From Puccinia triticina (Eukaryota > Basidiomycota > Pucciniomycetes > Pucciniales > Pucciniaceae): DNA of 64,000 nt. Under the pieces are notes generated by a model. That model saw only the letters and a program-made list of their open reading frames with translations. It did no database searches and was not told where the DNA came from. Of the stretch, positions 1-64,000 are shown in pieces. Location of the stretch: NCBI RefSeq assembly GCF_026914185.1, contig NC_070564.1:7254001-7318000 (forward strand). Reading direction: 5' to 3'. Each line of letters begins with the position of its first letter. The first letter of the stretch is position 1. The translations under genes and the position numbers were made by a program.

Positions 1-1793
1 GAGGCCGGCCTCCAGGATCGCGCAACTTGATCAAGGACTCAATGACTACCTACATCTCTTACTCGGCTTCAGACGCTCCGGCAAGGAAGTTTCAATGCTG
101 GTTAGCCGCTGCACTCAAGAGCCTATATGCCCTGTTCAACCTGTTTTGGCTTTGTGGGACAAACGGCCTCAAGAGCAACATTTTCACCACCCTTGTCAAG
201 CATTTCAATGCAAGGAGCACCTGGGAACTGACTCTGACTGGTCAAATCCGTTCTATGCTTACAACCGGTCAAAATTCCCTCCATTCAACTGCCAACAAGT
301 TATCACCAGGCAGTTTCAACACCGGTGTCTTTTGCTCAACCAATCTTTTCATTGACTTGCTCATTGATCTGTTCCTCAGGAAAAATCCAAAAAGCTCATA
401 TCCTCCTTGAGATCTCTTCACGGTCACCGAAGTCCGCACGGCAACATGTGAAGCTTGACCAGACATTGAACAGCCGCATCCTTGTGGAATTCGAGATGTT
501 ACGGTGTTGCGGATTCAGAAGGAAATGTTTGAAGCGGCAAACATGGAACCTTGTTTGGTCCAAGGGTTGATTGCGACTTGGGCCTTGGATGGCATTGCCT
601 CCACTTCTGGACTTTGCTGCTAGTCATGCCCTTCGACAAAACAGCCAGCCGAACCTCACCATATCATTGAAAAGTCCGTATTGACCGTTGAGAATGGGGG
701 AGCACCCCAACACTTTTACTTGTTTGCTCAAGTTTCAACAATCTTCAACCAAGACGAGCAGAAAATGTCAGACAAGCAGCTGACTTTCATTGCGGGATTG
801 GATTTTCCCCGCTACTTGGAGTTCCATGGTGTCAAATACACCCTCTTCGCACGCGGCTTCTGGAACGGCTCGCATTACTGGTGCAAGATGCTCAAGAATC
901 TCGGCGGCATCTCGGGTGTATGGATGCACGACGACCGTCAGAACGGTGGGATTGCTCGGCTGATCAGTCCAGATCAGAGCACAATTGCTGGACGCGCACC
1001 CAACACAAGCTGGGTGTTTTACTCACGACCGTGTAGCTCAAGCGAAGACAAATTCGTCTCCAAGAGCATTGCGAACATTGCTCGTGACCACCCGGGAGCG
1101 CCTGGATCGTTGCCATTTGCCCATCTGGGCATGCTTCTCAATAATTCGCCTAGTCAACTCATCCCAACGCTTAATGAGGACCATTCGCCGATTGAAGATC
1201 AACAAATCGCGGCTCTATCAGACAAGCAAGGGCCCAACTCGATACTATCGGATGGGAAGGAGGTTGCCGCCGCTCCCAAAAAGAACCGGCGACCTAAGAA
1301 GGTCAATTTGCCGCTTAATGAGGACGATTTGCCAATTGAAGATCAACATATCGCGGCGGTATCAGACAAGCAAGCCAAATTACTCTTGGATGCGAAGGAG
1401 GTTGCCACCGCTCAAAAAAAGAAGTGGCGACCTAAGAAGGTCACACGACTTCAAGAAGCTGGCAGCTCTCCATCTGGAGCAGCCCAAGCAACAATTGGCG
1501 CCCCCTCTGGAGAGGAAAAGCCGGGTGATCTTAAACGGAAAGCATCGGGCGAGTTCAGGATACGATTGAAAGTCTTGAAGACTAATAATCCTCAACCAAT
1601 GATCGCAGATTCAAATATCGAAGAGAAGAAATGTCCCATCAAAGGAAAGCAGGCAAGCACGACTATCAAGCCAACGATTGAAGAGCAAAAGACTTTGGGC
1701 AAAGTCAAGATACCTAGCGACCGACAACAGAAGCCCATACGTGTGGGCTCGCGATCAAGTACCCGCAAAGCTTCGCAAGCGTTGCAAGCTTGA
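1..1793 (+). pseudogene. MULE-type transposase/USP-like protease gene, copy 1, 3' part only
   Basis: This is the downstream half of the gene seen whole at 15566-21164; the zinc finger and DDE core lie beyond the left edge. One reading frame covers the stretch. It has a cysteine box near 75-130 (FQCWLAAALKSLYALF), a histidine box near 850-950 (GSHYW, then GVWMHDDR), and a basic tail with two AT-hook-like blocks (KKNRRPKKV, KKKWRPKKV). The order Cys, then His, then Trp-x-x-Asp-Asp fits ubiquitin-specific-protease-like peptidases (C19/C98), not Ulp1. Three in-frame stops break it: TGA 408-410, TGA 456-458 and TAG 621-623. At the first, the middle copy has arginine. The tail after the third stop stays open for over 380 codons. 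A unit containing LNED..IEDQ..AA.SDKQ is duplicated in the tail (about 1170-1290 and 1312-1440). The copy is read as a decayed relic. Confidence 0.75.
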
Positions 1794-2280
1794 TTTGATT
1801 GCTAAACTCATATTTGTGTGTTTTGGGAGAGGAATGTTGGGCGGTCATCTGCGGTTTCTTTTTGGGTTTTTTGTTTCCTGCTTTGCAATTTATCACTTGC
1901 AAAATTTTATATGGCTCGCAAAATTCTCATTTCCTTTTGCCTGGTGAGAATTTTGCGACTGTTGGGAGGACAAAAATGTATCCCTTGTAAGTGAACCCTT
2001 GTGAATTTCAAGTTTTTTGGCCCCACGAGCTTTTTTGCGAGGCTTATTTTTTACAAGGGAGATCCTTGTAAGACAATCACTTGTGAAATTACATTTCAGT
2101 CCGTTGCACAAAAAAAATGCAAAGTATCTTTTACAATGCTTGTTTCACAATGGTAGAAAATATGGGAGTAGGTGTGCAAAATTATAAATGCCTCCCGGCT
2201 TGTGGTAATTTCACAATGGATGCAATTTACAAGGCTTATGCCTTGTAAAAAAAGGATTGTAAAATTCTACCCCCCCCGTA
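1794..2280 (+). repeat. 3' subterminal region of MULE copy 1
   Basis: After the stop codon the sequence is dense in short motifs in both orientations: CTTGTAA/TTACAAG and related TTGTGAA, TTTACAA and TTGCAAAA (about 1885-2270). It resembles the TGTAAA/TTTACA-rich ends of the other two copies without being identical. Clustered subterminal motifs are typical transposase-binding regions of MULE and hAT elements. No open frame of interest is seen. The exact element end was not located. Confidence 0.5.
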
Positions 2281-2299
2281 ATTAAATGCACACCCGCAG

Positions 2300-2990
2300 A
2301 CACCCGCGGGATCCCTTCTGGTTGCCGAGGTTGCACAACCTTGGCAGCCAGAAAGCTCCTCCAAGTCGCCGTGGTCATACAACCTCTTTGACCAGGGGGG
2401 ATTCCTTCCGGTGGCTGGGGCTGTATCTCGGCGACCAGAGGGAAATCCTCCTGGTCGCGGAGGTTATACAGCCTCGGCGAGAAAGAGAAAATCCTCCCGG
2501 TCCGGGAGGTTCGAGAGGTTATACAACCTCGGCGACCAGAAGCAAGTCCTTCTGGTCCGAGAGGTTATACAACCTCGGCGACCAGCAGGAAGTCCTTCTG
2601 GTCCGAGAGGTTATACAACCTCGGCGACCAGAAGGAAATCCTTCGATGGTACGAGAGGTTATACAACCTTGGCGACCAGAAGGAAATCCTTCTGGTCGCA
2701 GAGTTTATACATCCTCGGCGACCAAGAGGGATTTCTCCTGGTCGCAGAGGCTATACAACCTCGGTGACCAGAATTAAACTCCTGGTTGCAGAGGCTACAC
2801 AACCTCTGCAACCAGGCGTCAATATCCTGATCGCAGAGGTTACGCAACCTCTGCGACCAGAAGGAAATTCTCCTGGTTGCAGAGGTCATTTTGCAACCAG
2901 AAGGGTTTCCTTCTGGTCGCCAAAGTAGCCATATGGCCTCTTCGACCGGAAGGGATCGCTTCCGGTCGCCGAGGCAAGGGCGGGTACCCG
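2300..2990. repeat. Tandem array I of alternating palindromes (about 48-bp unit)
   Basis: About 14 imperfect tandem units. Each unit has two palindromes in alternation: GAGGTTATACAACCTC (6-bp arms) and a longer one built from GACCAGAAGGA plus its inverse TCCTTCTGGTC around an AA centre. Units are clearest from 2540 to 2780 and diverge toward both ends (for example GCAACCAG variants after 2800). Both strands carry open frames only because the unit lacks stops, so these are not called as genes. The function is unknown. Confidence 0.8.
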
Positions 2991-3095
2991 CCCAGGCAGG
3001 CAGGTACCCGCCAACGAGTGCAGATGCGGATGCAGATGTCAGGAATTGACCAAACAGACCAGCGGGTACCCGCACCCGCGCGGGTACCCGGGTGC
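2974..3095. repeat. Cluster of GGGTACCC palindromes
   Basis: The self-complementary block CGGGTACCCG or GGTACCCGC recurs about four times (near 2980, 3005, 3062 and 3081), directly downstream of palindrome array I, and may be its distal boundary. No coding signal is seen. The stretch that follows (3111-3560) is AT-rich with no recognisable gene. Confidence 0.5.
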
Positions 3096-3560
3096 AAAAG
3101 TGCCATCTCTAATGCCTACTTTTTTTAGGTTGGAGTTTTCAGGAATCCTAGCCAATATATTCCAATTTTGGGTGCTGAAAAATCTATCAAGTTCTGTTGG
3201 GCATGTTTAGATATCATAAAACAACATTCACAATTATTCATCCATATAATTCAGAACAGCTAAGTGCAGGACCAGTGACAATAAATGACATGTGGATCAT
3301 AATGAATGATAAAATCAATTCATATAGGATTACACCATCATACAACAGCACCCATAAAACAGAAATCAAACACAAAGAACATTAAGCTACAACAAACAGA
3401 GCCCAAAGAAGAGTCAAAAATGAATGTGTGAGTAAGTAGTGACAAGTATATGATTTTGGAGGTTTAGAGGTTTGAAATATAAATGAAATCATTTGAAAAT
3501 ACTCACAAGATTTGAAATTATTTTTAATCTGATTAAATCAAGAATCATATCTTCTTGAAA

Positions 3561-5021
3561 TCAGGAGATGGGATTAGAGACATACTTCAGCCATTTCATA
3601 TGTGGTTTTCTTTTTGTAAACCCTTTATATTTCCCTTGCCCTTCAAGCCATGATTGCCAATATTTATCTATCTTGTGGAGCCTTGCATATGATTTCTTAA
3701 ATATTGGGTGGAGTTTATTGATCTTGTCTCTGTAATATTCTCCAATAGACATCCCATTTATGGGATTTTCTTTTAATATTTTGATTTGATCTTCATCCAA
3801 GTATTTGTATCTTATTGGTAAATGTCTTATATCACTGATCCTGGAATATGACAGTAGAAGTTTGTAGTACTCTGATATTATTTCAGGACTGTATTCTCCT
3901 ATATTTTTTGCTGCCTCTCCTATAATGCCTGGACAAATATGTGTTTGAATTAAGTCTAGAAATTCACAAATTGTTTTAGGTAGGAAACAATAATAAGGAT
4001 TCTCCTCATTTGAAACTGAATGATATTTAGGGCTTCTGATTGCTAATAGGAGCTTCAGAAGATTCTGGACTTCAGTTTCAACTTTCTGTATTTTTGGATC
4101 AGCTATTCTTTTCAATTCTTGAAAATTTATCAACCCAGTTTCCAAAAAATCAAAATACATTTTGATGATAAATGTACTATAGAATTGTTTCCATTCATCA
4201 GGTAGCCATGCAAACTTTATCAACTCCGCTGTTCTTGAAAAGTTCTCATTGATAAGCTCCAATTTTATCTTCAAGTGATATTGTTTCTCAAGAGCTATAC
4301 ATATTTGTTTTTTTTCATTAATAAAAAAATAATTCAGTTTCCAAAACTTTCTGCAAAGGAATAACCACAAATGAATGATAAGTATGTACTTGCCTTGAAG
4401 GAATTGCAGCCCCAATGGTGAGAACCACTGCTGTGTAATATCTGTATGGAATTCATCTGCAAAAAACTTTTGCCTCCCATAATGTTGCCTTGAAAAAATG
4501 CTTGCTCTCCTTATCAGGTGATCATCTTGGAATGCATTTTTGATCCTTTCCTGGTTGACAAATTCATTTTTCCACAAGAAATTGATTGTTTTGAAAAGGA
4601 GTGACACATAATCAGACTCTTTCAACATCAGTTTGTCAGGTAGGATAGTTCCATCAAAACTTATCACTTGGTAAGCAACAATTTCTGTTTTGATTTGATC
4701 CAAAATTGAATTCCCAAGCTGCTTCCCTACATGATTTGCCACTGATGAGATTTCTTCAGGTGGAGTAGTTAGCAGCCAATTTAATATGCCAATATGTTTT
4801 GTATACCCCCAAAGGATTGATTCAAAAGTTGTGAACTCGGAGGAAAGTGGATCAAATTTGCCTAATTCCAAAAGCTTCAATTCCTTCAAAACTGATATGT
4901 TATCTGGCATGTTTTTAACAAAAATTTTATGCTCGGCTTGAGAGATACCAAGCTCAAACTCTTCTGAGTTGTAATGGGCTCTAAATAATTTGCAGAGCAT
5001 TTCTTCGTCTCTAAAGAGCAT
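3561..5021 (-). CDS. Orphan protein of about 486 aa, unknown function
   Basis: A long uninterrupted minus-strand frame in AT-rich sequence. The first in-frame ATG is at 5021. The frame stays open about 50 bases further upstream without an ATG, so a 5' exon may be missing from this model. I do not recognise the family. The product is rich in Leu, Ile, Lys and Phe, has hydrophobic aromatic stretches (IIHLWLFLCRKFWKLNYFF near the middle), no convincing signal peptide and no catalytic motif that I can name. The 3' end reads KRKPHMKWLKYVSNPIS. Its base composition is much lower in GC than the flanking repeats. It could be a lineage-specific rust gene or an ORF of an unrecognised element. Confidence 0.55.
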   Translation of the reverse strand: MLFRDEEMLCKLFRAHYNSEEFELGISQAEHKIFVKNMPDNISVLKELKLLELGKFDPLSSEFTTFESILWGYTKHIGILNWLLTTPPEEISSVANHVGKQLGNSILDQIKTEIVAYQVISFDGTILPDKLMLKESDYVSLLFKTINFLWKNEFVNQERIKNAFQDDHLIRRASIFSRQHYGRQKFFADEFHTDITQQWFSPLGLQFLQGKYILIIHLWLFLCRKFWKLNYFFINEKKQICIALEKQYHLKIKLELINENFSRTAELIKFAWLPDEWKQFYSTFIIKMYFDFLETGLINFQELKRIADPKIQKVETEVQNLLKLLLAIRSPKYHSVSNEENPYYCFLPKTICEFLDLIQTHICPGIIGEAAKNIGEYSPEIISEYYKLLLSYSRISDIRHLPIRYKYLDEDQIKILKENPINGMSIGEYYRDKINKLHPIFKKSYARLHKIDKYWQSWLEGQGKYKGFTKRKPHMKWLKYVSNPIS

Positions 5022-5318
5022 CACTAAATCATCCTCTATTGGAAAATTATGGCATGAGTCTTTGTGGGTTCTTTATGTTTCAATATTGATCGGAGAGCTA
5101 CTAACCCTTATTCTTCTCAGTACCTGATATATTCAAAGGGATTATCATCAGGATCACTTACCTTCCTCACAGCGTCAGCAATCTTGATTGAAACCATTTA
5201 CTAACTCTTCTGAGAAGTCAGGCATTCAATTGCCTGGGTGTAAGATTGTGTCTGTTCGCCATTAGGATGAATCTGAGTGGAAGGCAAAGCTGCATTTCCC
5301 TTGGATGCATCGATGCGA

Positions 5319-5596
5319 CTAGCTATCTCTGGTGGTTGCGTTAGCGCATTTGCAGAGGTCTTCTGTCGAATCAATGGGAGCGCTTTGGGTTGTTTTTGAG
5401 TAATATGGATGAGATGATAGATAAGGAAAAATTAGCACCTGGGAGGCCTGTCCATTTTCGCGAGCAGAGTATAATTACCACCATAACTGTGACCAATATC
5501 ACGATATTTCGTGCCCGACAAAACCCTTGGAGCGACGACTCTATCAAAAGTAGCTGAGATAAAACAAAAGCCCAGAAGCGTGATTCGCGATAGCAT
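5319..5596 (-). CDS. Possible small secreted protein, 73 aa, two exons
   Basis: From ATG 5596 the frame starts MLSRITLLGFCFISATF, which looks like a signal peptide. Splicing at GTGCTA (intron about 5438-5383, acceptor AAG) would give a short Cys-containing tail ending in TAG at 5319-5321. The acceptor is weak and the frame also extends upstream of this Met. This is a guess based on the signal-like start, placed 5' of the orphan gene on the same strand. The two could instead belong to one transcript. Confidence 0.18.
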
Positions 5597-5699
5597 TCTT
5601 TTGATGTCAATAATTCCAAACAAAAAGTATTCTGAGTAGAAGGCAGCAGGCAAATCGCTTGGGATCCACGATGAGATGAATTTTATAAGCAGCTGCTGC

Positions 5700-6380
5700 A
5701 CTTTACCAGACTCACAGCTGTATTGTGAACTCTATGGCCAGCAAGCCCTTCGTGGTCACACAGCAACAAGTGTATATCGCAGCGTTTGAACACATCCCTG
5801 CAACTCCGATGAGACTTAACGCTACAAGAAAGTCGCCATTCCCTCCCTCTCAACCCAGGCCCTCTGGCCGGGTGGTCGCGGCATCCCACCGGCCCCGGGG
5901 CAACGCCCAAGAGACCCTGCGGGGCTGCTCCTATAGACCTCTGACCAGCGACTGTTGGGCTTGAAGTGAGATGAATAAACAAATTTTGTCCACTTGCCTC
6001 GGTGGAGATCGCTGCCTGTCCTGTGTACTGGTGACGGCAATCTCCAATTGATTAGTGAGACACCCTGACCTCGCATACGTGATAAACCAGACGCAGCAAA
6101 TGTGGAGACCATACTCTGCATGTTGAGACTCTCCCTGTCACATACAGGATAATGTTGAGTTGGTCAGGCTCGGAGAGTCTTGGAAATTTTGGAGCAACTG
6201 AAATGTTTTCCTTATCTCAATAACTTGTTGTATTTACATTTATTTATATTGAGATAAGAGAAAAGAGATCATCTGATTGAGGAATTGACCTGAAAGCAGC
6301 ACAAGTGGGTGCTTTGCTTTTAGGGATGATTGTTTTGGGTTGCTTTGTCTGAGTTTGAGCTGAGATGTGAGATGAGACAG
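5700..6380. other. Stretch without a recognisable gene
   Basis: Short frames on both strands have no recognisable protein features. A GC-rich block near 5830-5940 and an AT-rich block near 6230-6400 alternate. I see no RNA gene and no clear repeat boundary. Confidence 0.4.
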
Positions 6381-7110
6381 TTTGAGGGCGGGTCTATATA
6401 ATGCGCCTTTGTCAGCTACTCCTCTCACTTTCTGTTTCTGGTCTGGGTGTGGTTTCTGAGCTTACCGACGCAGGAGCCAGTCAACATAGTAGTCTGGTCT
6501 TATCCTGTTTGTACGGGTTTGCGGTCTTTTGATCTGCTTGTCGAACGTAGCTCGGATCAAGTCAGCTGTCTGGGTTTTATCCTTTCCTGGGTCGCAGGGA
6601 TTGGACTACATACTCACCGGTTGCGGTGCTGGCCGTGATCCTATTGAGTACATAGGAGGGCTGGGGTCTGATTGCCGAGACGGTCTGCGAGGGATCTACA
6701 AGAATAAAGTCAGTCAGCTTGTCTGAACCATAACTTTATCTCTCCACGAGCACGTGCTCGGAGGCTGATTCTAATCTTCCTTTCCACGGTGCGGTTGCCG
6801 TTACGGTTTCCGTATCTGCAAGTGATCAAGCGGGGCTTGTCAGCTTGAGATTGGGTTAGGTCTGGGTCTGGACTGCTTGAGGGGTCTTACCTCTTTGCGC
6901 AGCTGGGTCTGAGTTTCTGGCTAGCCGCGCGAGTTTCCTGTTGTGTTACCGGTAGCGCAGCGGGAGGTGGGCGGAGTCCATGGAACCGTCCAGCCCTCCC
7001 TGTACGCGCTAAGCCCCAACGCACGAGATGGACGCCGACGAGCTGTACATGGAAGCTCGTGCTCAGGAGGCGCCGGAGATAGCGGGTACTGGGAGCCAGG
7101 GGAGGTCGTC
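6381..7110. other. Non-coding, possibly LTR-derived stretch
   Basis: A TATA-like block (TCTATATAATGCGCC near 6391), a later AATAAA-like signal (AAGAATAAAGTCAG near 6700) and GC-rich unique sequence are arranged as in an LTR (promoter, then poly-A signal). Some short blocks around 6900-6960 resemble sequence near 11400-11470 downstream of the tyrosine recombinase gene, so the two could be remnants of one element's terminal repeats. No clear TG...CA ends or target duplication were found. Confidence 0.22.
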
Positions 7111-7115
7111 TCCCA

Positions 7116-7320
7116 GCAACGGTGTAACCATTACGATACATTGAGCGTATTGGGTAAACGTTTTTCATTGAAGATGAATACCTACATCTCCAATTTTTTG
7201 TTTTTGGCTGTTATTGTATGGATAATGGCTAAAAACAAAAAATTGGACATGTAGGTATGCATCTTCAATGAAAAATGTTTACCCAATACGCTCAATGTAT
7301 CGTAATGGTTACACCGTTGC
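7116..7320. mobile_element. Foldback element (about 205 bp, near-perfect hairpin)
   Basis: The left arm from 7116 (GCAACGGTGTAACCATTACG) is the near-perfect inverse of the right arm ending at 7320 (CGTAATGGTTACACCGTTGC). Arms run about 93 bases around a short centre, including AATTTTTTGTTTTTGGC and its inverse. The flanks read TCCCA on both sides (7111-7115 and 7321-7325), consistent with a short target duplication. No ORF is inside. It looks like a non-autonomous foldback/MITE. Confidence 0.75.
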
Positions 7321-7334
7321 TCCCAGAAACCTCA

Positions 7335-8225
7335 GAGCATTTCCACCGCGGGCGGTATTTTTGGGGCGCTGAAATTTGATCTCTGGCAGTGCGCAGCCAG
7401 GTTTAGCGCCCCAAACTGCTGCGGCATACACCGCGAGAGTCTGTAAAAAGTCATGAAAGGCATGCATCGCCCCCGGTCCACTCCCCCGTCAAATCCACCC
7501 GGTTATCGAAGGGAGTTCTCTTGTTGATGATCGGAACAAAGCGGGTCGTTCCGGTCATTGTGCGGAGTATATACCCCTCTCGATAACTGGAACGAACCAG
7601 CCATTGAGGGGACTAAATATGTACCTCCCTCGATGAGGTCAGAACAATCCGGGCTGTTCCGGTCATTGTGGGGAGTATATACTCCCCTCGATAATTGGAA
7701 CAAACCGGCCAACTCCCCTCGATGATCAGAACAGACCAGTTTGTTCCGGTCATCCTGGGGAGTATCCTCTTGATGACCAAAAGGAACCGGACATCAAGGG
7801 GAGTATGTACTCCTCTCGATGACCGGAGGAACCGGCCATCAAAGGGAGTATGTACTCCTCTCGATGACCGGAAGGAACCGGCCATTGAGGGGAGAATTTA
7901 CTCCTCTTGATGACCGGAACAAACGGGCCATCGAGGGGAGTACCTCTTGATGGCCGGCCTGCCTTGGCCTGTGAAGGGATTGTACATTCGGGGGTGTGAG
8001 CTGTAGTTTCACAAGGAGTTTGGTGTGTGAAAGGGAGTTGAGGTGGGGATGAATGAGTCCCTAGTGAGTCCCTCGGAGTCCCTACATGTAGGGACTCGAG
8101 GTCAATATTTAGGGACGGCCGTAAATTTTCGACACAAATAGCGCCCGCGGTGGGTTGGGTTGAGGCGGTAAACTCCTGAAATTTCCAACTAGGGCCCCGA
8201 TTTAGGGCCCGCGGTGGAAATGCTC
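7335..8225. mobile_element. Non-autonomous TIR element, TCA-flanked, carrying palindrome array II
   Basis: The left end GAGCATTTCCACCGCGGGC is the inverse of the right end GCCCGCGGTGGAAATGCTC (19 bp, no mismatch). TCA flanks both sides (7332-7334 and 8226-8228), suggesting a 3-bp target duplication. The interior has no transposase; it holds the palindrome array at 7510-7945 and short G+C-rich palindromes such as GTAGGGACTC and its inverse near 8080-8100. The superfamily is uncertain. A 3-bp duplication allows Harbinger- or CACTA-type elements. Confidence 0.6.
7510..7945. repeat. Tandem array II of alternating palindromes
   Basis: About 8 diverged units of roughly 45-60 bp. Each alternates GATGACCGGAACAAACCGGCC-like palindromes (GATGACCGG with CCGGCCATC) with GGGGAGTATATACTCCCC-like palindromes. 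The plan matches arrays I and III, two palindromes in strict alternation, but the sequence differs. It sits inside the TCA-flanked element. Open frames crossing it are by-products of the repeat. Confidence 0.75.
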
Positions 8226-8515
8226 TCAGGGCTCCCCCTTTCCCCTCAGAGCTCGCTCCTTTCCCCCAAGCTTCCCATCTCCCAGTCTCCCTCACGCCAA
8301 GATCCTAGGATTGCTCAACGCTCATCTACTTGCGCCCACCATCCCAGACCTAAGACCTTTTCTTTTGCAGATTCTCACACATTTCTCCACAATAGTATGT
8401 CCTCAAAACAAACAATCCAACCCTACATATCCACATAATACACAAGCTCCCCCAGTTGCTTACTCATCCCCTTCCCTGAACTCTATCCTACCTCACAAAC
8501 CTTGATAGTTGCAAA

Positions 8516-9499
8516 ATGTCCGGACTGAACATCCAAGACACAACAAACAGCGTGAAAGCCGCTGCCCAACAAGCCGCCCCTGTGGCGGATGAGGGCAGCC
8601 AAACGGCACAACCATCCACCCAATCCCAAGAGCCGGACGCAGACGCAAACCCGCAAGGCGTGTTGTCCCAAACCACAGGTCCAGCCCCAAAACTGGCCAA
8701 AGCGGTAAAAGTTGTGAAAAGCAAGGTGACCACCCGGGCCTCAGCAAAAAAACCCCCAGCCGCTCCGAGGAGCGAACCGGCACAGGAGGGAAACCCGGGA
8801 GGGCCACTCAGAGACCCAGAGATTGCCAAGATTCTTGACCCCGCGAGCGGTAAGCAAAAGGGAGGAGAGGAAGAGAGTCAGAGAACAAACCAGTAAACTG
8901 ACCAAAAAACCACAGCTCCCCCAACAGGTCCAAACGCAGTCCAGAGTAATCCGCTTACTGTCGAGGACAAAAAGATGTCTGACGCTGAAGTCAACCGGGA
9001 AGCTCAATCCATTCTAATGGCCAAGATGATCAAGGCCAAGAGGATCGGAGACAATGCAAAGGTGGAACGGTACATGAAAATGTACAAAGCCGTCTTGGCA
9101 GACAGGAAGACCGGCAAACCAAAGGTGGCAATACCAAGCGTGAATCCAAAGGTAGCAATACCAAGCGTCAGCCCCCCCCTTTTTCAAACACCAACCGTCC
9201 CCCAAAAGAGACCGGCAGAAGCTGGCAAAACAACCCAGGTCCAAACAGTCAAATTCATCGCTGGGAGATCCAACTCGCATGACGACGGCGGTTTCCCCCC
9301 CTACTTCCACAAGCTGCTTCTCAAATGTGAAGGGCCCCTCCCCCTGACCATATTCGACAGGGAGTGGCAGGAAAGAGCCTTAGCCAAGCACTCAAAAAAC
9401 CGGCCAAAGATTGAAGAAACCACGGCGGAGAAGGGTCTCTGATACCACGGATTTCCAGTCCCGGACAAATTCTCCCAGAATTTCTCCGACTGGACCCTG
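8516..9499 (+). pseudogene. Gag-like gene of a tyrosine-recombinase-type retroelement (5' part, broken)
   Basis: Exon 1 (8516-8849) starts MSGLNIQDTTNSV and is Ala/Pro/Gln-rich. The donor GTAAGC and acceptor CCCCAACAG lead to exon 2 at 8928 in frame. Exon 2 is basic (AKMIKAKRIGDNAKVERYMK) and Pro-rich and runs to a TGA at 9440-9442. The same frame continues past that stop with protein-like sequence (YHGFPVPDKFSQNFSDWTL), so the TGA probably replaces a Trp codon. Shortly after, coding sequence is interrupted at about 9494-9499 by LTR-like DNA. A recombinase remnant follows at 10311-10970, so I infer one element. No reverse transcriptase is seen. The Gag assignment is inferred from composition and position only. 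Confidence 0.5.
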
Positions 9500-10281
9500 A
9501 ACCATTGTCAGCCACAGAGTACATGTCACAGTACCTTACACGTACCAAGTACCTGCAATTGTTCACATTACATATAGTACATTCCTTTTTACACCTTTAT
9601 TACATATGTATATCATTTGATACAAGATTAAGAATGTACTCCTGTTATACATTACATTACAGATAACCATAGTTAAATTCAGTTACCATAATGTACTGTT
9701 GTTATGAGAGTTAAGTTACGTGCAACAGTAAGATTACAATACATTGTAATATTACTGTACACGTGAAATACCCCAAGACAGGTATCACTCATTTATCCCC
9801 TGTTACGCCTCAGTCCCCATTTACATAATATATTGGTTATGATATAATTACATAAACAATACATGATGTAATCCAATTCAAAGAGCACTGAATGGAATCA
9901 ATGATTGGTTATGATCAGCTAGTGTGCACAGCTACTGATCCAGGATCAGTACTGATCATTACACTGCCCTGATCATTTCCAATGTTGATCCTCATGAGGA
10001 TCTGCTTCCCTTGAGCGCTTCCAGTTCCCCCCTGGTCCTGAAGCGCCTCCAAGCGCCTCATATTCCCTCCTGCTCTTTCCCCTCTATATAAACACGCCCC
10101 TCAGGACTGTTTATCCCTCAGAATATATTTACAGCAAAGTTTAACCCATACTATAGTTAAACAGTGCTTTCATTCTCACCCATCATTCAATTCAGGAATA
10201 CTCTCAACTCTTGATTACCCTTACCTTTCTGTAGGTAAAACCACGAACCCAAGTTGAGTTATTCCTTGGATGCCTATTAAC
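9500..10281 (+). mobile_element. Putative solo LTR
   Basis: An AT-rich, non-coding insert of about 780 bp separates the Gag-like frame from the recombinase remnant. The hexamer ACCCTG stands at both borders (9494-9499 and 10282-10287). A TATA box lies in the right part (10082-10093), followed by a short unique stretch as in an LTR. Ends do not read cleanly as TG...CA, so exact borders and class are uncertain. Many short GTAC/TACATTACA-like words occur in the left part. Confidence 0.4.
10082..10093 (+). promoter_or_regulatory. TATA box in the putative LTR
   Basis: CTCTATATAAAC precedes a pyrimidine-rich stretch about 190 bp before the proposed right border. It is consistent with an LTR promoter reading rightward. 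Confidence 0.35.
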
Positions 10282-10310
10282 ACCCTGTGTTGATCTGGAT
10301 GCGCCTTAAT

Positions 10311-10970
10311 TGAGCAAGCCTCAGGGCCGTCCTTGTGAGGCATCTGGTCATGCTCACGTCCGCCTGGATTAACGGGACCAAGTTCCAGAAGGCTCTCTTA
10401 GACTTATGTATTGTGGCCTTCTGGGGACTGGCCCGCCTCGGCGAACTCACGTACAACAACAAGTCCTGTCCTCTCCGTGAATCGGCGTCAGTCCTCATCC
10501 GTGACGTCCAGTTCCAGGTCGTTGGCCTCAAGAAGAGAGCCGTCCTGGCAATCAGAGGAGCCAAGACTGCGAGCCCCGGTGTGACTCAAGAGCTCCACCT
10601 ATCGTCCGTGAAATTCATGATATGCCCGATCTTAGCCCTCGAAAGACGAATCCGAGACGCCGCTGGGCATGACACCTCATTGTTTGGATACTGGGACGCC
10701 AGGACGAGAATCCACATCACTAAATCCTCTGCAACCCGCGCCTTGACCCAGTTCTGGAACGAAAATGGTTGCTCCGGGATCTTGGGAAACTCCTTTCGGG
10801 TCGGTGGGACTTCTTTCTTCCACGCGACCGGAGTCCGCAAGGACAACCTCTGCTGGCTCGGCCGGTGGGAATCGGACTGCTACAAGTTGTACATCCGAGA
10901 ATACTCTGACGAGGAAAGCGCCGACACTAGCAATGTTCTTCGAGAACTACAACGGTGCTGGGCGGCCTAA
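10311..10970 (+). pseudogene. Tyrosine recombinase (YR) catalytic domain, N-terminally truncated
   Basis: The C-terminal part of a tyrosine recombinase/integrase. The first active-site arginine is in FWGLARLGEL (near 10423). The second box reads NSFRVGGTSFFHATGV (near 10790), where a His-x-x-Arg box is usual and His is Asn here. It is followed by GRWESDCYKLYIREYS with the conserved Trp and candidate nucleophile Tyr. This form is familiar from fungal YR retroelements (DIRS/Ngaro type) and Cryptons. The frame opens only after a TGA at 10311-10313 and has no good ATG before 10350, so the N-terminal domain is missing. With the Gag-like gene upstream it looks like the remnant of one element split by an LTR insertion and deletion. 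Confidence 0.65.
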
Positions 10971-11929
10971 TTCTCTCCTGCCTTGATGCAATTCAGCCTC
11001 TCACTTCAAGCGACCTCCCCGTGTCATCTACTTGTCACTCATCGGGAAGGAGCAGACTCGGTATAGGCGCCGAGCTCCAGTTTCTACCGAGCTGGAGTCA
11101 TGGGTCTAGCGCCTTTACCCTCACACCCTCCGGGGTCTTTCTGCTCCGGGAGGATCCGGTCAGCTGCCTTCTCCTCCCTCAGGAACTTCTCCCTGACAGG
11201 TCCTCCCTCCCGGAGGACTTTGTATGAGAGAAGCGCTCCGAGAGCGCAGCACAAGTGATCGGGGATCAATCCTCCCCCGACCCACACACGAGAGTCTTGG
11301 GAAGTCACTCCCTGACTTCCGGGGCTCTCTCTATGTAAGCAGTAGACAAGTGACTACTAGACAAACTAGGCCGGGCCCCCTAGGGACCGGCTGTAGTTAC
11401 GCAGCTGCTGTCTGACCCTCTGCCTAGCGGCAAGGGCGCGCGGAAGGCACCGGTGGAACCCACCCGGGCTGATACGACGGAGAACCCTTTTCTCCTGTTA
11501 GACCTCCCCGCGGCGTCCAGGTTAGAAATGGATTTGCGGTTGCTGCGGGTGGTCTGGGCTTAACCGCACCAGCTTCCTTGACGGTTGCTGGGGGTGGTCT
11601 GGTCCTTTATTCCTACAAGTCTTGGTATCTTAGCCCCAGTAAGTATACTCGATGGACACTTTTGAACAGTTTTGGTCTGTCAATAGTGTGACTTGAAAAT
11701 TGTCTACATACCTTAAACCTGTTGTTGCATCTTTTCATGTGCGCATCAATTTCTTTATGATCTCTTTTAAGACACAAGTTGCATTTCGACTTGAAGCCCA
11801 ATAAGGACTTCCCAGAGAATTTTTACTGCAAAACCAAGGTTTGTGAACCTTATTGAGAGCATTACCGGGCTTTGATTATCTTACAAGTTCCAGGGCCGTT
11901 TGGCACGGCCACCATCATCCTCCGTCATC
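10971..11929. other. Stretch without a recognisable gene
   Basis: GC-rich sequence after the recombinase has short inverted words (CTCCCGGAGG, GCGCTCCGAGAGCGC near 11233). It may hold the 3' terminal region of the YR element. The part from 11560 to 11920 is nondescript. No coding frame over about 100 codons has family features. Confidence 0.35.
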
Positions 11930-12037
11930 TACACCACGGGGCGCATTCCTGGAAATGCGCTGCATCCCGCGGACGTTTCTGACTGAGAAATGTCCAGAGG
12001 ATGTCCGTGGAGCATCCAGCGGACACAAGGGGCAATG

Positions 12038-12077
12038 AGCATCACTTGGACGCTTCCGGAAGCGTCCAAGTGATGCT
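12038..12077. repeat. 40-bp perfect palindrome
   Basis: AGCATCACTTGGACGCTTCC followed immediately by its exact reverse complement, with no spacer. A second, imperfect palindrome built on GTCCATTGGA...TCCAATGGAC lies at about 12119-12157. Confidence 0.9.
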
Positions 12078-12189
12078 TTGTCCTTCAAACCACCAGGTGG
12101 ACATCAAAAATTGCCGCCGTCCATTGGATACTCTCAAATTGAGAGTGTCCAATGGACATCTTGACAGTCCAAACACACTGAATCAGGTC

Positions 12190-12500
12190 ATCTCTTGATG
12201 ACCGGTCTGTGCCGGTCATCGAGGGAATCACGTCTACAGACCGGTCATTGAGAGGACTCAGGTCTCCTCTTGATGACCGGTCTGTGCCGGTCATTGAGGG
12301 GAATCAGGTCTCCTTTTGATGACCGGTCTGTGCCGGTCATCGAGGGGACTCAGGTCTCCTTTTGATGACCGGTCTGTGCCGGTCATCGAGGGGACTCAGG
12401 TCTCCTTTTGATGACCGGTCTGTGCCGGTCATCAAGGGGACTCAGGTCTCCTCTTGATGACCGGTCTCTACCGGTCATCAAGAGGGTCTCGCCGGTCTTC
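12190..12500. repeat. Tandem array III of alternating palindromes (about 47-bp unit)
   Basis: Six to seven well-conserved units. Each has GATGACCGG-TCTGTG-CCGGTCATC (9-bp arms) followed by a second near-palindrome GGGACTCAGGTCTCC. Homogeneity is higher than in arrays I and II, suggesting a younger expansion. It lies inside the TA-flanked element. Confidence 0.8.
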
Positions 12501-13138
12501 AAGGGGAATCATGAGAGTGTCTGGTGGACACCAAAACTGTCGTCCATCGGACACTCTGGCTGGAGTGTCCAATGGATGTTTGGAAACAAGTCTCCAGTGT
12601 TTTGTTTGATCGCTGCCAATCTGGCCGGTCGGCCCACCTGCAGTCAACCATCCCCCATGCACTCAGGCCAGTAAGGCTGGCCTAAAATTTTGACCAAAAG
12701 GGCATGGTGGCTGACATCCTGCTGATGTTTGCTCACCATCCACGTCCGCCATCGCACAATGCAAGTGGCATTCAGCGGACGTTTCCTGCCGCGCCAGAGC
12801 TGGACATCTGCGGACATGTCCAAATGCATGTCCAATCAATGTCCACGACGGCCCGTGGTGTAGCGCAGAAGCTGTGGTTTGAGGTGGGTGGGAAGCAGAA
12901 AGCACAGGGGAAATTTTGGGTCGGACCATGGGGGAATAATCCAGCTGCAACTCGAGGCATCAAATTCAGGACGCTCGGTGCGATGCCGAACAGCAACATG
13001 CAGGGATAGCGTCATTTCCCATGTCCCCCCGAAAATATTCAATATTACGCTTTGATATTTTTGTGGCCAGCCAAACAAAGCCTAAGCTCTAGGGGGTTTG
13101 ATAGGGATGGTGATGATTCATTTGCAGGTTAATATATA

Positions 13139-14299
13139 CACCACAGGAGCAATTGAGAGAACTCGGTACGTTCCCAGAACGGCTGCAGGAATCACGCGTC
13201 CTAGCAACCGCTAGGACAGCCATGGAACGTTAAGGTTGTCTTGTTGGCCGTAGGACGCCTTTTAGACAGCATTTTTTCATTGACGTCCTTGCCAACCGCG
13301 GTGGTTGCAGCATCTGGGGTTGCTAGGATGTCAAAGTCCCCTTGACGGAAGGCTTGGTGTTGAGAGGACGATGGCCTCAACCCAGCCGTTCTTGGGATAC
13401 CTGGGTTATCCTGACGCTTTCACCGGCGTCCGTAGGTCATTCGCTGAAGCCATGCAATTGATAGGACGCTTGGGTTGCAAGGACAGCCTGCTCCAGCGTC
13501 CAAACAAAGCTTTGAGGACGTGATCGTCAATAGGATGTCTGGGTTCCTGGGACGTCTTGGCAAAACGTCAAAAAGATGTTTTCATTAATCTAAAATTCCC
13601 GTTGACAGCGAGGTCCCCCAACTTGGGCGTTGCTAGAACAGGATGGTCCGACCAACTGGTTCTCAACACTCAGGTTCCAGATTTTTTTTTTTTTTTGCTT
13701 TCCTGCGCCCACCTGCAAAGATGTTTTACCAAGTGAGTGTTCAAGGAGACAGCTTGATTTTGACTTTTTTTATTTTTTTATTTTTTTATTTTTTTTTGCC
13801 TTTGATGTTTTTTTTTGTGGAACGGTGGAAGCAATCTGGTTTGCTTTGGTATAGAAAGTGAAATTCTACTTAAGAGGTATAGCCAGTGTTGTGTAGTACA
13901 AGGGGGAAGAAGCTCCTTGACAGGAAGCCCATTGGTAAATGCAACTATGGGTTCAAGCCCGTGGGAGCTCCTTTTGCCAATTGGCACCTACGGGATCGAC
14001 CCCTTGCCAACGTTGTGGGCTCAATCCCTTGACGCTCTTCTAGAGCGCAGAGGGAAAGGCGTCAACCTAGCGTTGCCGGAGTGATTGGCAAACAAAGGTG
14101 CGGAACCCTCGTTGGTCCAGCAACGTCGGCGCGCCCGCCCCTCTTCGCCGGGATGCTGTTGTGACAACTGAAACCACGCCAACCCATATGTTCTTGGTAA
14201 TTTCTGACCGCGTCAGAACGTTGCCCCCTGCGGAGGAAAGCAACGTTTGGGGGACGCAAAGACGGAGTGTCAACAGAACGTTGACCTGCTCCTGTGGTG
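13139..14299. mobile_element. TA-flanked TIR element B
   Basis: The left end CACCACAGGAGCA (13139-13151) is inverted exactly at the right end TGCTCCTGTGGTG (14287-14299), with TA outside both. The terminal motif CACCACRGG is shared with the element at 11932-12860. The interior is non-coding: degenerate repeats around GGACG/CGTCC (13200-13560), T-rich tracts at 13680-13815, and GTTGCC/GGCAAC words. No transposase is seen. Confidence 0.55.
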
Positions 14300-14301
14300 T
14301 A

Positions 14302-14930
14302 GAGACAAGCACGTTCCAGCTGAGGTACCAGTTCAATGCTCCAGAATTTCAGCAGAAATTGAAAAGGGTTTTTTTTTTAGTGCTTATTGATTTGACATTG
14401 CGCACTGAAGTCTACTGAAGTACATGCTAGTAATGAAGATACATGCGATGATGTTTTTAAAATAAGAATAAAACTGGTTATTTTTAACGTTGAGCTGTGT
14501 GATTGAAAACGGGGTCAGACAAGGAGGCATTGAAGCTTGGATGAATCACTCTAGGCATTCACTCTGGCATTGGATTTGTCCATCTTAACCGGTTTCCGAC
14601 TGCACCCTTAGTCCATAATCCGGGATCTCGCCCCGAAGAAGAATCATTTGAGCGTTCCAACCATATTGAATCAACGTGGAAAGCAAGAGGAGTGGCCGTA
14701 GCCGAGTAAGTGTTTGGGCAAGAGTGGAGTAGTTGAATAAGTAGGTCGAGAGGGATGCTATCTGATGAAAAGATAAAAAGTACCCTACACGCCAACCTGC
14801 GTGGCGTTGACAGGGGTATGACCAGGAGAAATGTGGGGGGGATGAGAGTACATAGCCACTCTGGAGGTGGTGAGCCGAGGGCGAAGAACAAGGAGGCAGA
14901 TAAGTTTTGGGTGCGCCTCGAGGCAAGAAG
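14302..14930. other. Stretch without a recognisable gene
   Basis: Short frames only. The minus-strand frame ending at 14559 runs into the subterminal repeats of the next element and shows no protein features. Nothing else is recognised. Confidence 0.35.
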
Positions 14931-14944
14931 GACGGGGTGGAGGA

Positions 14945-15200
14945 AATTTACACCCGATGATTTACATCCATTGGCCCATGTAAAACACACCCATGTAAAA
15001 ATACACCGGACTGCTTGCAAAATTAAATTTACATCGGGCGGTGGAAAACCACCCAATGTAAATTGGTGCCATGTAACACCCAGCATGTAAAAAAAAAGCC
15101 GGCGGCGGCGCAGGTGCATTTTCACACCCAAGCGCAAAAGCTGACCTTTACGGAGCATGCAAATCTGCCAATCCCTGCAGATTAAATTAAATTTACATAC
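14945..15200 (+). repeat. 5' subterminal region of MULE copy 2
   Basis: At least ten copies of ATGTAAA/TTTACAT and close variants stand in both orientations (for example near 14947, 14961, 14978, 14991, 15027, 15055, 15071 and 15190). The same word class fills the 3' side at 21360-21600 and 22150-22240. This matches the multi-site subterminal regions to which MULE transposases bind. The exact terminus and target duplication were not found. Confidence 0.55.
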
Positions 15201-18200
15201 TAATATTTACACTCATTGTAACCTTCAGAGCTAACCGCGCATCCATCTCCCAATGTAGAACATCCAATCAACAAATATACCTCAAGTATACCAATGACCG
15301 TGGAACTCCTCTTCATTGGACCGCTTCAACCGCCGAACTGGACCGCTTCGACCTCGGAACAACATTGTATTTGCTGAAATCTTGGGATTGAAATCAAAGG
15401 TATGTTCTTGAACCCCCCCCCCCCCCCCAACCCGTCACCACCAGTTCACTTTTCACCTATTCCAATTGCTCTGCCCACCGATCCACTGTGTGATAACCAC
15501 ATTCTTTTATTTTTCACTCCACAACTCGCACCAAACCCACCACACCATCATTTAACATATACATCATGGCCCGGACCCCCAAAGAACAAGCCAACAGTCA
15601 ACTCTCTTCGACTTTGACTGCCAAGCCGCCGCCACCCTCAGGCGTCACCAAACCCAAGAAGTGGCAACTGCCAGCGGCCATGGACGAGCAGTTCAGCACG
15701 TTCATCGATCACGGCTCCACGCTTGACAGACAGGGATATCCCCTCTACCCCAACGGATCAACAACATATGTGCATCTGCCCAACTCTGATATCGTCAACT
15801 TCCCCAAGATTGGCTACTCCCAAACCGTCAACGTCAATAGCCGCACGCATAACACATGGAAAGTGATCCATGTTACTTGCCTTGGCGTATTACTATGCGA
15901 CCAAGACGAATGTGAATACGCTGGCCCACCCCCTACTGGCCCCGGAAAAATCCAAGAGTTCCTGAGCCAGTAAGTAATTTTAACTAATTTTCCCAGCCCT
16001 CGCCGTTACTTACTCACCCAATCATGATACTAATTTTATTCCGATATTTCCCAACCACAGGAACCCTGTATGTCCAGGATCCGCAGGTCGATGCCCAGGG
16101 AAAGTCTACTTGCAGGCCTGCAACGGAACCAAATGCCGGCTGGACATTCACCAGAGCGGCTGGGGCCTCCTCCGACACCAAGGACTCCACACTCATCCTT
16201 GGCCACACCCAAAAAAGCCCGCGCTGACTTCGTCGAGGAGATCAAGAAAAATCCCAGGGCAACGGCTCTTCAACTCAAGGTAAGCAAGCTACACTTGCCT
16301 AGTACTTGCAACAGTATCTGACAAGCACCTTCAGATTGGAAAAGCAACCGGGCCCAATAAGAAATTGGAAACCATTACCGACATACACGAGTCACTTGGC
16401 AACGCTGATCGGGCACGTTACTACCGACGAGAAATCCTCAAGCAGATTGAAGACAACGACAATCATAAGAGCGGCGGCACTGAAAAATTCTTGCATGACA
16501 TGTTTCAATGGGACAGGTTCAGTCGACCCACTTCCCTCCACATGTGTATTTTTTTTCAAAATTGACTTACTGACACACGTTTATGTTTCCAACTGTTTCC
16601 AACTATAGCAAGGGTTTAGAGGTCATCTCGTGTTCTTACCGGCGAGGGCGGGAACACTTCACTTTTCAAACACCTTGGATGTCGGAGCGGCTCTTGGAAC
16701 GCTCGGAGGACGGAAACCAACTATACTTGGGTGGTTTGATATCCGATGTCACATACCGGTTTTTCGAAGCGGGGTATTTACTAACCACCTCAATGTACTG
16801 TGACGATATACAGAGGTGGATTCCTGTACAGCTAAGCTGGATCCGCGGCCTATCGGAAGATTACTACACGATTCACTTTACGGTACTCTTTCGACAATTC
16901 CTTCTCCACTCCATCTTGCCAGAAGAGCGAGAGAAACTGGCCACCAGTATCGTCGACTTCTCCAAGGCTCAACAGAAAGGATTTGTGGCGGCCTATCTGG
17001 ATGTTTTTGGTAAGTCCAACGCACGTGAAGCGCTGAAGAAGCTCAAGGGCTGTAGGGAACATTTCCGGCAATCTGTCACTTGGGTGAAGCGCAACCGCGC
17101 GGTGATCAGGGCAGACGAAAAGGTGTGTTACAGTTTCAAATCTTCTCATTCCCTCTTAACCACAAGACTGACCGGACCCTCTGTTCGTCAAGAACACATT
17201 TCAATCTCTGTGTGTTGGCCTTTTGGAACCAACCAACGCCACCGGCCGAACCCATGAGGAAAAAATAGACGAGCTACGACGAAGATTTCCCAAAAGTCGA
17301 CGATGGCTTGACTGGTGGACGATGGCCGATGTTGAGGCCATTTTGTTCCCCAGTCGTCGGCCAATGATGGAGGACTTCCCAGATGGGAAAGATGGACTTC
17401 CAAGCTCAACTAACGCCCAGGAAAGCTTGCACAGAGTTTATTATATGTTCAGGTAAGCTACATCGGTCCATCAGCAACACTAACTACTTAATCCACCTAA
17501 CACTCATTCGTCCTCATGCAGCCCAGGTAAAAAAACCATGCTAAAGGGCATGATCGAGCTGTACGCCTTTGTGAAGGCCCTCGAACGTGACCATGGAATG
17601 GTTCTGCGTGGTATTCCGATCCGATACGGCTCGCAGCACAAGAATCAGGTTGACGTATCCGAATCGATTGGATGGACCAAACCCACCAAGCGACAAAGAG
17701 CAGCTACCAAAGAATGTACCGCCAAGAACAATGGCCGCCCACCAGACACCACCGAACTACTACTAGACGAGAAACCGGCCAAGCGGGCCAACAAGGGACG
17801 GCCACCGAACTCCGTTAACATTGATAGAAATCGTCACACAACCTACACTTCATACGCAGCCGCAAAGAAAGGAGCGTTCTCCAATTGTTGTTGGTTGGTG
17901 GCCGCACTCGAATCTCTCTACGCCATCTTCAGCCCTCTGTGGCTGAAAGAATCAGGGGGGAAAGATACGGACTTATTCAACCGTGTTGTTACGCATTTCT
18001 CATCACGGGCCACCCACGAGCTGACCAAAAGTAAGGGATTGCTTACTTTCCTGACTACGGGATCCAGGAGTTTATTCAATGATATTCAGGCGCTTCGTCC
18101 CGAGTCTTTTATACCTGGGAGGTTTGCCTCCTGTGATCTTTTCATTGAGAGCGTCCTTGATCCGAGTCATAACTCATGCAACGTATTGCGCAACCTATTT

Positions 18201-18691
18201 TTGGTCGATGAGTGCCGCACGTTCACCTGTCTTCGTCACAAGGGCCGAGTCCATCATCCCCGAGAGAATAGATTAACTACAGTCCTTAGGATTAAAGATT
18301 CAATGTTTGATAACAATGGAATCAGTCGAACCGATCCTGCGCTGCTCGTGACACTTTGGTCAACCGTGGGTCTCACTGGGTTCTCCGGGCTACATTGCAA
18401 ATCTTATCTGACCGATTCGAAGAAGAAACATGGTCGCAAAGGGAAGAAGATTGAAGACCTAGACTTGTCTGATCCGGCGAAGCTAGAAGAATTATCGGTG
18501 ATCAGGTCCCCTGAAGCTAATCCGCCTGCGCATCTCCATTTCCACATTGAAACGGCCACCATTCTTGACAGTAACGATCAGCTGAAGTTTGTGAACGAGA
18601 TGAATTGGCCTTTCAAGCTCGTGGTGCTTGGCGTGGAATACACATTAATATCTTGCGGCTTCTTTGGCCATTCACACTATTGGGGTAAGGT

Positions 18692-19919
18692 CACCAGGAA
18701 AAAAAAAAGTCACTTGATGACAAGTGACATCATGCCAGCTCCAGCGGGCTACCCATCATCTACCCACCATCTACCCATCATCTACCCACCATCTAACCAC
18801 TTTCAGAATTTCCACAGGAGATCCTCAGTTTTCAATGGGCACCACTGATCCCCATTTCTGGTCAGCTGATACTCAGCTTTAGCTCCAAGCTTATGCTCAG
18901 CTTTGTTGCCCAGCTCATGCTCAGCTTTGCTGCCCAGATCAGAACCAGTCCTGGCCCAGCTGCGTTTCAGCTTTTTTCCACTCATGGCTCATCTTAGACT
19001 CATACTAGGACTATCATTGGCCCAGCCAATGCTCAGCTTTGGACCAGTATTGGCTCAGCTGATTTTCAGCTTTGGATAAAGCTCGGCCCAGCCAATTCTC
19101 AGATTATGAGTCTGACCACTCCTGTAACAGCTTATGCTCATCTGTGGACCAGCCTTGGCTCAGCTGATGCTCAGCTGTGGACCAACCTTGGCTAAGACAA
19201 TGCTCAGCTGTGGACCAGCCTTGTCTCAGCTGATGCTCAGCTGTGGACCAGCCTTGGCTCAGCTGATGCTCAGCTGTGGACCAGCCTTGGCTCAGCTGAT
19301 GCTCAGCTGATGCTCAGCTGATGCTCAGCTGTGGAACAGCCTTGGCTCAGGTGATATTAATCTTTTGAATAGTCTTAAAACATCTGATACTCAGCTTTAG
19401 AACAGCCTTGGCTCAGCCAATGCTCAGCTTTGTACCAGCATTGGCTCAGCTGATGCTCAGCTTTTGAAAAGTTTTGGCCCAGCTGGTGTTAATCTTTGGA
19501 ACAGTATTGTCCCAGCTGATCCTAAGCTCTGCACAAGCCTTTTCCAAGATGATGCTCAGCTTTGGACCATTGTTGGCTAAGCTGATGCTCAGATTTGGAA
19601 TATTCTTGGTCCAGCTGACACTTGAGTTTGTATCAGACTTGGAATATCCAATGCTCAGCTGTGGCCCAGGCTCAGCCAATGCTCAGCTTTGGCCCAGGCT
19701 CAGTCAATGCCTACTGCTCAGCTTATGATGAGCATCAGCTGTTCCTGGGAAAAAAATTAGGATCAGCTGACTGTGCCACATTGAGTGCTCTGGTGCAGTC
19801 CTGCAAGCTCTAAAAGTGCTGGTGGAGCAGACTTGGAGCAGCGCTGGAGTAGCTCTGGAGCAGAAACCAAAGCTGCATCATGTCACTTGCCATCAAGTGA
19901 CTATTTTTTTTTCCTGGTG
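18692..19919. mobile_element. CACTA-like non-autonomous element inside the protease domain
   Basis: Ends are inverted: CACCAGGAAAAAAAAA at the left and its inverse TTTTTTTTTCCTGGTG at the right. Next comes AGTCACTTGATG, also inverted on the other side, then CAAGTGACAT. GGT flanks both sides (18689-18691 and 19920-19922). Removing the insert and one GGT restores the frame GKVLRHANGLLGVW, which matches the organisation of copy 1. A 3-bp duplication with ends starting CAC fits the CACTA/CMC superfamily. The interior is minisatellite, with no transposase. Confidence 0.8.
18850..19730. repeat. Degenerate minisatellite (CAGCTGATGCTCAGCT family)
   Basis: Tens of diverged units of roughly 30-34 bp built from CAGCTGATGCTCAGCT plus GTGGACCAGCCTTGGCT. 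The most regular stretch is 19190-19340, where nearly identical units follow each other. It makes up most of the CACTA-like insert. CAGCTG is itself a palindrome. Frames through it are not coding. Confidence 0.8.
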
Positions 19920-21354
19920 GGTGTTACGTCACGCTAACGGTTTATTGGGAGTGTGGTGTCATGACGACCGACTGAATGGAGGGCGTGCTTATATGGTGGA
20001 CACGACTCCCGGGAGCATAAGTGGAGCCCAGGAGCACACAAGCTGGCTCCTTTACTCTCGAAGTTGGACGCCCGAGGAGTCTGCCTTTGTTGACAAGAGT
20101 ACTTCACAAATCTTGAAGGACAACCCCCGATTTCCAGCTCGGATACCTTTTACGCGCATGAAAACCATTTTTCAGGCTTCTTACAATGGTGAAACGCCGG
20201 CGGCACTCTCAGAAATTGCGGTGTGCGGCAATATTCCTCTTGTGCCAGTTCCATCCACATCGATCACGCCAGCCAACGGAGCAGGGACGATTCAAGGTAA
20301 GCCCTCATATCTAATATCATTTCTTTTCACACCGACTAACCCTCATTGTCCTGGAATTTCAGCTGAATTGGCGATGGCCAATTCCGCTGACAAGGTTCAG
20401 AATCCTGTGGGATCCCTGAAGATTCGGATTCGACGTCCAGCAAGCATGGCTGTCGGAGCAACCTCCGCTCCGTCTCCGGCTCCGCCGGGGGTTAAGATTT
20501 CACCAGCAAAGCGAAAGCGTGGCCGTCCCGGTAAGACAGAAACGTCCTTGACTCCCGGCCCAGTTTCAATGCCAGCCATCGCGCCGGCAAAGCGTTTCCG
20601 CCCCATTAAACTTTTACCGGCATCCGCTCCTCCGCAGCCTCCGGTGGCTACAGCGAAACGTGGGCGCCCCAGGAAGGTGCCAAGCGTCGCCACCTCACTC
20701 ACTTTCAAGCCAGAACCTCTGTCCAGTGCGAATGAGGAGCGGATCCGGGCCCGATCCGAGGCCTACTGGAAAGAACTTCGATGGGAACCATCCCAAGAAG
20801 GCAAGAAAGGTGAATTCAACCCCCTCCTCACCGTTAAAAAACAAGCCAACTGACATTTACTGCTTTTGGTATTTTTTGCTGCCTGGCCTTTTTAGACAAC
20901 ATCGGTGCAACTGCGGCTTCTCAAATGGATTCTGTATTTGCGGAGCCACTCCCCGCAACGACTCCTGCCACCAGGAACAAGCGGCTCAGAACAACTAAGG
21001 AGTCGGTTAAAAGCCATTACCGGGGGGAGCAGCCCTCCGCCGCCGACAAGGAGCCAGCGTCAACAGCGAGCAAGGTTGTTGCTTTTTGGAATAGCCAGAA
21101 GGCAGCGGCAGCGGCGATCAAACCAAAGGTGAAGAGAGCAGCTGGCAGGAAGGCGCGTGCTTGAGGTTTTGCAGGAAGTTTTCCATTCATTCCTGATTAT
21201 TTGTTTTTTCTCTCAATTTTACGCTTTTTTTTTTGTTGCTTGGTTGCGCAAGAGCCAAGTAATTCCAATTTCTACTTCTTACTAATTGTTTGGTTTCATT
21301 TGCCATTGATTTCTGTCTTGTTTGTGGTATGTCCTTTTACGATGATAGGAAGCT

Positions 21355-22250
21355 AGCATGTAAAATTGCATCCTGAGGCGCTGTATGTTAATTTCACACT
21401 GTATCATTTTTACATTGGGGGTCCATTGTAAATCCTACAGCGTGAATTTATTTAAATTGGCTTCGGTTTTGACTTTTACATTGTGTAGCTTTGCTTGGGA
21501 CGGACTTTGTAAAAGATAGCTCGTAATTTCTTTCTTTTCATGACCGAGCATGCATTTTTACATGGCACGCATTACATAGGTTCTTTTACATGACACCTCA
21601 ATTAGGCTAGCTTAACTAAGCCTCTTGAACGGAGGGTCCGGGGGACCCCGCCCGGAGGGCTCTCCGCAGGAGAGGCTTATGAGTTATGTCTTGATTTAAG
21701 CAGGAGCAGAAAGGATCTGCTACACTAAAAATCCCAACCAATATAGAAAAACTGAATACACAGAGCTGTAGGTTCTGTTCTTGCAATCAATTTGAACCAC
21801 TTATCTATCTTGTAGCCAGAAAAACAACTCCTGGAGTCCCAAACAAGTGGAGCCTCATTTGGAAGACTTGTGCATTTTTGATCTTTTGAAAAGGTCAACA
21901 GATTGAGATAGAAAAAATCTGAGTAGACCAAAATGTAGAGAAAGAAAAGTAGCATAGGGTACAGATAGGGCATATTGGTGGAGAGGCTGGGGGAGGAGCT
22001 ATAAAAATTTTAAAAACCTCTCAGCCAAATGAACTTTCTGCTCCCGCGTAAAATTTGGGATAATGCACAAGTCCCTCCCTGCGGGAGGGGCGGCTTCGCC
22101 GCCAGCCACAGCGCTCCCACCAGGGGGGACTTGTGTTAAGTTAGTCAATTAGGCCATCAATGTAAAATTATTTGTTGAGCTGGACATATTTAAATTTACA
22201 TAGGATGGTTTTACATTGCACTTCCAATGTAAAGTACAGGATGCAAAAAT
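21355..22250 (+). repeat. 3' subterminal region of MULE copy 2 (split by a nested element)
   Basis: After the stop codon, TTTACAT/ATGTAAA words recur at 21358-21600 and resume at 22160-22240 beyond the nested element 21607-22144. The two parts therefore once formed one continuous end. The last ATGTAAA (about 22228) is under 100 bp from the AAR2 start codon. Confidence 0.5.
21607..22144. mobile_element. Nested 538-bp MULE-like MITE with 9-bp target duplication
   Basis: TCAATTAGG flanks both sides (21598-21606 and 22145-22153). The left end CTAGCTTAACTAAG matches the inverse of the right end (CTAACTTAACACAAG), an imperfect terminal repeat. A 9-bp duplication is the hallmark of MULEs. The interior has G+C-rich hairpin blocks (GGAGGGTCCGGGGGACCC, CCTCCCTGCGGGAGG) and no complete gene. 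A fragment with similar end sequence (CCTTAACACAAGTCCCTCCC) occurs near 28424. Confidence 0.8.
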
Positions 22251-22323
22251 CAACATCCCCGAGAAGGACCATCCAGAACAAAAACGAACAGGAAGAATCA
22301 GTCGACTGGAAACCAACGACCAC

Positions 22324-24051
22324 ATGGACCTCAACAAGCTATCCTCCCAAGATTTAGACAGCTTATTCCAAGTCGGCTGTTTCTTCGTCCTCAACGATCT
22401 TCCCGTTGGAACCCAGTTTGCCATAGATGGCTCGAGTTGGTTGACAGGTCCACTCTTTCAAGTGGGTCACAGCAGTACCATGTTTCTTCTTCTCCTCGGA
22501 TTTGACTGACCGTCTATTCTATATTAGGGTGTCAAACTAATCCCCCCTGGGTTTCATATCATCACCATCAGTCCTGCTCCGACCAAACTGCCGCACAATC
22601 TCGGATCTTCATCTTCGTCGCAGGAAACATTCAGCGCGCCTGGGATCGGATACCAAGTCAAAAAGGGCCTGATCAGATTCTTCAAACGACAAGAAAAAGT
22701 GATCAGACATTTCGACGCGACACTCGAAGATTTCAAGACAACTCATGATGCAGCAGAACATACCATCACATCGTTGGATTACATGAAGACGATCGACTCA
22801 AAACTGGCACCGTATCCTATGAAGGACTACGACCGATGGAGGGCATTGACCAATTATGTCACCACTGAACAAGTTTCAAAGATCATCGGGTTCGATAATC
22901 AGGAGGATGCCTTACTCGACAGCCTCATCTCAAACAATGTTAGCCTATCGTCCCATCCACCCCCTCCGCTCTCGAACAGTCTACCAAATCGAACTCAATG
23001 GGGCAAGCCTCGAACTCAGAAGGATGAGCTGCAAGTTGATACCAACCAGCATCCTCAATCTCAGTTTAAAGAACGGACAACGTCCTGGCCTTTCATCGAT
23101 TTAAAGCGCTCTTGGCCGAAGGATGCTCTCGGGCCTGAGCTGACAAAATGGAGCCGAGATAAGAGCTGGTTGTTTAATCACCTCATGTATCATCAATTCA
23201 ATAATGGTTGGTTTAATCTTCTAACTCTTGTCAGCCGTTTTTCTTCTACTTCAGTTTGAAATTAATAATCTTCTTCTTCTCTCTCTCTCTCTCTCTTTTT
23301 TTTGCCTTTCATCTTCCATCGATATGCTCATGGGTGCATAAATAAAATATTAACAGATCCGAAAGAGGTCTTGGGATTACTCCAATTATCCTTTGTAACG
23401 TTCATCGAGATTCAATCGATCCAGTCTTTTGAATTCTACCAAAGCTTAATGAACTTAATCGTCAAGGCAAACCTTTCCGAACTTTTGGAACTCAGCAAAC
23501 CAAGTTCAGATCATCAAGATAGCTCATCAAGAACATCGATAATAGAAGAAAAAAAGATAAATTATTTGAGTCTGAATTTAGACATCATCAAAGTGTTTAG
23601 CGTTCAATTGAAGTTCTTGAAATCCAATTTTTTCTCTGAATCGATGGAAGATTTTCAAATCGAGAACTGGTTCTTTGGCGTGGTGGATCGATTTCGAATG
23701 AATTTAAATTTTATAACACACTTTTTGATCAAGGATTCTCATGATTTATTCAAGCAGTCTGTTGGTGAAACGGTGGATAACGATAAGGATTATGAGCGAA
23801 GGAAACGAGGGAATGAAGAACTCCAGAAGAGCTTGGAAGGAATCGATTGGCCAGGAATGCAAGCGGATTGCAAACGATTTGATTGGAATGTCAAAGATTT
23901 GAAGATCCCAATTACTCAACTGGGCAATCCTAATCTTTCCGAAATTCAGGATCTTTTAGTTGAAGATTGCGAGGACGATGATGAAGAGGACGAAACAAGT
24001 GATGAAGAGGAGGAAGAATTCAAACCTGTCCTGGTGACTACATATCCTTGA
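22324..24051 (+). CDS. AAR2: AAR2 splicing factor, U5 snRNP assembly protein
   Basis: Three exons (22324-22461, 22528-23206, 23357-24051) give 503 aa in a consistent frame. The N-terminus carries the family signature: GCFFVLNDLPVGTQFAIDGS, then TGPLFQ/GVKLIPPGFHIITIS across the first intron, then GIGYQVKKGLIRFF. The C-terminal half is helical (LLQLSFVTFIEIQS) and ends in an acidic tail. In yeast, AAR2 binds Prp8 during cytoplasmic U5 snRNP assembly and is replaced by Brr2 in the nucleus; the same role is expected here. An internal linker (PPPPLSNSLPNRTQ) is longer than I would expect. Intron 2 (about 150 bp) has a CT-rich tract. The 5' flank is transposon end sequence, so its promoter may lie in or across it. 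Confidence 0.9.
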
Positions 24052-25570
24052 CACTCATAGCTTCCTGTACGAAAAGATAACTTCCCCCGTCACTTTTCTG
24101 AGTTGGCGTAGATCGCAGAAACACGCCTGATTTGCAGGCCAAGAAGATATTTTATAACTATACGTGTCCATCAAGCTCTCCGCCCAGCCTTAACTAAGAT
24201 CCTCGCACGAGCTCCAATGGCCGCATATTTATCTGAGCACATTCCCCCACTTTTTCATCCATCGTTATGGCTGTCTTGTCTGTTATGCTTTAAATACCTC
24301 TACATGCATTACCTCTATCCGATTTTCCGCTGGCAATTTTACCCTAAGCTGTTTCCATCCGCGCTGACAACTGTCGAAAAATAGATAGCCAGACACTTGG
24401 GCAAAACTAAACCTTGTAGTTTTGTGAATTCCAACGAACAGGCTGCACCAGACACCGGTGGAATATTTCACGATAAATGGAGTGGACGTACTTCGCATGA
24501 TAATTGTGAGAGTCATCATACTGGATAAGTGAACCGATTTCCTTGAGTCGAACGAAGATTAAACGGAAACAGGTTCAAGATTGCAAGGCTGAGGTAGTTG
24601 ATCGTGAGGAATAGAATGAAACACGGTCAACGAAGAATCACCATGGCCTCATGGGTAATTGCATACCTTCTTGGGCGTATGTAGTCCAAGTGACTCGGGA
24701 GGAGACGTGGGTAGCCTGCAGACAGCTTCTTTCTCGTGTCTCGATGGTTTTTGGATGTCATCAATCAGGGAGAGCTGCGACGCGCCATAAGGGCTGTCGC
24801 TGAATGAGTGGTGAGTTGTTGACCATCGGCCGAAGAGGTTTCTGGTTTCTCTTCGGCGGATGAATGTCTAACATACTGCCCGCCCCCAATCCCTCTCCGA
24901 AACCCACACCACACGCAGGCTAGCGGCCATTCCCGGCGGGGGTTCAGGTCTGAGTCTGACGAGGTGCCGGACCGAAAGGGTGGTCCGAGGAGGCTGGTCG
25001 GACGGCGTGCGGGATGTGCCCGAATTTGGGATATGTATTCCTGATGAACTGTCGAACGCCTATGTACAGAAATGTCTGTTACATCTTTGGTTGGGTCTAG
25101 ATAAGGAAAACAAGGGATCGATGAGCAGGGGGGGGGGGGCATTTCGAAAGTCAGGATGATGATCCGCATGGACTGAAGGAAAACTTGGGCCGGCAGGTGA
25201 CCCAACAATGGGCGGGGTGGATCAAGGGAGGCAGATCCCCCGGGATCAACAAACATATTTAAATATGTACATCCGCATACATGCTTATTTACATAATATG
25301 TACAAAGTTATAGGAAGCCAACCCACGCGAGCATTTTGGATCAAAGGACGCATACATACAAGGCAGCCGTGGATTTTCAGTTTCTGGGGAATGGGCTGTT
25401 TGCAGGCTGTCGAGAGGTTGGATGGTCTTCTATGTCCTCCCTGTGTGCGCTGAAGGGGAGGGGTGCAACAAGGGATGGAATGGTCAGTCGGCTGGTTGTG
25501 CCCTTTGACTGGCAGGGCTCAGTCCCCCCAGCCCATAAGACATAGTGCCTGGCTCAGTCCTCGACTCCTC
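24052..25570. other. Intergenic stretch, nothing recognised
   Basis: The AAR2 3' flank is followed by mixed sequence with a G-run at 25127-25139. Open frames on either strand are short and featureless. No tRNA, rRNA or transposon end is seen. Confidence 0.4.
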
Positions 25571-25605
25571 CCCAGCCCAGCCCAGCCCAGCCCAGCCCAG
25601 CCCAG
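25571..25605. repeat. CCCAG pentanucleotide microsatellite
   Basis: Seven consecutive CCCAG units lie just upstream of the preferred start codon at 25614. The longer frame starting at 25545 would translate it as PAQPSPAQPSP. I prefer to place it in the 5' leader. Confidence 0.85.
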
Positions 25606-25613
25606 GACGGACG

Positions 25614-27095
25614 ATGGCCGGGAAAAGGCAGCGTATAACAAGCCCATGCCCACCAGCCCCATCCCCAAAGCGCCCAGCGAATCCGATGTCCACCAAGCAG
25701 GCTGCCATCCACCATCTCATCCAGACCCTCCACGCCCTCCGAGCACCCCAGAGCCACCCGCCCGGCTGCGAGGAACCCAGGGCGAAGCGGATCAGGATCG
25801 AAGCCGCACCCGACGGCTCAGCCTCGCTCGTCGTCGCCGCAGCCCAGCCCAGCGGCTGCCACCCCGAGAACGGCCTCCAGCGACCCACGACGATCGCACC
25901 GGCTAGCCTCTTCTCCTCCCCCAGCTCATCCGCCTCCCGCAACCCTCTCCGCTCCTCCGCCTCCTCCGCCGACTCGATCGAGACCAACCAGCACTCCCCG
26001 CTCGTCTCAGCCACCACCCAGCAGTACGGACGGGTGATCATGAAGAAGGACGCACTGATCAGCAAGATCGGGCTCGAGGCCGCCCAACGTGCTATCCGCA
26101 AGGCCACCCGCCAGCGCCGCAGACCCACCCACCCCCTCCATCCCCCCTCCTCCTCCTCTCCCCCGAGCTCTCCACAGACGGCCGGCAACTGGCGCACCGG
26201 CACGATCGCCAAGTGGCTCGCATCGGCCGACGACGACGACGACGACGACGACGAATCAGAGGACGATCGGGCACCCGCCCGAGACTTGACCGGCCCGCTC
26301 TCCGAGCTGGCCAACGAGCGCCCATCCCCGCCCGCCCCCAGCCCGACCGTCCACCCCAGCGATCCCCAGAGCCTGTTCTGGTCCCCACCCACGCCCCACG
26401 GCGGTCCCAGGACGAGACATGTGCCGATCGACCGCCAACAGATCCTCATCGACCGTCTGGGCCGCCCGGACATCCGCTGGCCGCTCCACCGGCCCTCCAC
26501 CCCGCCCAACCAGCAGGCCTTCTTCCGCACCGACGAACTCACCATCCGCCCAGGCTACCGGCCCCTCTCCCAGCTCTCGTTCGGCCTCCAGCCCGGCTGC
26601 TCCGCGCCCTCCGCCGGCCCACTCGACAGGATGCTCAAGCCCGGATGCAACCTCTCCCAAGCTTTCCTCCTCCGCGCCCCCTCCCCGACCCTCCCCCCCT
26701 CCGCCGGCGGCCCTGACCCGGCAGACGAGAACCGCAGCCCGACCGCCGCCTTCCCGTCCCGTCCCTCCGCCCAGCGCCCTTCTCCGCAAGCCAGACCTCA
26801 TCCCCCGCCACCTTTTCCTACCAACGACTTCTCGCCCTGCTCGCCCCTAAGAAACGACCTCCTCAAACTCATCGACCACCACCACCACCATCATCATCAA
26901 CAGCAGCAGCAAGTCAAACTCGAGAACAACCCCACCCCCGCTCATTCCCCCTCTATCCTCAGCCAGCACCCTCACCATCACCAACGTTGGCTGACCGAGC
27001 GCGACTCCAACTCCCCGTTCTATGTCGACAATGCGTTCCCCGATAACCCCTTTGTTCTGGACACCCCTCTCGATAACTTCTTGGGCTTCTTCTAA
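25614..27095 (+). CDS. Intrinsically disordered, probably nuclear protein, 493 aa
   Basis: A single open frame rich in Pro, Ser, His and Gln. Possible nuclear localisation signals are KRQRITS, PRAKRIRIE and RKATRQRRR. Acidic run ADDDDDDDDESEDD lies mid-protein, then a His7-Gln5 run. The C-terminus is short, acidic and hydrophobic (NPFVLDTPLDNFLGFF), like a transactivation or docking motif. I chose ATG 25614 because it follows the CCCAG microsatellite and starts MAGKRQRITS; an upstream ATG at 25545 is possible. I do not recognise the family. Codon third positions are strongly C-rich, unlike the neighbouring transposons, which supports a genuine host gene. Overlapping long frames on both strands are by-products of this bias. 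Confidence 0.6.
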   Translation: MAGKRQRITSPCPPAPSPKRPANPMSTKQAAIHHLIQTLHALRAPQSHPPGCEEPRAKRIRIEAAPDGSASLVVAAAQPSGCHPENGLQRPTTIAPASLFSSPSSSASRNPLRSSASSADSIETNQHSPLVSATTQQYGRVIMKKDALISKIGLEAAQRAIRKATRQRRRPTHPLHPPSSSSPPSSPQTAGNWRTGTIAKWLASADDDDDDDDESEDDRAPARDLTGPLSELANERPSPPAPSPTVHPSDPQSLFWSPPTPHGGPRTRHVPIDRQQILIDRLGRPDIRWPLHRPSTPPNQQAFFRTDELTIRPGYRPLSQLSFGLQPGCSAPSAGPLDRMLKPGCNLSQAFLLRAPSPTLPPSAGGPDPADENRSPTAAFPSRPSAQRPSPQARPHPPPPFPTNDFSPCSPLRNDLLKLIDHHHHHHHQQQQQVKLENNPTPAHSPSILSQHPHHHQRWLTERDSNSPFYVDNAFPDNPFVLDTPLDNFLGFF

Positions 27096-27652
27096 AATAT
27101 ATATATATACATAGCCCCCTCTTCGTCTTTACTTCATTCTCCGGACGGAAAATCAGTGGCTGGAAATTACTTTATTATATACATTCATATATCAGCCTTC
27201 TTCTTTCTCCTGGCATTCCTTGTTGTTGTGTTTCTATCAGTGCAGTGCGACATCAGTCCATCTTTATATCGGTGCATTACTATTATTTATCAGTCGGTCG
27301 AACTCCGGCTCGTACACATCAGTTCCTTTACTTATTCTTTAGAAGTCCTTCGCTTGCTTGCCGGTCTTGGTCCCCCCTCATCCTAAATAGATCCATTATA
27401 CGTTCATACATTGGAACATGGATGGAATCCTAAAAAAAAAACTTACATACTCCCTTGTCTTCTTCGTTGTCTATATGATTTAAGTACTCCTTTTGTATGT
27501 ATGTATTTTAGTGTTCAGTGTTTATGTTTTCTCATTAGAAGTAGAACATCACATCATTGCTATATCTTTATTCAGTTTTGATTCATTTAGATACACACTT
27601 AAATAACTTAGAACACAAAACACAATGATACATAATTAGTACCTTCAAGTAA

Positions 27653-28029
27653 GGGGCCTGATTAATTGACTCCCAAAAATCTTGAATGTCTGTCTCCCAA
27701 AAGTAGCAGACGTTGGGAGTACCAAAATTGAATTTCCTACCCCACTCCCCAGAGGACCAAACATTGTGGGAGTTGGAAGTTGAATCCCAAAAAAATTGTT
27801 TGGAGTTTGCCATTGGGCCTCCCAGTAAGAAGTTTCTTCTTGTCATTTTTCATAAAATCAGGGCTCTGACTCCCAAATCGTTTTCTGGAATTCAACTTCC
27901 AACTCCCAAAAAACACTGGACCAATTCTTGGTCCTGGGGACCTGAGCAAGACATCAAAGTTTGTCACTCCCAATGTCCACTACCTTTGGGAGTTGGAATT
28001 TCAACTTGGAGTCAATTAATCAAACCCCC
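27653..28029. mobile_element. Small TIR element (MITE, about 377 bp)
   Basis: The left end GGGGCCTGATTAATTGACTC matches the inverse of the right end GAGTCAATTAATCAAACCCCC with two mismatches. The interior is repetitive in TTGGGAGT/ACTCCCAA words in both orientations, so the whole can fold. No coding region. The target duplication is unclear. Confidence 0.65.
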
Positions 28030-28419
28030 GCAATGAAAACTTGAAGAGCTTGAATCAACATTGAAAGGTTTGGATTTTCTTGGACCCAGAGCATCCACCC
28101 TAGTTCAAATGTGTGAGGATAATTCAAGAGATTCCAAAGTCAATGGTGACCAAACAAATGTCACAAATCATTGTGACAATTAACCTCTATATCTGCACTG
28201 AAGGCATCATCTTCAAAGGGCCAACAACAGCTAGACAGTTTTACCAGACAGCCAAGTGAAATTAGAAGTTGCCCAAAATCTTGTTATTGAGGGGGTTCTG
28301 ATGGAGAGCTGTCTGTTATGGTTGGGTCTGTGGAGAGGAAGATGGGATCTGATTCTGGAGACTGGGGTTCAGGGGGTTTTGGATCCTATATGGAAGATTG
28401 CAGGATGAGGAAGAGGTCT

Positions 28420-28490
28420 CAACCTTAACACAAGTCCCTCCCTTTTCTCGCAGGGGGCAAGCATCCTCCCTCTGCGGGAGGGTCTGGTGC
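28420..28490. mobile_element. Fragment related to the nested 538-bp MITE end
   Basis: CCTTAACACAAGTCCCTCCC followed by CTCTGCGGGAGGG resembles the right end of the element at 21607-22144 in inverse orientation. No matching second end was found nearby, so it is called a fragment. Confidence 0.35.
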
Positions 28491-28513
28491 CTAATGTCAT
28501 ATTAATGCAATTA

Positions 28514-28690
28514 TGGTGTTCAAAGTTGGTTTGCATAATCTTATGCATGCATAAATCATAAAATCATAACATTGTTTTTGCAGGGGACATGACTGTCTGA
28601 TTATGTAATACAAAATTTCCTCACCAAGTTATTTTTATGATTTTATGATTTATGCATGCATAAAATTATGCAAACCAACTTTGAACACCA
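28514..28690. mobile_element. Mariner-like MITE, 177 bp, TA-flanked
   Basis: Long inverted arms (about 60 bp): TGGTGTTCAAAGTTGGTTTG at the left and its inverse at the right, continuing through TTATGCATGCATAAATCATA. TA stands on both sides (28512-28513 and 28691-28692), as expected for a Tc1/mariner target duplication. No ORF. Confidence 0.8.
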
Positions 28691-28844
28691 TAAATACTGG
28701 AAAAAACCGTAAGAGTGTGTCCAACCTCAACCTTTGGATGATCCAATGGCTTCTTCACATTTCTCAGGAATAAGGTGCCAAAAACCCCCAACTTGACTAT
28801 TGGAGGCGCCATAGTTGGGTTGCAGGCTGACCCAATTAGGAAAT

Positions 28845-28975
28845 AGGCTGCCCAAACCCAACCCAACAATTTTACAAGTTGGGTTGGGTTGGGTTTGGGT
28901 CATGCCATTTTCTTCAAGAATGTGCCCAAACCCAACCCAAAACTTGACGGGTCTTGGGTTGGCCCAACCCATTTA
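28845..28975. repeat. Inverted cluster of CCCAAC/GTTGGG words
   Basis: CCCAACCCAAC and GTTGGGTTGGG stand in opposite orientations near 28858-28895 and again near 28924-28970, able to fold into nested hairpins. It is a short element or low-complexity repeat, not a telomere array. Confidence 0.5.
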
Positions 28976-29099
28976 CACCCTGAGTTTTACTTGAAAAATA
29001 TGTATAAGACAGCTCAGATTGAGGGCTATAACCTTCTATATGGGGCTTTGGATTGAAAGTTGAGCTAGATAGGCAATAGAGATGTAAATACAAAATTGG

Positions 29100-30070
29100 C
29101 GATTTTCTGTGCAAAAGCCTGTCAGCCCCAGGGAAAGAATGTGAATTTTAAGCCTCTCCTTTGGAGACACTTCACACCTCCTCGGAGAGGGTTAAGCTTA
29201 AAGAGGTCTGGCCTCTCAAAGCATGGATGTGTGGTCTGTGAAATGTATGTTTTAGCTGTGTACATGAGAGCCCATGCTACGGCTCTACGGTTTATAACAC
29301 TTTCAACCAAATCATAAAAGCCTTGTGAGTGAAAGACCAACAGGGTCTCTATCTCACAGAAAAACAGCCATACCCTATAGTTTTTTTTTTGGCCTAGAAC
29401 ACCCACTATAGGCCACCAAATAGCCCATGAGTTTTCTTTGGCCCATATGGGCTATTTTTATGTCAGGCAGCATTCAACATCCTTCTATGGATGGGCCTCT
29501 GGGAAGGACCACATCAGCCCCACCCATATTCATGTTGAAACTAGGACCATTCCCAACTGATCTGCATATGATTTTTGCTTAGTTGAGCATTTTTTTGTTT
29601 TGGGCTGAGGATGTTTAGTTTGGTACATCTAGGAACTTCTTTGCATCTGGTTAATTAGTGGAAAAATCACAAATTTCCCTCACCCATCTTCACTTTTGAT
29701 GTTTTGACATTTGCAGTCTAAGCAGCTTGTGGATATTCTATCTGTGGCAGACAAGCTATGGAGTAGGGACCTTGATGGGGACAGCTTTGCAAGCCTGAAC
29801 CAGAGCCAAAACAAAGATGAGCTTCCCAAATTTACTACTTTCATGCCTGGGCATCCAATGAATTAATTGGTTGTGGAACAAGTAAATTTTTAAATAAGAT
29901 CTCAATGGCCATTTTGGAAGCTAGAATCTACAGGATTTTACCTTACAAATTGGATGACTTCCCATCAAGATCTGTGGGCCTCCCAGAAGGGATTGAGAGC
30001 CAAAAAAGCTATATTTCCCTGCAAAAATACAGACTTTCTGGGTCTAAACCGGAGGACTTCCCGTGGCCTA
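29100..30070. other. Intergenic stretch, nothing recognised
   Basis: Only short frames without features. The sequence is moderately AT-rich, with no clear terminal repeats or RNA gene. Confidence 0.35.
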
Positions 30071-30075
30071 AATAG

Positions 30076-30176
30076 CTTGATTTGGAGGGAGCGGCTAGAT
30101 ACTTTTTGCTGGTAAAAACTAAATCTTGATCAATTTTCACCAGCCAGTAAGGTTTATCCTTTCCCTCCAAATCAAG
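30076..30176. repeat. About 100-bp imperfect inverted repeat
   Basis: CTTGATTTGGAGGGAGCGG at the left is matched by CCCTCCAAATCAAG at the right. The inner parts (TTTTTGCTGGTAAAAAC against TTTTCACCAGCCAGTAA) pair partly. A degenerate foldback lies upstream of the membrane-protein gene. Confidence 0.5.
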
Positions 30177-30726
30177 GATTTCAGCTCACGGGATTCATTG
30201 ACATCATGATCTGCGGGGGTTCCAGATTGCACGGGAAGTTCTCCAGAGTCCAATCCGGAGAATTCGTACATGGAAGACGGCCATGTAAAGGGTGGTTTTT
30301 CTGTAATTGTAGACGGGCAATTGTCGGGTGAGTTGATTGGCGCGAGATAACAATCTGTTGCAATGGTTGAGAACAAGAGATTCATGGATGAAACTTTTGT
30401 GGTATCTCATTATCTGTTTGACCCACTTCGTCTGACCAATGCCTCCCCGCATGTGATGAGCTCGAAGTGGACAGGGCTGGGCTCTTATCACGTTTAAATG
30501 ACTCGTTTTTGCGTGCAATCTGACGCACATGGGGTCGAAGGAGCTTTCCGGACTGACTCCCACCTGAAACATCTCCCCAGCTTCGGTATGATGGTCTTAT
30601 CGTCAAACTGCTCGCCATGTTATAAAGGGGGATAGCATTGCTCCGCTGCTCAGAAACCAACGCAGGACTCGCATCTGAAAAATATTTATAGACCAGTATC
30701 TAAAAGAAGAAGCCCTCGTCGGAATC

Positions 30727-33302
30727 ATGCGATCAACTCCACTCGTTTTCAGTTTGCTCGCCGCCATCACTGCATCCGCGCCCGAGAATTCCACTCCTCA
30801 GGATCTCCAACCTCGGCAGATCTCGGGAGATGCAGACCAATCGGGTGATTGCTCAGGGTATGCTTTAAATCGAGGAACTTGGGCTGAGCTCGGAATAGAC
30901 AACTATCTTTTACATTACCCTGGTGGCCAGAACCTGACACTCTTTGTTAGTCCTTCTCTCAACTTGACTCTTTCCAAAAGAACGCACTTTATTCCCGATG
31001 ATACACATCAGCTCAATCAGGCTTTTTCTTAGGATTACACTCGCTCATTGAATGTCTTGAATTTCGATTGTGGGATCGGAAGAATGTGTTTGGCTGGACA
31101 GGTAAATTTTCTACAAACGTGTAGCAGAAAGGCTAGGTTGAAGAGCTCAGTGATGTTCTCTCTATAGCTTTGTCATCCTGTCCACGGTCGGGATTGGGTG
31201 GTTTTGTCAGCCGTACAAGAGTGGAACTTTTACATGAATTCTGTCTATGAGGCTGTCGCCACTGCCATGGGCATGGTCCAAGGTGAGTCTTCCGACTAAG
31301 TTGTCTGCACTCGGATTCTCAGTATATGATAAAAGTTAGGGTCGACTGACCCGAAATGCTTAATATCCAGGCACCTCCGCGTCGATGGTAGCAGACTTGT
31401 GAGCAGGAAAGATCATGTGAACGGCTCACATGAGTTGATAGCTGAGATCAGGATGTTTACAATTTTCTCAGTTTACCCGAAGGCGACGACAAGAAAAACT
31501 TGATCAACCTTACGGTTGGCCTTGTAGCTCTGAGTGGAATCGTCCTACTCGGCTTCACCGCAGCGCTAATAGTCCCTATACTCTGGAGATTACTCTGTGC
31601 GACCTGGAGCGCCCTCGCTTATACTACTTCGGCGGTTGGTTCCGGGATCGCTAGTGCTTGGGCGTTCCTCACTACTTCGGGTGCCAATGTCGCCGTCGCC
31701 GGTGCCGTAGAGGGAACGGAGGTCGCTGCCACTACTGCCACTAGCTTGGCGGCAAGAGAAGCCGCAGAAGGTGCAACGGCCGCCGCATTGAAGGAAGAAA
31801 ATTCAGCTTTGGTTGGAGGCACTGCTGCCAAAGGGTCAAGCATTTTCACATCCTCTTTCGCATCCCTTCCAAAATCATTCACTCAATCTTTTATTTATAT
31901 CTTTTTCACATTTACCCAGATTACAAAAGCGTAGCCCGAAGCACCACCACGAAACTATCAGCCATGATAAATTCCAGATGGTAAGTTTGGCGTCGAGCAA
32001 CCCTTCGAAGAAGACTGAGTCTGAGAAGGCTGACATTTTTTTGAGTAGTGGTCCGCCCTCAACGCGAACCTTGAACAATTTGAAAATCGGTTGCAATCCA
32101 TCATCGCAGTGACGGCCAAGTTGACCCTTTACTCGCCAATCAGCTCCAAGGATGGACTATACGGATCTCTTCAAAACGGAACTTTCCTGTCTGACCACCC
32201 ACCAAAAGCCACCTTGGTTGACAACGCACGAGACACAGTCCAACTGGGTGTTCTTGCCCAGCTGTTCAGAGTCATGGTAATCATCAATTTCTCTTTCCGC
32301 TTTCTTTCTAGCAAAAAAAAGACACCCACACCGCAAGCTGCTGATCCTGCTCTGTGCTTTCTCATCCAGAATGTTATCTTTGTTATCGATACAGTGAGTG
32401 GATAATTATTCCACATGAAGCATTCCGATCCTGACGTGCCTTCTTCAATCTAGAACCCGTGCAAGCAAGAAGGGCCAACAACTCCAGTGAAAAATCCTGG
32501 AGCGGTCCACTTTTGCAGCTCTGCTGGAGTGTGGGCATCCTTCCTCCATTCGAATTGTCTCATCCAAGCTACACATGATTTTGGAAAGCCTGACATTTTC
32601 TCTGCTCACAATAATTCTCCCGAAACCTGTTGCAATTTTCGCCCAAAGTAAAACGAGTCTAGCAATGGTAACTCCGAAAAAAATCGACTACGAGATTCGT
32701 AACGGACGACTACTGTTTTCGAAATATAGTTACTCGACCGAATTTCTTTATCAGTTAGCTACTGATTGTCAAACGCAACGAGACAACTTGGGTTTACCTG
32801 CGACCAATGGCACGATGACGATGGCTAACCATGGCTCAGGCTTCCTACAAAACCAGGCCCTTAATCCTATGAATGTTACCAGCACCGATATCCCCAATTA
32901 TCAGAATAACCTCACTCAATCTTCCGCCCCCATTAACCCGAACTCTAACTCATCAACGTAGGTCTATCTAAAATCCTTCTTAGTTCCACCTCAAACATTC
33001 ACTCATCCTTTTTTTTCTTTTCTTCCTCCTGGGGCCTTCGTTTTTAGGATCTTACTGCCCGACGGGTCGTCAATATGCTCATTCCCGATCCCGATTTGTG
33101 ACCTCAGGAGTCCAGGTGAGTTCACCCTTCCTCTTTCTCCCTGACTCCCCTAGAAATTTCGCATTCTTGGTCTGTGATGCTCATCGGGGGACAAAAATGC
33201 GTTCATTCCATTGATTCAGACATTAAATCCCGGATCTCGGCTGGTGCCTCACCCGCTAAAGCCTGTAAAGATTTCCTTAAATTACCTGATGTCTTCTTCT
33301 AA
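30727..33302 (+). CDS. Secretory-pathway membrane protein, unknown function, about ten exons
   Basis: Exons by my reading: 30727-30945, 31033-31101, 31168-31282, 31371-31398, 31472 onward, a short one near 31935-31980, one near 32050-32276, small ones near 32371-32394 and 32455 onward, one ending near 32958, one at 33049-33115, and 33220-33302. A signal peptide (MRSTPLVFSLLAAITASA) is followed by a Cys-containing ectodomain (GTWAELGIDNYLLHYPGGQN, FDCGIGRMCLAGQLCHP, NSVYEAVATAMGMVQG). A strong transmembrane stretch follows (VGLVALSGIVLLGFTAALIV), then an Ala-rich region and a second Cys-bearing part (NPCKQEG, CSFPIPICD). I recall related architectures in other basidiomycetes, annotated only as domains of unknown function. 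No enzyme motif is visible. The middle exon borders (31800-32050 and 32520-32660) are the least certain. Confidence 0.65.
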
Positions 33303-33764
33303 TCATCTGGCCATATCATCCATCAGAACATAACCAAATGTGACATCGATTCTCTGATTTTCTTATAAGTTACTCATGTACATACATAACTTACTTGCAG
33401 GTACACACCATGTTTGTGCTGTATTCTTGATGTCTTTTTTTCCTGTGGGAGGTCCAGTTGTTCTTTGACCCAAGCACACATAGCAAATAACATTCTTTCA
33501 TAAAAATCCTTCTAGAAAAAGGCACTGAAAAGCATTGAAAAGCCCGCCCATCAAAGAACTAATTGTAAAACCGTTTGAAGATCGACCAAGATTTATGCTG
33601 AATCATCCTCTATCTAAGGGTTTCGGACCGGCAAAGTTGCTCGCCTTTTGGTGGCCGGATGGATGGATGTCACAGATGGTGTTACAGCTGTGACAGTTGT
33701 TGGCTTGACGATGCTTTCACTCTAAATCAACAACTGATTTTACTTCCTCAGCGATACGATCACG
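33303..33764. other. Intergenic region between the membrane-protein gene and the WDR7-like gene
   Basis: 3' flank of one + strand gene and 5' flank of the next, about 460 bp, AT-rich. No further feature is recognised. Confidence 0.4.
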
Positions 33765-36700
33765 ATGGATGCCGTGGGCGTCGAGCAGAGGACTTTGACC
33801 GCTCAGATTATCCTCAGGCCGCCCGAGACTGCCGCTCCATCACCGATCTCAGAATCAGCCCAGCCGCGCCATCTATTCGAGCTGTTCTCGGGCCAACTGC
33901 CCTTGTCCTGCCAATGGTTCCAACGATTCTACTCACGCCCACTCTCACTCCATCAGTTCAGCTCAGCCATCAGCCATAGCGACCACATCAGGGCCTCAAA
34001 CTGCTTGCTCTCAACCACCAACGGACAGCTCATCAACCTGCGCTCGATCACTCGCTCTAGTCACCACCACCATCAGCAATCCACGCACGCCTTGATCAAT
34101 CTCAAACACCCCAATCAATCAGCCTCCTCAATCGCCACATCCAAACCAATCAACCCTTCCCGCTCAAGCCTCTCCCCTTCATTCCAAGCCCCTGACACTC
34201 AGCAACTACGCCCACTCAAACCGGCAGCTGCCTCCATTTACTCAAACTCATCCAGATCCTCTTCAACCTCGTCAATCCATTCTCATTCGATCAAAGCCTC
34301 CCCAACAGTCTCGATCTCTATCCTTAACAACTCCATCCCGAGTCACCTCAACGATCAGCTCGAAAGCTTACAACTCGACCATCAACACTATCAACAACAA
34401 CCGCAACAACACCACCACCACAAACAGCCACATCAAACCGACGATCAGCTGCCCAAGAAACACCCCCACTCGCCAAAAGCTCTTGAATCTAGAGCTACCT
34501 CTCAATCCCCTAGCTCATCAACCACCTCGTATCCTCGCCATACTACAGTCGCTCGGAACTCGATCAGCCATCCATTCGAATCACTTTGGCAAGGCACTCA
34601 TCAACCGTTCAAACTGACATCATCAACATCATTATCTACAATCATCAACGATCAATCCAAAGCTGAAATCACCAGCCCACACGTTCACAACACACTTCTG
34701 CCTTCTCCTACACTCTCAAATCCACACCCTAGTCGATCATCTCCCTTCACCTTCTCTTCCTCCACACTTGTCAATCCTTCGCCATATCCTGACCCAATCA
34801 TCTCCATCATCACCGCCCATATACATCAAAGCACTCTTCGTCCCTCCGTCGAACAATCGCCTTCTCATGCTTCCTCTCTTCCCAGTCATGTCCATATGCA
34901 CAACCCTCGAGATCCTTCCAGTACAGTAATATTCACCCTGTCCAGGTTTGGGTAAGCGCCAACTCATTCTCAATCTGATTGTCGTTTGATGCTCATGGAT
35001 GGCTTGCCTCTTCTTATTCAAGGAAGTGTTCAAAACTATCGCCACTTGACGGTCACATAATTCATTCACTCGATTTATGCCAATCCAATGGACTCATTCA
35101 GTTTGATGACTGGGTATTTTTAACGCCTCAAGAAGAACCCTTCATGGTCAGTTGTTTAGTGGAATGTCTGTCGGCTTGGATTATATCTTGCTAATAATCG
35201 TCTTAGTATTTCTTTCCATTGTCATTAAAAAATGCAGAGCGATGACGACGAGAACATCCAAACTCCAGCAGGTCCATTGATCCTATGCGTATCATCAGAA
35301 ACTCAACCTGTCGTACTAAATTCAGCCGACTTCAAGCTCCTTGCATCTAAGTATTCAAGCTGCTCAACCGAGAAACACGAGAGATTTTACAAGAACAAGA
35401 TCTGGAAACAGTCCAGAGCTGATGCCAACAAATGGAAAATCAACTTGCTTAGTTTGAGCTGGTCTAAAGAAATATGGTCCCGGGAGTGGAACGTTTTCGA
35501 AGATGACGAAGGTTCATCCAGTTGGACCATTCAAGAATCGCAAGAGCCGATCCTGGTGAAAGCTTTTGGGGACGAATTAGACCTTGGCGAAGAACGACAA
35601 GTTGAGATTGTGGTCAATCAAGATCAGTTCGCAGTTTGGTCCGCTGATCGCTTCTGGGTTTTCCAAAGATCATCTTCATCCAACTCTAAGGAGAAGGATG
35701 GTGAACTTCGATCCTCGCCGTTGGAGGCTAGTTCGCAAATCCCGTGTGAAGATGACTTGATTGTCAGCCTGTCCTTTCTGGGCTCATTTGGCATTCTCAT
35801 CGTCTCCAGGAAACACGTCAAACTATTCCGGTCTGCTGGATCAGAGTACTCGCTCAACGGCTGGTCAGAGTGGAAAGTTAGACCGATGGATGCAGTCCGC
35901 TTCACGCTAGACAGCCCCCATCAGTTCGAGTTTGCGATCAACAATTCAATCGTACCTTTATCTATTGACGTCCACACCGATCTGATCAAAACTATCAACC
36001 TCCTGACCGTCGATCTTGACTTCTCAACTGGTCAAAGGAGATTATCTGAACTTTCTTTCTCCACTGAAGCCTCAAATGTTTCAAGTGACAATGCCGAATC
36101 AAGTCTAGAGGAAGACAACCCGGCGCATGCGTCTCCAGCTAATCCACCCGTTTCTCCTCATCGACGGGACCTCTACCTCTCCGCGCCGACCACTCGACCT
36201 AATGAACTTCCGTCAATCTGCTTGACATGTTCGATCTGGCTGGAAGATGATCATCGCCCAACGATCTTGGTAGGCGACTCCGAGGGACAGATATCGGTCT
36301 ATACCTTGAACACACTATCCCATCCTCACCCCTTACCCGAATCTAGCTGGAAGTTGGAGCGTCTAGTCGAAGAAGAACGGCTTGCGGGCCCGATCTCGGC
36401 CCTATATGCTGATCAGCAATGGGTCCTGGCCGGCGGAGTTTCGGGCGACGTGGGAGTCTGGGCACGGAACATTAGACAGCCTGTATCTTCTGAGGTTACT
36501 GATTCCAAGAATGAGTTGAGACTGGTCGATCGGATGATGATGGGGCCAGTGCCAGTAGAAAGCTTTGGTCGATTGTCTGATGTAGAACTTGTCCCTGAAC
36601 CAGATGCGCAATCTAGCAGACTGCCTCGCTTCGTCTCGGTGATGATGGATGGATCTGCGGTAGTTTTCAACCTGAATGAAGAAGGAATGATCGAAGTCAT

Positions 36701-38878
36701 GGGTCAACTAGGCCCGCCAGATGCAAGTTTGGGGATCAGTGATATGTGGTCAAACGGACCAGAAATCATCATCTTTTATCGTGAACAAGAGCTCGGTGCC
36801 CAGCGTTGGTTGTGCAGCGACAGTCTTTGGGCTTGCTTAGAACGCCAAGAAGCTAAGACGATGATCGAGTTTGAGAACGGACAACCGCTGGCCCACCAAT
36901 GGATTCGAGTCGGATTATCAAACTGTCGCGCGTATACCACCACCCCGAACCCATCAGCAGGCTCGAACGCCAGTGCCAGTCGCGTGGTTCATCTTTCAGG
37001 AATAGCAGCCAGTATCCTTTCGGTTAGGATGAGGGACTTTGTAGAAGCGATTGGCCTGCAGGACGGTGCTGAATTGGTCGGCAGGTTATCCATCGTCCGT
37101 TTGATGGTCTCTCAGCTACTACCTTGGGGCCTGGATCCCGCTCTAGATGACGCCGCCGAGCACGGGCTGGGTATTAGACGACTATCAGATGAAGAACGCT
37201 GCGAGATTCTTCAGGTCATCAATGGGGATCGAGATGAGCGATCAGGACTGGCGCTCTATCGGGCCAACGGACAAGAAAACCTGAGTAGCGAGCACGCCAA
37301 CACCTACCGACTCTTGAATCTGGTGGTTTTGTTGCGCGTGTTTCTGAACGAAGCCCGCTACGAACGACATGCCAGTGAGGCGATCGTCGGCCTGGCGAAG
37401 CTGGCGAGTAAGTCGACGAGTATATCAGATGATTCTACGACGGCTTGGTTGGACTTGCGCATTTTAGTGCGGTATTGGCTCGACCCGTCGACCGAAGTCC
37501 GGGAGGCTGCTCGGCTGCTCTTCGGCGTGAGATTGGGCTCGATGTCGAACGAGGAGATCGAAGGACTCGTGGCCAGCTGGCAGGAGCTTCTACCGATCCA
37601 GGAAATCACTCCCCAGACCAAGCGCGAGAAGGATTGGACATTTGGTCGAAAGACCGGTTCTACGATCCACAAAGATCTCTTAATAAAAGATGCGAGTCAC
37701 TCCAGTGCCGTAGACACGCAGAGGGAGGCCGACAAGCAGCTGGACGCACTCTTACTAATAGGCTTGATTGTCTCGGAACGGTACAAAGTCTTGTCGAGCA
37801 AAGTGCTCAAGGATTTCTCGATCGCGGTCTTCCAGACGATCAGTCCGACGGGCCAGCGAAGCGACCGGTTGAGTCAGACCCGTATCGAGATGCTACGAGC
37901 CGGCTTCGAGGTCTGTTCGAAGACGTTCGAGATCATCCAGAACTACATCGACGCTATCGAGCTCGTCCGCAACCTCTTCGGTTGGGCTACCGCTAAGGAC
38001 GGCGACCTCGCTCCAGACTTGAAAGGTGTTGCCAAATACGCTTGTCTGCATGTTGCTAGCGTCAATACGCCGCTCTTCATGACCACCTTGTCATACGATC
38101 TCAGTATCAGCCAGAACCCCGTCGATCGCATTTCGACTATGAAGCTGGTCGTTTTTATGGTCAGAAAAGTACGTCGTGTTTCTCGTTTGGTCTTGTTTGT
38201 ACCCTTATAACGAGATTAGGACACTGCTCATGGTGCATGAGAAACCGGCACATTCACAGAGACCATTGGTATTACATACATCCTTGCCCCGATTATTAGA
38301 GGCGGTAGTCAAGTCACTAGACCCAACTCAAAAGCAGATGAGGGCGCAAACACAGACGGGAGCGACGGTGATCTTGCACGAACTCGTCAAGACCTATCCG
38401 AGCATCACGTTCCATGGACGCTCACAGAAGCTGGCGATTGGGACGCCGGAGGGCGCGATTGTGATCTACGACCTCAAGACGGGGACGAAGATGGACATCC
38501 TGGAGTCCTTCCGAACGCCTGTCGTCGCCGCTAGTTTCTCCGGGGACGGCCAACGGCTCGTCGCCGTCTCCCTCGACGAGAACCGGATCGAGATCTGGAA
38601 ATTTGCCGGCTCGCCCTTCGCCATCGGCTCCTTCTTCAACTTTGCCTCCTCCTCCCCTTCCACATCCGCCGCTCCTTCCAACTCTTTCCTGCCTCGTTTT
38701 CCTGCGAATTCGGCGACTGGAAATCCCGATCATAACAAACTGCCGCACCACGGCTCGAGTAAACCTTTCAAAAGCTTGTCTTTCAACGTCGGTGAAGAGG
38801 GTGTGTAGTTCCCCTCCTCTCAAACGCGAAGCCGTCATCAGGCGGGCTGATCCAGATTTTCTTGTTCGTTGGGTCTAA
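33765..38878 (+). CDS. WDR7/rabconnectin-3beta-like WD40 protein
   Basis: Five exons (33765-34951, 35023-35146, 35238-38168, 38215-38800, 38856-38878) close in one frame to 1616 aa. WD-like blades are seen mid-protein (ILVGDSEGQISVYTLN, LAGGVSGDVGVWARN, VSVMMDGSAVVFNLNEE). A helical repeat region follows (RVFLNEARYERHASEAIVGL, LRILVRYWLDPSTEVREAAR). The C-terminal pair of blades reads KLAIGTPEGAIVIYDLKTG and ASFSGDGQRLVAVSLDENRI. This layout, with a split WD40 set around a helical middle and LHTSLPRLLEAVVKSLDP before the last blades, is that of WDR7. WDR7 works with the DMXL/Rav1-type partner in assembly and regulation of the V-ATPase on endosomes. The first exon adds about 300 Ser/His/Gln-rich disordered residues. 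The tiny last exon is inferred from the frame. Confidence 0.75.
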
Positions 38879-40076
38879 GCTCTCATGAGTATCGCTGGAA
38901 CTTTGGAGTGGGTGCGGATTGAGTGGTTAGGGGAAAGATCTTGTCGATTGAGAATCAGACAATCTTCGATCACTTTTTCTTGCTGATCAACCCGCCTTCA
39001 TTCTCTTTTTTACGATGTATGTATATGTACACATATGCAATAAGCTGTAGTAGTTGTCGTCAGGACCCCCCAGAATTGATTTTTGCAGACCTTTATGCAC
39101 ACACACACACAGGGTGAGCTGGTTGAGGATCTTGAATTGAAATCCAAGGGGAAATATTTAAGTCTATGGACTGCTTCCCAACACGAAAATATCATTGCCA
39201 AGTAGACAGAAGAGCTTGACCCAGGCTGCCAAGAGGGATTCCTCGTCGGAAAATCGTACAAGTTCGAGGGACTTAGGTGTGCCAAGTTGCCAAGGACGAT
39301 TTTGCTAACTAGCTCCGCCAGTTTTAATGTGAGAACTCTATAGTTCTCCCCAACTTTAGCCAAGTAACTTCCTACCCGGTAAAACACTTGTCGCATGGGC
39401 AGTCCTCTCGAAGTGCCCTCGAAATCTTAAGTTTAACCCAGCCCAAAGAAGCCTCTGCACCGGCTGTATAGGCTTTCTACACCGGCCGAGGAGGCAAGCG
39501 GGATGGATGTACCGGTGACATTTTGGGCCGAGTGCGGAAGGCCCCTCCTTGGAGAGATCAAAGACTCGGCTTCTCCGGTCTGGGATGTGGACCAGTCTGA
39601 TCCATCTCACCATCTCCACAACTTGTAGAGCCATCATTCGATAGAGATGAGACTTGCAAGTCCCAACTCCATTAATTTTATGTTTACCACTTAAGAGCCT
39701 AGCCACTGCTGCAACGCCTTCATCCTGCGGACGAGGGCCAGTTTGCAAGTGCTCTCCTCAGGAAACAACAAACAAAAAAAAGAAGCATGAATTTCACTGT
39801 CTCTGGCTGGCTGGAAATCAGTTAACGGGGTTTGTTTTTTTCTTGTTCTTGATTTGATCAAGCAAGCTTTTGGCCGTCCCCGCGCCATCTCCTTTGTCCA
39901 CGGACCACATCCAGCATGGAGGGAAATCCAGAGACAAGCCCACCAGGCTCTGGGGCAGTTTATAGTGAGGAAGATAAATACATATTAGCACTGTTCACGT
40001 AAGCTAAACATCAGCAAGATTGAAATAAAGTTTATCCCATTGTGCCAGTCAATTTGGCTGGGAAAGTATGCTGATG
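38879..40076. other. Intergenic stretch, nothing recognised
   Basis: Contains the WDR7-like 3' flank (CACACACACACA near 39100) and mixed sequence up to the mariner-type element. Minus-strand frames near 39356-39748 have no family features. Confidence 0.35.
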
Positions 40077-40303
40077 TATTGTGTTTTGCAGAAAGCTTGG
40101 ACGGATGGTCCTGCTTGCTGTGCAAAAATCATGGCATTCCATGATTTATTTATTTTTGTTTTTGCCTTGTGGTGTGAAAACAGGATCACTGCCACTTTGG
40201 CACAGCCAGGAAGGCTGTGTCCAGTTGTGGCATTTGAAAGGCTCCAGCTAACAAAATTTCTGCTCCCTTTTTAGTCGTTATTAGTCTCATTGTTGCTACA
40301 AAG

Positions 40304-41611
40304 ATGTCTCGGATTGGACTCGATCTTTTCAACAGGGAGAATCCTCCGGCGGGATACTTCTTGGCCTCCAAATTATGGCGGATTCGCGGGCTTGGTCCGC
40401 AACCGGCGCAATTGACCGTAAGTTTTTTTTTTTCTCTAAATCAAAGTGATACTGAAACAGCTGTCTGGTCTTCAGCCTCAGGTGATTGACTGCAACACCA
40501 GTTTTAAGTTGTTCTACAAAAAGTTTTCAAAAACAAACAAATCAACGTGGGCAATGATCAAATCCGAGAAGCCAAAGTTTTTCCCAATCGAATTCCTCGC
40601 TTCGTCAACCCTCAAGGATTTCCAAGAGTTTGTTGCAAGCAAGTGCAATGATCAGTTTGATGACGCCGGCGATCTCATTCGAATCGCCATTATCAAAGGA
40701 TTGCCACGGATGGAGTGGAAAGTCTTGATGAATATTGCTGATGGCGACCAGTTCAAGAAGTCCGCTGACTACCAAATCACGGATGAGTCTTCATTCAATT
40801 ACTGGACTGCTGCCATCATTTTGACTGGCCGGGACCGCACGAAGGTGTCAATGGAACTGCTCATGATCAACCCCGAGACCACCAAGAAGCAAGCTAAGGC
40901 CATCATCGACGTCAAGAAGCATGTCTTGACCCAAAAGGCTGCAATATCCGCCTCATTGTTGAAGGCTACCAATCCATCTGATCCTTCATCAATCACCGTT
41001 GCCGGTGATTTTGATGTGATCAATGTTTATACTAATCAAATATTTGCTGCAAACCCGCCCAACGTGAAGTACGAAACGAGAATGCCTGTGCATATTGACC
41101 CGACCGATCCCACTCGATATATACCTCTGACTCCTGCTATGGTCCAACAATGGGCCCATGCCATTGTCCGTATTTGCTCTTCATTTGTCTCATCAATTCT
41201 CCTAACACTGACAGCTGGTTGCTTTTGTAGGTTGAAGGGAAGGCGGGAGTAGACGTTCACACCCCCCCTGCTGATTTGAAATTCAAGAAGTTGTCCACAT
41301 CAAAAAAACGCAAAATCCAGAATCTGTCTACCCACTGGAGCCCCGGCCCCAAGTCGGATTCTGACAGCGCGTCCGTAATCGATCTCGAATTGAACCTCCT
41401 CAACGAGTATTTTCCATTTGTCAAGATACCGGCGTCGGATAGAGAAGGTATCATCACCATTCTTACCCAGAACAAGGCGACAAATCCCAAATTTTTCCAA
41501 TCAAAAGACATAACCCAAGAGATAATGAGACAGTGGGGCTTACCCAATGTCTTTGTTGCACAGTTGCGCAACAATGTCCACAAGTTTGAAAGATTTAAAT
41601 CTTCTGAGTAG
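40304..41611 (+). CDS. Transposon-associated protein with SAM-like C-terminus, 394 aa
   Basis: Exons 40304-40417, 40476-41165 and 41231-41611 give 394 aa, exactly the length of its paralogue in element B. Shared landmarks: start MSRIGLDLFNRENPPAGYF, PQVI.-DTSF at exon 2, DDAGDLIRIAIIKGLPR, AKAIIDVKKHVLTQKAA, RYIPLTPAMVQQWA, a basic stretch KKRKIQN, and the C-terminus IITILTQNKATNPKFFQSKD...LRNNVHKFERF. The last about 70 residues look like a SAM-type helical bundle (protein interaction or nucleic-acid binding). The role is unknown. The gene is fully open although its partner transposase is full of stops. The basic stretch could be a nuclear signal. Confidence 0.7.
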
Positions 41612-42469
41612 ATTTCTATCACTTTTTCTTCCTCATTCACAGAATCATCAAGCATTTAACCTAAAAAAATACCCCCTTGTAGCCTTAAATTTCCTAAAAG
41701 AATAACCCATTATAGCCTCAAAGTTCCAAAGTACAGCTACCCAGTCTTACTTCTCCAATCACTTCTATCATGAATTGAAGCCTTAAAGTAAACTTTAGCT
41801 TGATTTTATCTTGTCTCATAAAAATTACCATTTTTGATTACCTCCACCGCAACTGGCCACTTTATATCACATGAAATCAAGACCAACTGTTCACATTTGA
41901 TTCAAAAAATCAGAATGGGATGACAACCTTTGAGGGACAAGAGACTATTTATTGCAAGACCTATTAAAGCGCTGGCACTGCACTATGGTCCATGAACTGC
42001 CTACCAATCAAAATGACTGTTCAAAGTTGGCATGGCTATTGAGAAGAAACCACAGGGCCTTTGTACCCAAACGTCCAAGAGATCAGTTCCTTATAGATCA
42101 AGTTTCATTGTGCATTTGCAGACTTTCATTTCACGTTACAAGCTAATTTTTAAAGCATCGTCAAGGCACATTATAGGTAACAATTGGCTTGGAGACAGGA
42201 AATGATCTCAAGTAAGACAGTTAATATGGTGGATAATACTCTACATGGCTTTTTTAACTAATCAGAGATAAGACACTTCACTGGTAAGCATCACTGATTT
42301 ATGAAGGTGAGAGCAGAAGAGCAGAGATTCTTCAGTTTGGACTGGGGGGAACACAGTAGCCAGCATGTCAAAAGACTTTGTAGCTGAACTCAGCAGTCAG
42401 GAGTTTGCCAGTTACCTTTCGTATTTCCCATTTGGGGTCAATGGCATTGTTAAGGACCTGAGACGCCCG

Positions 42470-43446
42470 TCAGTTGCTCTTGATGGCTGCAAATCCAAGC
42501 TTGATTGGATTTAACTTGGGGCAATACGGCGGGAGGTACAAAAGTCGGACCCCAGCCGCCTCGCAAAGGTCCCGCACCCATTCGCCGCGGTGGACAGCGG
42601 CGTTGTCACAAACCAAAACAGAATTGACATCTGGGTAGCGATTCATGCGAGGGAGCTGGTTTGTGGTGTCAGTCGTGTAACTGAACAGATATAGGGAAAG
42701 AGACTTGAGACTTACCAAGTCATGCTCTAAGAAATGTTCAAATTTATGCCCGGTGAATGTTTTGGGAGTCGTGGTGAGAGCTGCGAGTCCATCAATCGAG
42801 ATGGCGGCGAGTAGGCTCAAGCGGAGAGGATTTTGGTTGACAACAAACCGAGCTTCTGGGGTCCCTCGCACTGACCTAGCGTACGATCGAAGGAGGTCGT
42901 TGTCACAGAATGAGCTTTCATCTGTGACAACAAAAACCAAGTTAGTTAATGCACAGATACCCCAGATGTCTTGGGATACTTGCCTGTGAATACCAAAAAG
43001 TCAGCAGGGAAAAATTACATCTGCTCGATATAGCTGTATTTGCAAATGAGGGATTTCCGAATGTTGCGGGTTTTGGGTTTCTTTAACGTTATCGACAATT
43101 GATCGACAAGGTTTCTGTGGACCGCCTCAATGGAGAGTAGGGTCCTGGATGAGTCGTATAATTGTTCTCAGATTTCTGCCAAGAACAAGCCGGGCTCCGA
43201 TCAAACGAGTTCAACAATGAACTCACACTCGTTGTTGGTGAGTGTGCTCGGTCGGCCCCGGGCCTCATACTCGTCCGGATCCTTCACGACGCAGCGACTT
43301 TCTTCGAATAGGTGTAGCCAGCGAGAGAACGACTGCCGAGAGACTGAAAGACTCAGCATCCGACAGATCTCCGCCAAACTGATCCCCTGGAGAGCCATCC
43401 GGACCACGGCAATCTTGGTTGCCGGTGCATACGGTCGGAAAGCCAT
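42470..43446 (-). pseudogene. Tc1/mariner-type DDE transposase, element A (inactive)
   Basis: Start MAFRPYAPATKIAVVRMALQ with a helix-turn-helix (ISLAEICRMLSLSVSRQSF), then a linker and the DDE_3-type catalytic domain: first Asp in VVTDESSFCD, second in VLVCDNAAVHRG. The third acidic position reads NPIKLGF, with Lys (codon 42500-42502) where element B has NPIELGF. In-frame stops on the minus strand lie at 43201-43203, 43168-43170 and 43015-43017, and a TGA at 42470-42472 cuts off the C-terminus. The first intron seems to use a GC donor (GCAAGT), the second GTAAGT. With three internal stops and a lost catalytic Glu this copy cannot work. Confidence 0.85.
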
Positions 43447-43771
43447 TGGATTGGTCGTGGAGGCTGCGTTGTTGAGTCGAAAACATGAGGCGGAAGCCGG
43501 AACGGTAGGGGGGGGGGATCAGGCTGCTGACCATGGATATCGCCATCCACACAGCTTAGTATTGATGACGTCACGATCCCCATGCTGTGGGTGGCACGGG
43601 TAGATTGCTTCAGCTTAAACTTGAGCTGTGCCCGATAACCACATAACTTTACCGCTGGAACTTCTTCACAAAGTCCAAGCAATAAGCAAAAGACAATATA
43701 TCTCTCACATGGTCATAGATTTCTTACGTGAGCAGTGCTATCGTCATACCTAAATAGATGGGAAGGGACCG

Positions 43772-44137
43772 GTGGATCCTCTCGCGCCCGTTCGTGTCTG
43801 GCGGGTGACCGATGCCGAGCTGGGCGGGTTCTACATAATTAGCGGAGCCTGCTGCGGAGGAGTCACATGCCGGACGGGCCTGGGCCGGATCAGCGAGACG
43901 GTGCTCGACCCAGACAACGCCGGAGCCGGGATGGGCAGCACGATGCTGCGTTTATGGAGCCGCGCCGAGGTGCGCCGGCGGGCCGGACGGACGCTGCAGG
44001 AGCTCGTGCTAGCTTCGCGGACACCCTCCTCGATGCACTCCTCCTGCGTCGGCCAGCAGGGTCATCAAGGCGACGGGGGAATGGCTGGTGAGGTGCTCCA
44101 CGTTTTCTTGAACGAGCTCGAGGCCGAGTTGGCCTGA
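43772..44137 (+). other. GC-rich open frame without ATG, origin unknown
   Basis: A 121-codon frame starting at GTG (VDPLAPVRVWRVTDAELGGF) is markedly more GC-rich than the elements on both sides. It lies in the 490 bp between element A and the LINE. The conceptual product has a Cys pair (ACCGGVTC) and an Arg/Ala-rich part; I recognise no family. It could be an exon remnant of a host gene interrupted by insertions, or chance. Confidence 0.25.
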
Positions 44138-44196
44138 GTTGGCCCGCTGTGCACCTGAGTTACAATGTGATTGCATGATTCTACATATAACTGCTC

Positions 44197-44241
<45 letters not shown>

Positions 44242-44484
44242 TGCAGATTTGGTTTAACATTGCGCACTATGCATATTCATCTGGTTGACAAGGAACTGTC
44301 GGGGGGTTACAACAGTATATATGTAAATAGAAAGGAGAAAAATATCTGAGTTTCTGTGGAGTGTTTTGCTATTATTATTATGGAAATGTTTGTTATTGAG
44401 AAATGAGAAAAGGGAAAGGGGAGAAAGAAAAAGGAAGGGGGGGAAGAGATCCAGAGGGTCGGTGCGGTTGTAGTCTTGTGGAGA

Positions 44485-47400
44485 TCATTGATGAGTTCCC
44501 TCGGCGTCCTCCATCCTGCGGAACTGGGGTAGCCTGGCCGAGATTCGGAGGAAAGCTTCTGTAGCCTTAAATGCCCTCGCGTCGTGAAGGAGGGTTCTGG
44601 TCGAAAGTTCCTTGACCCGCTCCGTATAGAGAAGTCTTCTTGCTGTGGCCCGTGCCTCGCAGAACCTAGAACATGAAACAAGATAATGCTCAACTGATTC
44701 TACAACCCCACACGTCGAGCATATCGGGTATGGAGCCTTCTTGCATTTGAACTGGAAAAAGTTTAGTGGGACGTGACCTGATCGTAATTGGTGTAAAGCA
44801 GCCTGAAACGCGAAGGCCATGCGTGGTGACCCCCGCCATATCTTCTCTTTTCGGATCAGCGACGATCGCTCCGCTGTCACGCTGCTCTTGATGGTTTTGT
44901 CGAGAAAGACGGGGTTTCGGGCCACCGCCGCCTTTCTGTCCGCCATCTCGTTCCCTTCAATCCCTACGTGACCCGGGCACCACCGGATCATCACCTGCGT
45001 CGAAGAGGGAATGGTGTCAGCAATCTCCTGAATCTGGGAAGCAATGTATTGGCCCGGTTTGGGGGCCCTAGGATACTTTAGCCTTTCTATCGCGGCTTGA
45101 CTGTCCGTTAATATGATAATCCTAGCGCCTGAGAGCGGGAGTCGTGTCGAGAGGCCCAGCTCCAGTCCAAGCCTGATGCCCACCAACTCGCACTCGAAGT
45201 TGGAAGCAGTGCACTGTGGACCCAAGAAAGCGAGCTTGTATGACAATCCATCTCCTGTCACCGCTGCCGCCCCCAAACCTTCCTCCGGGTGGGCTGATCC
45301 ATCTGTAAAGACAACCAAATCAGATTCTGAGTCCAGTGAGTTGAGCAGAGAGGAAACCATTCTTTTAGCCTCTTGCTTGTTGACCCTGTCGATCACTAGT
45401 TCCAAATTTCTTCCCAGTCTCCAAGGGGGATGGGTTTCAAGGAAGAAGCTGATTTCCTCGAGATTCTTCGTCGCCAAAGGCGCCAAAGCATCGCGTGTGA
45501 TGACCGCATGCACCGGACTGGGGAAAGCCCTAGCCTGCCACGCCAGTTCCGTTCTGATCTGTTGCTCGATAGCCGAAGGCCTGTGCGCACATCTGGTCAG
45601 CTTCGAGAGGAAGAAGTTATTAATCCTATTCGTGGCCGTTTGCACGATGCTCCTAAAAGGCCGGTACTTATCGAGATATTTGATCGGCGTGGATTTCAAC
45701 GCCCCCAAAGCAAACCGGGCCGCCGAGTGCTCGATCAGTCCAAGTAGTGCCGTCACCTTCTTCTTGTTGCAGGAGGTGAACCAGACTTGTACCCCGTAGA
45801 GAGCCCTGGGGACAAGCACAGCCGAGATCAGAAGCCCTCGCTCCTGTTCTCTCACCCCCCAGGACGAACTGCCTATTTTCAGAAGTTGCCCCATCGTGTC
45901 GTCAGCTTTCTTTTTCACTTGCGCTAGCTGCCTACCGAAAGTCAATTTCTCATCTAGCCAGAGGCCTAGCCATTTGACGTCCCGCTGGGGCTCCAAGACT
46001 TGACCATCAAAAACAAAAGGCAACTTAGCTGATCTAGCATGGGTAAAAGCCACGTATTGCGCCTTCCGGCTGTCGAAGATCGCCCCATGACTTCTGCCCC
46101 AACGAAGTGACGCCTCCGCTAGCTTCGTGAGACCCGTCTTGGCCACCTCGGCAGTTTTCCCCGCCGCGAGATGGACCACGTCATCAATGAAGCCTAGAGA
46201 GACTTCGTCCCTGTCGAAACCAAAATCCTTGATCAATAAATCGGAATTGTAAAGTATGTATAAGATGACAGATAAGGGAGAACCCTGCGGGAGTCCCTTA
46301 TCAATTTTAAACTCAGCTGATTCAAAGTCCGCCAATCGCAGCTTAGTGCGGCGACCCTCCAAGAAGCGCGCGATGATCTTCCAAAGGTACGTCGGACATC
46401 CTTTCCGCCGAAGAGAGTGTACAAGGCGTCGGGGGTCAACCGATGGGTAGGCCGACTTCACGTCGAGGAAGAGGGCCGAGACCGTTTTCCCTTCCCTCCA
46501 CTTCCTCTTCACCCACATTGTAAGCGCCATCAGCGCATCGTCACACCCCTTTCCTCGACGGCCTCCGGAGTGCCCGTCGGGAAGAATGGAATTGGTTTCT
46601 GCCCAAAAAGTGAGACGGTCAGCAAGGACGGTCTCAAACACCTTACTGACAGTACTGAGGAGGGCGATTGGCCGATAAGCCCCTGGAACAGTGTAATCAG
46701 GTTTTCCGAATTTCCGGATGATGACAGTAGTGGCAGTGCGCCACCCGGTGGGGAAGCAATCCTCCCTGATGCATCTGTTAAAGAGGGAAGCAAGGGGGTC
46801 AGCTATCTCGGGTGCCAAAATTGTGAGGACTTCATTCGGGATGCGATCCGGGCCTGCGGCCTTTCTTTTTGCCAGTCTGCTAAGTACCCCTGCTACCTCC
46901 TTGCCCGTGACGGGGGGGTACACCACAAAAGAGGAGGGCCCTGCCGGGGGAACGTCCGACAGATCACAAGTGCTCTCGACCACCGAAGTGCCGGCAAAGA
47001 GGAGTGCCGCCTGCTCCTCCTTGTTCGAGGTGATGTTGCCACTAGGGTCACGCAGCGGGAGAACGCCTCCCCCGCTCCTCGGCTTGGTGAAATGCAAGGC
47101 CTGAAACACCGTTGTCGCATCGGTCGAAGCTAAGAAGTCGCGCCAGTGCTGTTGTTTGAGCCGGTTAACCTCCCCGCGGAACCTGTCGTTCCAATAGTTG
47201 AAACGGTCAGTATTGGCCTGCGTAGGGGCCATGACTAAGAGGCGCCGGCACTTATTTCTTATCTTAACCAAGGGGCCGAGGATTTCCTTGTCCCACCACT
47301 TCTTGGTCTTGGCGTGGTTGACTCGCGTTCGTTTTCCCTGAGCCTGCCAGGCGTCGAGTATCCCTGAAGTCAATCTTTCCTCTGTCTCATCAATGCTCAG

Positions 47401-48303
47401 TTGAGGAGAGAGAGCACTCAGCCGATTGAGCGTGGTCCGAGTCGTCTCCCGCAATCTCTCGCGGTCCAGCTCCGCCGGCCTGGGGGCCGTCACCCGGTAA
47501 ACCGGTGCCGGTGGGGAGTCCCGTAGCTCCGTGATGAGCTTCTGGTGATCTGAACCGTGGTTGTCCGAGGAGGTCGACGTCCGGAGGATCAACTGGGAGG
47601 CGCGGAAGTTCGCCCACGTGAGGTCGATGGTGGTCCTTGATCCCCGACTGGAAACAAATGTGGGGGCATCCTTTTCAGAAGTCAGTCTGAACCCATGCCT
47701 TCCGCACATCTGAACTAGAGACTTAGCCTCTTTATGGATGTGCGTGTAGCCCGGTGGATTCCAAGACCGGTGGTGAAGGTTCGAGTCCACTCCAATGACC
47801 GATGCCACGCTCCGGTCGTTGGCGGCCTCCAGCCAGCTCCTGATCCGGTCGACTCCCTCGGTAGTGCCTGGTGGGTTATAAGCGTTCAGGACCCGTATCC
47901 GGGTCCCCGTCAGCAAGGTCAGCTCTAATGCAATGAAAAACTTACCACTGCCTCCCAGGACCTTAATGTCCTGAGAGGCAATTGATTTCCGAACGTAAGT
48001 CACCGTCCGGTGTTTGTTTTTGAGGTCTGTTGGTTGATGTTCCGGGCTACAAAAGGTCCACCAAGCCTCGTGGTCGGGAGGAAAAAGAGTCAGCGGATTC
48101 ACCCAGGGTTCTTGGATGATAAGAGAAAATACTGAGCTCGGCTCAGTGTTGAGAATACTAAGAGTTGTCGCTCGGCTATTATGGCAGTTCAACTGCACGA
48201 TAGAAGAGGGCACGAAGTCTTTATTGCTAGGAACTAAAAAAGGAGTATCTACAACTGAGGAACTAGGGACAACAGGGGTTAGTAAAGGGCCTATATTATT
48301 CAT
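44485..48303 (-). CDS. LINE ORF2: endonuclease-reverse transcriptase-RNase H polyprotein
   Basis: From ATG 48303 the protein is about 1272 aa. The frame is open to 48360, but MNNIGPLLTPVV at 48303 is the better start because it overlaps the ORF1 stop. Domains in order: APE-type endonuclease (IIQEPWVNP, GVDSNLHHRSWNP, SDNHGSDHQ); reverse transcriptase (AGPDRIPNEVL, YRPIALLSTVSKVFE, LFLDVKSAYPSVD, GLPQGSPLSVILY, catalytic GFIDDVV, a FIDD variant of the usual FADD); RNase H (VVFTDGSAHPEEG, ILTDSQAAIERL, WCPGHVGIEGNEMADRKA); and a C-terminal Cys/His motif (CSTCGVVESVEHYLVSC). It nicks target DNA and reverse-transcribes its own RNA at the nick. No stops. Confidence 0.95.
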   Translation of the reverse strand: MNNIGPLLTPVVPSSSVVDTPFLVPSNKDFVPSSIVQLNCHNSRATTLSILNTEPSSVFSLIIQEPWVNPLTLFPPDHEAWWTFCSPEHQPTDLKNKHRTVTYVRKSIASQDIKVLGGSGKFFIALELTLLTGTRIRVLNAYNPPGTTEGVDRIRSWLEAANDRSVASVIGVDSNLHHRSWNPPGYTHIHKEAKSLVQMCGRHGFRLTSEKDAPTFVSSRGSRTTIDLTWANFRASQLILRTSTSSDNHGSDHQKLITELRDSPPAPVYRVTAPRPAELDRERLRETTRTTLNRLSALSPQLSIDETEERLTSGILDAWQAQGKRTRVNHAKTKKWWDKEILGPLVKIRNKCRRLLVMAPTQANTDRFNYWNDRFRGEVNRLKQQHWRDFLASTDATTVFQALHFTKPRSGGGVLPLRDPSGNITSNKEEQAALLFAGTSVVESTCDLSDVPPAGPSSFVVYPPVTGKEVAGVLSRLAKRKAAGPDRIPNEVLTILAPEIADPLASLFNRCIREDCFPTGWRTATTVIIRKFGKPDYTVPGAYRPIALLSTVSKVFETVLADRLTFWAETNSILPDGHSGGRRGKGCDDALMALTMWVKRKWREGKTVSALFLDVKSAYPSVDPRRLVHSLRRKGCPTYLWKIIARFLEGRRTKLRLADFESAEFKIDKGLPQGSPLSVILYILYNSDLLIKDFGFDRDEVSLGFIDDVVHLAAGKTAEVAKTGLTKLAEASLRWGRSHGAIFDSRKAQYVAFTHARSAKLPFVFDGQVLEPQRDVKWLGLWLDEKLTFGRQLAQVKKKADDTMGQLLKIGSSSWGVREQERGLLISAVLVPRALYGVQVWFTSCNKKKVTALLGLIEHSAARFALGALKSTPIKYLDKYRPFRSIVQTATNRINNFFLSKLTRCAHRPSAIEQQIRTELAWQARAFPSPVHAVITRDALAPLATKNLEEISFFLETHPPWRLGRNLELVIDRVNKQEAKRMVSSLLNSLDSESDLVVFTDGSAHPEEGLGAAAVTGDGLSYKLAFLGPQCTASNFECELVGIRLGLELGLSTRLPLSGARIIILTDSQAAIERLKYPRAPKPGQYIASQIQEIADTIPSSTQVMIRWCPGHVGIEGNEMADRKAAVARNPVFLDKTIKSSVTAERSSLIRKEKIWRGSPRMAFAFQAALHQLRSGHVPLNFFQFKCKKAPYPICSTCGVVESVEHYLVSCSRFCEARATARRLLYTERVKELSTRTLLHDARAFKATEAFLRISARLPQFRRMEDAEGTHQ

Positions 48304-49651
48304 TGCGGAGGTGATTTTTAGAAAGTAGCCATGCCCGTTTGACCTCACACGCCTTATCAAAAGGCGTGTGGGTTTCCCAAACTCCCTTCCCCTTGCCAGC
48401 GTCCTTGCAGATCACACACAGCTTTCCGCCCGAGTTAGCGGCCTCCTGGCAGTCCCGAGTTTCGTGCTTTGCACCGCATCTACCGCACTTCGGGTCCGCC
48501 CGGCACCATTTGCCAAAGTGACCCATTTGCAAGCATTTGAAGCATTGCGGCGGCAATTTTTTGAATCGTTCGGCCCTATGAAAGCACCCACTCAAAAATA
48601 ACCCTCTCTGTTTGACTAACAGGTCAGCGGTTGCAGGATCAGTGAAGGATATAACAATAGTACCGGCCTGTCGAGGGTCCGCCGGGTCCCTGGAGCCTCC
48701 CAGCCATCGGATCCTGAAGATTTTTTCTGATCCAAAGTTGTTGTTGTCCGCAGCGATGGCGATCTTGCTCGCTGCCGCGTCGACGTTGAACGTCCGAGGA
48801 ATTCCGTGGGCCAGGACAGAATATGTGCTAGGCGACGCCTCCAGGTCGGGGTGAACCTGTTTACTCCACTCGTGTTTGTTGCGCATCAGCCATTCTTTGT
48901 GTTGGCGGTTCTTTGAGTAAAAGGACACATCACCTGATGGCAGGAACCGGACTGCCTTAACCGTAACCTTCTCGCCTTGGACGGTGGCATTCATCTTGTC
49001 GAGGACCTCGTTCGCTTTCCGGACAACGATTTCGGCATCGACTTCCTTCAGTGGTGTGGTACCCGCTCGGGCGTGAATGATCGTCAGGCCCGGTCGAGCC
49101 GCTGTCATCTCAGTCTTGGTCGGAGGGGGGGGCGGGGCTTTCGGCTTGGCTGCAGTCGACGCGTAGGATTTGACCGGTGCGGGTTGTTTTCGCGGCAATT
49201 GCCCTGCCTCGATGGTTGTGACGCGTCCCGGTAGCTCGCGAAGGTCCGCCATCGCGAGTTTCATCTCCTGCATGGTTTGACGCATTTCGTCCATTGTACG
49301 GAGGATAATGCGCTTCTGCTCGGCTTCGCTTTCTAGAAGTTGGAGTAGTAAGGACATGAGCGTCGTGTCCATAACCACTTTCCCATCATGGGTTTGGTTT
49401 TCCGGGCGGGCCAGGAGGGATCGGAGAAAAGAAGCCGGCGTGGCCTCGGTCGCTGGAGTCGCGGGGGGCGCTGGTAGACGGGCTTCGAGGAGTCGTCGAG
49501 GTTCGGAGGCAGAGGTCATGACGATGTCCGGCGACGCGTCGTTGGCGACATACGCGTCTCGGGAGTTGTGAATCGAGTCCGAGAGGACCTGAACCGATTC
49601 AGAGCGGATACCGGGAGGGGGGTCGAGGGGGGGGGGATCGCCAGTGGGCAT
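48296..49651 (-). CDS. LINE ORF1: Gag-like RNA-binding protein with CCHC zinc knuckles
   Basis: 451 aa from MPTGDPPPLDPPPG. It has a short coiled-coil-like part (LLLQLLESEAEQKRIILRTM), a Pro/Lys linker, an RRM-like middle (AVRFLPSGDVSFYSKN) and C-terminal knuckles CFKCLQMGHFGKWC and CGRCGAKHETRDC plus a third, longer Cys/His motif (CVICKDAGKG...). It packages element RNA. Its stop overlaps the ORF2 start in the string ATGAATAA, suggesting stop-and-restart translation. Confidence 0.92.
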   Translation of the reverse strand: MPTGDPPPLDPPPGIRSESVQVLSDSIHNSRDAYVANDASPDIVMTSASEPRRLLEARLPAPPATPATEATPASFLRSLLARPENQTHDGKVVMDTTLMSLLLQLLESEAEQKRIILRTMDEMRQTMQEMKLAMADLRELPGRVTTIEAGQLPRKQPAPVKSYASTAAKPKAPPPPPTKTEMTAARPGLTIIHARAGTTPLKEVDAEIVVRKANEVLDKMNATVQGEKVTVKAVRFLPSGDVSFYSKNRQHKEWLMRNKHEWSKQVHPDLEASPSTYSVLAHGIPRTFNVDAAASKIAIAADNNNFGSEKIFRIRWLGGSRDPADPRQAGTIVISFTDPATADLLVKQRGLFLSGCFHRAERFKKLPPQCFKCLQMGHFGKWCRADPKCGRCGAKHETRDCQEAANSGGKLCVICKDAGKGKGVWETHTPFDKACEVKRAWLLSKNHLRNE

Positions 49652-50086
49652 GGGGAGAGGAAGTTCTGTCAGGGGTGAGGGGTGTATTTGGGATTTGGGG
49701 GTGTGAGGGGGGTAGAATTTTAAAAATTCGACGTGGTTGCGGACAGAACTGGCTAGTGTTTGTGAAAAACTGCTCGTTCAAAGTTTATGTGCCCGAGATG
49801 CTCACATAAATATTGTCTTTTTACTAAAGCTTGGAGCGATTTTCGGGAAGGTTCGACAAAACCATCGAATGTGAGTTTTAGGTTTGGCTTTTTGTTCTCG
49901 CCTCCAAACCCATGATCCTGACCAGTGATGATCATCGGCCACAGCTGCCACAGCAGACCCTTCATGCCTGCTGTACCTCGATGGGATGGTCCGGATCGAT
50001 GGTCAACAGACGGGCAGTCACCTCCATCCCCCCCAATTTCGGCCTTTCCAAGCACCCACCCTCCGATACCGAATTTGAGCTCGCGA

Positions 50087-51422
50087 ATGTCACGATTTGG
50101 ACTCGATCTCTTAGGCAGGGAGAATCCTCCTCCGGGCTATTTTAGCGCTAGCGAATACCAGCGCATTCACATGTCTGGAGAACCGTCGAATGACCTACCG
50201 GTGAGGCTGCGATTATGAACTATCATGGCTTTCTATTGATAGCCTGCTGATTTTCTTTGCTTGGTTTATTATCTGCACATGCAGCCGCAGGTTATCGTCG
50301 TGGACACCAGCTTCAGATTACTTTGCCCCAAAGAATCGAGTCAATACAAGCCTCAGTGGACGTTGGTCAACTCCGCTGACTCCGGTGGAAACTTTGATGT
50401 TATGATCACTGCCGGACGACTCGCCATTGCCAACTTTCAAAACACCATCGCGGAAGCATGTAACGAGCGTTACGATGGAGCCGGCACCCTCATCCGAAAT
50501 GCGCTCAAAAAAGGCTCTCCGCGCCTTTGTTGGAACCTTTCAATGCACGGGAAAACTGCTCCCGAGTTTGCCAAATCGAAGAAGTACACTATCAATACTG
50601 CGGATTCGTTCGACCATTGGATGAATGCCGTCGTTGAGCTCGGGAAAGATCGAACCATGGCCTCCTTGGCCATTCTAATGGTCAACCCGAATACCGACCG
50701 CAAGAGTGCGAAAGCAGTCGTTGACGTCAAGAAGCATATCTTGACTGTCAAGGCTGCCCAGAAGGCTTCGTCAAGTCATCCGGCCCCAGATCACCCATCC
50801 GACATGATCACGGCCGATCGATTCAACCCGATCAACGTCCACATGAATCAGATCTATGCCACTCACCCGCCGAACAGCAAATACCACAAGAAGCTCCCGG
50901 TTTTTGTCCATCAAACCGATCCAAATCGATTCATACCCCTGACTGCAGGGGTGGTCCAAAAGTGGGCCCAATGCCTGGTGAGTGCGATCATTCTTGGTTA
51001 TTTTGTATTGCATATTGACCTTGATCACCTGTATTGCAACAAAGGCCGACGTGGTCGCTGGTGTCTTGCTCTACTCGCCTCCGGCCGACTTGAAGTACGA
51101 GACGGTCTCTTCCAAGAGACAAAAGCAAATCCACACGTCCCAACCTCGCATTCAAAGCCCATCTGGGCAATCTGAAGATTCTGAAGTCCTCATCCCGGAT
51201 CCTCAATTAATAGTCGACTACATCGACTTCTTAAAAATTCTTCCAACCAAACGCAATGAAGTCATCGCAATTCTTGAGAAGAACGATATCACCCATCCAA
51301 ACATTCTTAACTCAAAGAGAATTTTGGACGAGCGGATGAGCAAATGGGGTTTGAGCGATGGACTCATTGCTCAGTTAAGGGACAATGTTACCAAGTTTGA
51401 GAAGCACTTGGCTTCTCAATAG
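50087..51422 (+). CDS. Transposon-associated protein with SAM-like C-terminus, 394 aa (paralogue)
   Basis: Exons 50087-50200, 50285-50977 and 51045-51422 give exactly 394 aa, with introns at the same positions and phases as in element A. Landmarks: MSRFGLDLLGRENPPPGYF, PQVIVVDTSFRLL, YDGAGTLIRNALKKGSPRLC, AKAVVDVKKHILTVKAA, RFIPLTAGVVQKWAQ, KRQKQ basic stretch, and the SAM-like end VIAILEKNDITHPNILNSKR...LRDNVTKFEKHL. Identity to the paralogue is moderate, yet both frames are clean, which argues for purifying selection on the protein. I infer an accessory role in transposition or its control. Confidence 0.72.
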
Positions 51423-51546
51423 CCAGCTTCTCTTCTTATTCATCTAGCACAGATTTTATCCATAAGCTTGAAACAATCCCTTGTCTCGTATTGCTCAGAT
51501 CAAAATCATCTTGTAATCATCGGGCTGATAGCTTTTTACCTCTCAA

Positions 51547-51636
51547 CAACCCGCTTTATTACCACTCACATTACGACCAGCTTTATTACCACTCAAATTA
51601 CAACCAGCTTTATTACCACCAAAAATCGAACAATGT
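51547..51636. repeat. Three-copy tandem repeat of about 29 bp
   Basis: The unit CAGCTTTATTACCACTCA plus AATTACAAC is repeated three times with few changes, in the spacer between the two convergent genes of element B. Confidence 0.7.
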
Positions 51637-52229
51637 TCAGTGTACTACAGTTTTATCTTGCCAATATGAAGGACTTTCATAGGATGTAAAATGAATCCTT
51701 TTATTTACCAGTAAAAAAATATTACCCATCAGGAGGCTTTTGGACAAGGGTGATGGAGGAGGAGGATAATATGGAGTGCAATTTGCCAACGAGCCGTGAG
51801 TGGGGGGCGGGCACATCCTGAGGGGGCAGCTGTTTGCGGCAGCTGATCTGGATCCGCAAGTTGTTGATGCGGGAGGAGCTGTCGGAGCTGTCGGAGGTCA
51901 GGCTGCAGCTGCTGCTGCTGTTGCTTTGCAAATGACCTGCGTCACCAAGTTTGGACAGCGCCGAGTCAAAAAAAAATAAATCTTATTTTCATTGGGGAGA
52001 GTTTGCAAAAATCCAAACCTGCCCCCGGTGCTTTGTGTAAGGTTAAAAGATGGTCAACAAGCTGTTTTTATTGATTGAAAAGCACAAACTTTCTTAGTAA
52101 ACTACATGCATACTGGGTAAAATAAAGTGAGCTATTTTGTAGATGATTTCAGGCTAAGACTGGCTATCTTTAACATACTGATGCCATTGATGAGATATGA
52201 AGTCGGGGAATAAATGCAAAAAATAGATA

Positions 52230-53329
52230 TCAGTTGTCTGGAACACAATAGCCACAATGCTTAAAAGCATTGAAAGCCATCTCTGCTGTCAAAACCTCGG
52301 CAGCGATGCGACGGACTGTGGCTTCAGGGTCGGGAGAAAAATTGAGCTCTTGAGATGCCCGCAATTTTTGTTTGATTGCTGCGAAGCCGAGTTCAATCGG
52401 GTTTAGCTTGGGACAGTAGGGCGGAAGGTAGAGAACTCGTACACCCGCCGCATCGCAAAGCTCTTTGACACGATCACCTCGATGGATCGCTGCGTTATCG
52501 CAGACAAGCACCGAGTTTGAATCGGGATATCGATTCATTCGGGGAAGCTGTGAAATCAATCATCAGCTAAAAATACAAAAAGAGTGTAATATCAACACTC
52601 ACCAAGTCAAATTCCAGGAAGTGCTCAAACTTCCAACCGGTGTAAGTATCCGAGGTCATCGTGATGGCTATGAGGCCCTCAATCGATATTGCTGGCAGCA
52701 GACTCAACCGTTCGGGGTTTTGATTGATGATGTGGCGCTCCGAGGGGGTCCCGATAGCGGACCTCGCAAACGATCAAAGTAGCTCACTGTCACAGAATGA
52801 GCTCTCGTCTGCAGGAGACAAGACTTAAGTCTGATGAATCATAAACAAGCAAAAACAAAAACTCACCGGTAAACACGAGAAAGTCAGCTGGGAAGAACTC
52901 CATCTTCTCAATATACGAGTATTTCGCGGTGAGTGATTTTTGAATGTTTTTTGTTTCAGGTTTCTTCAAAGTTATCGAGAGCCGTTCGACGAGGTTTTGG
53001 TGAACGGCCTCGGTGCTGAGCAAAAGGCCGGAGGAATCGTATAGTCGCTCCTGGATCTTGTGTAGAAAGAGGCCCGGCTCCGACCGGACGAGTTGGATCA
53101 TAAAGTCGCATTCGACTGGGGTCAGGCTTGCCGGTTGGCCCCGCTGCTCATACAAGCTCGGATCCCTGACGACGCATCTTGTTTCTTGAAATAGATGGAT
53201 CCACCGCCGGAACGACTGTGGCGAAACTGTAATCTCAAGCAACCGTTGGATGTCGGCCAACGACAGCCCTTGGATCGCCATGCGGACCACGGCGGCCTTG
53301 AGTTCGGGGGCGTAGCGGTGATAAACCAT
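52230..53329 (-). pseudogene. Tc1/mariner-type DDE transposase, element B (one nonsense codon)
   Basis: Start at ATG 53329 (MVYHRYAPELKAAVVRMAIQ) with a helix-turn-helix (LSLADIQRLLEITVSPQSF). Two introns follow: donor GTGAGT after FTG, and donor GTGAGT after HFLEFDL. Catalytic residues are complete: Asp in TDESSFCD, Asp in VLVCDNAAIHRG, Glu in NPIELGFAAIK. The C-terminus ends FKHCGYCVPDN. One TGA (52774-52776) interrupts at a position where element A reads CGA (LLRSYAR against LL-stop-SFAR). Otherwise the gene is whole. It would cut and paste the element at TA sites. Confidence 0.85.
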
Positions 53330-54136
53330 AATAGAAACCCGGAAAGACGCCTGTCCTGTCGCGAAGGGGAGAGAAAACGGGGTCAGGACAAAAAGTGATT
53401 GTGAGAGATCAGTGGATGAAGTCGGCACCCGCACACTTACAGATGTCAAAGTTGATCCACCTGCTGGCAGCAAAGAAGCTGGTTGGCTGTTTTTGCGGGC
53501 TGGCGGGTCGTCTGGGGAATTGGCCGCTGGCTCACCTGTCCGATTTCTTCCTGGCAGGTGGGTTTGACTGTGTTTGGTGGGATCGATGGCGGTTGCTGCC
53601 TCCTGACCACACAGCTGGATTCTGGTGGTCACAGCCGGCAAGCTGTGCGCGGCAGAAACCTTGGATTTAAAGGGGTGCTGTGCCCCGAACCCCATAACCT
53701 TTGCATCCAAAAATGAACTTCGAGTCCAAGCTTTAGTGAAAACACAATACTTCACAGTTCTTATTTGTTTTTCGCCTCTTGCTAACCAGTTGCCTTCATC
53801 TGTCGATGCCCTTCTTGCTCGTGGACAGTTTGTTGTGTGTTTTTTTTCTTCACCATTTGATGGATGGATGAGCTCCTCGATGGCAATTGATCACGTCTAC
53901 ATAAATATGTATTTTTTCCGTTTTCTGCTGGCTTTCGACTGTGATATGTAGCTGTCGGGTGCCCATGAGGATATTATGTAAGCGGGTGTATCCGTGAGTG
54001 ATCCGATGGTTGAGGTTGTTTATGTACTTGATTTTAATTTTTGCGTTGGAGGGTGCTCCCCCTCTTCATCCTCTCTTTCTTCTCCTTTTCTCTCTTCCTT
54101 CATCCTTCTCTTCCTTCATCCTCACACTCCGCAAGA

Positions 54137-61054
<6,918 letters not shown>

Positions 61055-62340
61055 CCGTCTTTCTCTCGCCCTCTTTTTCCTTGCCCGCATATACTTTCCT
61101 TTCCCCCCCCCCCCTTTTTTGTTTCGTCGGGTTCGTTTCTTTGGAGCTGTTCCCTCCTTGGTCTTCTTGCATTTTTTTTTTTTTGGGTGGGGGAGGGAGA
61201 AGAGGTGCCAGTGTGTGGCGCGCGAAGGACGTTTGGGTGCGCCCAGGGAGGATATTGCTGCCGCTTTTTTTTTGCTTGTTTAGATATATTTCTGCGAGGA
61301 TCCTTGTTACGGCCTGATCCTGTTGCTTTTAGATTCCTGTTTACTGATGATATTGCTACAACTACTACGACATACTACCACTACAACAACCGACGAATAT
61401 GACTACGACATAGTACTACTACTAAACCTGCTCCTGTTAGCTCTTTGAATGACTACATGTTACTAAACTTTACCTGCTCTTTTATCCAAGATTCTTGTAA
61501 TCTCACTCTCTCTTTGGGACACTTCACATTCACTCTAATGATCATTCTTTTGGGTTTCTTCAGACTCACGAGCTGGAAGCAGTCATCTACACACACATGC
61601 AATACCTTGTGTTTGGTAGAAAGAACTACTGTTCACACTTGACTTTCTCAGTGTTTCTGCATGTGTGTGGACAATCAGATTCTTGTGGTTATTTTCTTTC
61701 ATGAGATTCTTTCTTGCACTCATAGCAGTTCCGGTCAGTTCAACTTCTACTGATATTATTATGAACACTGTCAGCATAATTGACTGGGTTGTGCAATTTG
61801 AATGCACCACCTGAGCAGCTTGAATAGCCTCCACACCACCCAGTAAATTACAAAGGTTGGATAGAGTACTGGATTTGACTCAGGTCCCAGCAAGATGGGT
61901 GTTCAAATAGCCCACCCAGTAACGCTGGCGGCAGTGATTGTTCTGTGATTGCTGAGTCAATCAGATTGCTCATAAACACATCACACCCAGACTCAGAGAC
62001 TGAGCAAGGTAACAAACAAGCAAAAACAAATGTACATGCTTTTGGAAACCAGATTGACTGACCAATGATCATAATTGGCAGCCCTTGTAGATGATGCTTG
62101 AGACTCCACATTGGAATTCTTTCATTGGGGAAGAATCTGGTTGCCACAGGTTCCTGGTCCGGCTGTGCAGCATCTGCACATCTTGCTGGACAGTGGAAAG
62201 TGCTTGCGTGAGGATCCAAAAGCTCAAGGATATAAGACATACAGTATTCACAGATACAAGTATTGCTAATGTAGCATCCCCTCAAAAGCTTAATAGTCTT
62301 TAGAATATTGATTCAAATTGTGGGTTGGGCTGAGAGGGGA
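61055..62340. other. 3' flank and intergenic stretch
   Basis: T-rich and C-rich tracts follow the stop codon (61105-61118 and 61169-61184), then ordinary AT-rich sequence. Frames at 61583-62285 on the minus strand show no family features. Confidence 0.35.
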
Positions 62341-62359
62341 ATTATATAGGGGGTGAATG

Positions 62360-62640
62360 ATTTTTACAAACTGTGTTTTACAATGCTACCCCATTGTAAA
62401 GCGGGGGCATTGTAAAAATGCAAAAATACATGCATTTAATTAGTTTTACAATTTATGTCGTCCCAACCGCGCAATGTAAGCTCACAGGATGTAAATTACA
62501 TTTTGTAATTCACACCCGGGTGACCTGTAATCTTTACTTTTACGGTCTGCGCTGTTACATTGCATGTTACAGTGCATGTAAACCTGTACATAACCTACCA
62601 AACAATTAGTATTACAATACCTTAGCTTACAACCTCTCAG
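62360..62640 (+). repeat. 5' subterminal region of MULE copy 3
   Basis: Repeated TTTACAATG/CATTGTAAA and TTACATTG/ATGTAAA words in both orientations (near 62364, 62376, 62393, 62409, 62447, 62475 and 62500-62580). They lie about 350-550 bp before a gene start homologous to that of copy 2, as at 14945-15200. Confidence 0.5.
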
Positions 62641-62950
62641 ACTTGCAGCCCATCCAAGCTCTGGGAAGCTTATCTCACCCCCCTAGATAGCTTATATCTC
62701 CACAGTGACGGCCTAGGTTAGGGCTTGACACAACCATCTTCCAGCTGGTCAGTCGAGAGATTCTAGGTTTCTTTGTCAGCCTGATCGATCACTTTTTTTC
62801 GGACTTTCCCACAGGTATCAACAACCTTAATAGAGCTCCTGATACGCTAATAGACATCAATCCTGATATATTCCAATAATCTGCACGCCTAATACCTGAT
62901 AAGCTATAACCTTGCTTATTCCTTAATACATATCCTTTGATATGGCGGCC

Positions 62951-64000
62951 ATGGCCCGCAAAAAGAAAAACACCGCCCGCAACCCTCCTCCCACTCCTCC
63001 TCTCAATCATCCGACATTATCTGCTACCCCCACGATATCGGCGCCCAAAATAGTGAAGACCCCCGCAATATCCATTCCCAATTCCGGAAACACACAGACT
63101 TCCAAAACCTCCGCCCACCCTGAAATTGAAAAGCCGAATCCTACCGAACCTGAAGACGAGCCAAACTGGCAGTACCCTACCGCCATGGATGAAGGCTTCA
63201 ATACTTTTATTGATCATGGTTGCCGGTTAGACAGGCAGGGGTATCCGCTTTACCCGAATGGATCTACCACTTTTGTCCTCACCGCCGGTACCGAGATTGT
63301 GAATTTTGGATCGGTTGGGTTCACCAAGAGATCCAGCAACGACACCAAGTCCGACGAGTGGCAAGTCACGCGATATTACTGCCGTGGTGTTTTACGATGC
63401 GATGAGAATGGTTGTGATTATGCTGGCCCCCCGCCGACTGGACACGGTAAAATTGAAGAGCTTCTCAGCACGTAAGTCCTTAGTTCCCTCTCATTCATTA
63501 CAACATCAGGACTGAATGCAAACTTTTTTCTTCATTTCAGTAACCCCTCATGCAAAGGGCTTGCAGGTTGATGCCCAGGGAAGATCCGCTGGCAAAGCTG
63601 CTCGGGAACTCAATGTCAATTTGATATCCACAAGAAAACTGGATGGGGTCTCCTCCGACACCGAGGTAATCACAATCATCGGTGGCCATCGTCAAAGAAA
63701 CCAGACCCCTTGGCAAAGAAGGATCTAGTTGAAACTGTCAAAAAAAATCCTAAGGCATCCGCGCTCCAGCTCAAGGTTTGATTTTTTTGTTTCTGCCCAG
63801 CTCCCCCTCCCTCCAATTTCATTTCACCCAGATAAGCTGACCTTTAAAATATTTTCCGATCAAAATATAGATTGGTAAAGCCGGTGGGCCTGGCGAGCCA
63901 AGTGACAGTGTTGTTAACATCCATGAATCCCTCGGCCACTCGGACCGGCTTCGTCACCTTCGTCGTCAGATACTTCAGCAGATCGATTTTGGTTCAGGGA
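62951..64000 (+). pseudogene. MULE-type transposase/USP-like protease gene, copy 3, 5' part
   Basis: Starts MARKKKNTARNPPPT (ATG 62951; an upstream in-frame ATG is at 62942). Exon 1 ends at 63471, exon 2 is 63541-63775, and exon 3 starts at 63871 and leaves the window. It aligns along its length with copy 2: DEGFNTFIDHGCRLDRQGYP, LRCDENGCDYAGPPPTG, CSGTQC and GLLRHRGNHNH of the zinc finger, then NPKASALQLK and VNIHESLGHSDRLRH. One TGA (63569-63571) stands exactly where copy 2 has CGA (AGRCPGK). The frame is otherwise open, including the A-run where copy 2 slips. Confidence 0.78.

What the first reader, a model, noticed from the sequence alone, without database searches (positions are those of the whole stretch)
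15566..21164. MULE transposase fused in one gene to a USP-like cysteine protease and AT-hooks
The reconstructed gene joins a GCM/WRKY-type zinc finger, a complete MULE DDE triad (SDVTYRF, VDFSKAQ, NAQESLHR) and a protease whose Cys box (NCCWLVAALESL) comes first and whose His and Asp-Asp boxes (HYW, then GVWCHDDR) follow. That order and the motif style are those of ubiquitin-specific or USPL1-like peptidases. Plant MULEs are known to carry Ulp1 (C48) proteases, in which the order is His-Asp-Cys; here an unrelated protease class seems to have been recruited. A transposon could use it to strip ubiquitin or SUMO from its transposase or from host silencing proteins.
Basis: partly seen in the sequence, partly recalled or inferred. 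Interest (0 to 1): 0.88.

Follow-up and report, generated by a model that had tools for sequence, protein, structure and literature searches.

The report
Rust transposon with built-in ubiquitin protease
In a rust fungus, a family of jumping genes joins its transposase to a protease predicted to fold like the enzymes that strip ubiquitin or SUMO from proteins; the copy in this window is broken, but recent copies keep the predicted active site, which would likely help the transposase survive in the host cell.

The parts
14934..22260 (+). Whole MuDRF (MULE-type) element, decayed copy, GGGG...CCCC ends
   Evidence: Ends coincide with both ends of the recent element L027 (window 14934 = L027 element base 1, 22260 = base 5731); flanking 9-mers at 14925-14933 and 22261-22269 agree at 8 of 9
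15566..15969 (+). Predicted exon 1, start of the zinc (GCM-type) domain
   Evidence: Open frame with ATG and splice donor by eye; ligand stretch 15878-15913; GCM fold from the model of relative P0026; Pfam GCM only E 0.15
16061..16279 (+). Predicted exon 2: rest of zinc domain, then linker in a different frame (break near 16220)
   Evidence: tblastn of the L027 exon gives two pieces in two frames
16604..17122 (+). Transposase exon with first and second Asp (SDVTYRF 16742-16762, VDFSKAQ 16952-16972)
17172..17456 (+). Open frame holding the transposase exon with the Glu box (TNAQESLHR 17409-17435)
17523..18691 (+). Transposase C-terminus and first part of the USP-fold protease: Cys box 17883-17918, His box 18672-18683
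18692..19919 (.). Nested non-autonomous CACTA-like element (1228 bp) inside the protease
   Evidence: inverted repeat, tandem repeats, 40 scored long copies including this one, 3-bp duplications
19925..20126 (+). Second part of the protease: Asp/Asn box VWCHDDR 19951-19971, TSWLLYSR 20038-20061
20127..21164 (+). Low-complexity C-terminal tail with two RGRP cores (20518-20529, 20659-20670)
   Evidence: cores not conserved in most relatives

Best explanation
This is a decayed copy of a MuDRF (MULE-type) DNA transposon of a rust fungus whose predicted single gene joins a GCM-type DNA-binding domain and a DDE transposase to a C-terminal protease predicted to have the ubiquitin-specific-protease fold, which likely strips ubiquitin or a ubiquitin-like protein from the transposase and so would keep it from being destroyed. 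Shown here: the order of the domains, a confident predicted fold, conservation of the catalytic residues, purifying selection in one usable comparison, co-mobilisation inside one element with 9-bp target duplications, and recurrence in several rust species. Inferred: translation as one protein, isopeptidase activity, and action in cis on the transposase rather than on host chromatin proteins.
Against: No enzymatic assay or RNA data. Pfam finds nothing in 0 of 57 relatives turned positive at E 0.01, that is 0 of 57 match any family, and the PDB sequence search finds no USP. Selection rests in effect on one independent comparison between two subfamilies; the C-terminal tail gives dN/dS about 1.1 in 4 pairs, probably unconstrained or misaligned. 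20 of 150 transposase hits lacked a protease hit within 6 kb, one of them since found with another query. The overall domain arrangement of the full-length model is uncertain (pTM 0.46). The window copy itself is broken.
Confidence: 0.6

Rival explanations
1. The protease acts in trans on host proteins: it removes ubiquitin or SUMO from histones or silencing factors at the element or the target site and so opens chromatin for expression or insertion.
For: Fusion to a DNA-binding domain would place it on chromatin; USPL1 and USP16 are among the structural matches and act on nuclear proteins (recalled).
Against: Nothing here separates it from action in cis; no substrate data.
Confidence: 0.2
2. 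The protease is a self-processing enzyme that cuts the fusion protein into transposase and protease parts.
For: It sits at the end of a long fused protein, as viral processing proteases often do (recalled); USP-fold enzymes cleave after Gly-Gly (recalled).
Against: No conserved cleavage site was sought or seen; the predicted fold is that of isopeptidases.
Confidence: 0.08
3. The domain is a catalytically dead USP fold used only to bind ubiquitin or partner proteins.
For: Its sequence is far from known USPs; dead USP folds exist (USP39, recalled).
Against: Cys 50 of 51, His 45 of 46, Asp or Asn 42 of 45; USPs use Asp or Asn as third residue (recalled).
Confidence: 0.06
4. The protease is a captured host fragment or a separate neighbouring gene with no role in transposition.
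For: MULEs capture gene fragments (recalled); there are no RNA data; introns separate the domains except that the transposase C-terminus and the protease share one open frame.
Against: Same order in 130 of 150 loci, shared by Puccinia and Melampsora, dN/dS about 0.13, protease in one open frame with the transposase C-terminus in recent copies.
Confidence: 0.04

Closest known systems
MuDRF elements of rusts and other basidiomycetes (Cantu et al. 2011, PMC3164196; passages read)
   Same: GCM DNA-binding domain plus DDE transposase in one protein, 9-bp target duplication, present in Puccinia and Melampsora
   Different: The paper's main text has no occurrence of protease, peptidase or ubiquitin; the protease domain is added here
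MULEs with Ulp1 (C48) proteases in plants, hydra and lancelet (cited in PMC2836005, passages)
   Same: MULE-type element carrying a protease of the ubiquitin/SUMO pathway
   Different: Different protease family; Ulp1 order is His-Asp-Cys (recalled), here Cys-His-Asp/Asn
Ginger1 transposons with OTU or Ulp1, and the Trichomonas protein with transposase_11 plus Peptidase C19 (PMC2836005, passages)
   Same: Transposase fused to a C-terminal (iso)peptidase; the Trichomonas case is also of the C19 class
   Different: Unrelated transposases; one protein reported there, a large recently mobile family here
VTD deubiquitinases of Helentrons (PMC9741609, passages)
   Same: Papain-like deubiquitinase carried by a DNA transposon; its authors also propose protection of transposition proteins from the proteasome
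   Different: VTD has an Asp-x-His active site and sits in rolling-circle elements
USPL1 / USP family enzymes
   Same: Predicted fold, Cys-His-Asp/Asn order, CWL at the active Cys as in USPL1 (recalled)
   Different: No sequence relation detected; fused to a transposase; substrate unknown

Membership tests
MuDRF (MULE superfamily) | GCM-type zinc domain in the transposase protein | tested here: met
   Structure match to 1odh, E 4.6e-4, TM 0.57 of target, in the model of relative P0026; UniRef names several relatives GCM domain-containing; Pfam GCM only E 0.15 in the window
MuDRF (MULE superfamily) | MULE DDE motifs | tested here: inconclusive
   The three boxes are present and conserved, but no Pfam or NCBIfam MULE model matched and the core was not folded and searched alone
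MuDRF (MULE superfamily) | 9-bp target-site duplication | tested here: met
   19 of 19 copies examined, of 20 fetched; window copy 8 of 9 bases
USP (C19) / USPL1 (C98) | USP fold | tested here: met
   Predicted models of two relatives
USP (C19) / USPL1 (C98) | Catalytic Cys, His, Asp/Asn in that order | tested here: met
   Order and conservation by alignment; geometry on the model not measured
USP (C19) / USPL1 (C98) | Match to the family's sequence profiles | tested here: not met
   0 of 57 relatives match any Pfam family at E 0.01; so I call it USP-fold, not a filed member of C19 or C98
USP (C19) / USPL1 (C98) | Hydrolysis of ubiquitin or SUMO conjugates | not testable with these tools
   needs a biochemical assay
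Ulp1 (C48) | Catalytic order His-Asp-Cys (recalled) | tested here: not met
   Cys comes first
VTD deubiquitinases | Asp-x-His motif (PMC9741609) | tested here: not met
   Asp/Asn lies 19 residues after the His in P0008 (residues 371 and 390)
CACTA-like element (nested insert) | CAC...GTG termini with 3-bp duplication (recalled) | tested here: met
   4 of 4 loci examined, of 40 long copies scored; no transposase in it, so assignment rests on ends and duplication

The most novel reading that the evidence does not exclude
MuDRF transposons of rust fungi recruited a USP-fold, USPL1-like isopeptidase, a protease class not known from MULEs, as a conserved third module of the transposase: an active deubiquitinase or deSUMOylase that shields the transposase from host turnover and helped these elements multiply in rust genomes.
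Probability: 0.5. Interest if true: 0.78.

Novelty: new variant of a known kind. Interest (0 to 1): 0.62.

Why it matters
Ulp1, OTU and VTD proteases have each been reported in DNA transposons of different kinds. A USP-fold enzyme in a MULE adds a separate recruitment and makes the idea that transposition must overcome ubiquitin or SUMO control testable in a family with many near-identical recent copies. It also explains a set of rust 'hypothetical proteins' that Pfam does not recognise and that belong to transposons.

Tried and rejected
Ordinary gene with a 1.2-kb intron: rejected, the gap is a repeat with the same ends at other places and its own target duplications. Chance motifs: rejected by homologues and copy order. 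Element ends by a blind search for inverted repeat plus duplication in the window alone missed them at the cut-off used; comparison with recent copies found them. An ATGTAAA motif is dense near both ends; not pursued. A wider family outside rusts: P0091, a metagenome protein, shares the transposase (25% identity over 436 columns to P0076) and has NCCW and later His and Asp-like residues by eye, but its C-terminal half did not align at the catalytic columns, so it is not counted as a protease carrier; a search with it found only itself and a viral-contig scan found nothing. Ulp1 and OTU structures are not among the rows listed; this excludes nothing. AT-hooks as a family feature: 3 of 23 tails by a simple pattern. 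Rfam: nothing in the window at gathering scores. Literature searches listed no USP-type protease in a MULE; most subscription papers and Repbase notes are outside that library.

Full report
HOST. The window lies in an assembly of 122.8 Mb in 18 contigs. Named homologues of the protease exon are Puccinia, and published P. triticina chromosome sets are 18 chromosomes of 123.9 and 121.6 Mb (PMC8957140, passages), so the host is probably P. triticina; this is inferred.

ANATOMY OF THE WINDOW COPY. Comparison with a 5731-bp relative (L027) fixes the element at 14934-22260, with GGGG...CCCC ends and flanking 9-mers that agree at 8 of 9 bases; the coding part is about 70% identical to L027. Predicted exons hold a zinc domain (ligand stretches 15878-16196), the two Asp boxes (16742-16972), the Glu box (17409-17435), and then one 454-aa open frame with the end of the transposase, the Cys box and the His box. 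The copy is broken twice. The frame changes in the linker after the zinc domain near 16220, and a 1228-bp element with perfect 16-bp inverted repeats sits just behind the His box. Forty long copies of that insert were scored in the genome, this one included, and 4 of 4 loci examined have 3-bp duplications: a non-autonomous CACTA-like element, not an intron. The Asp box follows at 19951-19971.

THE FAMILY. A profile search gave 87 proteins; the 79 with an organism name are 77 Puccinia and 2 Melampsora. Long models run from zinc finger to protease, and 25 of 92 held sequences have the second Asp box, the Glu box and the Cys box in one model. In the window's own genome 150 transposase hits, 106 hits of the first protease part and 150 hits of the second were scored, lower bounds by the tool's note. 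Of the 150 transposase hits, 130 have a protease part within 6 kb downstream on the same strand, against 0 upstream and 1 on the opposite strand; one of the other 20 was matched later with another query, and the rest were not examined. Conversely 99 of 106 and 126 of 150 protease hits have a transposase hit upstream. Twenty copies in seven subfamilies were fetched. The main blocks shared within subfamilies are 98.5-99.9% identical, and 19 of the 19 whose ends were examined have exact flanking repeats of at least 9 bp; element lengths are 4.8-6.1 kb. These are recent insertions of a MuDRF-type element as described in PMC3164196 (GCM plus DDE, 9-bp duplication; passages). Some recent copies keep every domain exon open; others carry stops.

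SELECTION. For the transposase and protease domains only one comparison between two subfamilies has dS between 0.1 and 1.5. Its 10 pairs share history and count in effect once. They give dN/dS 0.12-0.13 for the protease and 0.08-0.09 for the D1-D2 exon; the stretch between gives about 0.05 in the same pairs (dS near 1.05) and 0.18 against one other copy. The C-terminal tail gives about 1.1 in 4 pairs of other subfamilies with dN above 1, probably unconstrained or not truly alignable. Constraint on the protease is what a domain needed by the element would show.

HOW IT MOST LIKELY WORKS. The GCM domain would bind element ends, the DDE core would cut and join, and the protease would remove ubiquitin or SUMO. 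The simplest benefit is in cis: a transposase that undoes its own tagging lasts longer. The authors of the VTD work propose that Helitron-borne deubiquitinases may prevent degradation of proteins needed for transposition (PMC9741609, passages), and the Ginger authors suggest a part in transposition or DNA repair (PMC2836005, passages). Action on chromatin is the main rival. None of these steps was tested here.

NOVELTY. Known: MuDRF; Ulp1 in MULEs; OTU or Ulp1 in Ginger1; a Trichomonas transposase with C19; VTD in Helentrons. Nine literature searches listed no USP-fold protease in a MULE. A 2019 survey of Mutator elements has no occurrence of GCM, protease, peptidase or ULP in its main text (PMC6446971, term search). 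I rate it a new variant of a known kind.

Noticed in passing
window 891-1148 and 63380-63777: Parts of two further MuDRF copies cut by the window's ends: a His/Asp-box exon at the start (its transposase lies just before the window) and zinc/linker exons at the end (its transposase and protease lie just after it), so three copies lie within about 70 kb.
   Followed up: partly
window 18692-19919: A 1228-bp CACTA-like non-autonomous element with internal 33-bp tandem repeats; 40 long copies were scored of 876 candidates in this genome.
   Followed up: yes
window 14961-15198 and 21358-22227: Many ATGTAAA/TTTACAT motifs near both element ends, denser than elsewhere in the window; possible binding sites of the transposase.
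   Followed up: no
window 12241-12479: Tandem array of a 46-bp unit, 5.2 copies at 95% match.
   Followed up: no
P0091 (metagenome protein, 870 aa): Distant relative of the transposase with an NCCW motif and late His and Asp-like residues; may carry a diverged form of the protease in an unknown organism.
   Followed up: partly
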